Assembly (NCBI RefSeq): GCF_000383875.1
Contig: NZ_KB912883.1
Location: 1-64,000, forward strand
Reading direction: 5' to 3'
DNA: 64,000 nucleotides
Origin: Caldibacillus debilis DSM 16016
GTDB taxonomy: Bacteria; Bacillota; Bacilli; Bacillales; Caldibacillaceae
A program made the translations under genes and the position numbers. Under the pieces are notes generated by a model that saw nothing but the letters and a program-made list of their open reading frames with translations, was not told the DNA's origin and did not search any database. This document shows positions 1-64,000 of this stretch, piece after piece. Position 1 is the stretch's first letter. Every line of letters begins with the position of its first letter.

Positions 1-191
1 CAGAAAAAATCCAGGATGCCATCCGGAGTGCGACGATTACGAAAGTGCACTTGGATGGAAAAGAAATCTTTATAAAAAATAAATCTGACGACGTATTTTC
101 CGATATTTTAAAGGCATTTGGGCTAGAAGATATCCCCGCATATGGGGTTAAAGATAAAAGGACGAAAACATATCTACATACCAAAAAATAA
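1..191 (+). CDS. C-terminal 62 codons of an unidentified protein (5' end outside window)
   Basis: An open frame enters from the left edge (first full codon at position 3) and ends with TAA at 189-191. The 62 visible residues are hydrophilic and Lys/Asp-rich, with no membrane segment and no motif I recognise. A strong terminator follows at once, so this is the real 3' end of a gene and not a chance frame. Function unknown; the missing N-terminal part would be needed to identify the family. Confidence 0.6.
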   Translation, partial: EKIQDAIRSATITKVHLDGKEIFIKNKSDDVFSDILKAFGLEDIPAYGVKDKRTKTYLHTKK

Positions 192-192
192 A

Positions 193-236
193 GAACTCCC
201 CAAAAAACGCGATCATGACGCTGTTTTCGGGGAGTT
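193..236 (+). terminator. Intrinsic terminator of the left-edge gene
   Basis: The arms AACTCCCC and GGGGAGTT, extended inward by A-rich/T-rich pairing, form a long hairpin directly followed by a T-run. It starts two bases after the stop codon of the left-edge gene. Confidence 0.85.
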
Positions 237-263
237 TTTGTTTCTGGAACTGTAAAAGTCGGG

Positions 264-306
264 AAAAAAGCCCGTCCGCCGGCATGAATCTTTGCAGGGC
301 GGACGG
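264..306 (-). terminator. Minus-strand terminator downstream of bceB
   Basis: CCGTCCGCC (272-280) and GGCGGACGG (298-306) form a perfect 9-bp stem. Read on the minus strand it is followed by GC and six T (264-269). It lies about 300 nt beyond the bceB stop and is the only clear terminator there. The remaining non-coding stretch up to 600 also holds an imperfect direct repeat (301-328 and 364-391). Confidence 0.6.
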
Positions 307-600
307 ACATAGACATAAAACGGTTTTCACCCGGCGGCACACTTGCCGTTTGTGTAAAAAAACGGACGGCGCATAGCCGTAAAACGGTTCTTTTTATAAA
401 TTCTTGAGTTCCCTGACCCCGTTTCTTGGGCTTCGCCGGATGCGGCAGCCCCTTGATCCGGACGGCCCTGAAAATAATTGGCGGAGACGGGGAAATTTTA
501 TGCGGGCCGCTTGATGGAATAGGCGGAAATTTACCGGCTTTTTTCCCGGCAGGCCGCGGGAGCAGGGGAGGCCTCCCGCCTCCCTTGGGGTCGGGCCCCC

Positions 601-2535
601 CTAAAGCGCCTTTTGGATTTCCCGTCGGTAGTATTGGACGGACAGGAATCCAAAGATCGAATACAGGGCGGAGTACAGTCCCATCACGAGCAGCATCGGC
701 GTCCACAATTCCGTCCCGAAGAAAAACCAGCCGGACCGGACGGCAAAATAGCCGTGGGAGATGCCGAGGAGCAAGGGGATGCCGAAATTGAACAGCTGTT
801 TCTGCCGGATCCCCCCTAAGAGATCTTCCGGTGTGAAACCGAGTTTTCGTAAAACGGTGTAGATCCCCTTTTCGTCCTCGCATTCGCCCATCTGTTTAAA
901 GTAAAGGATGCAGCCGGATGTGATCAGGAAGGTCAAGCCCAAAAAGCCGACGATAAACATGGAGAGGCCGTAAGTCCTTTTATTGTTTTTAATCATTTCG
1001 AACTTAGAGAAGGCGGGTTTGGCGAATTCTTCGGCCAGAAATAAGCGGTTGGCTTCATCCGTCAATGCCTCATCCTTGATGTGAATGCCGATATGGACCG
1101 TCCCTTCCTTCTGGATCTTCGGGTCCATATCCTCGGCCAACCGTTCGAATACCTTCTCGTCGACGATTACGACGGGCATGCCCCCGTTGGTGAAATAATA
1201 GGACACGAGGAATTCCTTTTTCAGCCCCAAGTAGTTTTGCCGGATTTCCGCGCTTTTCCCCTTTAATGTGAGAGGACCCGAGGTTTTCAAAGGCATAAAT
1301 TTTTTCAGGGCGTCATGGTAGCCGGAAAGATAAGCTTCATCGGGGGAAAGATCGCCGAAATCCGCGTCCTTTTCGCTGATGACGGGAAGGGGCGTGCTTT
1401 TTGGATCGAAATTTAATTGATCCAGTTTCCCCTTTAAAATAGGCTTGATATTCGCCTTCACCATCATGACTTGGGTCACCGTTTCCTCATAAGGAATATG
1501 TTTTCGGTCCAACGCCTTTTTAAACTGTTCCGCATCCTTTTGGTCCGTTAAGGCAAAATCGGCGGCCACATACTGCCCGGCGCTCTTTTCCGTAGAGTAG
1601 TAGGAGATATAGCTTAAGGACAAAAGGCCGACGGCAAGGGCGGAAGCGGTGGTGATTATCGTCAGGGACAGGGCGTTCGACTTCATCCGGAACATGATGG
1701 ACGACAGCGACATCACTTCCCGGATAGTTAAATAGCCGCCCTTCGTTTTCCGGTAAAGATAGAAGAGAAAGCTGACCGTCCCCTTGTAAAACAAATAGGT
1801 GCCGAAAATGACGGAAGCGAGGATGAAAATCATGGCTTTGAAGAGTTCGTCGATCGTCGCAAATTCGCCGCTGAACAGTTTTGACGAAACATAATACCCT
1901 AAGAGGATGAGGGCGGCGCCCAAGATCCCGATCAGCAGCTGCAAAAGGGATATTCTTTTCGCTTCGACGGCGGAAGCGGCGGTAAATAACGAAAGAATGC
2001 TCAGTCTCTTGATGAACAAGTATTCCATCGCCATGATCAGCAGGAAGACCGCGCCAAAAACGGCCAAGGTCTGCCGGAAGGCTTCCTGCGAAAAGGTCAG
2101 GTCGGCGACGGCGCGGACGCCGGTGAGTTTGAACAGGATCATCGTCAAAAATTTGGAACCGGCGAACCCGATGAAGATTCCGGCAAACAGCGAGAGAAAA
2201 TAAAGGATGAAATTTTCGATGCAAAGCAGGCGGAAGACGTTCCCTTTGGTCATTCCGATCAATTGGAACAGGCCGATTTCTTTGCTGCGCCTTTTGATGA
2301 AAATATGGTTGGCGTATAACAGGAACACGCCGACGATGACGATCAGCAAGACGGATGCCGCCCGGAATGCGGCCGCACCCTTAACCGATCCTTTCGCCGG
2401 GTCCATTTCCGGGTCATATTGCAAAGTGACGAAGGCGAAATAAAGGGAGACGGTGAAAATGAGCGCAAATACGTACAGGTAATAGTTTCGGAAATTTTTT
2501 TTCAGGCTGCGCAAAATGATCCGGTTAATGCTCAT
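601..2535 (-). CDS. bceB: BceB-type ABC transporter permease (FtsX family)
   Basis: Membrane subunit of a Bce-type transporter, which protects against bacitracin-like peptides and senses them for its cognate kinase. It has 644 residues. The first membrane segment is at about 18-38, followed by a cytoplasmic loop with the [15 protein letters not shown] motif typical of FtsX/BceB proteins and a block of helices to about 310. An extracytoplasmic domain of about 220 residues (about 310-535), the hallmark of BceB, comes next, then the last helices. I chose the ATG at 2535, not the upstream in-frame ATG at 2556, because it starts the conserved N-terminus. It overlaps the bceA stop by 11 nt, implying translational coupling. 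The peptide specificity cannot be read from the sequence. Confidence 0.9.
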
Positions 2536-3286
2536 ATTGGACACCGCCCAACACACCCTGGGTTTTCATGATGTCCTTCAGGAAGGACTGCCTCGTTTCA
2601 TTCCCTTTCACCAGCTGGGTGTAAATTTGGCCGTCTTTGATGAAGATGACCCGTTCCGAGAAACTGGCCGCCACCGGGTCGTGGGTGACCATCACGATGG
2701 TGGCGTTTCTTTTCCGGTTCAATTCCTGGAGCTTGTTCAAAAGATCGGAGGCGGACTTGGAGTCGAGTGCCCCGGTCGGCTCGTCGGCGAAGATCACGCT
2801 CGGGTTATGGATGAAGGCCCGGGCGGCTGAAGTCCGCTGCTTTTCCCCGCCGGAGATTTCATTCGGATATTTGTCCCTGAGTTCAAAAATGCCCAATTCC
2901 GCGGCCAATTCCCGGAACCTTTCTTCCGCTTCCCGTTTCGGGGTTTTGGTAATGGTTAAAGGCAACAGGATGTTTTCCTTCACGGTCAGCGTATCCAGCA
3001 AATGATATTCCTGGAAAATGAAGCCCAAATGCCGTTTGCGGAATTCGGCCAGCTCTTTTTCCTTCATTCCGACAATGTCCCGGCCCCCGATCGTGATCGT
3101 TCCCCCGTTGGCCCGGTCAATGGAGGAAAGGACGTTCAGCAAGGTGGTTTTCCCCGATCCCGAGGGGCCCATGATGCTGAGGAATTCCCCTTTGCGCACT
3201 TGGATGTCCAGCCCTTTTAAAACTTCCTGCCGATTGAATTTGTTTCCGTAGCTTTTATAAATTTTTTTCGCTTCGAGAATGTACAT
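2525..3286 (-). CDS. bceA: BceA-type ABC transporter ATPase
   Basis: ATPase subunit (253 aa) that powers BceB. It has Walker [10 protein letters not shown] at residues 40-48, signature ISGGEKQR, Walker B with the DEPTGALD motif typical of MacB/LolD-like ATPases, and the H-loop MVTHDP. The start at 3286 is set by a strong AAGGAGGGAG ribosome site; an in-frame upstream extension to 3382 overlaps the operator palindrome and is not used. It has its own operator between bceS and bceA (3363-3386), so bceAB is probably induced separately from bceRS. Confidence 0.93.
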
Positions 3287-3362
3287 CTTTCTCCCTCCTT
3301 GCAATTCCATCGTACCGGCTTTTATTCCCTTTTTCCTTCGATTCGGCGAACAAAAAGGAAAA

Positions 3363-3386
3363 GCATGTGACATTTTTGTCACATGC
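3363..3386 (-). promoter_or_regulatory. Perfect palindrome, probable BceR operator for bceAB
   Basis: The arms GCATGTGACA and TGTCACATGC are perfectly complementary around a TTTT spacer. The core TGACA-N4-TGTCA fits the TNACA-N4-TGTNA type of site reported for BceR-like regulators in Bacillus (family knowledge). It overlaps the bceS stop codon and lies about 77 nt upstream of the bceA start, where a response regulator would activate bceAB. It could also act as a short hairpin, but there is no convincing T-run. Confidence 0.7.
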
Positions 3387-4383
3387 CTGCAAGGCGGACG
3401 AATTCGTTTTTTTTCGGGAAGGTCAAGATGAACGTCGTCCCTTCCCCGGGCTTTGATTTCACGTCGATCCGGATATGCAGAAAATCCGCCGCTTTTTTGG
3501 CCAGATACAGCCCCATTCCCGTCGCGCCGCTGTTTTGGTGGTCCTTTGCCGACGTGAAGCCCTTGTCGAAGATCCGGGGCAGGTCCCTCGGATCGATGCC
3601 GCGGCCGAAATCGGTGATTTCCAACCGGACATGTTCCCCTTTTTTATCGCTTTTGATGAGGATATCCGCGGATTCGCTGTATTTCACGGCGTTCGTCAAG
3701 ATCTGCCGGAGGATGAAGGAAAGCCATTTCCCGTCGGTCAACACGTCTTCCGCTTCCAGGCTGACGTCGAAACCGATCCCTTTGCTGATGCACCAGGACC
3801 GCAGGGCTTTAATTTCCTGGAAAATGACCGGCTCCAGCGCCACCTGTTCGATGAACACGTCGTTTTCCATGGTGGCAATCCGCTTTTGATGGAGCTGTTT
3901 GTCCAGCAAAAGATGGATGCGCAGCCATTCGTAGGTCAGCTGATCCCGAAGCGTCTCGTCCGCCACCCGGTCGATCATCAGATGCATCGCGGAAAGGGGG
4001 GTTTTCATCTCGTGGATCCATGACAGCAGCTCGTCTTTTTCCTGTTCCAGGGAAAGCCGGTTTTTTGCGAGTTTCCGTCTATAATCGTCCAAAAGGCTTT
4101 GCATTTTCTCCGACACGATTTTTTCAAAGGGGCTTTCCCCTTCGGGGACGGACGCGTAATCCAGATCGCCTTCCCGTTCCTCCAGATTCCGGTAAAATTC
4201 CGTTTCCTTCCGGTAACGGAAGGCGAGAAAAAGGAGAAATAAGATGGAAGACAAAAACACCATATAGAGGATGGAATCGAAGGGAACCGCGGCATCCAGA
4301 TAGGCGATGAAGAGAAAAAACGACTCGACAAAGAGAAAAAACAGGATCCAGCTCGCCCGTTCGAGGAAAAACTTCCTAATCAT
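3379..4383 (-). CDS. bceS: BceS-type intramembrane-sensing histidine kinase
   Basis: Sensor kinase (334 aa) with two N-terminal membrane helices (about 12-30 and 37-57) separated by only a few residues and no periplasmic sensor. This is the hallmark of intramembrane-sensing kinases that listen to BceB. The phosphoacceptor His is in the IHEMKTPLS box (about residue 125), the N box is [10 protein letters not shown]1 is DFGRGID and G2 is GMGLYLA. The start at 4383 (MIRKFF) overlaps the bceR stop by 8 nt. Known members need the transporter for signalling, which matches the bceAB genes next door. Confidence 0.92.
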
Positions 4384-5071
4384 GGGCTTCCGCCTCTTCC
4401 GTCGCCATGTAGCCCTGTCCCACCTTCGTTTCGATATAGGCCCCCAGCCCCAGTTCATCCAGCCGCTTCCTCAAGCGGTTCACATTCACCGTCAGCGTGT
4501 TGTCGCTGACGAACCGTTCGTCGTTCCACAGGCTTTTGATCAGTTCCGTGCGGCTGACGATTTGGTTTTTTCTTTCCAGCAGGTGTTTCAGGATCAGCAT
4601 CTCGTTTTTCGTCAGCTCGACCGTCCCTTTTTGGTTGGTGACGGTGTTTTTCGCAAAATCGACGGCCGCTCCCCGCCATGTTCTCAGCCCGCCCGGTTCC
4701 GCGCTGTAATTGTATGCCCGCCGGAGGATGGCCTGGATTTTGGCGATGAGCACGTCAAAATGGAACGGCTTTTGGATGTAATCGTCCGCCCCGAGCTGCA
4801 TCGACATGACCATTTCCGCCGGGTGGTCCCGGGAGGATAAAAAGAGGATCGGCACGTTGGAGTGGGAGCGGATCATCCGGCACCAATAGAAGCCGTCGAA
4901 TTTCGGCAGCTGGATATCGATGATCACGAGGTCCGGTTTGATTTCGGAAAACTCCTCCATGACGCGGCCGAAATCCCGGATCCCCCGGACATCGTACGAC
5001 CATTGGGACAACCGTTCCTTGATTTCCTGAAACAATGTGGCGTCATCTTCGATGAGCAGAATTTTGAACAC
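4376..5071 (-). CDS. bceR: BceR-type OmpR-family response regulator
   Basis: 231 aa: a receiver domain (1-115) with acidic pair ED at 8-9, phosphoacceptor Asp52 (VIIDIQLPKFDG) and Lys in the YIQKPF motif, then a winged-helix DNA-binding domain (about 130-225) ending NVNRLRKRLDELG. It starts with GTG at 5071 after a GGTGAT-like ribosome site. First gene of a four-gene minus-strand cluster. A TATAAT-like -10 lies at 5107-5112 on the minus strand with only a weak -35. Confidence 0.92.
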   Translation of the reverse strand: MFKILLIEDDATLFQEIKERLSQWSYDVRGIRDFGRVMEEFSEIKPDLVIIDIQLPKFDGFYWCRMIRSHSNVPILFLSSRDHPAEMVMSMQLGADDYIQKPFHFDVLIAKIQAILRRAYNYSAEPGGLRTWRGAAVDFAKNTVTNQKGTVELTKNEMLILKHLLERKNQIVSRTELIKSLWNDERFVSDNTLTVNVNRLRKRLDELGLGAYIETKVGQGYMATEEAEAHD

Positions 5072-5440
5072 GGAGGATCACCACGGCTTTTCCGTTGTTA
5101 CCGTTAATTATAATACAAATCTGGGCGTTTCAGTTGGAAATATTTGCGGCGGGGTGCGGCCTTTCCGCCGGTTTTTTTGGCAGCCGGCAGCCTTTCAATG
5201 CCGTCCCGGCGGCAGGGGATATGTTTCTCGTAAAATCCTTCCCGGGAATCGGCCCATTCTTTCGGACGGTGATCCGGCGTTTCCAATGTTTCTCCGATTT
5301 CCTCGGGAGCCCGATGATTTTGCCGGGATTTTGTTCCCGAAGGAAATGCCGGATTTGGAAAAGTTGCGATCCGGAATTAAAATAAGAAAAGACACCCGAT
5401 CACGGAGGAAAATCTGCATTGATGAAAGGAGCGTTTGTTG
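5072..5440. other. Divergent intergenic region between bceR and yhdT
   Basis: About 370 nt between divergent genes. A TATAAT box for bceR sits at 5107-5112 (minus). No clear plus-strand promoter, RNA structure or small gene was seen; the open frames here look like chance readings of GC-rich DNA. Confidence 0.4.
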
Positions 5441-5737
5441 ATGGATAAAAAGCCGGAGAAGGATCCCCGATTTGCCGTCGCCGAAAGGGAAGCGGTCATC
5501 GGCTGCGTTTTGGCCGTCATCAATTTTGCCTGGTGGTACGGATTCGCCTATGGCCTTGGTTCGGAAAAACCGGAAGATTATACGTATATCCTCGGGTTCC
5601 CGGCCTGGTTTTTCTTCAGCTCTATCCTCGGCTTTCTCGTGATGCTTGTTTTCGTCTTCATTACGGTGAAGTTTTTGTTAAAGGACGTGCCGCTGGATGA
5701 CCGGGATGATGAAAACGGGGGGGCAAAATCCGCATGA
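5441..5737 (+). CDS. yhdT: YhdT-family small membrane protein (DUF997), partner of PanF
   Basis: 98 aa with two membrane helices (about 20-42 and 52-78) and a charged C-terminus. Small DUF997/YhdT proteins are commonly encoded just upstream of the sodium/pantothenate symporter, as here, and are thought to be accessory; their precise role is not established. The ATG at 5441 follows AAAGGAG by 9 nt. The stop overlaps the panF ATG (ATGA), so the two are co-translated. Confidence 0.82.
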   Translation: MDKKPEKDPRFAVAEREAVIGCVLAVINFAWWYGFAYGLGSEKPEDYTYILGFPAWFFFSSILGFLVMLVFVFITVKFLLKDVPLDDRDDENGGAKSA

Positions 5738-7200
5738 AATGGAATGTGATCATTCCCCTGCTCTTGTTTATGGCCGTCGTCTTTTGCGCCGGCGTCTGGT
5801 CGAATCGGAAAACGGATGAATCGAAAGGGTTCATCAGCAGCTATTTTATCGGCAACCGGGATTTTGGCGGTTTGCTCCTGGCGATGACGATGGTCGCGAC
5901 ATACGGCAGCGCCTCCAGTTTTTTGGGCGGTCCCGGGGCGGCTTATTCGATCGGGCTGGGTTGGGTTTTGCTGGCCATGATCCAAGTGGTAACCGGATAT
6001 TTTGTCCTTTTGGTATTGGGAAAAAAGTTCGCCATCGTTGCCCGGAGATATCATGCCGTCACGCTGGTCGATTTTTTGAAGGAAAGGTACCGGAGCAAAA
6101 CGGTCGTTTTCTTGGCGGCTTTCAGCATCATCGTCTTCCTCTTTTCTTCCATGGCCGCCCAATGGATCGGCGGGGCCTATCTGATCCAGTCGCTTACCGG
6201 GTTATCTTATCTGGCATCCTTGTTTATTTTTACGTTATCGGTTTTGGTCTATGTGGTTGTCGGGGGATATCGCGCCGTCGTCATTACCGACGCGATTCAG
6301 GGGTTCGTCATGGTGGGCGGGACCTTGACCCTGCTGATCGCGGTGATCGTCGCCGGGGGCGGCCTGCCGAATCTTTTTGAGGAACTGGTTTCCATCAATC
6401 CGAATTTGGTTACTCCCTTCGGCCAGGACGGCCAATTGACGCCTTTATATGTCTCCTCCTATTGGATTCTTGTCGGCGTCGGGGTCGTCGGCCTGCCGCA
6501 AATCGCGGTGAGGGCGATGGCCTACCGGGACGCCAAGGCGATGCACAGGGCGATCCTGATCGGGACTGCCGTGGTGGGGTTCATCATGCTGGGCATGCAT
6601 TTGATCGGCGTTTTTGCAAGGCCTATCATGCCGGGGATCGAAGTGGCGGATCAAGTGATTCCGCTGGTGGCCCTCGAGATCCTTCCCCCCTGGGTTGCGG
6701 GGGTGGCGTTGTCCGCCCCGCTGGCGGCGATCATGTCCACCGTCGATTCATTGCTGATTTTGGTCAGTTCAACCGTGGTTAAAGATGTGTATATCAATTA
6801 TGTGAATCCCGATGCCAGCTCGGATTTTATTAAAAAATTCAGCATGGCCGTGACCGGGGTCATCGGTGCCGTCACCTTCCTCATTGCGGTCAGTCCGCCG
6901 GATCTGATCATCTTTTTGAACCTGTTTGCCTTCGGCGGGCTTGAAGCGGCCTTTATCTGGCCCATCGTGTTGGGGCTCTATTGGAAATATGCCAATAAGA
7001 CCGGCGCCATCGCCGCGATGATTGCCGGCATGGGCTCCTATATCGCCATCCATTTTTATAATCAAAGCCATCCGGCGCTGTTCGGCGTCCATACCGTGAC
7101 CGTTCCCGTGTTCCTGTCGCTGGCGGCCTTCATCCTGTTCAGCCTGTTGACGAAGGGGGAGGCCTATCAATTCCCGGAAAAAAATATCCATAAGGTTTGA
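5734..7200 (+). CDS. panF: Sodium/pantothenate symporter
   Basis: 488 aa member of the sodium:solute symporter (SSS) family with about 13 membrane helices. It keeps family signatures such as NRDFGGLLLAMTMVATYGSASSF-like residues near 45-65 and the AIMSTVDSLLI segment around 330. Together with the YhdT gene upstream this points to PanF, which imports pantothenate for coenzyme A synthesis. Another SSS substrate cannot be excluded from sequence alone. Converges on the sigma-factor operon with a shared terminator. Confidence 0.85.
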   Translation: MKWNVIIPLLLFMAVVFCAGVWSNRKTDESKGFISSYFIGNRDFGGLLLAMTMVATYGSASSFLGGPGAAYSIGLGWVLLAMIQVVTGYFVLLVLGKKFAIVARRYHAVTLVDFLKERYRSKTVVFLAAFSIIVFLFSSMAAQWIGGAYLIQSLTGLSYLASLFIFTLSVLVYVVVGGYRAVVITDAIQGFVMVGGTLTLLIAVIVAGGGLPNLFEELVSINPNLVTPFGQDGQLTPLYVSSYWILVGVGVVGLPQIAVRAMAYRDAKAMHRAILIGTAVVGFIMLGMHLIGVFARPIMPGIEVADQVIPLVALEILPPWVAGVALSAPLAAIMSTVDSLLILVSSTVVKDVYINYVNPDASSDFIKKFSMAVTGVIGAVTFLIAVSPPDLIIFLNLFAFGGLEAAFIWPIVLGLYWKYANKTGAIAAMIAGMGSYIAIHFYNQSHPALFGVHTVTVPVFLSLAAFILFSLLTKGEAYQFPEKNIHKV

Positions 7201-7395
7201 AGGGAAAGGGATGGCATCGGACCGTGCGGAATCGCCGCATGCCGGCTTCGGCGGGCTTGAAACGCCCTTCCGCTGAAGGGACGGGCGGCTCCTTCAAACG
7301 ATGCGGAATACCTAGCGCCGGTGATCGGCATGCCCCGGCAAGATCCGGAACAGGAATCCCGGCCGGCAAACGGGATTCATTTTGGGAAAAGGAAA

Positions 7396-7421
7396 AAACC
7401 GCAAGGCGGACCTTGCGGTTT
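7396..7421. terminator. Bidirectional terminator between panF and the anti-sigma operon
   Basis: AAACCGCAAGG and CCTTGCGGTTT form a perfect 11-bp stem with a CGGA loop. It is T-rich on the plus side and A-rich on the left, so it can serve both converging units. Confidence 0.8.
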
Positions 7422-7435
7422 CCGTTGATCCGGGA

Positions 7436-9097
7436 TTAATTTTTGCCGGCGGGATCGTAACCGACGACCGTCCAAATCCCCGTCGGGTCCTGCCTGACGA
7501 GGCGCTTCAAATAGACCTTTTCGATCGGGCTTTTGTCGCTTAGGACGCTGACGACCGCCAATTTTCCGTCATTATGGATCATTTTGAAATCTTCGATCCC
7601 GATAGGCCCGTCTCCGCTGATGCCTTCCGGGGAAATTTCCAGGTTGACAAACACTTGGGCGGTATAAACCGGATCCAGTTTCCACGGCATGCTCCCGGCG
7701 TCGACGCCCTTTTGGGTATTTTCTTCGATTTTCAAGTCGTATGGGACTTTCACCTGCGGTTCCCACGTTTTCCCTTCCGCGGCGGGCATGAAAAATTTCC
7801 AGCCGGTGACCGCCTCCGTCAAAGTGCCCAAATCTTCCAAAGAAACGTTGCCGATGACGGCGTACTCAAATCCGTCCTTTTGCCAGCGGATGGAGCGGAG
7901 ATCCGTGTTGCCTGCGTAGACATTTCCGCCGCTTAGGATGCCTTCCGCTTCATAGAGGGGAGACTGGATCTCGGCGACGATGCCGTCAACTTCTCCCAGC
8001 ATGGCCGATGGGGAGGGAGTGAATTTTCTTTCGACCTTCCCCTGGATGAAGGCGGCTTTTTTTCCATCCTTGGCGTAGTAAATCTTCAACAGTTTCCGTT
8101 CCGGGACGACGGCGATTCCTTCCTGCATGAATCCTTCCGGGAGGGCACCGGGCAGCGGCGGAGCGAACCCGGCGACGGATGCCGCTTCTTTCCAATCGTT
8201 GACGGCCAGTTCCGCATCCTTTTCAACCGCTTCATAGGCCGCCGGGGCTTGATAGGCGAGCAGATCTTCAGGAATGGCGTCATAAAAATCCAGTTCGGCG
8301 TAAGTAACCGTATAGCGGACGGCGTTTTGCGCCGCCGTTTCTTTTTGCACGGGGAGCTTCGTTTTTTTGTCGACCCATATTTTGTACGGAAGTCCGGACC
8401 GGGGCGTCACTTCCAAAACCTCCGCCGTTCTGCCGTGGATCTTCGCTTCGCCGGCCCGGCGGACGTCCAAAGCGTTTTCCGCCTCGTCGATTTCCTTGCC
8501 GATTTCAAAGATGAAACGGTAACTGTCGGGAAAAGCGGAAAACAGGTAGATCCGTTTTTGATCCGGGCGGATTTGCCATTTCCTTTTGCCGTTGTTGACG
8601 GTGATGATATTCGCATTGGCGCCTTCCAAGCCTTTCACGTAATAGCGCCCCTTTTTGTCCGCCCATACTTCCAGTTTTGCCTGGGTCACCGTTTCGCCGG
8701 CGGAGTTGGAGGATTTGATTTCCAGGATTCCCCGGTAGGCCTTTATGTCCTGATAGGCTTCGGCCATGGCGCTGACCATGTTTTTTTCCTTGAACGGAAA
8801 CAAGATCCCGGCCGTCAGGAAGAGGAGGGTGGCCGCCGCGGCCAGTACGGCCATTCGCATCCGGCTTTTCATGTTTTTCCGGCTTTTCGGCGCCAGCTTT
8901 TCCGTGACGTATCCGATCAGTCTCCTTTCGAAGCCCGCTTCGGGCATGGCCGGTTCTTTCAAGGTGCGGACAAGCTTTACCGCGGAGAAAAGATCCTTCA
9001 ATTCTTCCGATTCCGTCGTATATTCATTTTCCGCAGGTTTCCGTTCCTCATTTAGGCGATCGATAAAATCGGATAATCTTTCTTCGCTGCTAACCAT
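7436..9097 (-). CDS. Membrane-anchored ECF sigma regulator with LolA-like and DUF4367-like domains
   Basis: 553 aa. The N-terminal about 80 residues are cytoplasmic, followed by one membrane helix (about 83-100). A LolA/RseB-like beta domain comes next (about 115-285; DKKGRYYVKG, IWVDKKTKLPV), then a DUF4367-like region (about 310-440) and a further beta-rich tail. This is the layout of proteins encoded with ECF sigma factors in Bacillaceae; a role as anti-sigma factor or its sensor is inferred. It starts 8 nt inside the sigma gene, so the two are coupled. The signal sensed is unknown. Confidence 0.78.
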   Translation of the reverse strand: MVSSEERLSDFIDRLNEERKPAENEYTTESEELKDLFSAVKLVRTLKEPAMPEAGFERRLIGYVTEKLAPKSRKNMKSRMRMAVLAAAATLLFLTAGILFPFKEKNMVSAMAEAYQDIKAYRGILEIKSSNSAGETVTQAKLEVWADKKGRYYVKGLEGANANIITVNNGKRKWQIRPDQKRIYLFSAFPDSYRFIFEIGKEIDEAENALDVRRAGEAKIHGRTAEVLEVTPRSGLPYKIWVDKKTKLPVQKETAAQNAVRYTVTYAELDFYDAIPEDLLAYQAPAAYEAVEKDAELAVNDWKEAASVAGFAPPLPGALPEGFMQEGIAVVPERKLLKIYYAKDGKKAAFIQGKVERKFTPSPSAMLGEVDGIVAEIQSPLYEAEGILSGGNVYAGNTDLRSIRWQKDGFEYAVIGNVSLEDLGTLTEAVTGWKFFMPAAEGKTWEPQVKVPYDLKIEENTQKGVDAGSMPWKLDPVYTAQVFVNLEISPEGISGDGPIGIEDFKMIHNDGKLAVVSVLSDKSPIEKVYLKRLVRQDPTGIWTVVGYDPAGKN

Positions 9098-9647
9098 CGG
9101 CTTCCCCCCAGCTTTCCATTTTCGGCTTAAGGATTTCGGCCAGTTTTTGCAAGGCGCGGTGTTGGATCACACGGATGTTTCCCTCCTGCTTGTTTAAGAT
9201 TTCGGCGGTTTCGGCAACGGAATACCCTTTCAGGATCCTCAATTCGACAACCATCCGCTCTTCCTTTTTCAGTTGGTCAAGGGCCTGTTCGATCACGAGC
9301 CGCTGGGCGCTTCGCTCCGAGGAGTCGGCCACCGCCGCCTCCGACGGGTTGATCGCGTCGATGCCGATGTTTTTCCCTCGGAGCTTTTGTTTCCGCCATT
9401 GATCGCGCATCAAATTCAGCGCCACCGTTTTTAAAAAGGGAATCTGTTTTTCCGGGCGGACATTTTTTGTTTGCATAAAACGGATGGCCTTCACGTAGGT
9501 TTCCTGGGTCAGTTCTTCCGCTTCTTCACGGTTTTGGACTCTATAGTAAATAAACCGGTAGATCGTTTTCCAAGTCGATTGACAAATGCTTTCGATGAAA
9601 CCGGGATCGACATCATCCGGGTTTTGCGAATTTTTAAATCCCACCAA
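9090..9647 (-). CDS. ECF-type RNA polymerase sigma factor
   Basis: 185 aa with sigma region 2 (about 20-85; YRFIYYRVQNREEAEELTQE) and region 4 (about 120-175; the helix-turn-helix YSVAETAEILNKQEGNIRV). There is no region 1.1 or 3, so it is an ECF sigma factor. It begins at TTG 9647 or GTG 9644, both after an AGAAGGTG site. An ECF-like promoter lies directly upstream, suggesting autoregulation. Paired with the membrane protein downstream. I do not assign it to SigX, SigW or another named factor. Confidence 0.9.
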   Translation of the reverse strand: MVGFKNSQNPDDVDPGFIESICQSTWKTIYRFIYYRVQNREEAEELTQETYVKAIRFMQTKNVRPEKQIPFLKTVALNLMRDQWRKQKLRGKNIGIDAINPSEAAVADSSERSAQRLVIEQALDQLKKEERMVVELRILKGYSVAETAEILNKQEGNIRVIQHRALQKLAEILKPKMESWGEADG

Positions 9648-9689
9648 GGGTGCGCACCTTCTTTCCGGGACGGCTGTTCAATATATATC

Positions 9690-9715
9690 AACGTTTGACG
9701 GTTCCCGCCGTTACA
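9690..9715 (-). promoter_or_regulatory. Candidate autoregulatory ECF promoter
   Basis: On the minus strand TGTAAC (9710-9715) and CGTT (9690-9693) are separated by exactly 16 bp. This resembles the TGWAAC-N16/17-CGWM promoters read by SigX/SigW-type factors. It lies about 45 nt upstream of the sigma start codon. Confidence 0.6.
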
Positions 9716-9719
9716 AAAG

Positions 9720-10465
9720 AATTTCTTTTATTTTTGCCCAAAGGCAAAGGAAGCTTATCCCTTTCTCCCGGCCCTTAGAAAAAACAGGGGGAGGCATCGA
9801 GTAAGCTAAGCGGAGCGGACGCCCTGGTCTCCCTGCGGCTCCTTGAAGGGGAAGATCCAAAAAGGAATGCCGATCCGTCCGGTCCGTTCAAAGGCGAGAA
9901 GTTCCGTCACCGGGGGAGATGCAAAAGCGGAAAGCGGGGATCCGGCCCGGAGGCCTCAACCGTGACGGCCGGCCGGGAAGATCCGGAGAATGGATGAATT
10001 CCCGTGCCGTCAAAGGCGGTTTCAAAAATGGACGAGGACGCACCCCTCTTTTTTCGGAAAAGGTGAGGCAGGCTTTTTGGGAGGATCACCCGCACCGGTT
10101 TCGTCGGAGGAGGAAAACAGAAAGCAGCCGGGGCCGAAGGGGAGAATCCGAAGTCGAAAGGAAGGAGAAAATGGAGGATATCCGGCGGGAAGGCAAATGG
10201 ACGTTGAGGAGAAAAAAGTCTTAAAAGGGCGGCCGGATGTCCGCTCCGGGGGGAAGCCATGTGCGAAACGTCCTCCTCAAGGGAAAGGATGAAGCCCGGG
10301 GGGATGGAAAAAGAGGATTCTCCGGATGGCCTTGAATCACATCCTTCTGAAAATGAATTTGGCGGGGAATCCTGCGCCCGTCCCTCAACGGGCCGGGGGA
10401 GGCTGATCCCCTTGTTTGACGGCGGGAGGGAAGGGGGAGCCGCCCTTCCCGCCGGTGAAGGGATT
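9720..10465. other. 750-nt stretch without a convincing gene
   Basis: GC-rich and purine-skewed. The longest frames have Arg/Gly-rich translations with no family features and no good ribosome sites. A GC-rich hairpin at about 10422-10455 (arms CGGCGGG and CCCGCCG with an internal bulge) may end the FAD-dehydrogenase transcript on the minus strand but lacks a T-run. Confidence 0.4.
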
Positions 10466-12127
10466 TTATCCCCTCAATTCCTGTTCGATGGCCCGTCCTG
10501 CTTGCCTGCCCGTAAACAGGCAGCCGCCCAGGAAGGTGCCTTCGAGCGACCGGTAGCCGTGCATCCCGCCTCCACCGAAGCCGGCGGCCTCTCCTGCGGC
10601 ATACAAGCCTTTCACCGGGCGCCCGTCTTTCCCCAACACCCTCCCGGACAGATCCGTCTGCAGGCCGCCGAGGGTCTTGCGGGTCAGGATATGCAGACGG
10701 ACGGCGATGAGCGGCCCGTTTTTCGGATCGAGGATTTTATGGGGCTTGGCCACCCTTGCCAGCCTGTCGCCCATATAGTGGCGGGCGTTGCGGAGAGCGG
10801 CGATCTGCAGATCTTTCGTGAACTTGTTGTCCATTTCCCGGTCCCGGGCCAAAATCTGCCGCTTGATCTCCCGGTAATCGAGCAGGCCCGTTCCGGTCAG
10901 GCGGTTCATGCCGTCGACGAGTTTTTCCAGGGAATCGGCAACGATGAAATCTTCCCCCTTTTCCATGAAGGCCTTCACCGGCGGGGTCGGTCCGGGGAGG
11001 ACGCGCCGCAAGGCCTTGCGGATGCTTTTTTCCGTCAGATCCGGGTTCTGTTCCGAACCGGATAAGGCAAACTCCTTTTCGATGATCTTTTCCGTCAGGA
11101 TAAACCAGGAATAATCGAATCCGGTCGCCAGTATCGCTTTCAGCGTCCCCAACGTGTCGAATCCGGGCAGGCAAGGAACGGGAAGCCTGTTGCCCGCCGC
11201 GTCCAGCCAAAGGGAGGAAGGACCGGGCAAAATCCGGATTCCGTGATGGGGCCAGACCGGGTTCCAATTCCGGATCCCCTCCGTATAATGCCACATCCGG
11301 TCTTTGTTGACGATCCGGGCGCCGGCCCTTTCGGCGATGGAGAGCATGCGCCCGTCCACATGTTTGGGAACGCCGGAAAGGAAGGATTCCGGCGGGTTAC
11401 CGAGCCATGCCGGCCAATTTTTCCGGACCAGGTCAAAATTTCCTCCGATTCCGCCGCTGGCGAGAAGGACGATATCGGAAAAGAATTCGAATTCGCCGAT
11501 TGCCGTCCGGGATGTCGCCTCGCCCCGGGGCCGGCCGTCGGGCTCGAGAACGGAACCCTTTACCCCAGCGGCCGCACCGTTTCGCATGATGATTTCATCG
11601 ACCCGGTGGCGAGGCCGGTAATCGACGAACCCCGCTTTTACGGCCTCCCGGACCCGGTCGGCGAAGGGCTTCACGAGTCCCGGGCCCGTGCCCCAAGTGA
11701 TATGGAAGCGGGGCACGGAATTCCCGTGGCCGTCGGCGAGATGGCCTCCCCGTTCCGCCCAGCCGACGATCGGGAAGAAACGGACGCCGAGGGAGCGGAG
11801 CCACGCCCTTTTTTCCCCCGCGGCGAAATCCACATAGGCTTCCGCCCATTTGATCGCCCAATAATCCTCATCTCCGGTCCGGTCGAATCCGGCGCTGCCG
11901 AGCCAATCCTGCCAGGCCAGGTCCCGGGAATCTTTAATGCCCAGCCGCCGCTGCTCCGGAGAATCGACGAGGAAAAGCCCGCCGAAAGACCACCAGGCCT
12001 GTCCGCCGAAGTTCGTCTCCGGCTCCTGATCGAGCAAAAGCACCCTCCTTTTCCCGTTCAATAGTTCGGTCACGGCGACGAGGCCGGCCAGCCCCGCGCC
12101 GACGACGATCGCATCGTATTTCATCAT
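10466..12127 (-). CDS. FAD-binding dehydrogenase, ketosteroid dehydrogenase / fumarate reductase flavoprotein type
   Basis: 553 aa. The N-terminal FAD-binding Rossmann motif VVGAGLAGLVAVTELL (8-23) is followed by LLDQE. A C-terminal FAD-contacting segment (GLYAAGEAAGFGGGGMHGYRS, split here as GEAAGFGGGG and HGYRSLEGTFLGG) is typical of the succinate/fumarate dehydrogenase flavoprotein superfamily. Bacillus relatives are annotated only as FAD-binding dehydrogenases, and the substrate is unknown. It starts at one of two adjacent ATGs (12127 or 12124) after GGGGGATGGG. Monocistronic by position. Confidence 0.8.
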   Translation of the reverse strand: MMKYDAIVVGAGLAGLVAVTELLNGKRRVLLLDQEPETNFGGQAWWSFGGLFLVDSPEQRRLGIKDSRDLAWQDWLGSAGFDRTGDEDYWAIKWAEAYVDFAAGEKRAWLRSLGVRFFPIVGWAERGGHLADGHGNSVPRFHITWGTGPGLVKPFADRVREAVKAGFVDYRPRHRVDEIIMRNGAAAGVKGSVLEPDGRPRGEATSRTAIGEFEFFSDIVLLASGGIGGNFDLVRKNWPAWLGNPPESFLSGVPKHVDGRMLSIAERAGARIVNKDRMWHYTEGIRNWNPVWPHHGIRILPGPSSLWLDAAGNRLPVPCLPGFDTLGTLKAILATGFDYSWFILTEKIIEKEFALSGSEQNPDLTEKSIRKALRRVLPGPTPPVKAFMEKGEDFIVADSLEKLVDGMNRLTGTGLLDYREIKRQILARDREMDNKFTKDLQIAALRNARHYMGDRLARVAKPHKILDPKNGPLIAVRLHILTRKTLGGLQTDLSGRVLGKDGRPVKGLYAAGEAAGFGGGGMHGYRSLEGTFLGGCLFTGRQAGRAIEQELRG

Positions 12128-12443
12128 CCCATCCCCCTTCGTTCGCTTCCGATTTTTCCGCGCAAACTGTCCGATTTACCCCCTATTATAAAAAAGAAAA
12201 TGGAAATCGGGGAGCGAATGTTCAGAAAAAACCGGCATCGTCCCCCTTTATCCGTGTCCCGGTGCGGCGGCTGGGGGCCCGCACCTGCCGGGAATTCCGA
12301 ATTTATTATATTGATATATTATTTATCGCAAATAAAGTTTCGCAAGTTTCCATTATTCCAAATATTTTTATGTTGTTTATTATTGGAATTACTGAGATTC
12401 TTTAAATAATCTTTGAAAATAATTTCCATTACCAAAAAACTTT
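12128..12443. other. AT-rich divergent upstream region of the peptide transporter
   Basis: From about 12300 the base composition drops sharply to AT-rich. It holds a TTCCAA/TTGGAA inverted repeat (about 12356-12392) and a weak CodY-like AATCTTTGAAAAT stretch near 12409. Either could be an operator; both matches are loose. Confidence 0.35.
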
Positions 12444-12473
12444 TTGACAATAATATTGAAAAAGCTTTATGAT
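12444..12473 (+). promoter_or_regulatory. Sigma-A promoter of the peptide transporter
   Basis: TTGACA at 12444-12449 and TATGAT at 12468-12473, spacing 18, about 30 nt upstream of the TTG start. Confidence 0.75.
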
Positions 12474-12501
12474 AAATGGTATATGGAAGGAGGAAAGAGT
12501 A

Positions 12502-13995
12502 TTGCAGAGGTATACTAGAAAGCAAATTGTAGAAAGCGTGCCTCAAACCGGATTTTTCGGCCACCCGAAAGGTTTGTTCACCCTGTTTTTCACCGAGTTC
12601 TGGGAAAGATTCTCCTATTACGGCATGCGGGCCATTCTCGTATATTACATGTATTACGAAGTTTCCAAAGGCGGGCTCGGCCTCGATGAAAACGTGGCGT
12701 TGGCCATCATGTCCATATACGGTTCTTTGGTTTATATGTCGGGAATTTTGGGCGGCTGGATCGCCGACCGGGTCACCGGAACATCCAATGCCGTATTTTA
12801 CGGCGGCATCTTGATCATGTTCGGCCATATTGCCCTGGCTGTTCCCGGCGATGTTGCCTTTTTCTTCTTGTCGATGGTCTTGATCGTCATCGGGACCGGA
12901 CTGCTGAAGCCGAACGTTTCAAGTGTCGTCGGAGAAATGTACGACGAAAAGGATGCCCGGCGCGATGCGGGATTCAGCATCTTTTACATGGGCATCAATA
13001 TGGGGGCCTTTTTATCGCCGTTGGTCGTGTCCTTTTTCAGCGACCGTTACGACTTCCATGCCGGTTTTGGGGTAGCGGCTGTCGGAATGTTTATCGGACT
13101 GATCATGTTTGTATTGACGAGAAAGAAAAATCTTGGTCTGGCGGGAACCCAGGTCCACAATCCGCTGAGTGCGGAAGAGAAAAAGAATTTTTTGAAAATA
13201 TTCATAGTTTCGGCTATTATTTTAGCGATTATCCTGCCCTTGTCCATTTCCCGGAACTGGTTGACGATCGAACGTTTTGTCGCCCTTGTCGGGCTGCTTG
13301 GCATCCTTATTCCGATCGCCTATTTCGTGGTGATGTACCGCAGCCCGAAGACAAAACCGGTGGAACGTTCCCGGCTGCTGGCCTATGTTCCGCTGTTTAT
13401 TGCCTCCGTTATGTTTTGGGCGATCCAGGAACAGGGATCGACGGTATTGGCCAATTTCGCCGACCAGCGGACCCAATTGGATTTTTGGGGCATCCGGATC
13501 AATCCGGCCTGGTTCCAATCGTTGAATCCTTTGTTCATCATTACGCTGGCCCCCGTATTTGCCTGGTTATGGGTGAAGATGGGTGAACGCCAGCCTTCCA
13601 TTCCGAAAAAATTTGCCCTCGCCCTGGTATTTGCCGGCTTGTCCTTCCTGGTCATCATCGTGCCGGGCTACATGGCGGGAGAAGGCGCGCTGGTGAATCC
13701 GATGTGGCTCGTCTTGAGCTATCTGATTGTCGTATTCGGGGAACTTTGCCTGTCCCCGGTGGGGCTGTCCGCGACGACGAAACTGGCTCCCGAGGCGTTT
13801 CAGGCGCAAACGATGAGCCTCTGGTTTTTGTCGAACGCGGCTGCGCAGGCGATCAACGCCCAATTGGCGAAATTTTACACGGAGGCGTCGGAAATGGTTT
13901 ATTTCGGGACGATCGGCCTGGTTTCCATCGTCCTCGGGATTCTGATGTTCCTCATTTCCCCCGCCATTCAGGAAAAAATGCAAGGAATAAAATAA
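12502..13995 (+). CDS. Proton-dependent di/tripeptide transporter (POT/PTR family)
   Basis: 497 aa with about 14 hydrophobic segments. The POT signature ExxERFxYYG is present as EFWERFSYYGMRAIL, and FYMGINMGA matches the second family motif; both belong to the proton-coupling region of DtpT-like transporters. I chose TTG at 12502 because AAGGAGG lies at 12488-12493 and the known family N-terminus (short, then VPQTGFFGHPKGLFTLF) begins there; the longer frame from 12469 overlaps the -10 box. Ends in a strong terminator. It probably imports di- and tripeptides, complementing the Dpp system at 49-55 kb. Confidence 0.9.
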   Translation: MQRYTRKQIVESVPQTGFFGHPKGLFTLFFTEFWERFSYYGMRAILVYYMYYEVSKGGLGLDENVALAIMSIYGSLVYMSGILGGWIADRVTGTSNAVFYGGILIMFGHIALAVPGDVAFFFLSMVLIVIGTGLLKPNVSSVVGEMYDEKDARRDAGFSIFYMGINMGAFLSPLVVSFFSDRYDFHAGFGVAAVGMFIGLIMFVLTRKKNLGLAGTQVHNPLSAEEKKNFLKIFIVSAIILAIILPLSISRNWLTIERFVALVGLLGILIPIAYFVVMYRSPKTKPVERSRLLAYVPLFIASVMFWAIQEQGSTVLANFADQRTQLDFWGIRINPAWFQSLNPLFIITLAPVFAWLWVKMGERQPSIPKKFALALVFAGLSFLVIIVPGYMAGEGALVNPMWLVLSYLIVVFGELCLSPVGLSATTKLAPEAFQAQTMSLWFLSNAAAQAINAQLAKFYTEASEMVYFGTIGLVSIVLGILMFLISPAIQEKMQGIK

Positions 13996-14008
13996 TGTCC
14001 TGGATTCC

Positions 14009-14048
14009 GCTGCCTGAACAAGCGACTGGTTTGTTCAGGCAGCTTTTT
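14009..14048 (+). terminator. Terminator of the peptide transporter
   Basis: GCTGCCTGAACAA (14009-14021) pairs perfectly with TTGTTCAGGCAGC (14031-14043) and is followed by TTTTT. Confidence 0.92.
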
Positions 14049-14342
14049 CTTGGACGGATTCCGGCGCCTTTTTGGCCGGGGGCATTTTTCCGGACGGCAA
14101 TATGTGACGCCGCTGTCCATCAGGCATCCCGTTTTTTGGTTGCGGGCACCTGACGTCCGCAGCGAAGGGGAACGTCAAGCCCCGGCGCTTCGATTGCCGC
14201 CGGGAAGGAGGGCGGCCCGGTTTTGCCGCCAAAGGTTTGGGATAAAAAGTTTCGGCTGACGTTCATCCGCTCCGTTTGAACCGGAAAGAAACCCGGAGAT
14301 GAGGGAAGGCGGCGCGGGCCGGATTCTTGCCCCCTCCGTCGC

Positions 14343-15551
14343 TTAAGAAGTCCCCGCGGATCCCGTCCCTTCCCATGGGGGCAAGGTCTTCCGCAGCGGC
14401 TTATCCTTCCGGTAGCCGAGGGCGTATTCCGCCTGCAGGAGGGTATGGATTTCCCTCGTCCCTTCGTAAATGACCGGCGCCTTCGAATTGCGCAAGTACC
14501 GTTCCACCGGGTATTCGTTGGCGTAGCCGTAGGCGCCGTGGATCTGCACCGCGTCATCGGCGGCCTTGTTGGCAAAATCGCAGGCGATCCATTTGGCGAG
14601 GGAGACTTCCCTCGTCGTCCGCCTCCCCAAATTTTTCAGATAGCCCGCCCTATAGACGAGCAGACGGCTGATTTGCAGGCCCGCCTCCATATGGGCGATC
14701 ATTTGCTGGACCAGTTGGTGGCGGCCGATTTCCTTGCCGAAGGTCTTCCGTTCCCGGCAATATTTGACGCAGGCTTCCAGGCAGGCTTGAATGAGCCCGG
14801 CCGCGCCGGCGGCCACGGTGAAACGGCCATTGTCCAGGGCGGACATGGCGATTTTGAACCCTTCCCCCTCTTCGCCGAGCAAATTTTCCGCCGGGACTTT
14901 CACGTTGTCGAAAAATAATTCGCCCGTATTGCCGGACCGTATCCCCAATTTTCCTTTGATCGCCCGGGAGGAAAATCCCGGAAAGGTCCTTTCCACGATG
15001 AAAGCGGAGATGCCGCGATGTTTTTTCCCTTTATCCGTATAGGCGAAAACGATGAAGTGGTCGGCGATGTCGCACAGGGAAATCCAGGTTTTTTGCCCGT
15101 TTAAGACGTAATGGTCCCCTTTGCGGACGGCCGTCGTTTGAATGGCGGCTACATCGGAACCCGCGTTCGGTTCCGTCAGGGCATAGGCCCCGATCTTCTC
15201 TCCTCTGGCTTGGGGAACCAAATATTTTTGTTTTTGCTCTTCCGTTCCCCATTGGAGGAGCGTCAAGCTGTTCAGGCCGGTATGGACGGAAACGGCGGTG
15301 CGGATGGCCGTATCGCCCCGTTCCAATTCCTCGCAGACGATGGCCAGGGAATTGTAATCCATTCCCATCCCCCCGTATTTTTCCGGGATGCAGACGCCCA
15401 TCAGATTCAATTCGGCCAGGCGCTTCAGGACGTTCCGGTCAAACTGCCCCCTTTCATCCCATTCCTTGATGTAAGGGATGATTTCCCTGTCGACGAATTT
15501 CCGCACCGTTTCCCTCAACATTTCCTGTTCCGGCGTGAAATCAAAATTCAT
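14343..15551 (-). CDS. Acyl-CoA dehydrogenase
   Basis: 402 aa flavoprotein. The family signature ALTEPNAGSDVAAIQT (about 125-140), an FAD-site segment and the C-terminal catalytic Glu in VIYEGTREIHTL (about 370) are present. The flavin-dependent enzyme oxidises acyl-CoA to enoyl-CoA and passes electrons to ETF. The chain-length class cannot be read with certainty; a glutaryl-CoA type would fit the lysine genes nearby, but that is only a possibility. ATG 15551 is preceded by in-frame GTG 15554 and a GGGGGAGG site. Monocistronic. Confidence 0.88.
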   Translation of the reverse strand: MNFDFTPEQEMLRETVRKFVDREIIPYIKEWDERGQFDRNVLKRLAELNLMGVCIPEKYGGMGMDYNSLAIVCEELERGDTAIRTAVSVHTGLNSLTLLQWGTEEQKQKYLVPQARGEKIGAYALTEPNAGSDVAAIQTTAVRKGDHYVLNGQKTWISLCDIADHFIVFAYTDKGKKHRGISAFIVERTFPGFSSRAIKGKLGIRSGNTGELFFDNVKVPAENLLGEEGEGFKIAMSALDNGRFTVAAGAAGLIQACLEACVKYCRERKTFGKEIGRHQLVQQMIAHMEAGLQISRLLVYRAGYLKNLGRRTTREVSLAKWIACDFANKAADDAVQIHGAYGYANEYPVERYLRNSKAPVIYEGTREIHTLLQAEYALGYRKDKPLRKTLPPWEGTGSAGTS

Positions 15552-15554
15552 CAC

Positions 15555-17012
15555 GGATTTTCCCTCCCCCGATTTTTCCGGAGGCCTGAAACGAAGGGCG
15601 CTAAAGTTTGCGAAAGGGGAAGCCCGTGTTCCGCCTCCGGATCCGTCATGTTTTTATCTATAATTCGTGAAACCGCTTTCCGTTTCCTTTTTTTGCTTCG
15701 GATTTTGCCGGCCGGGATGCCTTATGGAAAAGGAAACGGCCCCGGCGTTGAAGGCGGGCATTCAACAAAGACGGGCATTGGCCTTCGGGAAAACGCGGCA
15801 GGCGCGCCGGGGATTTCGAACTTGACGATCCTTTCATGAAAATTTTATGATGATGAAAAACGAAATAATAATCAGATCATTCCTAAACATGGACGGATGC
15901 CGCGAACCGGGGCGCCGGGGCAGCGGATAGCGGAAAAGAAAGCGGCCGATGGGGATCCGGCAGCCGGGATTTCCCTTATGGGAACTGCAGGAAAAGGCCG
16001 GGGGATTTTTGCAGGCGGCGGCATATGCCTCGGCGGTTTCGCTTTCCTTCCTGGAGAAGCCGTTTGGCCGGTATCCGGGGTTCCGGTTCCTTCCGTTCAT
16101 GAGGGATGTTGACCGAGCGGATTTGGTTGCGGCCCAAAATGAACCCAATGAACTTCGGTGGCCGGCCTTTCCGGACCGCCGGCGGCGGAAAAATGGGCGG
16201 CCAACCGGACGACGATCATCGGGGGATCGCCGTCCGCCGATTTCATAGGAGGGGACGCGATTCTCGATTCGCCGTCGGTCATTTCATCGATGGCCGTCAA
16301 TCGATTTTCTAGGATAGAGGTGGCCGTTTTTCCGAAAGCGCTTCACTCAACCCTGGCATTTTTCGGGATTCTCGCCGGCTGCGCCTTCCTTTTTGGGTGT
16401 CTTTATCTCCAACGGTTTCACCCGAGGACATTGAACTCAAAACAGGGAGGGAGTTCATTCCGGCACTGCCCGGGCGGCGGAGGACCAGGCGGATCAGCTG
16501 AAGCTGACGATTCGGTTGGACGATCGGTCTTCCAAGCCGTCATTTGACGAAATTATACGGTTTACGTTAATAACCCGCCAAGCTGCAGGTTCTTAACCGT
16601 GGATTACCCCAAGAATGCCGGCTTGCACTTGGGATCGGATTTGCGCACGGTCCGGGAGGCAACGAAAGAATTAATGGATCATGCCCATCTTCCGCAAATC
16701 GATGCGTGCCATCTTTCCGATGGGATGGGTTTTATGTATACCGGGCGGATATTTCCGTTCCCGATCGACTATTATGCGGTGAACCAGGAAGACGGGCGGC
16801 CAGGCAATTTTTCCGTGATTTTTCTTATTATGAAAAAAGATTTGGTAAAAATTTGAGCTGATCGAAGATGTATTTGGTGCGAAATCCCGCATAAACAAAC
16901 CGCATTTTCCCGGCGGCGATTTGCAATTTTTTCCGTTTGAGCCCAGGCCCGCCCGGACAAAAAACAGCGAAGGTCCCGATCCGGAGGGATCGGGCGGCGG
17001 CGCCGAATCGCA
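15555..17012. other. 1.45-kb stretch with no intact gene, possible decayed coding fragments
   Basis: No frame has a convincing start, ribosome site and family features together. Two adjacent stretches look protein-like. A frame ending at about 16595 carries a stretch of the form LKLTIRLDDRSSKPS but has no start codon. A frame at 16599-16856 (85 codons) reads as a plausible soluble fragment. They could be remnants of one decayed gene; I do not recognise it. Confidence 0.3.
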
Positions 17013-17041
17013 TTGACTTTTGCCTTCACTTATAATACAAT
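17013..17041 (+). promoter_or_regulatory. Sigma-A promoter of a short transcript
   Basis: TTGACT (17013-17018) and TACAAT (17036-17041) with an exact 17-bp spacer. Transcription should start near 17048. It drives the leader/small RNA that ends at about 17165. Confidence 0.75.
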
Positions 17042-17047
17042 CACTAT

Positions 17048-17165
17048 AAATTAAAAAGGCGGATAAACTGCGGAGTCTGTCTTCAACGTCCGGATGCGCG
17101 GACGGCCGGGAACTGGGCAGCGGCCAGTTTAATCATGGGGGAATGATTACACTGGCCTTTTTATT
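17048..17165 (+). ncRNA. Candidate small RNA or attenuator leader of about 118 nt
   Basis: Between the promoter and a strong terminator there is no gene but several hairpins. CGTCCG/CGGACG is at 17087-17104. AACTGG (17111-17116) pairs with CCAGTT (17124-17129). The terminator has arms at 17122-17136 and 17143-17157. The second hairpin uses the left arm of the terminator, so the two are mutually exclusive, as in an attenuator. I could not match it to a riboswitch, T-box or 6S RNA. The aminotransferase begins 240 nt after the terminator, so a free small RNA is equally possible. Confidence 0.5.
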
Positions 17166-17168
17166 ATT
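17122..17168 (+). terminator. Strong terminator ending the short transcript
   Basis: GGCCAGT...AATCAT pairs with ATGATT...ACTGGCC (one mismatch in 15 pairs) around a GGGGGA loop, followed by TTTTTATTATT. Confidence 0.88.
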
Positions 17169-17407
17169 CTTTGTGAAGGAAGGGAGCGGGCTTTTTCCGG
17201 ATCGGCAAATACCGGGGCTCCCCGTTCGGGTGCGGCCTCCGCTTTTCCGGCCCGCCGGGTCGGGGGAGCCAAAAAGAATTCCTTTTGGGGATGGACCCCA
17301 TTGGAAATGGAATTTTCCGGGCCCGATGAATAAATTGGAAAAGGGAGCGGAATTTGCGACCTTCCGGTTGTTCATGCCAAAACTACTTACGGATGAGAGG
17401 GATTGCA

Positions 17408-18577
17408 GTGGAATTTACGGCAGACGTGATTAAAACATTGCCCCCGTATCTGTTTTCGATCTTTGAAAAAAGAAAAGAAGAATTGAAGAAGAAGGGCGTG
17501 GATGTCATCGATTTCGGCATCGGTTCACCCGACCTTCCCCCTCCTGCCTTTGTCATTGACCGGTTGAAAAGGGAATTGGACAATCCGGTGAACTACGCCT
17601 ATTCCCCCTATATCGGGATCAAGGAGTTCCGGCAGGCGGTGGCCGACTTTTATAAAAGGGAATACGGGGTGGACTTGGATCCGGATACGGAAGTATTGAC
17701 GCTGATCGGATCCAAGGAAGGGATCGTCCATCTGTTGCAGGCCGTTGTCAATCCGGGGGAAACGGTCCTCGTTCCCGATCCCGGGTTCCAGGCTTATTGG
17801 AAGGCCGTCCATCTCGTCAAAGGCGAAGGGTACAATTATCCTTTGAACGAAAAGAACGGCTATCAGCCGGAATTTGAAAACATCCCGGAGGATGTGTACA
17901 AAAGGACGAAATTCATGTTTTTGAACTACCCGAGCAATCCGACGGCGGCCACGACGACCTTGGACGTATTTGAAGAAGCGGTCCGCCTCGCCAAAAAATA
18001 CCGGTTCATCGTGAGCAATGATTCCGCCTATTCCTTTATTACCTTCACCGATGAAGTCCAGCCGAGCATCCTGCAGGCGGAAGGGGCGAAGGAAGTCGCC
18101 GTGGAATTCGGTTCCCTTTCGAAGATTTATAACATGGCCGGCATGCGGATCGGGTACATCGTCGGCAACAAGGACATCATCAAGGCGCTCGCGACTTTGA
18201 AAAGCAACGTGGACACCTGCCAATTTATCCCGATCCAGCAGGCGGCGGCGACGGCGCTGAACAGCGACCGTCAATTTGTCGCCGAATTGAACCGGATTTA
18301 CAAGGAACGCAGGGATGCGATGGTGGAAGGATTGAAGGCGATCGGCATCGACATCCGGCCGCCGGAAGCCACCTTTTATATATGGGCGCCCGTCAAGGCG
18401 GGATATACGACGGAACAGTTCACCGCAAAACTGATGGAAGAAGCGGGGATCATCGTCACGCCGGGAACCGCCTTCGGCCCTGCCGGGGAAGGTTATTTCC
18501 GCATCTCCTTGACGAAGCCGGTGGAAAAAATCCGGGAAGCCATCGAACGCCTGAAACGGCTCGATTGGCAGGATTAA
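17408..18577 (+). CDS. PLP-dependent aminotransferase class I/II, LL-diaminopimelate aminotransferase-like
   Basis: 389 aa fold-type I aminotransferase. The PLP lysine is in SLSKIYNMAGMRIG (about residue 235), with an upstream NYPSNPTA substrate/PLP motif and a terminal FRISLT carboxylate-binding Arg. The overall pattern (IDFGIGSPDLPPP, YSPYIGIKEFR) is that of the DapL-like/MalY-like branch common in Bacillaceae. The start GTG 17408 follows GAGAGG at 17395-17400; an upstream in-frame ATG at 17393 overlaps that site. Upstream of lysine-oxidising genes it could transaminate aminoadipate as readily as diaminopimelate; the substrate is uncertain. Confidence 0.8.
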   Translation: MEFTADVIKTLPPYLFSIFEKRKEELKKKGVDVIDFGIGSPDLPPPAFVIDRLKRELDNPVNYAYSPYIGIKEFRQAVADFYKREYGVDLDPDTEVLTLIGSKEGIVHLLQAVVNPGETVLVPDPGFQAYWKAVHLVKGEGYNYPLNEKNGYQPEFENIPEDVYKRTKFMFLNYPSNPTAATTTLDVFEEAVRLAKKYRFIVSNDSAYSFITFTDEVQPSILQAEGAKEVAVEFGSLSKIYNMAGMRIGYIVGNKDIIKALATLKSNVDTCQFIPIQQAAATALNSDRQFVAELNRIYKERRDAMVEGLKAIGIDIRPPEATFYIWAPVKAGYTTEQFTAKLMEEAGIIVTPGTAFGPAGEGYFRISLTKPVEKIREAIERLKRLDWQD

Positions 18578-19362
18578 TCCGACTGGCGACGGAAAGGATG
18601 CGTCCGGCATCGTCCCTTGGGGCGGACCCGCCGCCGGGTAAAACCGGCTGGCGCTGGAAAAGCGGCTCGGCTCCCGGGGCTTCCCCGGGGACCGGGAGCG
18701 GGAGGATCTTCGCGAGGCAGGGATGATTTTCAGGCCCTTGGACGGCTCAAAGGAAGGTCCGGCCTTTCCGAACCGGCGAAAAAGGAAGGCCGGCCGCCCA
18801 TTGGCAAGATGCGACGCCATCCCGCCCCGGGCGCCGGATGTTGCCGGGGCGGAAAGGATCTTTGCTGCCGGAACCCGTTAAAATCCGGCGGAGAAAACGG
18901 CCTTGTTCCGGAAAAGCCCGCTCCTTGGTTTTCCTTCCCCCGAACCGGCGAACCGGCACGCGCAAAACCGCAGCGAACGCCGTTAACGAAGGGACCGTCA
19001 AGGAAGAACGACCAAAATTTACGGAAAATTTTAATAAGTCAATCCTCTTTATCACCCGCTTTTTCCGCGGCATTTTGCAAGACCGCCCGGTACGGGAGGA
19101 GAGGTTGTCCGGAAACGGGCAGGGACGGCGTCTTTCCCGAAACGGGCCGCGGACTTTCCGGACGGAGCACCACGGGTTCGCCTCCTTTCGCCTGTTCCGT
19201 CCGTATCCCTTCTGTTGTAAGCGATTACAAACGAGGCGTGGATCCCGCTTGGCGCATTTCAAAAAACTGCCCGGGTCATTTTTTTCCGTTTCCGTGAATC
19301 GAATAGCTTCAGGGGCATATAAAGATGAATGGAAACTTTTTCAAGAGAAAGGAGAATCGGCA
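18578..19362. other. 785-nt intergenic region with a cre site
   Basis: GC-rich; a strong GC hairpin (arms CTCCCGG/CCGGGAG, about 18668-18702) without a T-run may stop the aminotransferase transcript. The only regulatory match is the cre at 19216-19229. A long in-frame extension of the aldehyde dehydrogenase runs through here but has no start signals or family similarity. Confidence 0.4.
19216..19229 (+). promoter_or_regulatory. Perfectly palindromic CcpA cre site
   Basis: TGTAAGCGATTACA matches the cre consensus TGWAANCGNTNWCA at every position and is almost fully palindromic. It lies 134 nt upstream of the aldehyde dehydrogenase start, implying carbon catabolite control of the lysine-degradation pair. 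Confidence 0.75.
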
Positions 19363-20916
19363 ATGAAGGCGCTGAATTATATTAACGGTGCGTGGTGCGA
19401 ATCGAAAAGCGGCATGACGGCTCCGGTCATCAATCCCGCCGACGGGAAAACGATCGGCCACGTCACCCTGTCGACGGAGGAAGACGTGCGCCAGGCCGTC
19501 CGGGCGGCCAAAGCGGCGCAAAAAGAATGGGCCCTCGTGCCTGCTCCCCAGCGGGCGGAAGTCCTGTATAAAGTCGGCTTCCTGCTGAAGGAAAAAAAGG
19601 AACGGCTGGCGCGGATCCTGACGATGGAAATGGGGAAGGTGATCGAAGAAGCCCGCGGCGAAGTCCAGGAAGGCATCGACATGGCCTTTTACATGGCCGG
19701 GGAAGGGCGGCGCCTCTTCGGCGAAACCACCCCGTCGGAATTGAAGGACAAGTTCGCCATGAGCGTGCGGGTCCCCGTCGGCGTCGTCGGCATCATCACG
19801 CCGTGGAATTTTCCGATCGCCATCGCCACGTGGAAATCCTTCCCCGCCATTGTCGCCGGCAACGCGGTCGTGTGGAAGCCCGCGTCGGAAACCCCGCTGA
19901 TGGCCCAGGAATTGGCGAAAATTTTTGAAGAGGCCGGCCTGCCGAAAGGGGTGTTCAACGTCGTAAACGGGACCGGGCCGACCGTCGGCAGCGCCCTCGT
20001 CGAACATCCCGACGTCCGGGCCATCTCCTTCACCGGCTCCAATGAGGTCGGCAGGGGCATCGCGGAAAAATGCGGCCGCCTCTTGAAAAAAGTCTCCCTT
20101 GAGATGGGCGGCAAAAATGCGGTCATCGTCATGGACGATGCCGATCTTTCCCTCGCCGTCGAGGGGATACTCTGGAGCGCCTTCGGCACGTCCGGACAAA
20201 GATGCACTTCCTGCAGCCGGGTCATCGTCCACGAGAAGGTGAAAGAAGAATTGGAAGAACGCTTGCTGGAGGCGATGAAAACGCTGAAGGTCGGCAACGG
20301 CTTGGATGAAACGGTCAAGGTGGGGCCGGTGATCAACGAAGCCGCTTTAAAGAAGATTCACGAATACGTGCAAATCGGCAAGGCGGAAGGGGCGAGGCTG
20401 TTGGCCGGCGGCGAGATCCTCGCGGAAGGGGAACTGGCCAAGGGCTTTTACTACGCGCCGACTTTGTTTACCGACGTGAAGCCGGACATGCGCATCGCCA
20501 AAGAGGAGATCTTCGGACCGGTCCTTTCCGTCATGCGCGCGGGGAGCCTGGAAGAAGCCATCGCGATCAATAATGCCGTCGATTACGGATTGTCGAGCGC
20601 CATCTTCACCCGAGACGTCAATCGGGCCTTCCGGGCGATGCGGGACTTGGATACGGGGATCGTCTATATCAATGCCGGAACGACGGGGGCGGAAATCCAC
20701 CTCCCCTTCGGCGGCACGAAAGGCACCGGAAACGGGCACCGCGATTCCGGAACGGCCTCCCTGGATGTGTTCACCGAGTGGAGGAGCGTCTACGTCGATT
20801 TCAGCGGGAAATTGCAGCGGGCGCAGATTGATATCGATCCGGAAAGCGGCCGGGAGGAAAATCCCGAATCGGCGCAAGGGGATGCCGGCATTGGGAAGGA
20901 AGGGGGAAAGGCATGA
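19363..20916 (+). CDS. NAD(P)-dependent aldehyde dehydrogenase, probably aminoadipate-semialdehyde oxidising
   Basis: 517 aa ALDH superfamily enzyme. It shows the ITPWNFPIA nucleotide-site motif, the general-base Glu in SLEMGGKNA and the catalytic Cys in [11 protein letters not shown] (about residue 290). ATG 19363 follows AAAGGAGAATCGGCA and starts the normal family N-terminus ([12 protein letters not shown]). The C-terminus carries about 20 extra charged residues ([10 protein letters not shown]). The stop overlaps the next gene by 4 nt; that gene looks like lysine 6-dehydrogenase, whose product is aminoadipate semialdehyde, so this enzyme probably makes 2-aminoadipate. Confidence 0.85.
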
Positions 20917-22100
20917 ACTATTTGGTGCTCGGTTCCGGTCTGATGGGGAAGGAAGCCGCCCGCGACCTCGTCAACAGCGGCGGGACAAACCGCGTCACCC
21001 TGGCGGATGTGGATGAAGGGAAGGCCCTTTCCGCGGCGGAACAAATCGGTTCGGAAAAACTTGAAGCGAGGCAAATCGACGCGGGGGATGAGAAGCGGCT
21101 GCAAAAACTGATGGAGGAGCATGATGTCGTCCTCAACGCGCTGTATTACGCCTTTAACGAAACCGTGGCGAAAGCGGCGATCCGCGCGGGCGTCCATTCC
21201 GTCGATTTGGGCGGCCATATCGGCCATATTACCGACCGGGTGTTGGATTTGGACGAAGAGGCGAAAAAGGCAGGAGTGACGATCATCCCGGATCTGGGGG
21301 TGGCCCCGGGCATGATCAATATTTTAACGGGGTACGGGGCAAGCAAATTGGACGAAGTCAAGTCGGTCAAACTGTACGTCGGGGGCATCCCGCTCCGGCC
21401 CGAACCGCCCCTCGGTTACAACCATGTGTTTTCATTGGAAGGCCTGTTCGACCATTATACCGACCCGTCGCTGATCATCCGCGGCGGGCAAAAGCGGGAG
21501 ATCCCTTCCCTTTCCGAAATCGAAACGGTCTATTTCGAGAAATTCGGCCCCTTGGAAGCCTTCCACACTTCCGGCGGCACGTCGACCCTGTCCCGTTCCT
21601 TCCCGTCGCTGGACTGCCTGGAATATAAAACGGTCCGCTACCCCGGTCATGCGGAAAAATTCCGGCTGCTCGTGGATTTGAATTTGACGAGGAAGGATTA
21701 TGAAGTGAAGGTGGGGGAGATGCGGGTGAGACCGCGGGACGTGCTCCTCGCCGTATTAAAACCGCTCCTCGATTTGAAGGATAAGGAGGATGTGGTCTTG
21801 CTGAAGGTCCTCGTCGGCGGCAGAAAAAACGGCCGGAACTTCCGGTATGAATACGAATCGGTAATCTATAAGGACGGGGAAAACAATGTGACCGCGATGG
21901 CGAGAACGACCGCCGGCACCCTGTCGGCGGTCGCCCAGATGATCGGCGGCGGGATCATCCGGAAACGGGGGGTTTATCCTCCCGAACAAATCGTGCCGGG
22001 GGACGTTTATCTGGAGGAAATGGCCAAAAGGGGCGTGATCATAAACGAACAGGAATATCCGATCGGGCCGGAAACCGAACCCGCCCTTGATCGTGCGTGA
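20913..22100 (+). CDS. Saccharopine dehydrogenase-family protein, probable L-lysine 6-dehydrogenase
   Basis: 395 aa. The N-terminal NAD(P)-binding motif [15 protein letters not shown] (4-18) is followed by [15 protein letters not shown], as in the saccharopine dehydrogenase family, and a C-terminal substrate domain. Length and layout fit the lysine 6-dehydrogenase described from Geobacillus stearothermophilus and Agrobacterium, which deaminates lysine to aminoadipate semialdehyde with NAD+. The ATGA overlap with the aldehyde dehydrogenase supports this. Saccharopine or carboxyspermidine activity is less likely given length and context. Confidence 0.8.
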
Positions 22101-22149
22101 TCGTAAAAGCAAAGGAATATCTTTCCGCATGGATGGACGTTCCCGCGAA

Positions 22150-22195
22150 AAAACCGTTCCCGCAAGAGACGCCGGGAGCGGTTTTCGCTTTTTTT
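22150..22195 (+). terminator. Terminator of the lysine-degradation operon
   Basis: AAAACCGTTCCCG (22150-22162) pairs with CGGGAGCGGTTTT (22173-22185) over 13 bp including one G-T pair, followed by CGC and a run of T. Confidence 0.92.
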
Positions 22196-22388
22196 TTTGG
22201 CGCGGCCATGCCCGCTGAAAAGATTTTTCCGTTCGCCGGCGCAAAGTTTCTTCACACCGGAACCCGTTCCTCCCGGAAGGCGGGGCCGCCCGCCTGATAT
22301 TCGGGCCGCCGCCTTTTCCGCCCTGCGTTTCCCGGACGGACCGGTCCGTTTTTCCCCGGTTCCTGCCGGAAGAACCGGCAAAAGGGCG

Positions 22389-22976
22389 TCAGGATTTCCG
22401 GCCCCTTCCTTCTTTTTCGATCCTTTCCCGCTTTTTTTCTTCCCATTCTTCCGCCAGCATGCCGTAGACGACCAAATCGACGTAATGGTCGTAAAGCCAT
22501 TCCGCCTGCCTTAAGCAGCCTTCCCGTTGGAACCCGAGCCTTTCCGGGATCGCCCGGCTTTTTTTGTTTCCCGTGGCTGCCCGGATTTCCACCCGGTTCA
22601 GTTTCAGTTCGCGAAAGGCGAAATCGGTCAGCGCCGCAACGGCCCTCGTCATGATCCCTTTGCCTTGGAAAGACTCGCCGAGCCAATAGCCGATGGAAGT
22701 GGTCCTGTTATACCAGTCGAAATAATTGTAACTGATGATTCCGGCGATCTCACCTTTGTACAGGATGCAGGCCGTTAAACTCTTTTTCCTTGAAAATTCT
22801 TCCTCCGCCGACCGGATAAAAGCAACCGTATCATCCAGCCTTCTGGTCGAATCCAGCCAAGGCAGCCATTCCCGCAGGTAATCCCGCGATTGATCGATCA
22901 AAGCGAAAATTGGTTTGGCATCCCGCTTTTCCGGGGAACGCAAGAGAATTTCCTCATCCACACGCAAACGAAACAC
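22389..22976 (-). CDS. GNAT N-acetyltransferase, RimJ/RimL type
   Basis: 195 aa. The GNAT core is clear: acetyl-CoA loop motif SFQGKGIMTRAV (about 105-116) and the C-terminal EIRAATGNKKSRAIPERLGF-like region typical of ribosomal-protein serine/alanine acetyltransferases (here NxxSxxxxE appears as NKKSRAIPE). It starts with GTG 22976, seven bases after GGAGGAG. Upstream in-frame sequence to 23564 lacks start signals. The acceptor may be a ribosomal protein or a small amine. Confidence 0.82.
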   Translation of the reverse strand: MFRLRVDEEILLRSPEKRDAKPIFALIDQSRDYLREWLPWLDSTRRLDDTVAFIRSAEEEFSRKKSLTACILYKGEIAGIISYNYFDWYNRTTSIGYWLGESFQGKGIMTRAVAALTDFAFRELKLNRVEIRAATGNKKSRAIPERLGFQREGCLRQAEWLYDHYVDLVVYGMLAEEWEEKKRERIEKEGRGRKS

Positions 22977-23464
22977 GGCCTCTCCTCCGTTTCGCAAATC
23001 GCCTTGCCGTTTTCTCGGAATATTTTCATCCATTATAGCGAAATTCCAAGGGAATTCCAATATTCCTTTTTGCGGCGAAAAATCTTTCGGCGGATGGCCG
23101 GCCGGGGCAAGGTGATGGAAATCACACGATGATCTTCGCCGGAGGGATATAATAAGGGAGGCAAGGTTTTCTTGGGAGCCGCCGGGTTTCGGAAAATTTG
23201 CGACAGTTTCGCCTTTTTTCCCCCGCAAGGGGCAGGGAAGCCCGGATTTCCTGCCGGAAAGGCGGGCGCCGGATTGCCGGTCCTTGGGGCCGGGAAAAGA
23301 AAGAGGATTCAAAGGGCCGCGAAAACGAAAAACGCGCCGCTTCCGCGAATTTCTCCGATGGCCTGAACGAAGAAGGAATGAAAAGGCGGGAGGAACCGAT
23401 AAGGATAAAAGGGGGAGCCCCTTCCTTTCGGTTTTCCCGCAGAGAAGGAAAGGAGGGGAAAGGA

Positions 23465-23920
23465 ATGGATCCGATCTACCGTTTGCTCGTCTTTGTCCAT
23501 GTGTTTTCCGCCATTTTAGGGATGGGGCCGGGGTTCTATTTGACCGCCTTGGCAAAATCGGCAAAAAACATGACGGAGCTGCGCCATGCGTTCGCCTTGA
23601 GGCATAAGTTGCACGTTTATGTGATGATCGGCGGCACCTTGCTCCTCGTTACGGGCCTTTCCATGGGATTTTTGAATCGAGGTTTGTTCCGCGCCGGCTG
23701 GTATTGGACGAGCTTAGCCCTTTATCTGATTGCCCTGGCGATGGGCCCCTTCGTCTTGAGCCCGAGGACAAAACCGATCAAACGCTTGCTGGCCTCTCAC
23801 AAAGGGGAGGAAATTCCCGAGGAATACGAAAAATTGGCCAAATCCCTGTTTCGTGCGGAATACCTGGAAAATTTCATATTCCTTGTCATCATTGCCTTAA
23901 TGATCGCAAAACCCTTTTAG
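23465..23920 (+). CDS. DUF2269-family integral membrane protein
   Basis: 151 aa with four predicted helices (about 5-25, 45-68, 75-97, 128-148) and a short charged loop before the last helix. It resembles the DUF2269 group, whose function is unknown. ATG 23465 follows AAAGGAGGGGAAAGGA. Stands alone between a divergent acetyltransferase and the orphan kinase. Confidence 0.7.
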   Translation: MDPIYRLLVFVHVFSAILGMGPGFYLTALAKSAKNMTELRHAFALRHKLHVYVMIGGTLLLVTGLSMGFLNRGLFRAGWYWTSLALYLIALAMGPFVLSPRTKPIKRLLASHKGEEIPEEYEKLAKSLFRAEYLENFIFLVIIALMIAKPF

Positions 23921-24240
23921 CTCCCTTTCGCTGAAGCGGCGCTTCCGGACGGCGGGCAAGATCCGGGCGCCCGCCCGCCGGAGGGGGCCGGGCAGGATCC
24001 ATATTTTTGAAAAAGTGAATAAAAATTCAAGTTTCATTCAATTTCCCATTTGCCAGTGAATAAAAAGTAGACTAATATAAAAGTAAATATCAAGATATGA
24101 CATTTTATGCGGGTTTTTTACAAAAAACGTTTCTTTTCGACCCGGCAAGCGGAAAATTTGTTTTTCCGAATAAATGTCTGAATATTCTTTAATTTATTGG
24201 AACCTGCAGGCTTATTTCATGAAATTGAGGAGATGACCCG
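23921..24240. other. AT-rich upstream region of the orphan kinase
   Basis: GC-rich for the first 75 nt (a CGGCGGGC/GCCCGCCG hairpin near 23951-23980), then abruptly AT-rich. I looked for a sigma-H promoter or Spo0A box and saw only partial matches (GGAAAAT...GAAT near 24150-24172). Confidence 0.35.
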
Positions 24241-25263
24241 ATGGACAAGCGTATGGATTTTCCCCAGATCTACGCGGATTTTTACGCCAAGTTTCCCATC
24301 GCCTACCTGGTCACGGACCGGGAAAGATGGATATATGCCAACGAACGGGCCGTTCAGCTGTTGAAGGAAGAAAGCATTGCCGATTTGATCGATAAACCCG
24401 TATATCAATGTTTGCCTGGCGCGTGCGAACTGTTTTCCGGGAATCCGGTCGATTTTCCTTTGGAATTCCGGGAGAAGTGGCTATCGAAAAACGGGGAATC
24501 GATTTATTTGAAATTTACAGGGATACCGTTGGTGGAAAATCCGAATTATATCCAATTCTTCGTGAATGAGATCAAGCGGATGGAGGAAGAGTTTTCCGAT
24601 TTGCTGGAAGAAATGGCGGCTTGGCTTGCCCACGAGATCCTTAACCCCTTGACATCCGTCAAAGGCTTCTTGGAACTCATGCAGCGGCCCGATGGCGAAA
24701 ACAGGGAGATGTACATAAACATCGCCAAAAAAGAAATCGAACAGATCGAACAGATCGTTTCCCAATTTATCCTGTTGAGAAGGCCCATTCAAAACAAGGC
24801 GCTGACCGATTTGAATCGACTGATGAATGAAACGGTTTCCCAGCTGTCGGGTCAAGGCTATTTCGAAAAGGTACATATTGCCGTTTCCGCCATCGGGCCA
24901 GTAGAATTTTACTGTGAAGGCTCATTGATCAAAGAAGTGTTCCGGAATTTGCTGATGAATGCCATCGAAGCCAAGGCGACCAAAATCTCCGTGCAAATTT
25001 CCGCGAAGGAAAAGGGGATCGACATAAAAATCGCCGACAACGGAAACGGAGGCGCCAAATCCGGGTGGAAAAAACCGGGGGGCTCCTTGAACGGCCGCAA
25101 AGGGAGAAAGGGCGGGTTCGAATCGCTCATCATCAACCGGATCATCACCGGCCACGACGGAAAAATTTTTTTTCACAAGGAAAAGGAAGCGGGCAGCATC
25201 GTCCATATCCAGCTTCCCCATACCTTTCCGCCGGAAAATCTCCCCGGGGAAAGGAAGGAATGA
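24241..25263 (+). CDS. Orphan PAS-domain sensor histidine kinase, sporulation-kinase type
   Basis: 340 aa, soluble. An N-terminal PAS domain (about 10-110; YLVTDRERWIYANERAVQLL) is followed by HisKA with the phosphoacceptor His in LAHEILNPLTSVKGFLELM (about residue 130) and an HATPase domain with N box EVFRNLLMNAIEA and G1 IADNGNGG. The ALHE-type box closely matches KinA/KinE-like kinases that feed the Spo0F-Spo0A phosphorelay. No response regulator gene is adjacent, consistent with that role. The C-terminal ATP lid is unusually Gly/Lys-rich. Confidence 0.83.
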   Translation: MDKRMDFPQIYADFYAKFPIAYLVTDRERWIYANERAVQLLKEESIADLIDKPVYQCLPGACELFSGNPVDFPLEFREKWLSKNGESIYLKFTGIPLVENPNYIQFFVNEIKRMEEEFSDLLEEMAAWLAHEILNPLTSVKGFLELMQRPDGENREMYINIAKKEIEQIEQIVSQFILLRRPIQNKALTDLNRLMNETVSQLSGQGYFEKVHIAVSAIGPVEFYCEGSLIKEVFRNLLMNAIEAKATKISVQISAKEKGIDIKIADNGNGGAKSGWKKPGGSLNGRKGRKGGFESLIINRIITGHDGKIFFHKEKEAGSIVHIQLPHTFPPENLPGERKE

Positions 25264-25592
25264 TCCGGAGAAACCAATCGGCGGCCTTCTTCCGACGGAA
25301 ATATTCGGAAGGAGGATTCCGGCGGCTCAGAGGAACAAACCCGGAAACCGGATAATGGGGCCGGATCCGGGACGGATGTTGGCCGGGAAATGGGGACGGA
25401 AACAGGGGCTCTTTCCGGAGTGCCCCGCGTGTCCGTTTTCCGGAAGGAACGAAAGGCATTCAAATAGGGGGAAGATCGGAGGCTGTCCGGCGAAAGGAAG
25501 GAATCGGCATGGGGCCTCTTTTTTTTCGTCCAATTTTGCACGGTTTTTCTGTGGGGGATTTGGACTTCTAATTTCCCCGGGGGAACGTTACC
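25264..25592. other. 330-nt region before the PTS operon
   Basis: No convincing small gene, cre site or riboswitch. No recognisable promoter hexamer pair; the operon promoter should be in the last 100 nt. Confidence 0.35.
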
Positions 25593-27809
25593 ATGGAAAT
25601 AGGAACCGGCTTCATCCGTCATTCCTCGCAAAAGGGGGGCGAAAGGCATTTGTATCTGGACAAACGCAGCAGCGCCGTTTTGTTGTTTCTTGCCAACCGT
25701 AATGATTACGTGTCCATCCGGGAACTGGAAAGAACCTTCCGGATCTCCAGGAGGACGATCTATTACGACTTGGGGAAAATCAACGCTTGGCTGCGGAAGA
25801 ACGATTTGCAGCCCATTCAATACATCCGCTCCCACGGGTATTTTTTAACGGATGAGGCAAGGAAGGCTGTTCCGCAGAAACTGGCCCATTTAAAACAATG
25901 GGAATATGAATATACTCCGGACGAACGGATCGGCTGGCTGGCTTTTTATTTGTTCATTGAGGAACATCCGCTCTTTCTTGATGATCTGTCCAAGAAAACG
26001 AGGGTCAGCCGGAATACGACCATCGACGATTTGAAAAAGTTGAAAAAGGAACTGCAAACCTTTTCTTTGTCGCTCCGATTTCACCGGCAAAAAGGGTATT
26101 TCATCCACGGCGATGAGAACGAAAAACGGAAGGCGATCGTCTATTTCACTTCCAAAATCATCCCGCCCGGCCAGGAATGGCAGGCATTTATCGCCAATGT
26201 CCGGGATTTGTTCCAAAAAAACGCCCGTGCGAAAGACGGGTTTTTGAAAGAATTGGAGGAAATCATTTCCATCCTGAACGAATACGAGCGGGAAATCGGG
26301 ATCCAGTTCGCCGATGAGGCCTTGCATCATTTGGCTCTGCGCCTTTGGCTCTTCGGGAAGCGGGTCGTCAAAGGCAACCAGGTGACGATGGATCCGGTGG
26401 AGAAGGAAATCATCCGCCAGACGAAGGAATTCCAGTTTGCCAAAAAAAATATTATCGGGAAAATCTCGTCCATATTTCCCGCTTCCTTTTCCGATGACGA
26501 AATCTGCTACGTGACCACCCATTTATTGAGCGCAAAAATCCAGCAAACCAACCGGGACGGGGACAATGCCGACATCCGGCCGTTGAAAGTGGTCGCCCGG
26601 AAGATGGTCACCGACTTCCAGTCCGCCGCCTGCGTCACCTTTTCCGACCGGAATGAGGTGGAAAAAAATCTCCTCATCCATTTGAAGCCGGCCTATTACC
26701 GGATCAAATACGGCATTAAGGCGGAGAATCCACTGGCGGAACAAATCAAAAGCGAATACAAGGAGATTTTTTTGATCACGAAAAAGGTGATCCATCATTT
26801 TGAAACGCTGGTCGGGAAAAAGGTGGAGGACGATGAGACGGCGCTGATTGCCCTCCATTTTGGCGGCTGGCTGCAAAAGGAAGGACTGAAACCGCCGAAA
26901 CGGAAAAAAGCGCTCATCGTCTGCCCGAGCGGAATCGGCACCTCGACCATTTTAAAACATCAGCTGGAAGGGCTGTTTTCCACGGTCGATTTTGTCGAGA
27001 CGCTGTCGGTCAGGGATTTTGAGAAAAGGAGCCTGGAGGACATCGATTTCACGATCTCGACGGTCCCGATCCGCCGGGAGGGGCACATCATCATTCCGGT
27101 TCATCCGATCCTGACGGACGTCGACAAGGAACGGCTTTTGAAAAAGGTGCATTCCCTGTCCGAAGACGCCGGGAAAATGACGAAATATTCGGCGGAGGCG
27201 ATCGTGGAGATCGTCAAGCAGCACGCGGCCATTGAAGATGAAGAACGTTTGTTGGCCGCGATCAGGGAATATTTATATCGGCCGGAAGTATCCGCAGGCA
27301 AGGGGAAGAAGCCGGGGCTGATGGATCTGTTGCAGCTCCCCCTGATCCAGGTCCGTGAAACCTGTTCCGACTGGAAACAGGCGGTGGAAACGGCCTCCCT
27401 CCCCCTTTTGCAGAACGGCTACATCGATTCCGGCTATATCCGGGCGATGATCCGGTACATCGAGACGTACGGTCCCTACCCGATTATTTCACCGAAGGTC
27501 GCCCTGCCCCATGGAAAACCGGAGGACGGGGTGCAAAAAACGGGGATAAGCCTGCTTGTCCTGAAACGGCCCGTCTCCTTTTCTCGGGAAGAAAGGCACC
27601 GGGTGCAGCTGATCTTCGTCTTGGCGTCGGTGGATCAGGAAACCCATCTGTTTGCCCTATCCCAGCTGTCGGAGGTTTTATCCGATCCGCAAACGGTTGA
27701 AAAACTGACAGAAAGTAGCGCTCCCGAGGGGGTATGGGAGCTTCTGCGGGAGCGAATTCATGAGACATCACATGAGACATCAATGGAAAAGGGGATTTCG
27801 TATTCATGA
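25593..27809 (+). CDS. PRD-domain transcriptional regulator with EIIB-like and EIIA domains (MtlR/LicR/UlaR type)
   Basis: 738 aa multidomain regulator. In order: an HTH (about 30-75; VSIRELERTFRISRRTI-type), a second HTH-like region (about 120-150), PRD1 and PRD2 (about 190-430; regulatory His in IALHFGG), an EIIB-gat-like domain with Cys in CPSGIGTS (about 455), and a C-terminal EIIA domain with His in ALPHGKPEDG (about 645). Such proteins activate sugar PTS operons when phosphorylated by PTS components. ATG 25593 follows GGGGGA; TTG 25650 after AAAGGGGGG is an equally good start. Its stop overlaps the EIIA gene by 4 nt, so regulator and transporter are one transcript. Confidence 0.88.
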   Translation: MEIGTGFIRHSSQKGGERHLYLDKRSSAVLLFLANRNDYVSIRELERTFRISRRTIYYDLGKINAWLRKNDLQPIQYIRSHGYFLTDEARKAVPQKLAHLKQWEYEYTPDERIGWLAFYLFIEEHPLFLDDLSKKTRVSRNTTIDDLKKLKKELQTFSLSLRFHRQKGYFIHGDENEKRKAIVYFTSKIIPPGQEWQAFIANVRDLFQKNARAKDGFLKELEEIISILNEYEREIGIQFADEALHHLALRLWLFGKRVVKGNQVTMDPVEKEIIRQTKEFQFAKKNIIGKISSIFPASFSDDEICYVTTHLLSAKIQQTNRDGDNADIRPLKVVARKMVTDFQSAACVTFSDRNEVEKNLLIHLKPAYYRIKYGIKAENPLAEQIKSEYKEIFLITKKVIHHFETLVGKKVEDDETALIALHFGGWLQKEGLKPPKRKKALIVCPSGIGTSTILKHQLEGLFSTVDFVETLSVRDFEKRSLEDIDFTISTVPIRREGHIIIPVHPILTDVDKERLLKKVHSLSEDAGKMTKYSAEAIVEIVKQHAAIEDEERLLAAIREYLYRPEVSAGKGKKPGLMDLLQLPLIQVRETCSDWKQAVETASLPLLQNGYIDSGYIRAMIRYIETYGPYPIISPKVALPHGKPEDGVQKTGISLLVLKRPVSFSREERHRVQLIFVLASVDQETHLFALSQLSEVLSDPQTVEKLTESSAPEGVWELLRERIHETSHETSMEKGISYS

Positions 27810-28255
27810 AATTTTTAGAGGAAAACATCGTGTCCCTTCATGCGAAAGCTGCGACACCCGTTGAAGCCATCGTCCAGGCCGGAAGCCTCCTGCAAAAACA
27901 GGGCTATGTTTCCGGAGCCTACGTCGATGCGATGATCAACTCTTACCGCAAAAACGGGCCATATTTCGTCCTGGCACCGCAAATCGCGTTGCCCCACGCC
28001 CGCCCCGAAGACGGGGTCTATGAAGCGTCGGTATCGATGGTTCAATTGGCGGAGCCGGTTTCCTTCGGGAATTCCGCCAATGATCCGGTACGGCTCGTTT
28101 TTGCCTTGGGAGCATCCAACAGCGAGGAACATTTGGCTGTGCTGAAAAAATTGATGAATTTGCTGAGCGATCGGAAAAGGGTGGAATCTTTAATAGCTGC
28201 TAGCAGCTATAAAGATATAGAAACTTTGATCCGGAAAGGAGGGGAAGAGGGATGA
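27806..28255 (+). CDS. PTS EIIA component, mannitol/fructose/ascorbate type
   Basis: 149 aa EIIA type-2 domain. The phosphorylation-site His is in ALPHARPEDGV (about residue 63). It accepts phosphate from HPr and passes it to the EIIB encoded next. It closely parallels the EIIA domain of the upstream regulator, which probably explains how transport and regulation are linked. ATG 27806 overlaps the regulator stop, and its own stop overlaps the EIIB ATG. Confidence 0.9.
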   Translation: MKFLEENIVSLHAKAATPVEAIVQAGSLLQKQGYVSGAYVDAMINSYRKNGPYFVLAPQIALPHARPEDGVYEASVSMVQLAEPVSFGNSANDPVRLVFALGASNSEEHLAVLKKLMNLLSDRKRVESLIAASSYKDIETLIRKGGEEG

Positions 28256-28518
28256 AAATTCTTTGCGTCTGCGGTTTGGGCCAAGGCTCAAGCCTGATCC
28301 TGCGGATGAATGTGGAAAATGTTTTGCGGGGCATGGGTGTTCAGGCGGATGTGGAACATACCGATGTTTCCAGCGCATCCAGCACGAAAGCCGATTACAT
28401 CGTAACCAACCGGGAATTGGCGGAAAGTTTGACCAACGCTTCCGCGAAAATCATTATCGTTAACAATTATTTTGACGTGGAAGAAATCAAAAAGGCCCTT
28501 AAAGAAAATTTATCGTAA
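28252..28518 (+). CDS. PTS EIIB component, ascorbate (UlaB/SgaB) type
   Basis: 88 aa. It starts MKILCVCGLGQGSSLI: the P-loop Cys at residue 7 in CGLGQGSS is the phosphorylation site typical of ascorbate-class EIIB. Cytoplasmic. ATGA overlap with the EIIA gene and 30 nt from EIIC. Confidence 0.9.
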   Translation: MKILCVCGLGQGSSLILRMNVENVLRGMGVQADVEHTDVSSASSTKADYIVTNRELAESLTNASAKIIIVNNYFDVEEIKKALKENLS

Positions 28519-28548
28519 GGGGAAAAGAAGATAGGGGGTTGAAAGGAA

Positions 28549-29844
28549 ATGGAAGTCATTAAATGGATCGCCGACAACGTTTTCGGCACACCGGCAATCT
28601 TGTTGGGATTTATTGTTCTTTTAGGTCTTTTGCTGCAAAAGAAAACCTTGAGCCAAGTGATCAGCGGAACGTTCAAGGCGGTGATCGGCTTTCTGATCAT
28701 CAGTGCAGGGGCCAATGTCATTGTCGGCTCCCTCGGCGTTTTCGAACCGCTGTGGAAGGAAGTATTCGGCTTGAAGGCGCAAAACTTGTCCGGGTTTCTC
28801 GGCCAGGACAAATTTAATGCGGAATTTGGAAGCGCTGTAACCTTGGCGATGACTTTGGGCTTTTTGATCAACGTGCTCCTCGCCCGGTTTACGAAATTGA
28901 AATACATTTATTTGACCGGCCACATGATGTTTTGGACGACGACGATCTTTGCGGGCATCATCGTTCATGAAGCCGGGGACGTTCCCTATTGGAAACTGGT
29001 CATCGTCCTGTCGCTGATCATGGGCCTGTACTGGACGATCCAGCCGGCCTTGACCCAGCCGTTCATGAGAAAAATCACGGGCAATGACAACATCGCCCTC
29101 GGCCACACTTCGGCTTCCGTATCTTTATTGGCGGCCATTTTGGGGAAATACTTGGGAAATAAAGAGAATGATTCGGAAAAGATCAAACTCCCCAAAGGTC
29201 TGGAATTCCTGCGGGATTCCAATGTCATCACCGCTCTGACGATGGGGGCCTTATTCGTCATCGGCGCAGCGATCGTTCTATTTAAAGACACGCCGGGTGC
29301 CCGGGAATTGGTCGCCAGCGCGGGGAATCAAAACTTCATCGTCTACGCCATCGTCCAATCCTTTACTTTTGCGGGCGGTATTGCCGTTGTCCTGATGGGC
29401 GTCCGCATGTTCATCGGAGAAATCGTGCCCGCATTCAACGGGATCGCCACGAAACTCGTTCCCGGGGCCAAGCCTGCCCTCGACTGCCCGATCGTCTATC
29501 CCTACGCTCCCAACGCGGTCATTCTGGGATTTGTCGGGGCGTTTGCCGGGGCGCTTCTTTGGCTCGTCGTTCTGGGAAACACCGTCGCCTACGTTTTCGT
29601 TCCGACGATGATCGTCCTCTTTTTCCACGGGGCGACCGCCGGCGTGTTCGGAAACGCAACGGGCGGCGTCCGCGGGGCGCTCATCGGCGGGTTTATTACC
29701 TCGACCGTCGTCGCCTGGGGCCAATTTATCATGGTCCGTTATCTGATTACCAGCACCATCCCGGATACGGCCATGTGGGCGGCGGATTCCGACATGTTTA
29801 TCATCGGTCCGCTTATCAAACTGCTGGCGGGCGTGCTGTTCTAG
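28549..29844 (+). CDS. PTS EIIC permease, ascorbate (UlaA/SgaT) type
   Basis: 431 aa with about 11 membrane helices, beginning with helices at about 15-30 and 45-63. The pattern LSQVISGTFKAVIGFLIISAGANVI and the conserved GHTSASVSLL segment are those of UlaA-like permeases, which import and phosphorylate L-ascorbate or related sugar acids. Several divergent UlaA homologues have unknown substrates. The neighbouring enzymes do not include the UlaG/UlaD/UlaE/UlaF set, so ascorbate is unlikely to be the substrate here. Confidence 0.88.
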   Translation: MEVIKWIADNVFGTPAILLGFIVLLGLLLQKKTLSQVISGTFKAVIGFLIISAGANVIVGSLGVFEPLWKEVFGLKAQNLSGFLGQDKFNAEFGSAVTLAMTLGFLINVLLARFTKLKYIYLTGHMMFWTTTIFAGIIVHEAGDVPYWKLVIVLSLIMGLYWTIQPALTQPFMRKITGNDNIALGHTSASVSLLAAILGKYLGNKENDSEKIKLPKGLEFLRDSNVITALTMGALFVIGAAIVLFKDTPGARELVASAGNQNFIVYAIVQSFTFAGGIAVVLMGVRMFIGEIVPAFNGIATKLVPGAKPALDCPIVYPYAPNAVILGFVGAFAGALLWLVVLGNTVAYVFVPTMIVLFFHGATAGVFGNATGGVRGALIGGFITSTVVAWGQFIMVRYLITSTIPDTAMWAADSDMFIIGPLIKLLAGVLF

Positions 29845-29960
29845 AAAAAATGTTACGGTTGAAAGGTCAGGACGAATTTTCCTGGCCTCTTCCTATTCTT
29901 GGAATCCATCTTCGTAATGAAGCGAGCTGCATGGAAAACCGGTTCAAGAGGTGAACGCAA

Positions 29961-30953
29961 TTGTCCTTCATTCGCACGCTGCACGGCGATATCGATCCGA
30001 AACAGCTGGGCTTTACCTATTCCCACGAGCATATCGTCTGCCGCCCGCCTTACTGGGCGGAAAAGGGGGAAGATGACCTCCTGTTGGATGATAAGGAAAA
30101 ATCTTTGCAAGATGTGCTGGATTTTGCCAAACACGGAGGACGGTCGATCGTGGACGCCACCGCCGTCGATTACGGCAGGGACGTGGAGGCGGTGAGCGAA
30201 ATCGCCAAAAAGGCCGGTGTTCACGTCATCGGAACGGCCGGATTCAACAAAAGCTTTTTATGGGAAGCGAAGCTGCCCGAGAAGCTGAAACCGGCCGTCG
30301 GGAATTACGGAACCTATTACGAATGGATCGACCGGGCCTCCATCCGTCAATTGGCCGAATTTGTCATCAAGGAAGTGGAGGAAGGTCTGGAGGGGACGCC
30401 GTATAAAGCCGGCCAGGTGAAGTTCGGCACCGGCTACAACCGGATTACCCCGCTGGAAGAAAAGACGATCCGGGCCGTGGCCAGGGCCCACCATGAAACG
30501 AAGGCCCCGATCCACTCCCATACGGAAGCGGGAACGATGGCCCTCGAACAAATCGAAATTTTAAAGAGCGAAGGGGTGGATCTGTCCTTCGTCAGCTTCG
30601 GCCATATGGACCGGAATCCCGATCCGTACTACCACGAACAAATCGCCAAAACCGGTGCGTTCCTGAGTTTCGACGGCATCGGCAAAATCAAATACGGCCC
30701 GGAAAGCATGCGGATCCGCTGCATTTTGGAACTCGTCAAAAAAGGCTATGAAAACCAGATCCTGATCAGCGGCGATACGGCGAGAAAATCCTATTACAAA
30801 CATTACGATTACGGACTGGGTCTGGCGTACATCATTGCCAAATGGGTGCCCCGCTTCATCGATGAAGCGGACCGGGCCGGCTTCGACGGGGAGCGGTTAG
30901 TCCGGTTGTTTTTCGTGGAAAATCCCGCCCGCTGTTTCGCGTTTAAGAAATGA
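29961..30953 (+). CDS. Phosphotriesterase-family metal hydrolase, probable sugar-phosphate lactonase
   Basis: 330 aa amidohydrolase-superfamily protein with all metal ligands visible: HxH in SHEHIV (about 22-24), bridging Lys in VKFGTGYN (about 153), His in HSHTEAG (about 185), His in FGHMDRN (about 215) and Asp in ISGDTARK (about 270). Members of this group (COG1735) from Listeria and Bacillus halodurans were shown to hydrolyse phosphofuranose lactones, not phosphotriesters. Its place right after a PTS fits a phosphorylated lactone. TTG start at 29961 after AAGAGGTGAACGCAA. Confidence 0.82.
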   Translation: MSFIRTLHGDIDPKQLGFTYSHEHIVCRPPYWAEKGEDDLLLDDKEKSLQDVLDFAKHGGRSIVDATAVDYGRDVEAVSEIAKKAGVHVIGTAGFNKSFLWEAKLPEKLKPAVGNYGTYYEWIDRASIRQLAEFVIKEVEEGLEGTPYKAGQVKFGTGYNRITPLEEKTIRAVARAHHETKAPIHSHTEAGTMALEQIEILKSEGVDLSFVSFGHMDRNPDPYYHEQIAKTGAFLSFDGIGKIKYGPESMRIRCILELVKKGYENQILISGDTARKSYYKHYDYGLGLAYIIAKWVPRFIDEADRAGFDGERLVRLFFVENPARCFAFKK

Positions 30954-31040
30954 ACCGGCCTTTTTGAGCGGCGGCGGAAAAATCGGATAAATGGCCGTCC
31001 CTTTCCGAACCATGACCCGGATCGGGGAAGGAGGGAAGAC

Positions 31041-31781
31041 ATGATGAACCGAAGATATGCCTATGAAAATTCCTTCGGGGTGAAAGAGAAGATCGAAGAG
31101 GTCAAGATCGCCATTCTCCCCATCGGGGCCGTCGAAGCCCACGGGCCCCATCTCCCCCTTGCCACGGACAATATTTTGGCGGAACGGCTTTCCGAACGGC
31201 TGGCGGAAAAGGTCGGCGCCTTCGTCCTGCCCACTTTGCCTTACGGGCAAGTCTGGAGTTTGCGGGATTTTCCGGGGAGCATCACCGTATCCAATGAATC
31301 GCTGATCCGTTTTCTCGTCGATATCGGGTCCAGCCTTTACAACCAGGGATTCCGCATATGGGCGATGGTCAACGCCCACCTCGGGAACCAGACGGCGTTG
31401 AAGGAAGCGGCCCGGATCCTTTACGACCGGCATCCCGATTTTAAAATCTTCTACTTTTTTTATCCGGGGATGAATACGGTGGCCAAAGGGATCCGGGAGA
31501 CGGAAGCCGTCCATTCCACCTATTTCCACGCCTGCGAGCTGGAGACGTCGATCATGCTCTATCTGGCCGAAGAGTTTACCGATATGGAGAAGGCGATTCG
31601 CGATATTCCGCAAATTCCGGAGGAGGCGGATTACACCCCGACACCCTGGCAGGAATTTACGAAAACGGCCGTTTTGGGGGATGCGACGCTGGCGACAAAA
31701 GAAAAGGGGGAAGTGATCGTGGAAACCGCGCTGGAACGAATGGCCGATATATTGAGGAGAGCGAAAGATGAACTTGTTTGA
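31041..31781 (+). CDS. Creatininase-family hydrolase
   Basis: 246 aa. Metal-binding signatures of the creatininase fold are present: IGAVEAHGPHLPLATDN (about 28-44), NAHLGN (about 112; more often NGHGGN) and HACELETS (about 166). Family members open cyclic amides or related rings (creatinine, FAPy intermediates). It overlaps the aldolase gene by 14 nt, so it should act in the same pathway. The substrate is unknown; the altered NxHxGN motif hints at a divergent branch. ATG 31041 follows GGAAGGAGGGAAGAC. Confidence 0.82.
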   Translation: MMNRRYAYENSFGVKEKIEEVKIAILPIGAVEAHGPHLPLATDNILAERLSERLAEKVGAFVLPTLPYGQVWSLRDFPGSITVSNESLIRFLVDIGSSLYNQGFRIWAMVNAHLGNQTALKEAARILYDRHPDFKIFYFFYPGMNTVAKGIRETEAVHSTYFHACELETSIMLYLAEEFTDMEKAIRDIPQIPEEADYTPTPWQEFTKTAVLGDATLATKEKGEVIVETALERMADILRRAKDELV

Positions 31782-32487
31782 GCTGGAAAGATTTGAAGAA
31801 CGGCTGTTGGTGAACGTCCTGGCGGAAGACGAAAAGAACGCGGCGGCCGTGTTGGAAGCCGGGGATGGGTATGTCGTTCCCGGGATCGCCGCGGCCGATT
31901 TTCCGGAAATCGACGGGGCCGTCGGGCGGGTGCTTTCCTTGAAGAAGGCTGCTCCCGCCGTCAGCGTCGGCCTCGGGGGCGGCGGAAGCTTCCGCGAGTG
32001 GGAGCGGGTTTTGAAAATCGCCGAGCGGGCCCGCCCGGAACATATTAACCAGCCCTTTGAAAAAGCGCCCTTCGTTCAAGGCTATTTGGCGGCCGAAGGG
32101 ATACATCCGGTCATCAACGCCCTCGTTTCCCCGGCGGGCGAAATCGGCAAAGTCCGCCTGGCGACAGGGATGGAAATGGAAGCGGAGCGGTTTTTGGATC
32201 TGGCGGCCGCCTTGGGGATCGTTTCCGTCAAAGTGATGCCGGTGAACGGGCTGGCTCATCTGGAGGAACTTGTCTTCATCGCAGAAGCGGCGGCAAAGCG
32301 GGGCATCAGGGGGATCGAGCCGGCGGGCGGAATTAAATCCGAACATTTGCCCGTTTTGTATCAGGCGCTGAAAAAGACGAAAATCGAATTGATCATGCCC
32401 CATATTTTCGGCGATGTTCTCGCCGGAAAAGGAAGGTCGGATCCGGCGAAGGTCGAAAACCTGTTCCGTCTGTTGAAAAGGAGGTAA
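31768..32487 (+). CDS. DgaF-type 2-dehydro-3-deoxy-phosphogluconate aldolase
   Basis: 239 aa that reads as a TIM-barrel class I aldolase of the KDGP aldolase/DgaF group. Landmarks are YVVPGIAAADFPEIDG, SVGLGGGG, IHPVINALVSPAG, the likely Schiff-base region VSVKVMPVNG (about 150) and the GIEPAGGI phosphate-binding strand (about 190). DgaF in Salmonella cleaves KDG-6-phosphate to pyruvate and glyceraldehyde-3-phosphate in D-glucosaminate catabolism. The usual partner DgaE (ammonia-lyase) is not in this operon. Confidence 0.82.
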   Translation: MNLFELERFEERLLVNVLAEDEKNAAAVLEAGDGYVVPGIAAADFPEIDGAVGRVLSLKKAAPAVSVGLGGGGSFREWERVLKIAERARPEHINQPFEKAPFVQGYLAAEGIHPVINALVSPAGEIGKVRLATGMEMEAERFLDLAAALGIVSVKVMPVNGLAHLEELVFIAEAAAKRGIRGIEPAGGIKSEHLPVLYQALKKTKIELIMPHIFGDVLAGKGRSDPAKVENLFRLLKRR

Positions 32488-32491
32488 GACG

Positions 32492-33235
32492 ATGATCGAT
32501 CAATATTATGCAAAGGTTCAGGAAAGGCTGGAACTCATTTTAAAAAATGAACGGGAAAAGATGGAAGAAGCGGCGGCGAAGGTGGCCGATTCGATCGAAA
32601 AAGGGGGAATCGTCCATCTGTTCGGCTGCGGCCATTCCCATATTTTAACCGAAGAAGTGTTTTACCGCGCCGGCGGGCTTGTTCCCGTGAACCCGGTGCT
32701 CCACGAGCCGCTCATGCTGCACGAGGGGGCCGTCCTGTCATCCCGGCTGGAAAGAAAAAATGACTACGCGAAAAATTTCATGAAGGACGTGGATATCCGG
32801 CCGGAGGACGTGTTCTTTGTCCTTTCCACCTCGGGAAGGAATCCGGTGCCCATCGACGCGGCTTACCTCGCAAAAGAAAAGGGCGCCTATGTGATTGCCG
32901 TGACTTCCAAAGCCTATTCCGACAGCCAGCCGTCGCGGCACGTGAGCGGAAAAAGGCTGTATGAAGCGGCCGATCTGGTGATCGACAACCATTCCGTCAT
33001 CGGCGATGCGGTATTGACCCATGAAAAGGTGGCCGTGCCCTTCACTCCGACTTCGACCCTCACCGGCGTTTTTATCCTGAACGCCGTCTTTGCGGGGGCG
33101 ATCGCCCGCATGGCCGAGGACGGGTTCGATGTCCCGGTCTTCTTGAGCGGGAACCTGGAAGGGGCGGACCAACACAACAACGCCCTCATCGAAAAGTACA
33201 AGGACAGGATTCCTTTATTGACGAAAGGTTTATAG
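32492..33235 (+). CDS. SIS-domain sugar-phosphate-binding protein (UPF0309 type)
   Basis: 247 aa with one SIS domain: LFGCGHSHILTEEVFYRAGG (about 43-62), STSGRNP (about 111) and the catalytic/phosphate region EKVAVPFTPTSTLTG. SIS proteins isomerise or bind phosphosugars, often aminosugar phosphates. Only 4 nt separate it from the aldolase and it has a good AAAGGAGG site. As last gene of the operon it may convert the imported phosphosugar. Exact role unknown. Confidence 0.8.
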   Translation: MIDQYYAKVQERLELILKNEREKMEEAAAKVADSIEKGGIVHLFGCGHSHILTEEVFYRAGGLVPVNPVLHEPLMLHEGAVLSSRLERKNDYAKNFMKDVDIRPEDVFFVLSTSGRNPVPIDAAYLAKEKGAYVIAVTSKAYSDSQPSRHVSGKRLYEAADLVIDNHSVIGDAVLTHEKVAVPFTPTSTLTGVFILNAVFAGAIARMAEDGFDVPVFLSGNLEGADQHNNALIEKYKDRIPLLTKGL

Positions 33236-33345
33236 AAAAGGCGGCCGCCCGGATGCCTGCCGCAAGGCCCGCGCGAAGGGGCCGCCGGGGAAAAACGGGT
33301 TCCCTTTCCTTTCCCTTCCTTTGGCGGAACGGACCATGTAAAATA

Positions 33346-33374
33346 TTGTTAAAGTTCCTGCTTTCATGTAACAT
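33346..33374 (+). promoter_or_regulatory. Probable sigma-A promoter of ppaC
   Basis: TTGTTA (33346-33351) and TAACAT (33369-33374) with 17-bp spacing, about 40 nt upstream of the start codon. Confidence 0.5.
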
Positions 33375-33414
33375 ATAGTATTGACATGCAAATCAAGGAA
33401 GTGGAGTGGAAGAC

Positions 33415-34356
33415 ATGGAAAAGGTTTTGATTTTCGGCCATAAAAATCCGGATACGGACTCCATTTGTTCGGCGATTGCCTATGCGGCATTGAAAAGGGA
33501 GCTCGGCATGAACGCGGAAGCGGTCCGCCTCGGCGAGGTGAACGGGGAAACCCAGTATGCCCTCGACTATTTCCGCATGGACGCGCCCCGGCTTGTGAAG
33601 AGAGTAACCGACGAAACGAAAACGGTCATTTTGGTGGACCATAATGAACGCCAGCAAAGCGCGGACGACATCGCGGAAGCGAAGATTTTGGAAGTGATCG
33701 ACCATCACCGGATCGCCAACTTTGAAACGGCCGATCCCCTTTATTACCGGGCGGAACCTGTCGGCTGCACGGCCACGATCCTGAAAAAATTGTACAAGGA
33801 ACATAACATCCCGATCAAAAAGGAGATTGCCGGGCTTTTGGTGTCCGCCATCATCTCCGATTCCCTCCTGTTCAAATCTCCCACCTGCACGGAGGAGGAT
33901 GTTCAAGCCGCCCGGGAATTGGCGGAAATCGCGGGGATCGATTTGGAAAGTTACGGCATGGCCATGCTGAAGGCCGGCGCCAACGTCGGCGGCAAGTCGG
34001 CCGAGGAACTCATTTCCTTGGATGCGAAGGAATTCCACATGGGCGGTTATCATGTGGAAATCGCCCAGGTGAATACGGTCGATCCGAATGAGGTGCTCGC
34101 CAAAAAGGCGGAGCTCGAAAAAGCGATCGAATCGGTCATCGAGCGGAAGGGGCTGGATTTGTTCCTCTTCGTCATCACCGACATTTTGAACAGCGATTCG
34201 ATCGGCATCGCCCTCGGCAAGGAACAGAAGGCGGCCGGGGAAGCCTTCGCCGCCGAGGTGGAAAACAACACCCTCTTCATGAAAGGCGTCGTATCGAGGA
34301 AGAAGCAAGTCGTGCCGGTTTTGACGAATGCCTTTGAAAAAAGAAAGAAATCATAA
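33415..34356 (+). CDS. ppaC: Manganese-dependent inorganic pyrophosphatase (family II)
   Basis: 313 aa DHH-family enzyme that hydrolyses pyrophosphate to drive biosynthetic reactions. It shows the metal-site motifs [10 protein letters not shown] (about 7-16), LVDHNE (about 74), VIDHHR (about 96) and the C-terminal substrate-binding SRKKQVVP. Length is normal. ATG 33415 was preferred to GTG 33406 because GGAG at 33403-33406 is then correctly spaced. Monocistronic with its own terminator. Confidence 0.95.
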
Positions 34357-34362
34357 CGCCGA

Positions 34363-34402
34363 AAAGGGGTGATCCGAATGGAACGGATCACCCCTTTGTT
34401 TT
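34363..34402 (+). terminator. Terminator of ppaC
   Basis: AAAGGGGTGATCCG pairs perfectly with CGGATCACCCCTTT (34384-34397), followed by GTTTT. Confidence 0.92.
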
Positions 34403-34494
34403 CTCCGGGATGGCGCGGGCAGCGGCATCCCGTTCCCGCTTTTTCCCGGCCGGTTGTTGCCTTTGCCGCTCCTTGTCCGCCCGGTCTTTTGGTT

Positions 34495-35358
34495 TCAGGC
34501 ATGGGTGAGGAGGATGGGGATGCCGGACGGATCACGGACGAGATGGCCGCCGGGAACCGGTTCGGCCTCGATCCCTTCGCCGGCCAAGGCGCGGAGGGCA
34601 TGATGACATGAATCGGCATCCGGATATCGGATCGTGTAATGTTTCAGGCCGAAACTGTTTTCGGGAGGCTGCTTGGCGCCCTTCCCCATCCAAAGGTTAA
34701 AACCGATGTGATGATGATACCCTCCCGCGGAAACGAACTGTCCTTGAAACATGGCCTTCATTTGCGGCGAAAATTGGATTTCAAACCCTAAAATCCCGGC
34801 ATAAAAATGTTCCGCCGCTTCCAGATCGGCGACATGCAGGTGGATATGGCCCATCTTCGTCCCTTCGGGCATCCCTGTCCACGGGGTGCCCTTTCCTGCC
34901 GACAAAACGCTTTTCACATCCAAGGGCAAAGTCGCCGACAGAATATAGCCTTCTTCATCCCGCTGCCACGTATCGCGGGGGCGGTCGGCATAGATTTCAA
35001 TCCCGTTCCCGTCCGGATCCGACAAATAAATCGCCTCGCTGAAAAGATGGTCGGAGGCCCCGGTCAGCGGATATCCGGCGGCCAGCAGATGGGCCAGGGC
35101 GGCGCCCAAATGATTCCTCCCGGGCAAGAGGAGGGCGAAATGGTAAAGACCGGTCGTGCGCGGCGGTTTTTTCTCGCCGTTTTTCAATTCCTCCAAATAG
35201 AGCAGCGGGTCTTTCCCGTCGGCGGAAAGGACGGCGGTGTTCCCTTCCCGCCGGATCGTCCGCAATCCGATGATTTTTTCATAAAAGGGGATGGAGACGC
35301 CGAAATCTTTGACTTTCAGACAAACGGGACCTAAATGCACGCGCGGATCAATCGCCAT
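34495..35358 (-). CDS. catE: Catechol-2,3-dioxygenase-like VOC protein (CatE type)
   Basis: 287 aa with two VOC modules (about 8-120 and 165-280). Candidate iron ligands of extradiol dioxygenases are His in GKMGHIHLHV-like context (GHIHLHV, about 165-171), His in YHFALLL/KHYTIRY and Glu in NGIEIYAD. In Bacillus, CatE detoxifies catechols and is repressed by DUF24-family MarR regulators. The strong promoter with an overlapping inverted repeat fits that control. Symbol assigned by similarity only. Confidence 0.75.
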   Translation of the reverse strand: MAIDPRVHLGPVCLKVKDFGVSIPFYEKIIGLRTIRREGNTAVLSADGKDPLLYLEELKNGEKKPPRTTGLYHFALLLPGRNHLGAALAHLLAAGYPLTGASDHLFSEAIYLSDPDGNGIEIYADRPRDTWQRDEEGYILSATLPLDVKSVLSAGKGTPWTGMPEGTKMGHIHLHVADLEAAEHFYAGILGFEIQFSPQMKAMFQGQFVSAGGYHHHIGFNLWMGKGAKQPPENSFGLKHYTIRYPDADSCHHALRALAGEGIEAEPVPGGHLVRDPSGIPILLTHA

Positions 35359-35396
35359 GAAAATCGTTCTTCCTTTCCTTAGATTGGGCGCTAAAG

Positions 35397-35441
35397 TTAC
35401 TTTTCGTAAGTAATTATAATTTTTAAATTAACAAAGGTCAA
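35397..35441 (-). promoter_or_regulatory. Promoter with overlapping operator for the VOC dioxygenase
   Basis: On the minus strand TTGACC (35436-35441) and TATAAT (35413-35418) have an exact 17-bp spacer. Immediately downstream, at the start site, TTACTT and AAGTAA (35397-35402 and 35408-35413) form a 6-bp inverted repeat with 5-bp spacer, placed as a repressor site. It resembles YodB/CatR-type operators (inference). Confidence 0.7.
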
Positions 35442-35776
35442 AAGACATGCACCAAAAAATTTCGTTCCGCGGGAAGCCGCAATTTACGCACGGTTCCTCC
35501 CCATCATTGCAAAAAACAAATTCGTTCCGCAGGGAGGGGATTGATCCGGTTCGGGGACAATGGGGGCCTGCGGAAGGCCGGAAAAACTCCGGTGAAATGG
35601 AAACGCTTCCTTTGGAAAAATGTATGAAATCAGGATCAAAAGCGTTGAAAAGGATTTTGGTTAAGCGTTAAAATGTTTACCAAGCGAAAATTTTGCCCGT
35701 TGCTCCAACGAAAACGGAAGATTGGAAGATTTTACGGGAAAGATGCATCGATGGGTTGCAGAGAGGGAGAGGACGA
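35442..35776. other. 335-nt region upstream of the ZIP transporter
   Basis: The 74-codon open frame starting at 35447 lacks start signals and family features. No metal-responsive riboswitch or Zur box was recognised. Confidence 0.35.
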
Positions 35777-36580
35777 ATGCCGGATAATGTATTGGCCGCT
35801 TTCGGACTGACTCTGTTTGCCGGATTGTCCACCGGGATCGGAAGCGTGCTCGCTTTTTTTACGAAAACGACGAACACGAAGTTTTTATCGTTTTCCCTCG
35901 GTTTTTCCGCCGGTGTGATGATTTACGTCTCGATGATCGAGATCTTTTTTAAGGCGCAGGAGTCTTTGGTGGAAGCCGTCGGGACGGTGGAAGGCAGCTG
36001 GCTTACGGTTTTGGGCTTTTTCGGGGGAATGGTTTTGATCGCGCTGATCGACCGGTTTATTCCGACCCAGCGGAATCCCCATGAGATTAAAAAGGTGGAA
36101 GAAATGGATGCCGGTCCCGCCCAAAATGCCGAACTTCTGAAAATGGGGCTTTTCGCCGCCCTCGCCATCGGGATTCACAATTTTCCGGAAGGCATCGCCA
36201 CCTTCGCCTCTTCTTTGCAGGATCCCAGGCTGGGAATCATGATTGCCGTTGCCGTGGCGATCCATAATATTCCCGAGGGAATTGCCGTCTCCGTTCCCGT
36301 TTATTACTCCACGGGCGACCGGAAAAAGGCGTTTAAGCTCTCCTTTTTTTCCGGTTTGGCGGAACCTGTGGGCGCCCTATGCGCTTACCTGATTTTCATG
36401 CCCTTTTTGAACGGGATATTTTTCGGCATTCTCTTTGCCGCCGTCGCGGGGATCATGGTATTCATTTCCCTCGACGAACTGCTGCCGGCGGCGAAAAAAT
36501 ACGATGAGGCCCATATATCGATTTATGGATTGATGGGCGGGATGGCGGTCATGGCCGTCAGTCTGCTCCTGTTTATATAA
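35777..36580 (+). CDS. zupT: ZIP-family divalent metal transporter (ZupT-like)
   Basis: 267 aa with eight predicted helices. Both metal-site helices are clear: IHNFPEGIATF (about 145-155) and IHNIPEGIAVS (about 175-185), the ZIP signature of the ZupT/GufA branch importing Zn2+ and other divalent ions. ATG 35777 follows GAGAGGACGA. The last nine codons and stop are duplicated 62 nt downstream (36616-36644). Confidence 0.9.
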   Translation: MPDNVLAAFGLTLFAGLSTGIGSVLAFFTKTTNTKFLSFSLGFSAGVMIYVSMIEIFFKAQESLVEAVGTVEGSWLTVLGFFGGMVLIALIDRFIPTQRNPHEIKKVEEMDAGPAQNAELLKMGLFAALAIGIHNFPEGIATFASSLQDPRLGIMIAVAVAIHNIPEGIAVSVPVYYSTGDRKKAFKLSFFSGLAEPVGALCAYLIFMPFLNGIFFGILFAAVAGIMVFISLDELLPAAKKYDEAHISIYGLMGGMAVMAVSLLLFI

Positions 36581-36644
36581 CCTGCGTATCGACGGAATCG
36601 TTTGGAATTCCATTCGCCGTCAGTCTGCTTTTGTTTATCTAACC
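36554..36644 (+). repeat. Duplication of the zupT 3' end
   Basis: 36554-36582 (last codons plus stop of zupT) and 36616-36644 match at 26 of 29 positions, spaced 62 nt. The second copy still encodes the same last residues and stop but is untranslated. Confidence 0.85.
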
Positions 36645-36773
36645 CCCAGGCCGGCGCTTTGATCGGCGGAAGGGCGGCCTGGCCTTATTCGGACACCGGC
36701 ATTTCGCTTTGGGCGCGGGTTCAGGCCGCCTTGCCCTTGCCCGGATGAAAACTTCGGTGTTCCGGTGAAAAAA

Positions 36774-36815
36774 ACGGGAAGGGAAGCTGCCGTTTTGGCG
36801 CTTCCCTTCTTAATT
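36774..36815. terminator. Bidirectional terminator between zupT and pyrP
   Basis: AAGGGAAGC (36779-36787) and GCTTCCCTT (36800-36808) pair perfectly; a run of A to the left and T-rich sequence to the right allow use on both strands. Confidence 0.75.
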
Positions 36816-36998
36816 TTTGACTTCCGCCTTTTTCTTCAGCGCTGCGGTTTTCCCGCCGTATGGACGAAGGACGGGAGCGAAACGCGCCGGAGGGGCGCCG
36901 CGGCCGGGCGGAACGGTCTTCCGCAGCCTTTGCTGAAGCCGAAAGAGGCGGGATGCAAGATCCGGCCGGAGCCGTTCGCCAAAGGGCGGGGCTTGCCG

Positions 36999-38276
36999 TC
37001 ATTCATTGGATAACCGGAACTTCTCCAGCAGCCGGAAAAACAGGCTGATCAAAATGGCGATGATCGTCGCCAGACCCATCCCCTTCAATGCCACCGAGCC
37101 GATATGGATCGTCGCGCCGCTGATCCCGATGGCCAGGACGATGCAAGTTAAAATTAAATTTTGCGAGCGGCTGTAGTCCACCTTCGATTCGACGAGCATC
37201 CGGATCCCGCTCACGCCGATGATGCCGAAGAGGAGCAAGGATATGCCGCCCATCACCGGCTGGGGAATGCTCGAGATCAAAGCGGCGAGTTTTCCGAAGA
37301 AGGACAGGAAGATGGCGATGACCGCCGCGCCGCCGATCACCCAGGTGGAATACACGCGGGTGATCGCCAGCACCCCGATATTTTCCCCGTATGTCGTGTT
37401 CGGCGTCGAGCCGACAAAGCTGGACAGGATCGTGGACAATCCGTTCCCCAAGAGGGAGCGGTCCAGGCCGGGATCCTTCGCCAGATCCTTCTTGACGATA
37501 TTCCCTGTGACCAGCAGGTGGCCGATGTGTTCAGGGATGAGAACGAGGGCCGCCGGCAGGATGACCAGGATGTCGGACCAATGGAATTTCATCCGGTAAA
37601 ATTCCGGCAGGGAAAACCAAGGCGCTTCCTTGACGCTGGACAGGTCGACCATTCCGAATGCCGCCGCGATCACATACCCGCTGACGATTCCGATCAGTAT
37701 GGGGATGATCTTAAGAAACCCGCGCAATGTGACCCAGCATACGATCGTGATGCCGAGGGTCAGCAAGGATACGGCCACCGTCTCGAAATCCGGGGTCCAG
37801 CCGGCCGGGGCATCACCCGGTTTGATTAATCCGGCCATTTGGGCGGCCACCGGCACAAGCTCGAGGCCGATAACCGCGACGATCGCCCCCATGGCGGCCG
37901 GGGGAAAAATCACATCCAGCCAGGCGGTGCCTGCGATTTTGATAATCAACGAGATCAGGACGAGGACGACGCCGACGGCCAAAAACCCGCCCAACGCGTA
38001 GCTGTATCCCTCCCCGCCGCTGTAGTTCCCCAGCACGACGAACACGGGGGAAATAAAGGCGAAGCTCGATCCGAGATAGGCGGGGATCTTTCCTTTCGTG
38101 ATGAAGATGTAGAGCAGCGTGCCGATTCCGTTCATCAGCAAAATCGTCGCCGGATCCACCTGAAAGAGGATGGGAACCAGCACCGTCGAACCGAACATGG
38201 CAAACAGGTGCTGCAAACTTAAAGGAAGGCTTTTCCAGAATGGAAGGCGTTCGTGAACTTGAATTTCTCTTTCCAC
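36999..38276 (-). CDS. pyrP: Uracil permease (NCS2 family)
   Basis: 425 aa nucleobase transporter with about 12-14 helices. Signatures of NCS2 uracil permeases are present: SLQHLFAMFGSTVLVP (about 20-35), IPAYLGSSFAFISP and the substrate-site segment TPNTTYGENIGVLAITRV. The GTG at 38276 follows GGGGAG by 7 nt and begins the conserved N-terminus. A PyrR-type attenuator precedes it, which confirms a pyrimidine function. In Bacillus pyrP sits in the pyr operon; here it stands alone. Confidence 0.92.
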   Translation of the reverse strand: MEREIQVHERLPFWKSLPLSLQHLFAMFGSTVLVPILFQVDPATILLMNGIGTLLYIFITKGKIPAYLGSSFAFISPVFVVLGNYSGGEGYSYALGGFLAVGVVLVLISLIIKIAGTAWLDVIFPPAAMGAIVAVIGLELVPVAAQMAGLIKPGDAPAGWTPDFETVAVSLLTLGITIVCWVTLRGFLKIIPILIGIVSGYVIAAAFGMVDLSSVKEAPWFSLPEFYRMKFHWSDILVILPAALVLIPEHIGHLLVTGNIVKKDLAKDPGLDRSLLGNGLSTILSSFVGSTPNTTYGENIGVLAITRVYSTWVIGGAAVIAIFLSFFGKLAALISSIPQPVMGGISLLLFGIIGVSGIRMLVESKVDYSRSQNLILTCIVLAIGISGATIHIGSVALKGMGLATIIAILISLFFRLLEKFRLSNE

Positions 38277-38345
38277 TTGCAATCTCCCCTCTCCATTTTT
38301 CAAGTCTTCCCTTTAAAAACAGCTCGGAAGAGACCGGGGGACGGC

Positions 38346-38382
38346 ACAAAAAAACACCCTGCCTGTTTCAGGCAAGGTGTTT
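38346..38382 (-). terminator. Attenuator terminator of pyrP
   Basis: Minus-strand hairpin AAACACCTTGCCTG / CAGGCAGGGTGTTT (one mismatch) followed by seven T. It lies between the PyrR site and the pyrP ribosome site. Confidence 0.9.
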
Positions 38383-38439
38383 GCCGCTTGTGAAGTGCGC
38401 AAACGCCCCTCTACATGCATTTGCCATGTATGATCTCTT

Positions 38440-38465
38440 ACCTTGCCAGCCTCACAGGACTGTTT
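38440..38465 (-). promoter_or_regulatory. PyrR-binding loop (pyrimidine attenuation)
   Basis: On the minus strand the leader carries AGTCCTGTGAGGCTGGCAAG, a near-perfect PyrR anti-antiterminator motif (conserved AGTCC, GAGGCT, GCAAG). UMP-bound PyrR would favour the downstream terminator and shut off pyrP. Confidence 0.88.
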
Positions 38466-38631
38466 TTAAAGGTAGAATGTTCACTTTTCTTAGTCATTAT
38501 GGCAACTATTTTTTCATTTGTCAATAAATTTTTTCGCCGAGCTTTTTGCGATGCTGGCGATTTTGGGGTTTACGACGCCAAATTTCCTTGCTTGATATAC
38601 GGATTTCCGTAAAGCGGTCCTTTTGATCGGA

Positions 38632-39660
38632 TTAAATCCAACAGTTTCTCCTGCTTCCCAAAAAAGGCATGAGCCACCCGTTATCCACAATTCGCATTAG
38701 TGGATTTTTTCCTTTCCAACTTATCCACTTGTGGATATTGGTTTGCGCCGCCTTAACAAGGCTTCGGATGCGATCGCCCTGCTTTTCTTTAACCCGGCCG
38801 ATCGCCATCGCCAGCATGACGCAAAGAGCAAGCCCGGAGCGCACCTTCATTTTTTTCATGCCTCGGATCGTATAGATCACAAATCCGAACGATACGTCCA
38901 GTCGGCTGTTTACCCGTTCCGCCGCGGTTTTTGGCATAAATCCGTTCCCATTTGTAACCAGCCCGGTCCATGGGTGTAAAGATCCGCCGATCTTCGGGAA
39001 GGGATATCCGTATCCCGCTGGCAATGGGGCATGTCGCATGTTCCGCACAGGTGGGCGGGACATAATTTTTTGAGCGTATTCCGGGCTTTTTCAAAGCCTC
39101 CGCATACCTTTTCTCTTCCCGTTCCCGTTTTTCGGACATTGGCAATGGACATTGCCTTTGTAATTGTAGGTGGGGTTCCTTTAATTGGCGGGTGCTTTCC
39201 CCGTCTTCCAAGAATTCCGAATGTCAATAACCGGTTTGATGCCGTACCGGTCCCCAACACTTTTCGATCAGCTTGGTATCGTCGCATCCCCGGTCTGCGC
39301 TCAATGTCTCTGCTTTGGCGAACCATTCCGATTGCCGTTCCTCTGTTCCAATAAAAGTGTGTTTTGACCGCCGGTAAGCTGGGTAGGATTGACAAATCTG
39401 GTCTTTTATTCATATTTACATTTCTCGCTTACTTTCATGTCGTTGAAGGCAACCTGTCCATCCGATTCGCACTGATTCCGAAAAAAGGAGACCGATCGGT
39501 GGGCGTTGCCCGGCAATACTCGGGAACCCTCGGGAAAATTGGTAATTGCCAGGTGGTTGTCATCAGCCAATTCGTCACCTCGCAGGGGAAAAGCTGTCCA
39601 GTCTGTTGATGCCAATTGAACGAAAAAACTGCGATCAAATGGCCGCAGCGATTCCGGGGT
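38632..39660 (-). pseudogene. Decayed DDE transposase
   Basis: Successive minus-strand frames read as one transposase broken by frameshifts and stops. Upstream pieces lie at about 39406-39660 and 39031-39413. A middle piece contains CPIASGIRISLPEDRRIFTP and YKWERIY. The C-terminal piece (38632-39063) contains ERVNSRLDVSFGF and IRGMKKMKVRSGLALCVMLAMA, typical of the C-terminus of IS4/IS1182-like transposases. No intact frame or clean terminal repeats were found, so the element is inactive. It borders the AT-rich ABC-transporter island. Confidence 0.75.
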
Positions 39661-39884
39661 GCCATCCCCAGCGATTCCTCAACCTGCTCGTTGATCAGAA
39701 GCTATTTGAATTTTATAAATAGAAGATCACAAATCACTAATCGGTTCCTAGGTTTATAATCAAATGGAGTTTTTTTAATAATTGTGACGGATTTTGTAGA
39801 AAAATAGGAAAAATTATATTTATATTAATATTTACATATTTAGAAAATAAAGGTAAAATAATTCCATCAGAGATTGGGCGTTAG

Positions 39885-40049
39885 AAAAATAAGGCCGTAG
39901 CTAGTTTTTCCCTGTCGAAGGGAAATAGTGCCAGTGTTTCTTTTCGGGCAGTTGCAACCACGGATTCTGGTGAAAATCAATCCTATTACATTAGATGGAA
40001 GGGAAATTCCTCAAAAGCTAGTGCTGACTTAAAAATAACAGATGAATGA
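39885..40049 (+). pseudogene. Remnant of a small gene upstream of the ABC transporter
   Basis: A 54-codon open stretch follows an in-frame TAG and has no start codon. It reads as a Ser/Ala/Lys-rich, beta-like C-terminus (VSFRAVATTDSGENQ, YYIRWKGNSS) ending TDE, and is followed 3 nt later by a strong terminator, so it was once the 3' end of a gene. Lying directly before an ABC-2 export system it could be a dead secreted-peptide or bacteriocin precursor; that is speculation. Confidence 0.4.
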
Positions 40050-40052
40050 TAT

Positions 40053-40103
40053 TAAAACGAACACAATAGAAGGGAATTTTTCCTTCCATTGTGTTCGTTT
40101 TCT
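40053..40103 (+). terminator. Strong terminator before the ABC-2 transporter
   Basis: AACGAACACAAT pairs with ATTGTGTTCGTT, and an inner GAAGG/CCTTC stem extends it, followed by TTTTCT. Confidence 0.9.
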
Positions 40104-40116
40104 AATTCCATTGAAG

Positions 40117-40160
40117 AAAGGAGACGAGTAACCGTTAGCCGTTACTCGATGTGAGCGATG
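40117..40160 (+). promoter_or_regulatory. Split ribosome-binding site: SD, hairpin, start codon
   Basis: AAAGGAG (40117-40123) is the only good ribosome site but lies 34 nt before the ATG (40158). In between, CGAGTAAC (40125-40132) and GTTACTCG (40141-40148) form a perfect 8-bp hairpin. If folded, the effective spacing falls to about 10 nt. An in-frame TGA at 40152-40154 rules out an upstream start. Confidence 0.6.
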
Positions 40161-41696
40161 AACGGATTTCCCACATTCTATATTAAAGCCATGATAAAAA
40201 ACCCTATCTTTTTTATTTATCTTTCATTTGTTTTATTTTTCGTATATTTTATAAAAGATTCTTTGCAAATTACCATTTTTCGGTTCGTTACGCTCTTTTT
40301 TCATGGTTACATTTGTTCCAATTTATTTCTTTTGATTTCCGCGGCGTGGGTGATTTCCAAGCAGTATGAAACGTTTGTTTTCTTAGAACGAGATGTGTTG
40401 AAAAAACAATGGAAGTTGCTTTTTTCTGCTTTCATTATCAGTTCTGTCGTCGCCCTGTTGCCGATGGCAGCCATGGTCACTTTTAAAAACCCGCTGACGG
40501 ATGGGGCTTTTCTATGGAAAGGCCTGGTCCATTTCTTCATATTATGGACAATCTCGAACATGCTGGCGGCCACGATCGGGACGACCATTGGAATTTTAGT
40601 GCGACACAGGGCATCCATCTTACTTTCTTTACTTTTATATGGTTTCTTTTTGTGGAAATCGATGAATATGTCCTTTACCTATCAGGAGAAACTCCTAAAT
40701 ATTTTCGACGATCATATGCAAGCCATGACCAATACAATGTCCGGCACGATCTTTAACCTGAATTATTTTTTGGACAAATTGTTCTTGATTTTATTGATGT
40801 TATTCTTGTTATTGATCACTTATAGCGTTTATCGTAAGGAAAAAACGGCATATATCCTGTTGGCGGTTCTGGCCCTGCTGGCCATGGAGGGGGTCGCCAT
40901 TTCCGGTGAAAAAAACGTGCAAAAAATCCAGAAGTATCCCGCTGCGGAGTTCGCACATGTCCCTTATGCCGTTCAAACCTATAAAATGGACCTGGCTTTG
41001 ACGAATAGGTTGGAAAATACGGCGGAGTTAGAAATGTCTTTTTCTGCCGCCGGCGACAATATCAAGTTGCTGCTGGACGATTGTTTCACAATCGATTCGG
41101 TGAAAGTGAACGATTCCCTCGTAAAGTTTACCCATAAAAATAATGTTTTGACCATATCTGCTACATATCGGCCAAACGAGACGAAAAAGGTCGTCGTTTC
41201 CTATGGGGGCGATGTCCAAATCGAAGACGAATTGGGTGTGCCGATTTATTATGTGACGAGCGATGCCGTCAATCTCCCCGGATGGCTCTTTGCGTGGTAT
41301 CCCACCGTGCCCGAACCAAAACCTTCCTATTATGATGTTCACTTGGACGCTTCAACAAAGATTTATTCCAATTTGGGAATATTCACCGGCGAAACCGAGC
41401 GGGAAGGGGAAACGTCGAGTTTAAGCCTGTTTGCCGGACAATATCAAACGCTGAAGGAGAATGGGCTGACTTACATTCTTCCAATAAATTACAATTTGGA
41501 AAATTTTCAATCAAGACTTGATCTTCTTATACAAGAAAAGACAAAAGAAAAACATCGGACATTAACAACATCGGATATTCAATTCTTACAGGACAGGGCA
41601 TACAAAACGGTGATCGTCGGAAGTTGGCCCTATAATGCAAAAGACGGAGATATTCAGTTGGTCGGAAATACGCTCTTCTTCAACTATATGGAGTAA
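40158..41696 (+). CDS. ABC-2 type permease with C-terminal M1-peptidase-like beta domain
   Basis: 512 aa. Six or seven helices span about 1-255. Then comes a soluble domain (about 265-500) with the look of the N-terminal beta-saddle of M1 aminopeptidases: LTNRLENTAELEMSFSA, IDSVKVNDSLVKFTHKNNVLTIS, KVVVSYGGDV and a LPGWLFAWYP motif. No HEXXH zinc site follows; the protein stops before a catalytic domain. Proteins joining ABC-2 permeases to M1 peptidase modules are known; this one carries only the non-catalytic part. AT-rich codons differ from neighbours, suggesting acquisition. Confidence 0.7.
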   Translation: MNGFPTFYIKAMIKNPIFFIYLSFVLFFVYFIKDSLQITIFRFVTLFFHGYICSNLFLLISAAWVISKQYETFVFLERDVLKKQWKLLFSAFIISSVVALLPMAAMVTFKNPLTDGAFLWKGLVHFFILWTISNMLAATIGTTIGILVRHRASILLSLLLYGFFLWKSMNMSFTYQEKLLNIFDDHMQAMTNTMSGTIFNLNYFLDKLFLILLMLFLLLITYSVYRKEKTAYILLAVLALLAMEGVAISGEKNVQKIQKYPAAEFAHVPYAVQTYKMDLALTNRLENTAELEMSFSAAGDNIKLLLDDCFTIDSVKVNDSLVKFTHKNNVLTISATYRPNETKKVVVSYGGDVQIEDELGVPIYYVTSDAVNLPGWLFAWYPTVPEPKPSYYDVHLDASTKIYSNLGIFTGETEREGETSSLSLFAGQYQTLKENGLTYILPINYNLENFQSRLDLLIQEKTKEKHRTLTTSDIQFLQDRAYKTVIVGSWPYNAKDGDIQLVGNTLFFNYME

Positions 41697-41705
41697 AGGG
41701 GTTTA

Positions 41706-42581
41706 ATGGAGATGGGGAACCGATTATCAATTGAAAACGTGTCCTTTTCATATGGAAAAAATACGGTGCTGGATAATATTTCGTTTACCTGTCGGGACGG
41801 GATCACCGCCCTATTGGGAAATAACGGAGCGGGAAAAACCACATTAATGAATATTTTAACGGGATTGAATAAACCTTCGCACGGAAGAGTCATGTTGAAC
41901 GGCATCGATTTATTAAAAACAAAGCCTTACCCCATCGATCAGGTCGGCTATTTGCCGCAAAACTTCGATATGTATGGCAATGTTACCGGATATGATCTTC
42001 TGTCCTATGTTTTTGATTTAAAAAAAATAAAAAAGAACAAAAAAGAAACGATCGATGAAGTCGTCGAACGATTCCACTTGACGTCCGTCATCAACAAAAG
42101 AATCGGAAAGTATTCGGGAGGCTATAAAAGAAGATTGGGCATCGCCCAGGCTGTCATCGGGAAACCGACCTTACTGATCATCGACGAACCAACAGCCGGC
42201 CTGGATCCGGAGGAGAGGGCGCAATTTAGGAAGTATCTGTCCGAGATCAGCAAAGATTCCATTACACTGATATCTACCCACATCATTGAAGATGTCGAAT
42301 TGTACAGCCAACAGATCGTCATATTAAAAGATCATTCCATTGCCTTTAACGGCTCAGTCGCAGAAATGATCGCCGAAAGTATCACGAATATACGAACGCT
42401 TGAAACGGATTTCGCGACATTGATGGACTTGCGGAAAAAGGTGACCATCATTGAAGAGAAACGGCTGGGCACCGATCGTTACAGGATCCGGTTTATCAAG
42501 GATAAACAGGACGTCGCCGGCAGTTATCAAGAAAAGGAGATTTCGTTGGAAAATGCGTACATCTATTTTCAAAACCGATAA
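41706..42581 (+). CDS. ABC transporter ATPase of the ABC-2 system
   Basis: 291 aa. Walker A GNNGAGKTT (about 38-46), signature YSGGYKRRLGIAQA (about 136), Walker B LLIIDEPTAGLD and H-loop STHI are complete. The signature LSGGQ is altered to YSGGY. It starts at ATG 41706 (or 41712), 10 nt after the permease stop, and extends about 60 residues beyond the ATPase core. It powers the permeases on either side. Confidence 0.9.
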   Translation: MEMGNRLSIENVSFSYGKNTVLDNISFTCRDGITALLGNNGAGKTTLMNILTGLNKPSHGRVMLNGIDLLKTKPYPIDQVGYLPQNFDMYGNVTGYDLLSYVFDLKKIKKNKKETIDEVVERFHLTSVINKRIGKYSGGYKRRLGIAQAVIGKPTLLIIDEPTAGLDPEERAQFRKYLSEISKDSITLISTHIIEDVELYSQQIVILKDHSIAFNGSVAEMIAESITNIRTLETDFATLMDLRKKVTIIEEKRLGTDRYRIRFIKDKQDVAGSYQEKEISLENAYIYFQNR

Positions 42582-43257
42582 CGTCTTTTTCAAGCATTAC
42601 TTTAAAATCTATGATATTCGCGGGTTCAAATTGAAAATAACCGCTGCGCTCCTTTTGCTCCTGTTCGTTTATTCTGTTTTTTTTCCCGCTCCATCCAACT
42701 ATCTCCTATCCCTAAGGGCGAAATACCGTCTATTTAGTGTCGATCGTTTGTATGATTATACCGTGCCGCTTTTGGCGGCCTTGATGACCGCTTTTGCGTT
42801 TTTTAATGATTATAAGAATCAGACCTACCGGTTTCTGGGTTACTATCATCCGGGCCCCTTCAACCGTCCAATGGTTTACCGTTGGGCGATCATTGTTTTC
42901 CTCTTTTGCATCGGCTCGTTTGTTTCAGCGGGATTCTATTACCGCAATGTTTCTTTTTTCGGCCTGACTGGCTTTTTCTTGAGCGTGCGTTTTCTCCCGA
43001 ATATTGTTTTTCTTTCCGCGCTCATGTTGTGCGTCACCGCTTTAACGAAGAACAGCTATGCCGGTCTTTTCGTGACGCTCGTCTATTATATCCTTGATCT
43101 GTTTTCGCAGGGAAGATTTTTCAAACTCTTTTCCATGGGGGCGAATGCGGCGAATTTTTATTATGCCATCTCGCCGGAATACTATCTTTTCAATCGTTTA
43201 TTGCTTTGTTTGGCCGCCGGATGTTTCTTAGGCCTTGCTTGTTATCAACGCCGTTGA
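42553..43257 (+). CDS. Second membrane subunit of the ABC-2 system
   Basis: 234 aa with six hydrophobic segments (about 28-45, 65-85, 110-130, 138-160, 170-190, 212-230). I recognise no closer family than an ABC-2-like permease. ATG 42553 lies inside the ATPase gene (29-nt overlap), with AAGGAG about 12 nt upstream. Together the three genes form an export or immunity-type transporter of unknown substrate. Confidence 0.7.
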   Translation: MRTSIFKTDNVFFKHYFKIYDIRGFKLKITAALLLLLFVYSVFFPAPSNYLLSLRAKYRLFSVDRLYDYTVPLLAALMTAFAFFNDYKNQTYRFLGYYHPGPFNRPMVYRWAIIVFLFCIGSFVSAGFYYRNVSFFGLTGFFLSVRFLPNIVFLSALMLCVTALTKNSYAGLFVTLVYYILDLFSQGRFFKLFSMGANAANFYYAISPEYYLFNRLLLCLAAGCFLGLACYQRR

Positions 43258-43355
43258 GGTGGCCGGCATCCGGATGGCCGCGGATGTGGGTGCGCCCATG
43301 CCGCTTCAAGATAAGTGCCCGCGGTGTTTCTAACCCGGCCGTTTCATGTTCCGTT

Positions 43356-43417
43356 AAAAAAGCATCCGCCGCGCTCCTCGCAGGACCCGGAACGGGACGC
43401 CGAGCGCAGGCGGATGC
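43356..43417 (-). terminator. Terminator of pepT
   Basis: GCATCCGCC (43362-43370) and GGCGGATGC (43409-43417) with an inner GCGCTC/GAGCGC extension; on the minus strand followed by six T. Confidence 0.88.
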
Positions 43418-43472
43418 GGTATGTGGGTCACATGATGAAACGCCGGGTATCGAATGGCTCGCCGCGTTTCAT

Positions 43473-44705
43473 TCAAGCGCGTTGTTCAAACAGCTTGATG
43501 ATTTCGATGATGACGTTCGTCGCTTTGATCATGTTGTCGACGGAAATGTATTCGTACTTGCCGTGGAAGTTTTCGCCGCCGGTAAAGATGTTCGGCGTCG
43601 GCAGGCCCATGTAGGACAACTGCGAGCCGTCCGTACCGCCGCGGATCGGGGAAATGATCGGTTCGATCCCCAGATTTTTCATCGCCTGTTGCGCGATGTC
43701 GACGATTTCTTTGACCGGTTCGATTTTTTCCCGCATGTTGTAATATTGGTCTTTCATGTCCAAAAGGATGTTGTCCCGGCCGTATGTTTCCCGCAATCTT
43801 TCCACGATGGAAGACAAGGTCTTCTTTTTGTTTTCAAATTCCTGCCGGTCGAAGTCGCGAATGATATAGTACAGTTCGGTCTTTTCCACATTCCCTTGGA
43901 AGGAAAGCAGATGGTAGAATCCTTCATATCCATCCGTATATTCCGGCGCCTGTTTTTCCGGAAGCATGCGGTGCAATTCCATGGCGATCTTCATGGAGTT
44001 GACCATCTTTCCCTTCGCCGTGCCAGGGTGGATGTTGTTTCCTTTGATCGTGATTTTGGCGCTGGCCGCGTTGAAGCTTTCGTACTGCAATTCGCCGATG
44101 CGGCCGCCGTCCATCGTATAGGCGTATTTGGCGTTGAATTTTTTCACGTCAAATTTGTGCGGCCCCCTGCCGATTTCTTCATCGGGGGTGAAAGCGACCC
44201 GGACTTTCCCGTGCTTGATTTCCGGATGCCGCAGCAGGTAGTTCATCGCCGTCATGATCTCCGCGACGCCGGCCTTATCATCGGCGCCGAGCAAAGTCGT
44301 CCCGTCCGTCGTAATTAACGTGTGGCCGACATAAAGATTTAGGGAAGGGAATTCTTTCGGCGAAAGGACGATATTTTCTTCCCGGTTCAAAAGGATGTCC
44401 TTGCCGTCGTAATTTTCGATGATCTGCGGTTTCACGTTTTTTCCGGTGAAATCGGGGGCCGTGTCCACATGGGCCAAAAAACCGATCGTCGGCACGTCCT
44501 TATCCGTGTTGGCCGGCAAGGTGGCGAACACATATCCGTTTTCATCGATCGTTACTTCTTCCATGCCGATTTCTTTTAATTCATCGACAAGTTTGTTCAA
44601 CAGCACCAGCTGGCCGGGTGTGGAAGGGCAGGTGGCGCTGTCCTCGTTGGATTGGGTGTCGATTTGGACATAGGATGTGAAACGACGGATCAATTCTTCT
44701 TTCAT
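43473..44705 (-). CDS. pepT: Peptidase T (tripeptidase)
   Basis: 410 aa M20 metallopeptidase that removes the N-terminal residue from tripeptides. Metal and catalytic motifs are visible: HVDTAPD (about 78), LLGADDKAG (about 138), TPDEEIGRG (about 173), DGG (about 197), plus the family hallmark [16 protein letters not shown] 44705 follows AAGGAG by 12 nt; longer in-frame extensions run through the repeat array and are not used. It probably works on peptides brought in by the POT and Dpp importers. Confidence 0.95.
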
Positions 44706-44825
44706 TCCCGTTTTCAACTCCTTTTTGCAGAACTTTCGAAACTTGCCATCAGATAAAAATATCATATCACAAATGGAAGGCGCTGAAGAGGAAAAATTGC
44801 CCGGGCGGCGTTTCCCGTTTCGGTC

Positions 44826-45262
44826 ATGATTTCGGACAAACCGCAGCGGATGTTGGACACCGAAAAGGATGATGGACATTTTTCGTCCGGTGACGGACGT
44901 TTTTTTCGTGATGATCGATATTTTTTCTTTTATGTCGGACAAATTTTTTCCATGTTGAACAAAAATTTTCCAATGTTGGACCGATCGTTGAAAATGTCGG
45001 ACAGTCCCATGCGATGTTGGACGATTTTTTTCAGATATGGACCGATCCGGTTGAAATGTTGGACCGTCCGTCCCGAAAGCCAAAAGGAATGTCGAACGTT
45101 TTACCCAATATGTTGAACAAACGGTATCGTTGTTTGAACATTGTGCAAAAAATGCAGAACATTTCCGGTCACGAAGAAAAAATGGCGGACATTCCGGATC
45201 GGAAATACAGAATGTCGGATATTCCTCCTATGTTGAACGAAAAACTTTCCATGTCGGTCCAT
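44826..45262. repeat. Array of about 20 degenerate 21-bp direct repeats
   Basis: Units begin ATGTYGRAC (most often ATGTTGGAC or ATGTCGGAC) followed by about 12 variable bases. Unit starts are near 44826, 44850, 44872, 44890, 44911, 44932, 44952, 44973, 44994, 45014, 45035, 45056, 45089, 45110, 45130, 45152, 45182, 45212, 45230 and 45251. The commonest step is 20-21 bp, two turns of DNA. The frame is not kept, so the array is not coding. It lies upstream of and divergent from pepT. Confidence 0.88.
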
Positions 45263-45717
45263 GACCGTCCGGCCGGAAATGCCGGAGCCCCTGACTCGCG
45301 CCTCAGTCTCTGCACATACCGGGAAAAGATGGAGTTGAACCAGTCGCTTCTTCCCCGAAATCCCCATAAAACTTGGAAGGTTGGGACCCGTCGCGTCTTA
45401 CCGGCAATCCCTCCGGGATCCTGTTAAAAAACGGTTCTGACGATCGGATGAGGCGCCGATGATCCCGGGAATTTTTGCGTCGCCCTTCGGTCAGAGACAA
45501 TAATGGAAATTTTCCGCGGATTCGGGTAAAATTAAAAGCATATCGCCGCCAGGGGAAACATCCGTTCGATGAACGGAACCGAGAAGGCAAATCCATGGGA
45601 AGGAACGGGATTTATTCCGTAAAGTTTTGCCCGGATGTTTCATCGGATCCAAGAGGTTGATCTTCCTCATGGGATTTCCATTCCGCAAGGTTTTGCCAGT
45701 AAGGAGGAATAGGCGGT

Positions 45718-47451
45718 ATGATCCGCAGGTTTTTTTCATATTATAAGCCCCATAAAAAACTGTTTCTCCTCGATTTTTCCAGCGCGGTCGTCGTCGCCGT
45801 CTTGGAACTGGCCTTTCCGGTTGCCGTCCAATGGTTTGTCGACGATCTTCTCCCGGAAGGGAACTGGGGAAAAATCGTTTCCGTCGGCGCGGGGCTGCTG
45901 GCGTTGTATCTCATCAACACCGTGCTGCAATATATCGTCACCTACTACGGCCATATGCTCGGCGTCAACATCGAAACGAACTTGCGCCAGCAATTGTTTG
46001 AACAGGTGCAAAGGCAATCCTTCCGGTTCTTTGACAATACGAAGACGGGGCACATCATGAGCCGGATTACCAACGATTTGTTCGATATCGGCGAATTGGC
46101 CCACCACGGCCCGGAAGATTTTTTCATCTCGGTGATGACCTTTTTGGGCGCCTTTGCCATCATGCTTTCCGTCAATCCCCGAATGACCTTGGTTACCGTC
46201 CTGATCGTCCCGCTGTTGATTTGGCTGATTTGGATTTGCAATATCAAGATGAACCGGGCCTGGAGTGAGATGTACCAAAAGATTGCCGACGTCAACGCGA
46301 GGGTGGAGGACAGCGTCCAGGGGGCCCGCGTCGTTCAGTCGTTTACCAATGAAGATTACGAGATTGCGAGGTTCAAAACCGACAACCAAAGGTTCCGGCG
46401 GGCGAAATTGCAAGCCTATCACGTGATGGCCTATACGAATTCGGGCATCTATTTCATGATGAGGATATCCACCCTCGCCGTCCTCATTTACGGGGCGTGG
46501 CAATGTTATCAGGGACAGCTCACCTACGGGGAACTGGTCGCCTTCCTGCTGTATGTCAATATTTTGTTCAAGCCCATCGACAAGATCAGCTCCCTGATGG
46601 AATTGTACCCGAAGGGGATGGCCGGCTTTAAGCGATTCCTCCAGATCATGGACCGGGAACCGGATGTCAAGGACCGGGAGGGCGCCGTCAACGTCGACCG
46701 TCTCCGCGGCGAGATCCGGTTTTCCAATGTTTCTTTCCGCTACGAAAAGGATAAGCAGGTGTTGGAAAACATCAATCTCCATATCCGCGCCGGGGAAACG
46801 GTGGCCTTCGTCGGTCCGTCGGGCGCGGGGAAAACGACGATCTGTTCCCTGATCCCCCGGTTTTACGATGTGGATGAGGGTTCCATCACCATCGACGGGA
46901 TCGATGTCCGGGACATGACGAAAAAATCGTTGCGGAAACAAATCGGCATCGTCCAACAGGACGTATTTTTGTTTACGGGAACGATCAGGGAAAATATCGC
47001 TTACGGAAAGCTGGACGCCACCGAAGCGGAGATCCGGGAAGCGGCGAGGAAAGCCCGTTTGGACCAGTTTGTCGAGTCGCTTCCGGACGGCTATGAAACG
47101 CAGGTGGGAGAAAGGGGATTGAAGCTGTCCGGCGGGCAAAAACAGCGGATCGCCATCGCCCGGATGTTTTTGAAAAATCCGCCCATCCTGATTTTGGATG
47201 AGGCCACTTCCGCCCTCGATTCGGAGACGGAACGGATGATCCAGGACGCCTTGGAGGAGCTGTCGGAAAACCGGACGACGTTGGTGATCGCCCACCGGTT
47301 CGCCACCATCCGGAACGCCGACCGCATCGTCGTTGTAACGGAAAAGGGGATCGCGGAGGAAGGCACCCTGGAAGAGCTGTTGGAGAAAGACGGCCTGTTT
47401 GCCCGGATGTACCGCGCCCAATTCCATCCCTTTGAACCGGCTGCCCGCTAG
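45718..47451 (+). CDS. ABC exporter half-transporter (permease fused to ATPase)
   Basis: 577 aa. Six helices fill the N-terminal about 310 residues, including the loop VEDSVQGARVVQSFTNE typical of multidrug/lipid exporters. The ATPase domain shows Walker A GPSGAGKTT (about 369), LKLSGGQKQR, Walker B LILDEATSALD and the switch His AHRFAT. Such half-transporters act as dimers. No partner half-transporter is adjacent, so a homodimer is likely. ATG 45718 follows GTAAGGAGGAATAGGCGGT. It resembles B. subtilis YgaD/BmrA-class exporters; the substrate is unknown. Confidence 0.9.
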   Translation: MIRRFFSYYKPHKKLFLLDFSSAVVVAVLELAFPVAVQWFVDDLLPEGNWGKIVSVGAGLLALYLINTVLQYIVTYYGHMLGVNIETNLRQQLFEQVQRQSFRFFDNTKTGHIMSRITNDLFDIGELAHHGPEDFFISVMTFLGAFAIMLSVNPRMTLVTVLIVPLLIWLIWICNIKMNRAWSEMYQKIADVNARVEDSVQGARVVQSFTNEDYEIARFKTDNQRFRRAKLQAYHVMAYTNSGIYFMMRISTLAVLIYGAWQCYQGQLTYGELVAFLLYVNILFKPIDKISSLMELYPKGMAGFKRFLQIMDREPDVKDREGAVNVDRLRGEIRFSNVSFRYEKDKQVLENINLHIRAGETVAFVGPSGAGKTTICSLIPRFYDVDEGSITIDGIDVRDMTKKSLRKQIGIVQQDVFLFTGTIRENIAYGKLDATEAEIREAARKARLDQFVESLPDGYETQVGERGLKLSGGQKQRIAIARMFLKNPPILILDEATSALDSETERMIQDALEELSENRTTLVIAHRFATIRNADRIVVVTEKGIAEEGTLEELLEKDGLFARMYRAQFHPFEPAAR

Positions 47452-47700
47452 GAGCAAAAACAAGAAAAGAAGACGGAAGGCTCGCCCCGCAGGGGGAAGC
47501 TTCCTTCCGTCTTTTATGATTCATCCGTTATTCATTCAGGCTCAGGAGCAAAAATAAGACGGAAGGGCTCGCCCGCAGGGGGGCCCTTCCGTCTTTTATG
47601 ATTCGCCCATTATTCATTCAAGGCCAAGGAGCAAAAAATAAGACGGAAGGGATCGCCCCGCAAAGGGGATCTCCCCTCCGTCTTTTTATTATTCGTCCAC
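47450..47700. repeat. Three tandem terminator units
   Basis: Units starting AGGAGCAAAAA at 47450, 47544 and 47627 each hold AGACGGAAGG (AGACGGAGGG-like pairing in the third) and the matching CTTCCGTCT or CTCCGTCT followed by TTTT, then a TTATKATTC tail. The third unit runs into the tcyP stop region, and the tails of units 1 and 2 look like copies of it. Repeat length about 83-94 nt. Confidence 0.9.
47470..47516 (+). terminator. First of three terminators after the ABC exporter
   Basis: AGACGGAAGG...CCTTCCGTCT with TTTT on the plus side. Similar hairpins follow at about 47557-47596 and 47641-47687. A-rich flanks let them serve tcyP on the minus strand as well. Confidence 0.85.
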
Positions 47701-49083
47701 CTTTAATTCGGCCAGATTCCGGTCGTTGTATACCCCCGTGTCCAATGCTTTTGTCACGCGGCTTGTTAACAGGCCGGACACCATGCTGCCGCTGACGTTT
47801 AATGCGGTCCTGCCCATGTCGATCAGCGGTTCGACGGAAATCAGCAGGCCGACGATGGCGATCGGCAGGTTCAAAACGGAAAGGACGATCAGGGAGGCGA
47901 AGGTGGCCCCGCCGCCGACGCCGGCCACGCCGAAGGAGCTGATCATGACGACCGCGATGACGGTCAGGATAAAGCCGAGATCATGGGGATTAATCCCCAC
48001 GGAGGGAGCGACCATCACCGCCAGCATGGCCGGATAGATCCCCGCGCACCCGTTTTGCCCGATCGACAGGCTGAAGGGTCCGGCAAAATTGGCGATCGAT
48101 TCGGGAACGCCCAGCTGTTCCGTTTGCGTTTTTAAGTTTAACGGCAAGGTTCCCGCGCTGGAGCGGGAGGTAAAGGCGAAGGTCAAGGCGGGCATCGCCT
48201 TCCGCACGTAGATGAACGGATTCAACTTCGCCAAGCCGATGAGCAGCAGATGGACGGCAAACATGAGGATCAGCGCCACATAGGAAGCGACGACGAATGT
48301 CCCCAGTTTAACGATGGCGTCGAAGTCGCTGGTTGCCGTCACCTTTGCCATCAGGGCCAACACGCCGTAGGGCGTCAGGCGGAGAATCAACGTCACGATG
48401 CGCATGATGACGGCGAAGAGGGCATCGATGATCTTCGCGAACAATTCCGCTTGTTCCGGCTGTTTTCTCTTCACCCCGAGATAGGCGATTCCGATGAATG
48501 CGGCGAAAATGACGACGGCGATCGTCGAGGTCGGGCGGGTGCCGGCGAGATCCGCGAAGGGATTCGCAGGCAAAAATTCCACGATCTGGCCCGGAAGCGT
48601 CATATCTTGGATGGACCCCATCTTTTCGCTCAATTCCGCGTTCCTGGCCGCCTCCGCTTTCCCTTCGGTCAATTGGATGCCCTCCAGCTGGAAACCGAGG
48701 GCGGAAAAGACTCCGATGGCGGCGGCGATGGCCGTCGTTCCCAAAAGGATGCCGATGACGAGGAAGCTGATTTTCCCCAGGTTTTTGGTCGCGCGCAATT
48801 TCGTAAAGGCGCCGACGATCGAGATGAAGACGAGGGGCATGACGATCATTTGCAGCAGTTTCACGTAGCCGGCGCCCACGATGTTATACCAATCGATCGT
48901 CGTTAGCGTCACTTTTGAGCCGGTGCCGTACAGGGCGTGGATCATGAGCCCCAGCAATATCCCCAGTCCGAGGCCGGTGAAGACCCGCTTGGAAAAGGAG
49001 ACATGCCTTTTTTGCTGCCAAAACAAAATGCCGATGAGTGCCAATAAAATAAGAATGTTAACGATGACGAGAAGCGTGTCCAT
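47689..49083 (-). CDS. tcyP: L-cystine symporter (sodium/dicarboxylate symporter family)
   Basis: 464 aa with about nine helices and two hairpin loops. The substrate-site motifs FAFTSRSSAGTLPLN and VAGVGGGATFASLIVLSVLNLPI match TcyP of B. subtilis closely over the whole length, including the N-terminal KRHVSF...RVFTGLGLGI and VKLLQMIVMPLVF. It imports L-cystine as a sulfur source. Single gene; I saw no S-box or CymR site in the short upstream region. Confidence 0.93.
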   Translation of the reverse strand: MDTLLVIVNILILLALIGILFWQQKRHVSFSKRVFTGLGLGILLGLMIHALYGTGSKVTLTTIDWYNIVGAGYVKLLQMIVMPLVFISIVGAFTKLRATKNLGKISFLVIGILLGTTAIAAAIGVFSALGFQLEGIQLTEGKAEAARNAELSEKMGSIQDMTLPGQIVEFLPANPFADLAGTRPTSTIAVVIFAAFIGIAYLGVKRKQPEQAELFAKIIDALFAVIMRIVTLILRLTPYGVLALMAKVTATSDFDAIVKLGTFVVASYVALILMFAVHLLLIGLAKLNPFIYVRKAMPALTFAFTSRSSAGTLPLNLKTQTEQLGVPESIANFAGPFSLSIGQNGCAGIYPAMLAVMVAPSVGINPHDLGFILTVIAVVMISSFGVAGVGGGATFASLIVLSVLNLPIAIVGLLISVEPLIDMGRTALNVSGSMVSGLLTSRVTKALDTGVYNDRNLAELKVDE

Positions 49084-49252
49084 TCTTTTCCTCCTTCATT
49101 CAAATGATGAGCTTACTGCATGCAAATTATACTATAATACGGAAAATCCGATAGATAAAGTAAGAAATACGGGGAAAGACGAAGAAAAAGAATTTTGACA
49201 ACTCCCCGCTCCAAAAACGGCCCCCTCTCTTCCCCCTGGCCTCTTCCGCCCC

Positions 49253-49266
49253 TGTAAACGCTTTAA
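49253..49266 (+). promoter_or_regulatory. cre-like site upstream of the dpp operon
   Basis: TGTAAACGCTTTAA matches the cre consensus except near the right end (AA in place of CA). It lies about 160 nt before dppD and about 170 nt before tcyP on the other strand. Confidence 0.5.
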
Positions 49267-49349
49267 CCGTTAACGGAATAAAGGTAATTTCGGGAAATAT
49301 CCAAATAAACCGCGAAAAGGAAAAAATGAAATATTTCATAAAATTACAT

Positions 49350-49378
49350 ATTGATATAATAATTAAATAGTGAAATAA
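49350..49378 (+). promoter_or_regulatory. Probable promoter of the dpp operon
   Basis: TTGATA followed after 17 bp by AATAAT in an AT-rich stretch about 40 nt before the first start codon. Confidence 0.5.
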
Positions 49379-49414
49379 TATCATATATATGCAACCAGAC
49401 AAGGTGGGATGCGC

Positions 49415-50428
49415 ATGGAAAGGAAACCGATACTGCGAGTGGAAGGCCTGCAAACGTCATTTTTTACCGATGACGGCGAGATCCCGGCCGTCGACAACAT
49501 CAGTTTTCAAGTCTATCCCGGGGAAATTTTGGGCATTGTCGGCGAGTCGGGATGCGGAAAAAGCGTGACCTCCCTGTCCATCATGGGGCTTTTGCCCGCG
49601 CCCCAAGGCAAAATCAAAGCGGGGAGCATTTTCCTCGGCGATGAGGATCTGGTCAAGGCATCGGAAAAAAGGATGCGGGAAATCCGCGGCAATGAAATCG
49701 CGATGATCTTTCAGGAGCCGATGACCTCTCTAAATCCCCTGTTTAAAATCGGAAATCAGCTCATGGAAGCTTTGCGGGTACATAAAAAGGTTTCCAAAGA
49801 AGAGGCCTTCCAAAGATCCGTGGAAATGCTGCGGCTGGTCGGGCTTCCCCGGGCGGAAGAACTGATGAACGCCTATCCCCACGAACTTTCCGGCGGGATG
49901 CGGCAGCGGGTGATGATCGCCATGGCGCTCATCTGCGGCCCGAAGGTTTTGATCGCCGATGAACCGACCACCGCATTGGATGTAACGATACAGGCCCAGA
50001 TTTTGCATTTGATGAAAAGGCTGAACGAAAAATTGCATACGGCCATCTTGCTGATCACCCATGATCTTGGGGTCGTCGCCCAGGTTTGCCAACGGGTGAT
50101 CGTCATGTATGCGGGGAAGATTGTCGAGGAGGGCGACGTCCAAACCATCTTTCAAAATCCGAAACACCCGTATACAAAAGGGCTGCTGCAATCCATTCCG
50201 GATATACGGACGAAAAAAGAAAGGCTGTTTTCCATTCCCGGAAACGTTCCGAAACCGGGTTCGATCCGGCAAGGCTGCCGTTTCTACACCAGATGCATGT
50301 TCCGTGAAGAACGGTGCAGGCTGGAAGATCCTCCCTATTATGAATTAGAAAATCAGCACCGTTCCCGCTGCTGGCTGCACGAAAAGGAAGGGAAGACCGC
50401 AGATGACACCGTTGTTGCAAGTTCGTAA
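49415..50428 (+). CDS. dppD: Oligo/dipeptide ABC importer ATPase (DppD type)
   Basis: 337 aa. Walker A GESGCGKSVTS (about 41), signature LSGGMRQRV, Walker B VLIADEPTTALDVT and the C-terminal oligopeptide-transporter extension with Cys-rich CRFYTRCMF region. ATG 49415 is used because AAGGTGG at 49400-49406 is then 8 nt away. It overlaps the next ATPase gene by 26 nt. The order ATPase-ATPase-binding protein-permease-permease is typical of Dpp/App-type importers in Firmicutes. Confidence 0.92.
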   Translation: MERKPILRVEGLQTSFFTDDGEIPAVDNISFQVYPGEILGIVGESGCGKSVTSLSIMGLLPAPQGKIKAGSIFLGDEDLVKASEKRMREIRGNEIAMIFQEPMTSLNPLFKIGNQLMEALRVHKKVSKEEAFQRSVEMLRLVGLPRAEELMNAYPHELSGGMRQRVMIAMALICGPKVLIADEPTTALDVTIQAQILHLMKRLNEKLHTAILLITHDLGVVAQVCQRVIVMYAGKIVEEGDVQTIFQNPKHPYTKGLLQSIPDIRTKKERLFSIPGNVPKPGSIRQGCRFYTRCMFREERCRLEDPPYYELENQHRSRCWLHEKEGKTADDTVVASS

Positions 50429-51368
50429 CCTGAAAAAGGAATTTCCGATAAAAAAAGGCATATTTTCAAGAACGGTAGGATCCGTAAAAGCGGTAAACGA
50501 CATTTCATTTTCCGTGAATGAGGGAGAAACCTTTGCCCTGGTCGGCGAATCCGGATGCGGCAAATCGACCACCGGCAAGCTTCTGCTCCGTCTGATCGAG
50601 CCCCAGGGCGGGGAGGTGCTCTTTCAAAACGAGAATATCCTGACCTTCTCCAAAGAAAAAATGAGAAAGGCCCGCCGCCATATGCAGATGGTGTTCCAAG
50701 ACCCGTTTGCATCCTTGAATCCGCGGCAAACGGTGGAACGGATTTTGGAAGAGCCGCTTATCGTCCATAACATCGGGACCGCGAAGGAAAGGAAACAAAA
50801 GGTCTATGAAATGCTGGAAATCGTCGGCCTGCAAAAGGAGCACGGGAAACGCTACCCCCACCAATTCAGCGGCGGGCAGCGGCAGCGGATCGGCATCGCC
50901 CGCGCCCTCATGACCAATCCGAAGCTCATCGTGGCCGACGAACCGGTTTCCGCCCTGGACGTGTCCATCCAGTCGCAAATTTTGAATCTGTTAAAAGATT
51001 TGCAGAAACAATTTCAATTGACCTATATATTCATCTCCCATGACCTGGGCGTCGTCCGCCACATCAGCGACCGGGTCGGCGTCATGTACCTGGGGCATAT
51101 GGTGGAAATGGCGGACAGCGAAAAGCTGTATGCGGAACCCCTTCATCCGTATACGAAGGCGCTCCTGGACGCCGTTCCGATCGCCGATCCGAATGTGGAG
51201 CGGGAAGTGATCACCATCAAAGGGGAGCTCCCGAGCCCCGCCAACCCGCCTTCCGGGTGCGTCTTCCACACCCGTTGCGCCCAGTGCATGGAGATTTGCA
51301 AAAAAGCGAAGCCCGAATGGAAGGAAGTCAAGCCCGGGCATTATGTCGCCTGCCATCTTTATTCCTGA
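50403..51368 (+). CDS. dppF: Oligo/dipeptide ABC importer ATPase (DppF/OppF type)
   Basis: 321 aa. Walker A GESGCGKSTTG (about 45), FSGGQRQRIGIARAL signature, Walker B LIVADEPVSALDVS and the C-terminal GCVFHTRC motif that may hold an iron-sulfur or structural Cys cluster. Forms the second nucleotide-binding subunit with DppD. Confidence 0.92.
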   Translation: MTPLLQVRNLKKEFPIKKGIFSRTVGSVKAVNDISFSVNEGETFALVGESGCGKSTTGKLLLRLIEPQGGEVLFQNENILTFSKEKMRKARRHMQMVFQDPFASLNPRQTVERILEEPLIVHNIGTAKERKQKVYEMLEIVGLQKEHGKRYPHQFSGGQRQRIGIARALMTNPKLIVADEPVSALDVSIQSQILNLLKDLQKQFQLTYIFISHDLGVVRHISDRVGVMYLGHMVEMADSEKLYAEPLHPYTKALLDAVPIADPNVEREVITIKGELPSPANPPSGCVFHTRCAQCMEICKKAKPEWKEVKPGHYVACHLYS

Positions 51369-51428
51369 CATGAATTTCGGGTTCAATTGAGAAATTCATA
51401 TAAATATCAACAGTAAAGGGGGATTTGT

Positions 51429-53027
51429 ATGAAAAGAAAGAAGCATGTTGTCCTATTCATCGCACTAATGCTGGTATTTTCCTCGTTTCTTGCAGCATGC
51501 GGCAAAAAAGAATCGGGAGGGGGACAAGAAGAGGAGAAGCCGACGGAATTGGTGTTCGGCCGCGGCGGGGATTCCACTTCCCTCGATCCGGCGGAAACCA
51601 CCGAAGGGGAAGCCTTTAAAGTTACGGAGAACATTTACGAAAAGCTCATCAATTTCAAAGAACAGAGCACGGAATTGGAACCCGGCCTGGCGACGGATTG
51701 GGAGGTTTCCGATGACGGCCTGACCTACACCTTCCAACTGCGTCAAGGGGTGAAATTCCACGACGGAACGGATTTTAACGCTGAAGCGGTGGTGTTCAAC
51801 TTTAACCGCTGGATAGAAGGAAACCAAGGAAAAAGCGGCGACGAAATTCCTTTCCCCTACTTCCAATCCCAATTCGGCGACAACATTGAATCGGTGACGG
51901 CGACGGGAGAATATGAAGTCCAATTCAAATTGAAACGGCCGCAAGCGGTATTTTTGAAAAACCTGGCCATGTCGCCCTTTGCCATCGCCAGCCCGGCTGC
52001 GATTCAAAAGTACGGGGATAAATTCAACGAAAACCCTGTGGGGACCGGGCCTTACAAATTCGTGGAATGGAAGCGGAACGACCGGATTGTCCTCGAAAAA
52101 TTTGATGATTATTGGGATTCCGGATATCCGAAAATCGACCGGATCATCTTCCGTTGCATCCCCGATAACTCGGCCCGTTTGAACGCGCTGAAGACCGGGG
52201 AAGTGGATTTGATCGACGGCGTCAATTACACCGACGTCAAACAAATTGAATCGGACAGCAATCTGCAGCTGATCCCCCGTCCCTCGTTGAACGTCGCATA
52301 CGTCGGTTTGACGGTGACGAGGGGGCCGCTGAAAAATCAAAAGGTCCGCCAGGCGTTGAACCACGCCGTCGACAAAGAAGCGATCATCCAATCCTTCTAC
52401 GAAGGGTATGCGGAACCCGCGAAGAACCCGATGCCGCCGGTCGTCGCCGGCTATAACGACGAGATCCAAGACTATGAATTTGACCTGGAAAAAGCGAAAC
52501 AGCTCCTCGCCGAAGCCGGCTATCCGAACGGCTTTGAAATCAAACTGTGGGCGATGCCGGTGCCCCGGCCGTATATGCCGGACGGACGGAAAGTCGCCGA
52601 AGCGATCAAGTCCAATTGGGAAAAGATCGGCGTGAAGACGGAGATCGTGTCGATGGAGTGGGGAACCTATCTGGAAAAACTGGCGGCAGGGGAAGCGGAC
52701 GCCTTCATGCTCGGCTGGACCGGGGATAACGGAGACGCCGACAACTTCCTGTATGTCCTCTTGGATAAGGACAACGTCGGCACGAACAACTATACCTATT
52801 ACTCCAACGACGAACTGCATGAGATTTTGATCCAGGCCCAAACCGAATCCGATGAAAACAAACGGAACGAATTGTATAAGAAAGCCCAGGAAATCATCAA
52901 AGAAGACGCGCCTTGGATCCCGCTCGTTCACTCCGAGCCGCTGCTTACGGCAAGAAAGGATTTGGTCAATTTCAAACCCCATCCGACCGGTTCCGACCGT
53001 TTGCACATGGTGGAATTCAGCAAATAA
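51429..53027 (+). CDS. dppA: Peptide-binding lipoprotein of the ABC importer (DppA/OppA family)
   Basis: 532 aa SBP family 5 protein. A lipoprotein signal peptide runs from KRKKHVV through a hydrophobic stretch to the lipobox LAAC (Cys at about 24), followed by a Gly/Glu linker. Mature motifs: SLDPAETTEGEAFKVTENIYEKL and VGTGPYKFVEW. It captures peptides outside the membrane. A 60-nt gap with AGTAAAGGGGG ribosome site separates it from dppF. Binding specificity (di- versus oligopeptide) is uncertain. Confidence 0.92.
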   Translation: MKRKKHVVLFIALMLVFSSFLAACGKKESGGGQEEEKPTELVFGRGGDSTSLDPAETTEGEAFKVTENIYEKLINFKEQSTELEPGLATDWEVSDDGLTYTFQLRQGVKFHDGTDFNAEAVVFNFNRWIEGNQGKSGDEIPFPYFQSQFGDNIESVTATGEYEVQFKLKRPQAVFLKNLAMSPFAIASPAAIQKYGDKFNENPVGTGPYKFVEWKRNDRIVLEKFDDYWDSGYPKIDRIIFRCIPDNSARLNALKTGEVDLIDGVNYTDVKQIESDSNLQLIPRPSLNVAYVGLTVTRGPLKNQKVRQALNHAVDKEAIIQSFYEGYAEPAKNPMPPVVAGYNDEIQDYEFDLEKAKQLLAEAGYPNGFEIKLWAMPVPRPYMPDGRKVAEAIKSNWEKIGVKTEIVSMEWGTYLEKLAAGEADAFMLGWTGDNGDADNFLYVLLDKDNVGTNNYTYYSNDELHEILIQAQTESDENKRNELYKKAQEIIKEDAPWIPLVHSEPLLTARKDLVNFKPHPTGSDRLHMVEFSK

Positions 53028-53069
53028 CGGATGGCGGTTGAAGGAGAGGCAAAGGAGAAAAGCGGACGG

Positions 53070-53100
53070 AAAAGGGAGAATTCGATCTCTCCCTTTTCTG
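53070..53100 (+). terminator. Hairpin between dppA and dppB
   Basis: AAAAGGGAGA (53070-53079) pairs with TCTCCCTTTT (53088-53097). Probably a partial terminator or stabiliser that raises dppA transcript level relative to the permeases. Confidence 0.75.
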
Positions 53101-53161
53101 CTTCCATATGCCGATCAATAACAAGGCGGGAACGTCTCAACGAAAGAAGGAAGGGAAACGC

Positions 53162-54166
53162 ATGTACGCATACATTATTCGGCGCCTTCTCATGTTAATT
53201 CCCGTATTGTTCGGTTTGACCCTCATCGTCTTTTTCATGATACGCGCCATTCCCGGCGATCCGGCCCAAATCATTTTGGGCCAGGCGGCGACGGAAGAAT
53301 CGATCGAGGCGCTGAACAAGAAACTGGGATTGGACAAGCCCTGGTATGTCCAATACGTTAACTATTTGAACGACCTTTTGCACGGGGACCTCGGCGATTC
53401 CATCCGCACCAATTCCCCGATCTCCGAGCAAATTTGGCCCTATTTGGCGGCCACCTTCGAACTGTCGGTGGTGGCCATGCTCATCGCCGTCTTTATCGGG
53501 GTGAACGCGGGAATAATCAGCGCCTGGTACCAAAATTCCTGGTTCGATTACATCGTCATGCTCCTCGCTCTGATCGGGGTTTCCATGCCGATCTTTTGGC
53601 TCGGCTTGATGGAACAATGGGTTTTTGCCGTCCAGCTGGACTGGCTGCCGACGGGCGGCCGGGAGAATGTCCGTGATCCCATCGAACCGATTACCCATTT
53701 GTACCTTTTGGATTCGCTCCTGCAGGGGGATATGGCCAAATTTTCGGATGTTTTGCAGCATTTGATCCTTCCCGCGGCGGCGCTGGCCACCATCCCGATG
53801 GCGATCATCGCCCGGATCACCCGGTCGAGCATGCTGGAAGTCATGCGGACCGATTATGTAAGGACGGCAAGGGCAAAGGGATTGCGCATGTTTTGGGTCG
53901 TCTATAAACATTCCTTGAAAAATGCCATCATCCCGATCCTTACCGTCATCGGGCTGCAATTCGGCCTGCTGTTGGGAGGGGCGATCCTGACGGAAACGAT
54001 TTTCAGCTGGCCGGGAATCGGCAGATACATCTACGATGCGATCAACTATCGGGACTACCCGGTCATTCAATCGGGAATCTTGATCATCGCGCTGTTCTTT
54101 GTCCTGATCAATTTGATTACGGATATTTTGTATGCGGTCATCGACCCCCGCATCAAGTACCGGTGA
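53162..54166 (+). CDS. dppB: Peptide ABC importer permease (DppB/OppB type)
   Basis: 334 aa with six helices. The N-terminus YIIRRLLMLIPVLFGLTLIVFFMIRAIPGDP is the family signature, and the EAA loop near residue 240 reads RTDYVRTARAKGLRMFWVV. ATG 53162 follows GGAAGGGAAACGC; the frame upstream to 53108 is non-coding. Confidence 0.93.
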   Translation: MYAYIIRRLLMLIPVLFGLTLIVFFMIRAIPGDPAQIILGQAATEESIEALNKKLGLDKPWYVQYVNYLNDLLHGDLGDSIRTNSPISEQIWPYLAATFELSVVAMLIAVFIGVNAGIISAWYQNSWFDYIVMLLALIGVSMPIFWLGLMEQWVFAVQLDWLPTGGRENVRDPIEPITHLYLLDSLLQGDMAKFSDVLQHLILPAAALATIPMAIIARITRSSMLEVMRTDYVRTARAKGLRMFWVVYKHSLKNAIIPILTVIGLQFGLLLGGAILTETIFSWPGIGRYIYDAINYRDYPVIQSGILIIALFFVLINLITDILYAVIDPRIKYR

Positions 54167-54212
54167 TCTTCGGACTGACAAAACATACGGCTAAAGAAGC
54201 AGGTGAGGCAAA

Positions 54213-55112
54213 ATGGCGGAAATTGCACCGAATCAAGACGCGGTTGTCCTTTCCGGACCGGAGGCTGCCGTCTCCCCGTGGCGGGAAGCCTGGCGGACGT
54301 TCCGCAAAAATAAACTGGCCATGCTGGGGTTGTTTATCGTCCTGTTTTTTGTTTGCATCGCCCTTTTCGCCCCCTTCATCGCCAAGGAGGGAATCGATGA
54401 ACAAAAGCTGACGGAAGCCCGCCTTCAGAGCCCTTCCGCAGAATATTGGTTCGGAACGGACGATTTCGGAAGGGATATTTTCTCCCGGGTGGTTTACGGG
54501 GCGAGAATTTCGTTGACCGTCGGGTTTTTCTCCGTGATCGGGTCGATTATTGTCGGCTGTTTTCTCGGAATCATTGCCGGTTATTACGGCGGGATCATCG
54601 ACGGCATCATTTCCAGATTTTTTGACATCCTTTTGGCGTTCCCGAGCATCTTGCTCGCCATCGGCATCGTCGCCGTTTTGGGCCCGTCCCTGCGCAATGC
54701 GCTCATTGCCATCGCCGTCGTCAATGTGCCGAACTTCGGCCGGTTGATCCGTTCCCGGGTTTTGAGCGTCAAGGAAGAAGAATATATCCTGGCCGCCCGG
54801 TCCATCGGCATGAAGGATTCCCGGATTCTCCTGCACCATATCCTGCCGAACAGCATGGCTCCGATTATCGTGCAAGGGACTTTGGCCATTGCCACGGCCA
54901 TCATTGAAGCGGCCGCCTTGGGATTTCTGGGGCTCGGGGCCCAGCCGCCCCAGCCGGAATGGGGGAAAATGTTGGCCGATTCCAAAGACTTTTTAACGAA
55001 CGCCCCGTGGACGATGATCTTCCCCGGGCTGGCCATCATGCTGACCGTTCTCGGATTCAACCTGCTGGGGGACGGGCTTCGCGACGCTTTGGATCCGAGG
55101 ATGAAAACTTAA
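54213..55112 (+). CDS. dppC: Peptide ABC importer permease (DppC/OppC type)
   Basis: 299 aa with five or six helices. The N-terminal extension WREAWRTFRKNKLAMLGLFI, the FGTDDFGRDIFSRVVYGARISL motif and the EAA loop EEYILAARSIGMKDSRILLHHILPN identify DppC. ATG 54213 follows AGGTGAGGCAAA. Last gene of the importer. Confidence 0.93.
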   Translation: MAEIAPNQDAVVLSGPEAAVSPWREAWRTFRKNKLAMLGLFIVLFFVCIALFAPFIAKEGIDEQKLTEARLQSPSAEYWFGTDDFGRDIFSRVVYGARISLTVGFFSVIGSIIVGCFLGIIAGYYGGIIDGIISRFFDILLAFPSILLAIGIVAVLGPSLRNALIAIAVVNVPNFGRLIRSRVLSVKEEEYILAARSIGMKDSRILLHHILPNSMAPIIVQGTLAIATAIIEAAALGFLGLGAQPPQPEWGKMLADSKDFLTNAPWTMIFPGLAIMLTVLGFNLLGDGLRDALDPRMKT

Positions 55113-55115
55113 CGG

Positions 55116-55152
55116 CACCCGGTGTTGCCCGATCCCGGCACCCGGGTTTTGC
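55116..55152 (+). terminator. Terminator of the dpp operon
   Basis: ACCCGGTG pairs with CACCCGGGT (one bulge), followed by TTTT, four nucleotides after the dppC stop. Confidence 0.75.
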
Positions 55153-55508
55153 GCGGCTGCCGCCTGGAATCTTTTCGGATTTCCCGGCGGCTTATTCTTT
55201 TTCCGGGAGAGAAGGATTGCCACCTTCCCGGGAAGGTCCGGCCGGCACGGCGAGTGGTCTTGGCAACAAGGTGCGGGAACAAAGAGAAAATGGCGTCCCT
55301 TTGATTCCTGCGGCCTAACTTTTGCCGGGATTTCCGGAAAGGGACGGGCTGGTCTTTTTACGGATGGCATTGGGTTCGGAGTGCCGCGAACCGGAGCCCG
55401 GCGCCCCGAAAAAGGGGGCTCCCGCCTCGGACGGGAGTGCCGCAAACGGAGGCGGATTAAGGCGAGGGCTCCCGGGAAAATTTATCTCCCATACATGGGA
55501 ATTTGCCA
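55153..55508. other. 355-nt gap without a gene
   Basis: GC-rich with no recognisable gene or RNA. A GGGCTCCCGG-type inverted stretch occurs near 55410-55475. Confidence 0.3.
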
Positions 55509-55556
55509 TTGCAAAAACTACTAACATTAGTTATATTAAAACTAACACAATTAGTT
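55509..55556 (+). promoter_or_regulatory. Promoter flanked by two inverted repeats, probable TetR operators
   Basis: TTGCAA (55509-55514) and TATATT (55532-55537) are 17 bp apart. ACTAACATTAGT (55520-55531) sits between them and AACTAA...TTAGTT (55540-55556) just after. Both share the ACTAA/TTAGT half-site, so they are likely two sites for the TetR-type regulator encoded two genes on. Confidence 0.7.
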
Positions 55557-55565
55557 TAAAGGGAA

Positions 55566-56282
55566 GTGAGCCACTTGCGAATCGTCCGCAAACATACGGT
55601 TTTCCAGCTGACATTTTTGCCGCGCCTTTTCCCCGTCAATTGTTACTTGGTAGATGAGCCGGACGGACTGACCTTGATTGACGCCGCCCTGCCCTACAGC
55701 GCGAAAGGCATTTTAAAGGCGGCCGAAACCATCGGAAAACCGATCACCCGCATCCTTCTCACCCACGCGCACCAAGATCATGTGGGGGCCCTTGATGGGC
55801 TGAAACGGATTCTTCCCGATGCGCCCGTCTTTGTTTCGGAACGGGACGCCCGGTTAATGGCCGGGGACAGGTCGTTGGATCCGGAAGAACCGAATACGCC
55901 GATTCGCGGCGGAGTGCCCAAAAACCTGCGGACACGGGCGGATGTTTTGCTGAAGGAAGGGGACCGGATCGGCTCCCTGCTCGTGATTGCCACGCCGGGG
56001 CATACGCCCGGTTCGATGTCCTTTCTCGACACGCGCAACCGCGCCTGCATCGTCGGGGACGCGTTTCAGACAAGAGGGGGGATCGCGGTATCTGGACAGG
56101 TTCGGCCATGGTTCCCCTTCCCGGCAATGGCCACATGGAATAAGGAAATGGCGCTCAAAAGCGCATGCAAAATACGGGAGCACCGCCCTTCGCTGCTGGC
56201 GGCGGGGCATGGCGGCATGTTGGAACAGCCGGGTCCGGCGATCGACCGTGCCATCGCCGAAGCCGAACGGCGTTTTCGGTGA
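55566..56282 (+). CDS. MBL-fold metallo-hydrolase
   Basis: 238 aa if GTG 55566 is used; TTG 55575 (better spaced from the purine-rich AAAGGGAAGTGAG) would give 235. Zinc ligands: HxHxDH in LTHAHQDHVGA (about 65), His in TPGHTPGSMSF (about 150), Asp in IVGDAF (about 165) and His near AAGHGGML. It resembles general MBL hydrolases (lactonase or thioesterase class); the substrate is unknown. Controlled by the TetR gene downstream. Confidence 0.82.
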   Translation: MSHLRIVRKHTVFQLTFLPRLFPVNCYLVDEPDGLTLIDAALPYSAKGILKAAETIGKPITRILLTHAHQDHVGALDGLKRILPDAPVFVSERDARLMAGDRSLDPEEPNTPIRGGVPKNLRTRADVLLKEGDRIGSLLVIATPGHTPGSMSFLDTRNRACIVGDAFQTRGGIAVSGQVRPWFPFPAMATWNKEMALKSACKIREHRPSLLAAGHGGMLEQPGPAIDRAIAEAERRFR

Positions 56283-56375
56283 TTGCGGCGGAGGGTTGCC
56301 CTTCTTTGGCGGAATCCTGTCCGCCGAAACCGTACCGCGCTTTAAACGAGCCCTTGCGGGAAAGGAGGGACGCAG

Positions 56376-56942
56376 ATGTCACCGAAGATCGGTTTGGATA
56401 TGGCAAAGATCCTGCAAACAGCAACGGACATTGCCGATAAGGACGGACTGGAAGGCGTGACCCTGGCCGCGTTGGCGAAAAGGCTCGGCGTCCGCCCCCC
56501 TTCCTTGTACAACCACATCGATGGATTGCAAGGTTTACGGAAACAGCTCGCCCTTTACGGCCTCGAACAGCTTCACCGCGCCTTGGCGGAAGCGGCCATC
56601 GGGCGTTCCGGCGACGATGCGGTGCATGCCCTTGGCAAAGCTTATGTAACCTTCGTCCGCACCCACCCCGGCCTGTATGAAGCAACCATGCAAGCCCCCG
56701 ATCCGCTGGATCCGGATATACAACGTGCAGGCCGGTCGATTGTGGATCTGACCATGCGCGTGCTTCGGGCATACCATCTTGATGACGAAACGGCTCTGCA
56801 TGCCGTGCGCGGTTTCCGAAGCATGTTCCATGGATTCGCATCCTTGGAACAGAAAGGGGAATTTAGAATCCGCCTCGACCATGACGCGACGCTCCGGTTT
56901 CTGATCGACACGTTCCTGGCGGGTCTTCGGAAAAAACCGTGA
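56376..56942 (+). CDS. TetR-family regulator with WHG-type C-terminal domain
   Basis: 188 aa. HTH in the first 50 residues (GVTLAALAKRLGVRPPSLYNHIDGLQGLRKQL). The C-terminal ligand domain contains YVTFVRTHPGLYEATM and GFRSMFHGFASLE, typical of the WHG subfamily. It follows the MBL hydrolase by 93 nt on the same strand and probably represses the unit through the paired sites at 55520-55556. ATG 56376 follows GGAAAGGAGGGACGCAG. Confidence 0.85.
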   Translation: MSPKIGLDMAKILQTATDIADKDGLEGVTLAALAKRLGVRPPSLYNHIDGLQGLRKQLALYGLEQLHRALAEAAIGRSGDDAVHALGKAYVTFVRTHPGLYEATMQAPDPLDPDIQRAGRSIVDLTMRVLRAYHLDDETALHAVRGFRSMFHGFASLEQKGEFRIRLDHDATLRFLIDTFLAGLRKKP

Positions 56943-57436
56943 AACCCCCGGCGCGGATCCGCCCGAAAAATTGAGAAACGATGAGTGGCCGCCAAAATTT
57001 TTTTTGCGGACCGGCTGCAAAATGCGACGGTTCCCATCCTTCAAGGATCCGATTGTTCCTGCCAAGGGGATCCCCAACAGGAGGGAAAATGATGTTCCCG
57101 CTTGATTTCCGGCCGTCTGTTTCCCGCTCCTCTCCTTTTTGGCGGGTTCCGCTTCGAAAGCGGTATGAAGCCATTTTCGGACGGGCCGACGGGCGGCTTT
57201 AGGCGGACCGGAAGCAGAAATCGGCATCCATCGGATGGAAAAAAGGGGGGCGGATTTGAAGCGAAACCGGATGCTGACGTGCACCGGATGAAAAAGCGTT
57301 TTCAAAACGGGCGGAAACGGGCCCGAACCCTTGCGCCGGCTGCGGCCGGACGCCCTGCAACGGGAAATGGAAATCGGAAACTATGATATAATATAATGGT
57401 ATAATAAACGGTAATAATAAAAAGGAAAAAGGATTG
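56943..57436. other. 490-nt gap before the CNNM gene
   Basis: No gene recognised. The last 60 nt turn AT-rich with overlapping TATAAT boxes (about 57385-57410), which should supply the promoter of the CNNM gene; no clear -35 was found. Confidence 0.4.
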
Positions 57437-58771
57437 GTGAATGTTAATTTGGACAGTTCCTTATCGACGCTATGGATTGTGCTCTTATTAATTATCGCCA
57501 ACGGCGTTTTTGCGATGACGGAAATTGCCATCGTCACCTCGAGAAAATCCAGATTGGAAAAAATGGCGGAAGAAGGCAATGCGAAGGCCGCCATCGCCTT
57601 GAAATTGGCCGAACACCCCAACCAATTGCTTTCCACGATCCAAATCGGCATCACCCTCATCGGCATCGTGACGGGTGCCTTCAGCGGCGCCGCCATCGCC
57701 GGCCAATTGGCGAAATTCATTGACCGGATTTCCTATTTGCAGCCGTACAGCAAGGAAATCAGCATGTTCATCGTCGTGGCCCTCACCACTTACCTTTCCC
57801 TGATCATCGGGGAACTGGTGCCGAAACGGATCGGTTTGACGAATCCGGAAAAGGTCGCTTTGATGGTGGCCAAACCGATGTATTATTTCGCGAAAATCGG
57901 CAGACCCCTCATTTGGATTTTGAGCAAATCGACGGAATTCGTCCTCAAGTTGATCGGGGTCAAACAGTCGAACGAACCGGAAATCACGGAAGAGGAAATC
58001 CAGCAGATGATCGAAAAGGGCGTTTACAGCGGGGTTGTGGATGAAATCGAATCGGAGATTGTGGAACAGATTTTTTACACCGGCGATTCCCGGATCGGGG
58101 ATATCCTGACCCCGCGGACCCAGCTCGTCTGGATCGACATTGAGAAGCCCTTTGAGGAAAACTTGAAGAAAATGATCTCCAGTTCCCATTCCAAGTTTCC
58201 CGTCGGGCGAGGAAGCCTGGATGAATTTTTGGGGGTCATTTACATTAAGGATATTTTTGCCAAAATGGCCGAAAAAAAACCTTTCAAACTGGAAGATTGC
58301 ATTCAGGAAACCCTCGTCCTTCCGGAGCCGATGAAGGTGTTTCAAGCCCTGGAAATTTTAAAGAAATCCGGAAGGCATGAAGCGATCGTCATCGACGAAT
58401 ACGGCGGCATCGAAGGGTTCATCACCTTGCACGATTTCATGGAAAGCATCGTCGGGGAAATCCCCTATTACGAGGATGATTCGGAACCGCAGATCGTGGA
58501 ACGGGATGAAAAGAGCTGGCTGGCCGACGGCCTCGTTTCCCTGGACACCTTTAAGCGGTACTTCGATATCGAAGATCTGCCCGAAGTGCGGGGCGGAACG
58601 CCCCATACCCTGGGCGGATACATCACCATGTATATCGGGGACATCCCGAAGCTCAACCAGTCGATCGAAATCGAAGGCTATCGCTTGGAAGTCGTCGATA
58701 TGGATCATGTTCGCGTCGATAAAGTGTTGATCACCCGGATCGGACCGGAAGAGGGGAAAGGGGACGAATGA
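57437..58771 (+). CDS. CNNM/CorC-type transporter (DUF21-CBS-CorC_HlyC)
   Basis: 444 aa. A DUF21 membrane domain with three or four helices (1-180; SRKSRLEKMAEEGN, GELVPKRIGL), two CBS domains (about 205-335; DILTPRTQLVWID, VIDEYGGIEGFITLHDFMESIVGEI) and a C-terminal CorC_HlyC domain (about 350-435). Formerly called hemolysins; characterised relatives export Mg2+ or Na+. GTG 57437 (or TTG 57434) after AAAAGGA. Confidence 0.9.
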   Translation: MNVNLDSSLSTLWIVLLLIIANGVFAMTEIAIVTSRKSRLEKMAEEGNAKAAIALKLAEHPNQLLSTIQIGITLIGIVTGAFSGAAIAGQLAKFIDRISYLQPYSKEISMFIVVALTTYLSLIIGELVPKRIGLTNPEKVALMVAKPMYYFAKIGRPLIWILSKSTEFVLKLIGVKQSNEPEITEEEIQQMIEKGVYSGVVDEIESEIVEQIFYTGDSRIGDILTPRTQLVWIDIEKPFEENLKKMISSSHSKFPVGRGSLDEFLGVIYIKDIFAKMAEKKPFKLEDCIQETLVLPEPMKVFQALEILKKSGRHEAIVIDEYGGIEGFITLHDFMESIVGEIPYYEDDSEPQIVERDEKSWLADGLVSLDTFKRYFDIEDLPEVRGGTPHTLGGYITMYIGDIPKLNQSIEIEGYRLEVVDMDHVRVDKVLITRIGPEEGKGDE

Positions 58772-58871
58772 CGGGCGCCGCGAAAGCGGTGATCCGTTCA
58801 TGGTCCGCATGAAAGGAAGGACGGACGGAAACCGGGACCCCTTTTCCGGCGAAGAAGCCGGCAAACATCGG

Positions 58872-58913
58872 CTCCCCGTGCAACGGGCCGCCCCGTTAGC
58901 GGGGAGTTTTCCC
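58872..58913 (+). terminator. Terminator of the CNNM gene
   Basis: CTCCCCG...AACGGG pairs with CCCGTT...CGGGGAG, followed by TTTT. Confidence 0.88.
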
Positions 58914-59039
58914 TTTTTCCCTTTCTGAATGAAACGTTGCGGCGAGCAAAAAGGCGGAGAAAGGAGCCCCGCCCTGCGTCGGTGCAGGCCATGCCGTCCG
59001 GCCGGCGGACGGACGGCCTCTGACCCTATCCACCGCTTG

Positions 59040-59240
59040 TCAATTCCCCGACGATTCCGGCCATTCGTATTGGGCAAGCAATGCCCGGAGCCGCTTGAGC
59101 TCTTCTTCAATCCGGGACAGATGTTTTTCTGCCGCCTCGATCCGGTTCCCGGTATTTTCCAGCTTTTCGATATCCCCTTGGATGCGGATGTAATCGCTCT
59201 TCAATTCCTCGATCTTTTGCAAAATTTCCTTCTTCGTCAT
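59040..59240 (-). CDS. SE1832-like small coiled-coil protein
   Basis: 66 aa, almost entirely a charged coiled coil (KIEELKSDYIRIQGDIEKLENTGNR, AEKHLSRIEEELKRLRALL). The N-terminal MTKKEILQKIEELKSDYIRIQ pattern matches the small SE1832-type family found across Bacillales, of unknown function. It has a good GGAGGCACGGGAG ribosome site on the minus strand. Confidence 0.75.
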   Translation of the reverse strand: MTKKEILQKIEELKSDYIRIQGDIEKLENTGNRIEAAEKHLSRIEEELKRLRALLAQYEWPESSGN

Positions 59241-59759
59241 CTCCCGTGCCTCCTTTGTCGGTGGAATTCTCCCTGAGAGCCCGAAAAAAGAATAGGTACA
59301 AACGGGGGCCGCCCCGGGTTCCGCTCTTCAGATTCGGGCCGGGTCACCCGCCGAAGCGGCGTTTTAATCCTTTCTCCTTCCATCTTAAACGAAACCGCCC
59401 GCTTTGGGTACATTTTGATCGAACCAATTCATTTGCCGGAGAAATGCCCCATCCAGAAATCGGGGGTTTTTTTCCGGCGGAAGGATCCGCCCCTGAAAAA
59501 TTTTACCCGCATACTTTTCCCGAGGAGTTCGCGGACAAAGGGCCGGCTTGCCCGTAAAGGTACCGGGTGGCGCAGCCTCCGTTTGCCCTTTCGGAAGGAA
59601 AGGATGCCCGTCCCGAAAATGTACCGCCATGACGCGGATCGCCTGCGCGGGCCGGGAAGGATCCGGCCTGTCCGCCTGAAGAGGAAACGGGCGGGGAAGT
59701 TTCCTCCCCTTTCCTCCGGGCAAATTTTGTTTGCTGTCGTACCGGTGAACGCTTTGTGG
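59241..59759. other. 520-nt gap between the small protein and kbl
   Basis: Open frames on both strands have no family features or ribosome sites. An extended -10 (TGGTAAAAT, ending 59765) at the right end is the likely kbl promoter. Confidence 0.35.
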
Positions 59760-59842
59760 TAAAATAGGGATGGATTTTTAAGAAAAAAGCCGGAAAGGGC
59801 GAATCCCCCTTCAGCGGCTCCACAGTCCCGGCTATGTTTTTT
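59760..59842 (+). promoter_or_regulatory. kbl leader with terminator-like, switch-like hairpin
   Basis: After the TAAAAT box (59760-59765) AGCCGG (59788-59793) can pair with CCGGCT (59828-59833), which is followed by TTTTTT. The AGCCG part can instead pair with an earlier CGGCT (59815-59819). The two pairings exclude each other, as in an attenuator. The kbl ribosome site follows 13 nt later. Confidence 0.5.
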
Positions 59843-59868
59843 ATTGAAACGAATTGGGAGGGAATGAA

Positions 59869-61056
59869 ATGTCTGCCGTTTTGGAGCAATTTTTAAATGA
59901 AAATTTGCAGGAATTAAAAGAAAAGGGTCTGTACAATGAAATCGACCCGCTGGAAAGCCCGAACGGCCCCGTCATCACCATTAAGGGGAAAACGCTCATC
60001 AACCTTTCTTCCAACAACTATTTGGGCTTGGCCACGGATGAGCGCTTGAAGAAGGTTGCGATGGAAGCGGTTGCAAAATACGGCGTGGGTGCGGGGGCCG
60101 TGCGGACCATCAACGGCACCCTCGACCTTCACGTAAAATTGGAGGAAACGATCGCGAAATTTAAAGGGACGGAGGCGGCCATTGCCTACCAGTCCGGTTT
60201 TAACTGCAATATGGCCGCCATTTCCGCCGTCATGGACAAAAACGACGCCATCCTTTCCGACGAATTGAACCACGCCTCGATCATCGACGGCTGCCGTTTG
60301 TCGAAGGCGACGATCATCCGTTTCAATCATTCCGATATGGATGATCTGCGGAAAAAAGCGAAAGAGGCGAAGGAGTCCGGGAAATACAGAAAAATCATGG
60401 TGATCACCGACGGCGTCTTCTCCATGGACGGGGACATCGCCAAGCTCCCGGAGATTGTCGAGATTGCCAAAGAATTCGATTTGATCGTCTATGTGGATGA
60501 CGCCCACGGCTCGGGGGTCACCGGCAAAGGAGCGGGGACGGTCAAACATTTCGGCCTGGAAAAGGAAGTGGATTTCCAAATCGGCACCCTGTCCAAGGCG
60601 ATCGGGGTTGTCGGCGGCTACGTGGCGGGAAAGAAAAACCTCATCGATTGGCTGAAAGTCCGGTCGCGTCCCTTCCTGTTCTCGACGGCGGTGACGCCGG
60701 CGGATGCGGCGGCGGCGGCGAAGGCCATCGAGATTTTGATGGAAAGCACGGAGCTGAACGATCGCCTGTGGGAAAACGGCCGCTATTTAAAACAAGGGCT
60801 GAAAGATCTGGGCTTTGACATCGGACACAGCGAAACGCCGATCACCCCCTGCATCATCGGCGACGAAAAGCTGACGCAGCTTTTCAGCAAGCGGCTTTAC
60901 GAAGAGGGGGTTTACGCCAAGGCGATCGTCTATCCGACCGTACCGAGAGGAACGGGCCGGGTCCGCAATATGCCGACGGCCGCCCATACGAAGGAGATGC
61001 TCGATCAGGCGCTGTCGGTCTACGAAAAAGTCGGCAAAGATCTGGGCATCCTTTGA
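59869..61056 (+). CDS. kbl: Glycine C-acetyltransferase (2-amino-3-ketobutyrate CoA ligase)
   Basis: 395 aa alpha-oxoamine synthase-family PLP enzyme. Landmarks: [14 protein letters not shown] (about 45), [34 protein letters not shown], the PLP Lys in [12 protein letters not shown] (about 243) and [10 protein letters not shown]. It cleaves 2-amino-3-ketobutyrate with CoA to glycine and acetyl-CoA. Paired with the threonine dehydrogenase downstream, it completes threonine degradation. ATG 59869 follows GGGAGG. Confidence 0.95.
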
Positions 61057-61128
61057 CAGGAACCGGCGCCATATAGCATTTTTGCAAGCATTGGACACAA
61101 AAAGAGCAGGCATCCTTTGACAGGAACC
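61045..61128 (+). repeat. Duplication of the kbl 3' end
   Basis: The 20 bases at 61045-61064 (last two kbl codons, stop and 12 nt) recur exactly at 61109-61128, spaced 64 nt, within the gap before the dehydrogenase gene. Confidence 0.9.
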
Positions 61129-61245
61129 CCCGTCCCCAGGGCGGACGGGGCGCTTCCATGCCCTATGGAAATCTCATGAATCGTACGGCGGAAAGCCGTC
61201 CGCTTCGCATTTTCTGCGGCTAGTGTTTGGATGGAGGGAAGAGAA

Positions 61246-62205
61246 ATGAAGAAGATATTGGTCACCGGCGCCCTCGGCCAAATCGGCACGGAACTTGTCG
61301 TGGAACTGAGGAAAATTTACGGGGAAGGCAATGTGGTCGCCACCGATATCCGCAAGACCGAACATCCGGCGGTCGAAGGCGGACCCTTTGAAATCGTGGA
61401 TGTATTGGACGGAAAACGATTGGCGGAAGTGGCCGACCGGTACCGGGTGGACACGATCATCCATTTGGCCGCCCTGCTTTCGGCGACGGCCGAAAACAAT
61501 CCCCTGCTCGCCTGGAACATCAACATGAACGGTTTGGTCAACGCGCTGGAAGTGGCGAGGGAGAGGGGCTGCCAATTTTTCACCCCCAGTTCCATCGGGG
61601 CCTTCGGGCCGTCGACGCCGAAGGATCATACGCCCCAGGACACGATCCAGCGTCCGACGACGATGTACGGGGTCAATAAAGTGGCCGGGGAATTATTGTG
61701 CGACTATTATTACCATAAATTTGGCCTCGATACCCGGGGGCTCCGCTTTCCGGGGCTGATCTCCCACACCGCGCCCCCGGGCGGGGGGACGACCGATTAT
61801 GCGGTGGAAATTTATTACGAAGCGGTGAAGCATAAAAAATACACATGCTATATCGCCGAAGGCACCTATATGGATATGATGTATATGCCGGATGCGATCG
61901 ACGCCATCATCCGGCTGATGGAGGCGGACGGGGAAAAACTCGTCCACCGCAACGCCTTCAATGTGAGTGCGATGAGCGTGGAACCGGAAGACTTCGCGCG
62001 GGAAATCAAAAAGCACATCCCGGAATTCAAGATGGATTATCAGGTCGATCCGTTGCGGCAAAAGATCGCGGAAAGCTGGCCGAACTCCCTCGACACCTCC
62101 TGCGCGGAAGAAGAATGGGGATTCCGGCCGAACTACGATCTGGAGGCCATGACCAAAGATATGCTGGAAAATATCAGGAAAAAATTGAATAAACAAGGGG
62201 CATGA
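61246..62205 (+). CDS. L-threonine 3-dehydrogenase, SDR/epimerase type
   Basis: 319 aa extended short-chain dehydrogenase. NAD motif [12 protein letters not shown] (about 5-16), catalytic Ser in [11 protein letters not shown] (about 112), YGVNK (Tyr-x3-Lys, about 137-141) and RFPGLIS. This is the SDR-type threonine dehydrogenase known from Flavobacterium and Thermoplasma, not the zinc MDR enzyme. Its product 2-amino-3-ketobutyrate feeds Kbl. ATG 61246 follows GGAGGGAAGAGAA. Confidence 0.9.
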
Positions 62206-62239
62206 GCGGGGGAAAGGACGTCCCGGAAGGCCAGACCGA

Positions 62240-62450
62240 ACGGCTCCCGGGCAAATAGAATTGCCTGAGCGGCTTTAGCACCATATTCGATAGGGCTGAG
62301 GCCGTTTAGGCTTTTTTGCTGCCTTTCGTCATAAAAGCGGATGCGTTCTCGCGAGAGATCGTTCCGCAAATGTCCCACACAATTGAGCCCTCCCCAAAAG
62401 GATCCCATTGGCCCGTTATCCATGCCTCTTGAATCCTCAAACCCTTCCAA
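62240..62450 (-). pseudogene. C-terminal remnant of an IS3-family transposase
   Basis: A minus-strand fragment reads GMDNGPMGSFWGGLNC...RIRFYDERQQKSLNGLSPIEYGAKAA, the end of the IS3-group OrfB integrase core. The DNGPM-SFW part lies close to the catalytic Glu region. Part of the middle is missing (an internal deletion between SFWG and IRFY) and the 5' end is absent. Directly adjoins the CRISPR repeats. Confidence 0.75.
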
Positions 62451-62503
62451 TCCATGTTTTCCATGCTTATAAGGGTTGTTTGGGAATCTTATCTTTTGAA
62501 CAT

Positions 62504-62661
62504 ACTTCTTTAAGTGTATTTTTCGCTAGAAACTCATTGTCACGTCTATGCCACTGCGCCCCAATCTCTTCTTTAAGTGTATTTTTCACTAGAAACGCGG
62601 CGGTGCATCGCAAAAGGTGGCAAAACAAATGACTTCTTTAAGTGTATTTTTCACTAGAAAC
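62504..62661 (+). CRISPR. Orphan three-repeat CRISPR array
   Basis: Three copies of a 30-bp repeat at 62504-62533, 62567-62596 and 62632-62661, ending CACTAGAAAC. Copy 1 has one internal change (CGCTAG) and copy 2 a changed first base. Two unrelated spacers of 33 and 35 nt lie between them. The repeat contains an AGTG/CACT mini-stem and a 3' GAAAC, like type I-B/III repeats. No cas gene is in the window. The strand follows the GAAAC end and is tentative. Confidence 0.8.
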
Positions 62662-62820
62662 CCTATTTGAATTGATTGCAGCGAAATTTATTGGACATAA
62701 AAACTTCCCCTAAGACGGCCTGTCTGCCTTAAGGGAACAAATCGAACCGGCTTTTGGGGCGGCCTTTTTCAGCAGGAGGAGCGGAGAGCGACGGAAAAAA
62801 TTTTATGGGGATTGGCAAGT
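62662..62820. other. CRISPR flank with a minus-strand terminator-like hairpin
   Basis: TTCCCCTAAG...GCC and GGC...TTAAGGGAA (about 62704-62738) form a hairpin followed by TTTTT on the minus strand. Nothing else recognised. Confidence 0.4.
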
Positions 62821-62860
62821 TTGACTTATTTGTTATATAATTAATATAACAGTTATAATA
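62821..62860 (+). promoter_or_regulatory. Promoter and palindromic operator of the GntR gene
   Basis: TTGACT (62821-62826) begins an AT-rich promoter. GTTATAT (62832-62838) and ATATAAC (62844-62850) form a 7-bp inverted repeat around AATTA, overlapping the -10 region, a likely autoregulatory GntR site. Confidence 0.65.
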
Positions 62861-62882
62861 AACCAAACACTTGGTGATGAAC

Positions 62883-63278
62883 ATGATTCTGACCCTGGAT
62901 TATGAATCGGATCTTCCGATCTATATCCAATTGAGGAACAAAATCATCGAAGGCATCGCATCCGGCCGGTTGAAGCCGGGGGATCCCCTCCCTTCGGTCC
63001 GCGCTTTGGCCCGGGACCTCGGCGTCAACATGCACACGGTAAACAAGGCGTACCAATTGCTGAAGCAGGAAGGATTTTTATCGATTCACCGGCAAAAGGG
63101 GGTCGTGATCCATCCCGACGGGTTCCCGCCGGCATCCGAACGGTTTCTCGAACGGCTGAAAGAAGATCTGCGGCCCCTTGTCAGCGAATCCGTGTGCAGG
63201 GGCCTAAGCGAAGAAGAATTTCTTTCCGTATGCGCCAAAATTTTCCGGGAGATTCAAAAAGGAGGAGAACCGCTATGA
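62883..63278 (+). CDS. GntR-family regulator, YtrA subfamily
   Basis: 131 aa. Winged helix in residues about 5-75 (YIQLRNKIIEGIASGRLKPGDPLPSVRALARDLGVN) and a short C-terminal dimerisation helix pair, as in YtrA regulators, which usually control adjacent membrane or ABC genes. ATG 62883 after GGTGAT is preferred; ATG 62877 and GTG 62874 are alternatives. It overlaps the next gene by 5 nt. Confidence 0.87.
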   Translation: MILTLDYESDLPIYIQLRNKIIEGIASGRLKPGDPLPSVRALARDLGVNMHTVNKAYQLLKQEGFLSIHRQKGVVIHPDGFPPASERFLERLKEDLRPLVSESVCRGLSEEEFLSVCAKIFREIQKGGEPL

Positions 63279-64000
63279 AATGGATCCTGTCGCTCTTCGT
63301 TTTTTTGCCGCTGGTCGCGATTACGTCGGTGACGCCCTATATTACGAGAAGGACGGAAAGTTTCGGCGTTTCCATTCCCCGATCGGTATACGGCAGCCCG
63401 GAACTGAAAGCCTTCCGCAAACAATACGCGATGATCACGGGTTGCCTCGGCCTTCTGTTTTTCGTTCCGCTTCTCATCCTAAAAATTCCCGAAGAGGTCT
63501 TCCCGCTCGTATTTGCGGGAGCAGTGTTCGGGTATTTGTCCGCCGGCTTTATCGTCTATTATCTTTATCATAAAAAAATGAAAAGGCTGAAACGGAGCCG
63601 GAATTGGAAGGGGGAACGGAAGGAGGCCGTCGCCCTGGACATCCGTTTCCATCAGCGGAAGCGCACCGTTTCTTACCGGTGGTTTCTCCTCCCCTTGGCG
63701 ATCACCGGAGCTTCCTTTATCTGTACGGCCCTTTTCTACGACCGCATCCCGGACCCCGTCCCCATGCATTATGATATGAACGGCGAAGTGAACCGGTGGG
63801 CGGAAAAAACACCGGGGTCCGTCAGCCTTTTACCCTTGGTCTCGTTATTTATGACAGGGCTCTTCATGTTGGTCAATTGGATCATTGACCAAAGCAAACA
63901 GCAGATCGATGCGGACGATCCGGAAAAATCCTTGGAACAAAATCTCATTTTCCGGAGAAGATGGTCGGGATTTATCATCTTTTCGGGAACCCTTCTCGTT
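63274..64000 (+). CDS. DUF1648/SdpI-like membrane protein (3' end outside window)
   Basis: 242 codons visible, open to the window edge. Helices at about 3-22, 50-70, 75-98, 140-162 and 190-210. The motif DRIPDPVPMHYDMNGEVNRWAEK (about 166-188) is the DUF1648 signature also found in SdpI-type immunity proteins. It follows a YtrA-type GntR gene with 5-nt overlap, a common pairing in Bacillaceae. Function unknown. Confidence 0.8.

Follow-up and report, generated by a model that had tools for sequence, protein, structure and literature searches.

A dispersed, helically phased array of putative protein-binding sites in the intergenic DNA of Caldibacillus debilis

Introduction

Plasmid iteron and centromere arrays consist of direct repeats of approximately 17–22 bp that lie on one helical face and are bound cooperatively. 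One or a few such arrays are found per replicon, adjoining a rep or par gene. The array described here differs in having at least 41 chromosomal copies that adjoin unrelated genes.

The closest described element that was found is BrickBuilt of Porphyromonas gingivalis, a minisatellite inside a MITE with 19 copies in strain ATCC 33277 (PMC4596501). BrickBuilt resembles the present array in being dispersed, always intergenic, built of direct repeats close to two helical turns (23 nt) and limited in host range, and differs in that its repeats have no spacers and are framed by a leader and a tail with small inverted-repeat ends (PMC4596501). In contrast, the units of the present array are degenerate, with a 9-bp core that is kept in preference to the spacers, conserved but irregular steps and no inverted-repeat ends that could be found. 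The TAACTGA repeats of Beggiatoaceae, Cyanobacteria and Bacteroidetes are likewise intergenic, proposed as binding sites, patchily distributed among lineages and followed by unrelated genes; they are heptamers that for the most part directly precede start codons, and a post-transcriptional role has been proposed for them (PMC4679880), while here a 9-bp core recurs at a 21-bp pitch in elements of 430–530 bp. Within the Bacillales, the bcr1–bcr18 repeats of the Bacillus cereus group are dispersed sequences of 100–400 bp, some of them mobile, with up to 130 copies of bcr1. Their mobility is tied to a TTTAT motif, and the part of the source that was available mentions no internal phased array (PMC6542083); they are set apart here by description and not by sequence.

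The initial annotation of this DNA knew of no described element of this form. None was found in a literature search mostly without subscription papers, although a related kind, the minisatellite in a MITE, is published (PMC4596501). Intergenic, dispersed, minisatellite-like elements are therefore not new as a kind, and the degenerate, phased and selected sites reported here are a new variant.

Results

The array in the window

The window, a 64,000-nucleotide stretch of Caldibacillus debilis DSM 16016 (contig NZ_KB912883.1, positions 1 to 64,000), carries an array of degenerate direct repeats at 44826–45262 (Table 1). The core ATGTYGRAC occurs there on the + strand 10 times exactly, 15 times with at most one mismatch and 17 times with at most two, and the - strand gave no match with at most one mismatch. 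Dinucleotide-preserving shuffles of the array (n = 2000) held a mean of 0.58 cores and a maximum of 4, and eight core pairs were spaced 19–22 bp apart compared to a shuffle mean of 0.0015. In the rest of the window, outside 44700–45300, no 437-bp stretch contained more than two cores on the + strand or three on the - strand. The array is real and far beyond chance, as first annotated: an equal core density in shuffled sequence, which the annotation had named as evidence against it, was looked for and not found, none of the 2000 shuffles reaching 15 cores.

The annotated steps of 21, 20, 21, 21, 20, 21 and 21 bp from 44911 to 45056 are present, though two of the eight cores are weak (44911, ATGATCGAT; 45035, ATATGGACC). 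A count of about 20 units holds only when weak units and steps of 30–33 bp are included. The array was correctly placed in the gap between the divergent pepT and an ABC exporter; this gap spans 44706–45717 and both neighbours gave profile matches.

Table 1. Features of the window copy of the array and its neighbours.
Feature	Position	Strand	Remarks
Array units 1–12	44829..45088	+	Most constrained block of the family: shared spacing plan, core constraint
Cores of units 1–12	44829, 44850, 44869, 44890, 44911, 44932, 44952, 44973, 44994, 45014, 45035, 45056	+	
Array units 13 to ~20	45089..45261	+	Second half, less conserved; family-plan steps 21, 33, 31, 20
Cores of units 13 to ~20	45089, 45110, 45152, 45182, 45212, 45230, 45251	+	
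3' tail resembling CCATGACCnTCCnnCCGGAAATGCCGG	45262..45290	+	Read by eye; also after the arrays of L312 and L314
pepT (peptidase T)	43473..44705	-	Left neighbour, not part of element; NCBIfam TIGR01882, E 6.3e-208
ABC exporter, MsbA-like permease/ATPase	45718..47451	+	Right neighbour, outside element; scores below the curated cut-offs of the families listed

The tail listed in Table 1 is a possible 3' end of the element, and the right flank of the window copy (45262–45441) shows patchy similarity to other copies. One 14-nt inverted pair of 86% identity brackets the array (44713–44726 and 45326–45339), probably by chance because its left arm is the stretch directly upstream of pepT. One terminator-like stem of 6 bp lies inside the array at 44884–44899. 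Immediately after the ABC exporter, at 47465–47694, there is a tandem repeat of 2.7 copies of an 82–86 bp unit, the consensus of which contains a G+C-rich inverted repeat followed by T's and reads like a multiplied terminator.

A dispersed family with one spacing plan

The initial annotation treated the array as a single element, which the genome search corrected: the 3.06 Mb genome (40 contigs) contains at least 41 dispersed intergenic copies. The window array matched dozens of further places on both strands, the longer ones 67–85% identical. A two-core pattern gave 81 matches and none in the reversed control, a consensus query gave 42, and a profile search of 0.71 Mb of DNA added one weak copy. 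These copy counts are lower bounds, since scoring covered 40 of the 81 initial candidates in one search and 40 of the 88 in another.

The spacing plan derived from 40 copies is 21, 19, 21, 21, 21, 21, 21, 21, 20, 21, 21, 33, 21, 42, 21, 33, 31, 20 and 21 bp, and it is the same even in copies only about 64–70% identical to the consensus. The copies are therefore homologous elements and not separately built arrays. In 27 of 40 copies, at least 11 of the 12 cores of units 1–12 occupy the modal ungapped position; in the window copy only 7 do so, and the shuffled control reached a maximum of 3. The element is approximately 430–530 bp in size, and some 570 near-exact core sites are spread over about 40 arrays. 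The 361 perfect cores carry the Y/R combinations TG (221), TA (90), CG (41) and CA (9).

In five truncated copies the best consensus match stops by position 264, and three more copies are very weak. Extra units beyond the standard plan were found in L288 (C1:322226-322768), L306 (C1:420898 onward) and L308, and in L302 and L307 the units seem to run on upstream. L302 and L304–L308 (L060 and L062–L066 in the tree) form a diverged subgroup. The alignment of copies to the consensus (mafft keeplength) discards insertions.

Helical phase of the cores

Analysis of core phasing in the family plan gave a best period of 10.5 bp with R = 0.87, compared to 0.28 at 21 bp and 0.12 at 10.0 and 10.8 bp. Controls with random spacing reached 0.87 in 42 or 77 of 20000 cases, with the non-21 steps drawn from 12–40 or 16–36 bp. 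The 33-bp steps break the register at 21 bp, yet the cores stay in phase at 10.5 bp, a result that favours recognition of duplex DNA by a protein along one face. The claim that all cores share one face of the DNA thus held across steps of 19, 20, 31 and 33 bp, while of the proposed two-turn period of 21 bp the same-face phasing stood and the register at 21 bp itself did not.

Constraint on core and spacing

Majority-base agreement over 18 units was 88–92% of copies at core positions 0, 1, 5, 7 and 8 and 63–70% at spacer positions 15–20. Pairwise comparison of core and spacer covered 37 of the 40 copies, in all of which the spacers had departed further from the consensus than the hard core had. 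Spacer identity was 40–50% in 46 pairs (47% overall), and at the six hard core positions these pairs were 85% identical. The initial claim that only the 9-bp core is kept was borne out in this sense, the core being conserved far better than the spacers. At core offsets 4 (Y) and 6 (R), transitions and transversions stand at 85:15 and 78:7, compared to 559:738 in the spacers, and these transition-dominated offsets fit Y/R recognition.

Constraint was also seen among recent copies. Six independent recent pairs differ at 41 of 625 hard core positions and 245 of 1570 spacer positions (p = 2.6e-9), with the soft core positions (offsets 3, 4 and 6) changed as often as the spacers (50 of 315). On the terminal branches of a tree of 32 copies, units 2–12 showed 91 changes at 2299 core positions and 479 at 4486 spacer positions, a ratio of 0.37 (p = 2e-23); this analysis left out L067, L068 and L069 and the truncated L054, L057, L058, L059 and L061. 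When the truncated copies and the whole length were included, the terminal ratio was 0.54 (291/3914 compared to 1360/9842) and the internal ratio 0.32. The tree is star-like, with terminal branches making up 7.57 of the total length of 9.31. On the internal branches of the same 32 copies the core/spacer ratio was 0.20, a stronger constraint than on the terminal branches, so part of the constraint may act on the element's own spread.

Three copies with a common 5' flank allow array and flank to be compared, the flank being an equal-age control only if both were copied together. Between L259 and L264 the flank shows 17.5% substitutions and 11 indels while units 1–12 show 9.6% and none; the corresponding values are 19.3% and 10 indels against 11.5% and none for L260/L264, and 7.0% and 3 indels against 3.7% and none for L259/L260. 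Units 13–20 contain one indel in each of these pairs. In the close pair L263/L264 array and flank are alike (8.9%, 7.5% and 8.1%), and L262/L265 has one indel within units 2–12. Of the five truncated copies, three (L058, L059 and L061) have cores that look relaxed (0.79–0.83), the core value of L061 equalling its spacer value to two decimals; the cores of L054 and L057 are not relaxed. Taken as substitution and indel patterns, these comparisons show constraint on core and spacing continuing after the dispersal of the copies.

Coding capacity and RNA structure

Several features would suit the remains of a protein-coding repeat with a single reading frame. The 21-bp unit is divisible by 3, parts of the window copy are crossed by + strand ORFs of 96 and 137 aa and by an upstream extension of the pepT frame on the - strand, and the window copy itself is open in two + frames over units 1–12. 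A consistent frame across the family, the other finding named beforehand as contrary to the annotation, was looked for in 28 copies and not found: each frame is free of stops in 8 of them at most. Divergence by codon position in these 28 of the 40 copies was 0.205, 0.191 and 0.180, giving no codon periodicity, and the 19- and 20-bp steps shift the frame. A coding origin is accordingly of negligible probability, and the first description of the array as non-coding extends to the family.

If the array acted as transcribed RNA, its AUGWYGRAC sites would serve an RNA-binding protein or a base-pairing partner. Every core lies on one strand, on which the spacers are T-rich, and in 32 copies the + strand folds slightly better than shuffles (mean z -1.44, 9 copies below -2; - strand -0.64, 5 below -2). 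Against this, the window copy gave z values of -0.38 and -0.68, no conserved structure was found across the 29 best copies after alignment (-1.56 kcal/mol over 494 columns; 13 pairs in the consensus fold, one with change on both sides), and 43400–47800 gave no Rfam match at the gathering threshold. The orientation of the arrays relative to genes is mixed, and the strict 10.5-bp phase and absence of indels in units 1–12 fit duplex DNA better, which leaves action as RNA an unlikely reading.

The array is not a CRISPR, as annotated, since its repeats are degenerate, its spacers are homologous between copies and Rfam gave no match in the region. Nor is it a REP or BOX element, the 29 copies having no conserved hairpin; a REP/BOX/ERIC palindromic repeat was also rejected because the window locus has no inverted repeat of at least 12 nt with arms less than 244 nt apart. 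A palindromic core TGTY-G-RACA was dismissed, Y and R being without clear covariation and unit position 3 being A in 37%. Special predicted curvature was rejected as well (by a wedge model the mean z was 0.42 in 38 arrays and 0.24 in 27 flanks).

Genomic setting

Gene calls based on codon usage, trained on the window, overlap none of 40 elements save for one weak ORF call on the same strand. Called genes lie on both sides of 38 elements, and the other two are close to the ends of contigs. Gaps that hold an element have a median length of 1240 bp (40 rows, in which two elements appear twice), compared to 168 bp for gaps without, and by gene orientation 14 of the 40 rows are divergent, 20 co-directional and 6 convergent. 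No common function was found in the 30 of 47 start-facing neighbours scanned, which include uvrC, Mn catalase, spermidine synthase, penicillin-binding proteins, S4, leucyl-tRNA synthetase, RNase J and arginase. Since the family is dispersed, little can be read about pepT and the ABC exporter from the position of the array between them. A plasmid iteron or centromere array was rejected, the 30 scanned neighbours containing no rep or par (E up to 1e-8) and plasmid and phage records giving no match to the array. In viral contigs a pattern search gave 16 matches, assessed through the open-frame filter described below, and none with a family-specific pattern.

No replication-strand bias of the arrays was seen, with 17 rows on the same and 25 on the opposite strand by gene strand and 18 and 24 by GC skew. 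The copies lie a median of 38 kb apart within contigs and are more evenly spaced than random (CV 0.60 compared to 0.89; 1.45% of simulations in a post hoc test, 1.5% on contigs of at least 100 kb only), a weak hint at a chromosome-scale role.

Seven relatives of the same family gave no match to the array longer than 44 bases (best E 7.5e-4), so that any host role would be lineage-specific. The speE/pbpG gap measures 1099 bp in this genome and 188 and 190 bp in the two of seven relatives that keep the pair, and therefore about 910 bp has been gained here or lost in the relatives. For rpsD/GGDEF the gap is 1297 bp here and 683–1371 bp in six relatives, lengths too alike to call an insertion; the array in this gap (L286, C37:64218-64601) may have replaced other DNA rather than lengthened the gap. 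The genes ytqB and leuS are non-adjacent in the six relatives where both were found.

Insertion sequence remnants and mobility

The common 5' flank of L259, L260 and L264 resembles the left end and N-terminus of an ISLre2-type element. Pieces related to ISLre2 adjoin L260, L261, L262 and L265, including a PF06782 piece beside L260 (C13:25159-25278). The genome has 11 PF06782 (ISLre2/UPF0236) matches on five contigs (C37, C36, C13, C28 and C40; L268–L282), all covering less than the whole model, and the pieces look broken or partial. When 10 copies were compared with the DNA of IS-carrying loci, matches lay within about 2 kb of seven, at differing positions, and none was present within that distance of the window copy, L263 or L266. 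ISLre2-like pieces may have helped some copies spread. Of 780 pairs of copies, 8 have similar left flanks and 25 similar right flanks, with none in reversed controls.

Neither terminal inverted repeats nor target duplications were found when the ends of 24 copies were compared with mismatched ends. The longest inverted end matches had a mean of 7.1 in both cases (maximum 11 compared to 12 mismatched), and the direct ones 7.0 compared to 6.6 (maximum 9 compared to 11); old copies could have lost their ends.

A non-autonomous mobile element offers another account, in which the array is a substrate of the copying machinery, selection falls on the lineages still moving and the genomic copies are decaying passengers. 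This would accommodate the many copies at unrelated places with little flank similarity, the gain between speE and pbpG relative to two relatives, the ISLre2-like flank and neighbouring IS-related pieces, and the stronger constraint on internal branches. It fits poorly with the lack of terminal repeats and target duplications, with IS pieces lying at differing places relative to the array, and with constraint that persists on terminal branches and in the closest pairs. We regard it as a serious possibility, though a doubtful one.

Similar arrays in other genomes

A three-core pattern searched over 84,980 species genomes (own genome possibly left out) gave 109 stretches. Eleven were read directly; all were filtered for open frames, and spacer identity was taken for those without a long frame. 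Most of the latter are repeats with similar spacers or other periods. Main-run steps of 20–21 bp together with spacer identity below 0.5 were found, among others, in Alkalibacillus filiformis (L144) and, with three units, in Psychrobacillus antarcticus (L155), and a Bacteroidetes MAG (L092) also has spacer identity below 0.5 in five units with one 28-bp step.

Within the order, 6 of 397 genomes have a similar pattern: the own genome, two of one Alkalibacillus-type genus (A. filiformis, G286, and G091), Bacillus fonticola, and two in which the repeat encodes a coiled coil. Three further genomes of the Alkalibacillus-type genus (G171, G307 and G367) have no such array. The 13 array places examined in G286 and G091 have cores of the form WTGTYGGAC at a 20–21 bp pitch with locus-specific spacers, lie 6–121 bp from neighbouring long ORFs and include four places common to both genomes; ORFs of 73–158 aa cross seven of the 13, so that coding is possible there. 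The recurrence of the core in this genus may be convergence picked out by the search, since the search used this very core. In B. fonticola, L208 (C1:717407-717541) is an array of ATGTCGAACGTGCGCAAAAAC units with steps of 21 and about 40 bp, the core of which contains the 0A-box word TGTCGAA.

The 0A box of the sporulation regulator Spo0A is TGTCGAA, and the arrays might be imagined as a sponge of degenerate 0A boxes titrating that protein. TGTCGAA is among the variants covered by the motif TGTYGRA, and TGTCGAAC is the form found in the B. fonticola array. The box itself is present in only 8 of 361 perfect cores, in which T at Y and G at R prevail, the opposite of the expectation under selection for 0A boxes, and the Alkalibacillus arrays prefer TGTCGGAC; we consider such a sponge very improbable.

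Simple 21-bp tandem repeats in other genomes have the same pitch and a matching 9-mer, and in most of them the spacers are near-identical between units, whereas here they are degenerate. The near-uniform spacers of those repeats and the extra units of L288 and L306 would be expected of a neutral minisatellite without function. The retention of one spacing plan by dispersed copies and the decoupling of core from spacer speak strongly against neutrality, to which we give hardly any credence.

Discussion

The family is best described as a dispersed, non-coding, selected and helically phased array of putative cooperative protein-binding sites, a reading to which we assign a probability of slightly more than one half. 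The working part of the element would be a row of about 20 ATGWYGRAC sites on one face of the helix, separated by steps near multiples of 10.5 bp and bound cooperatively by a sequence-specific DNA-binding protein. The bound arrays would probably act as nucleation points for an extended nucleoprotein structure at some 40 chromosomal places, and chromosome folding, insulation between genes or regulation are candidate outcomes. The host, rather than only the element, would benefit from the array, and some of the constraint possibly serves the spread of the element. Cooperative binding was already proposed in the initial annotation and agrees with the one-face phasing and the core constraint; we infer the binding itself from sequence. 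Counting against this reading are the unrelated functions of the neighbouring genes, the lack of replication-strand bias, the soft core positions that change like spacers in recent pairs, the higher terminal ratio once truncated copies are included, the relaxed cores of three truncated copies, the pairs L263/L264 and L262/L265, and the 7 of 12 modal cores in the window copy.

A more far-reaching proposal is that the approximately 40 phased arrays form a lineage-specific chromosome-organising system, in which a predicted protein coats each array as an architectural or insulating node, and that other bacilli, Alkalibacillus for example, have built arrays of their own on a similar core and pitch. 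This extension is speculative and, in our judgement, improbable as a whole.

Repeats scattered through bacterial genomes are usually taken for mobile debris, and in this family selection is measurable on a short word and on its helical phase. The copies were found only in one lineage of the bacterial family, and they bear on the long-standing question of whether such repeats acquire architectural roles. A binding protein, if one exists, might prove to be a new nucleoid or regulatory factor, and hundreds of its sites would already be mapped.
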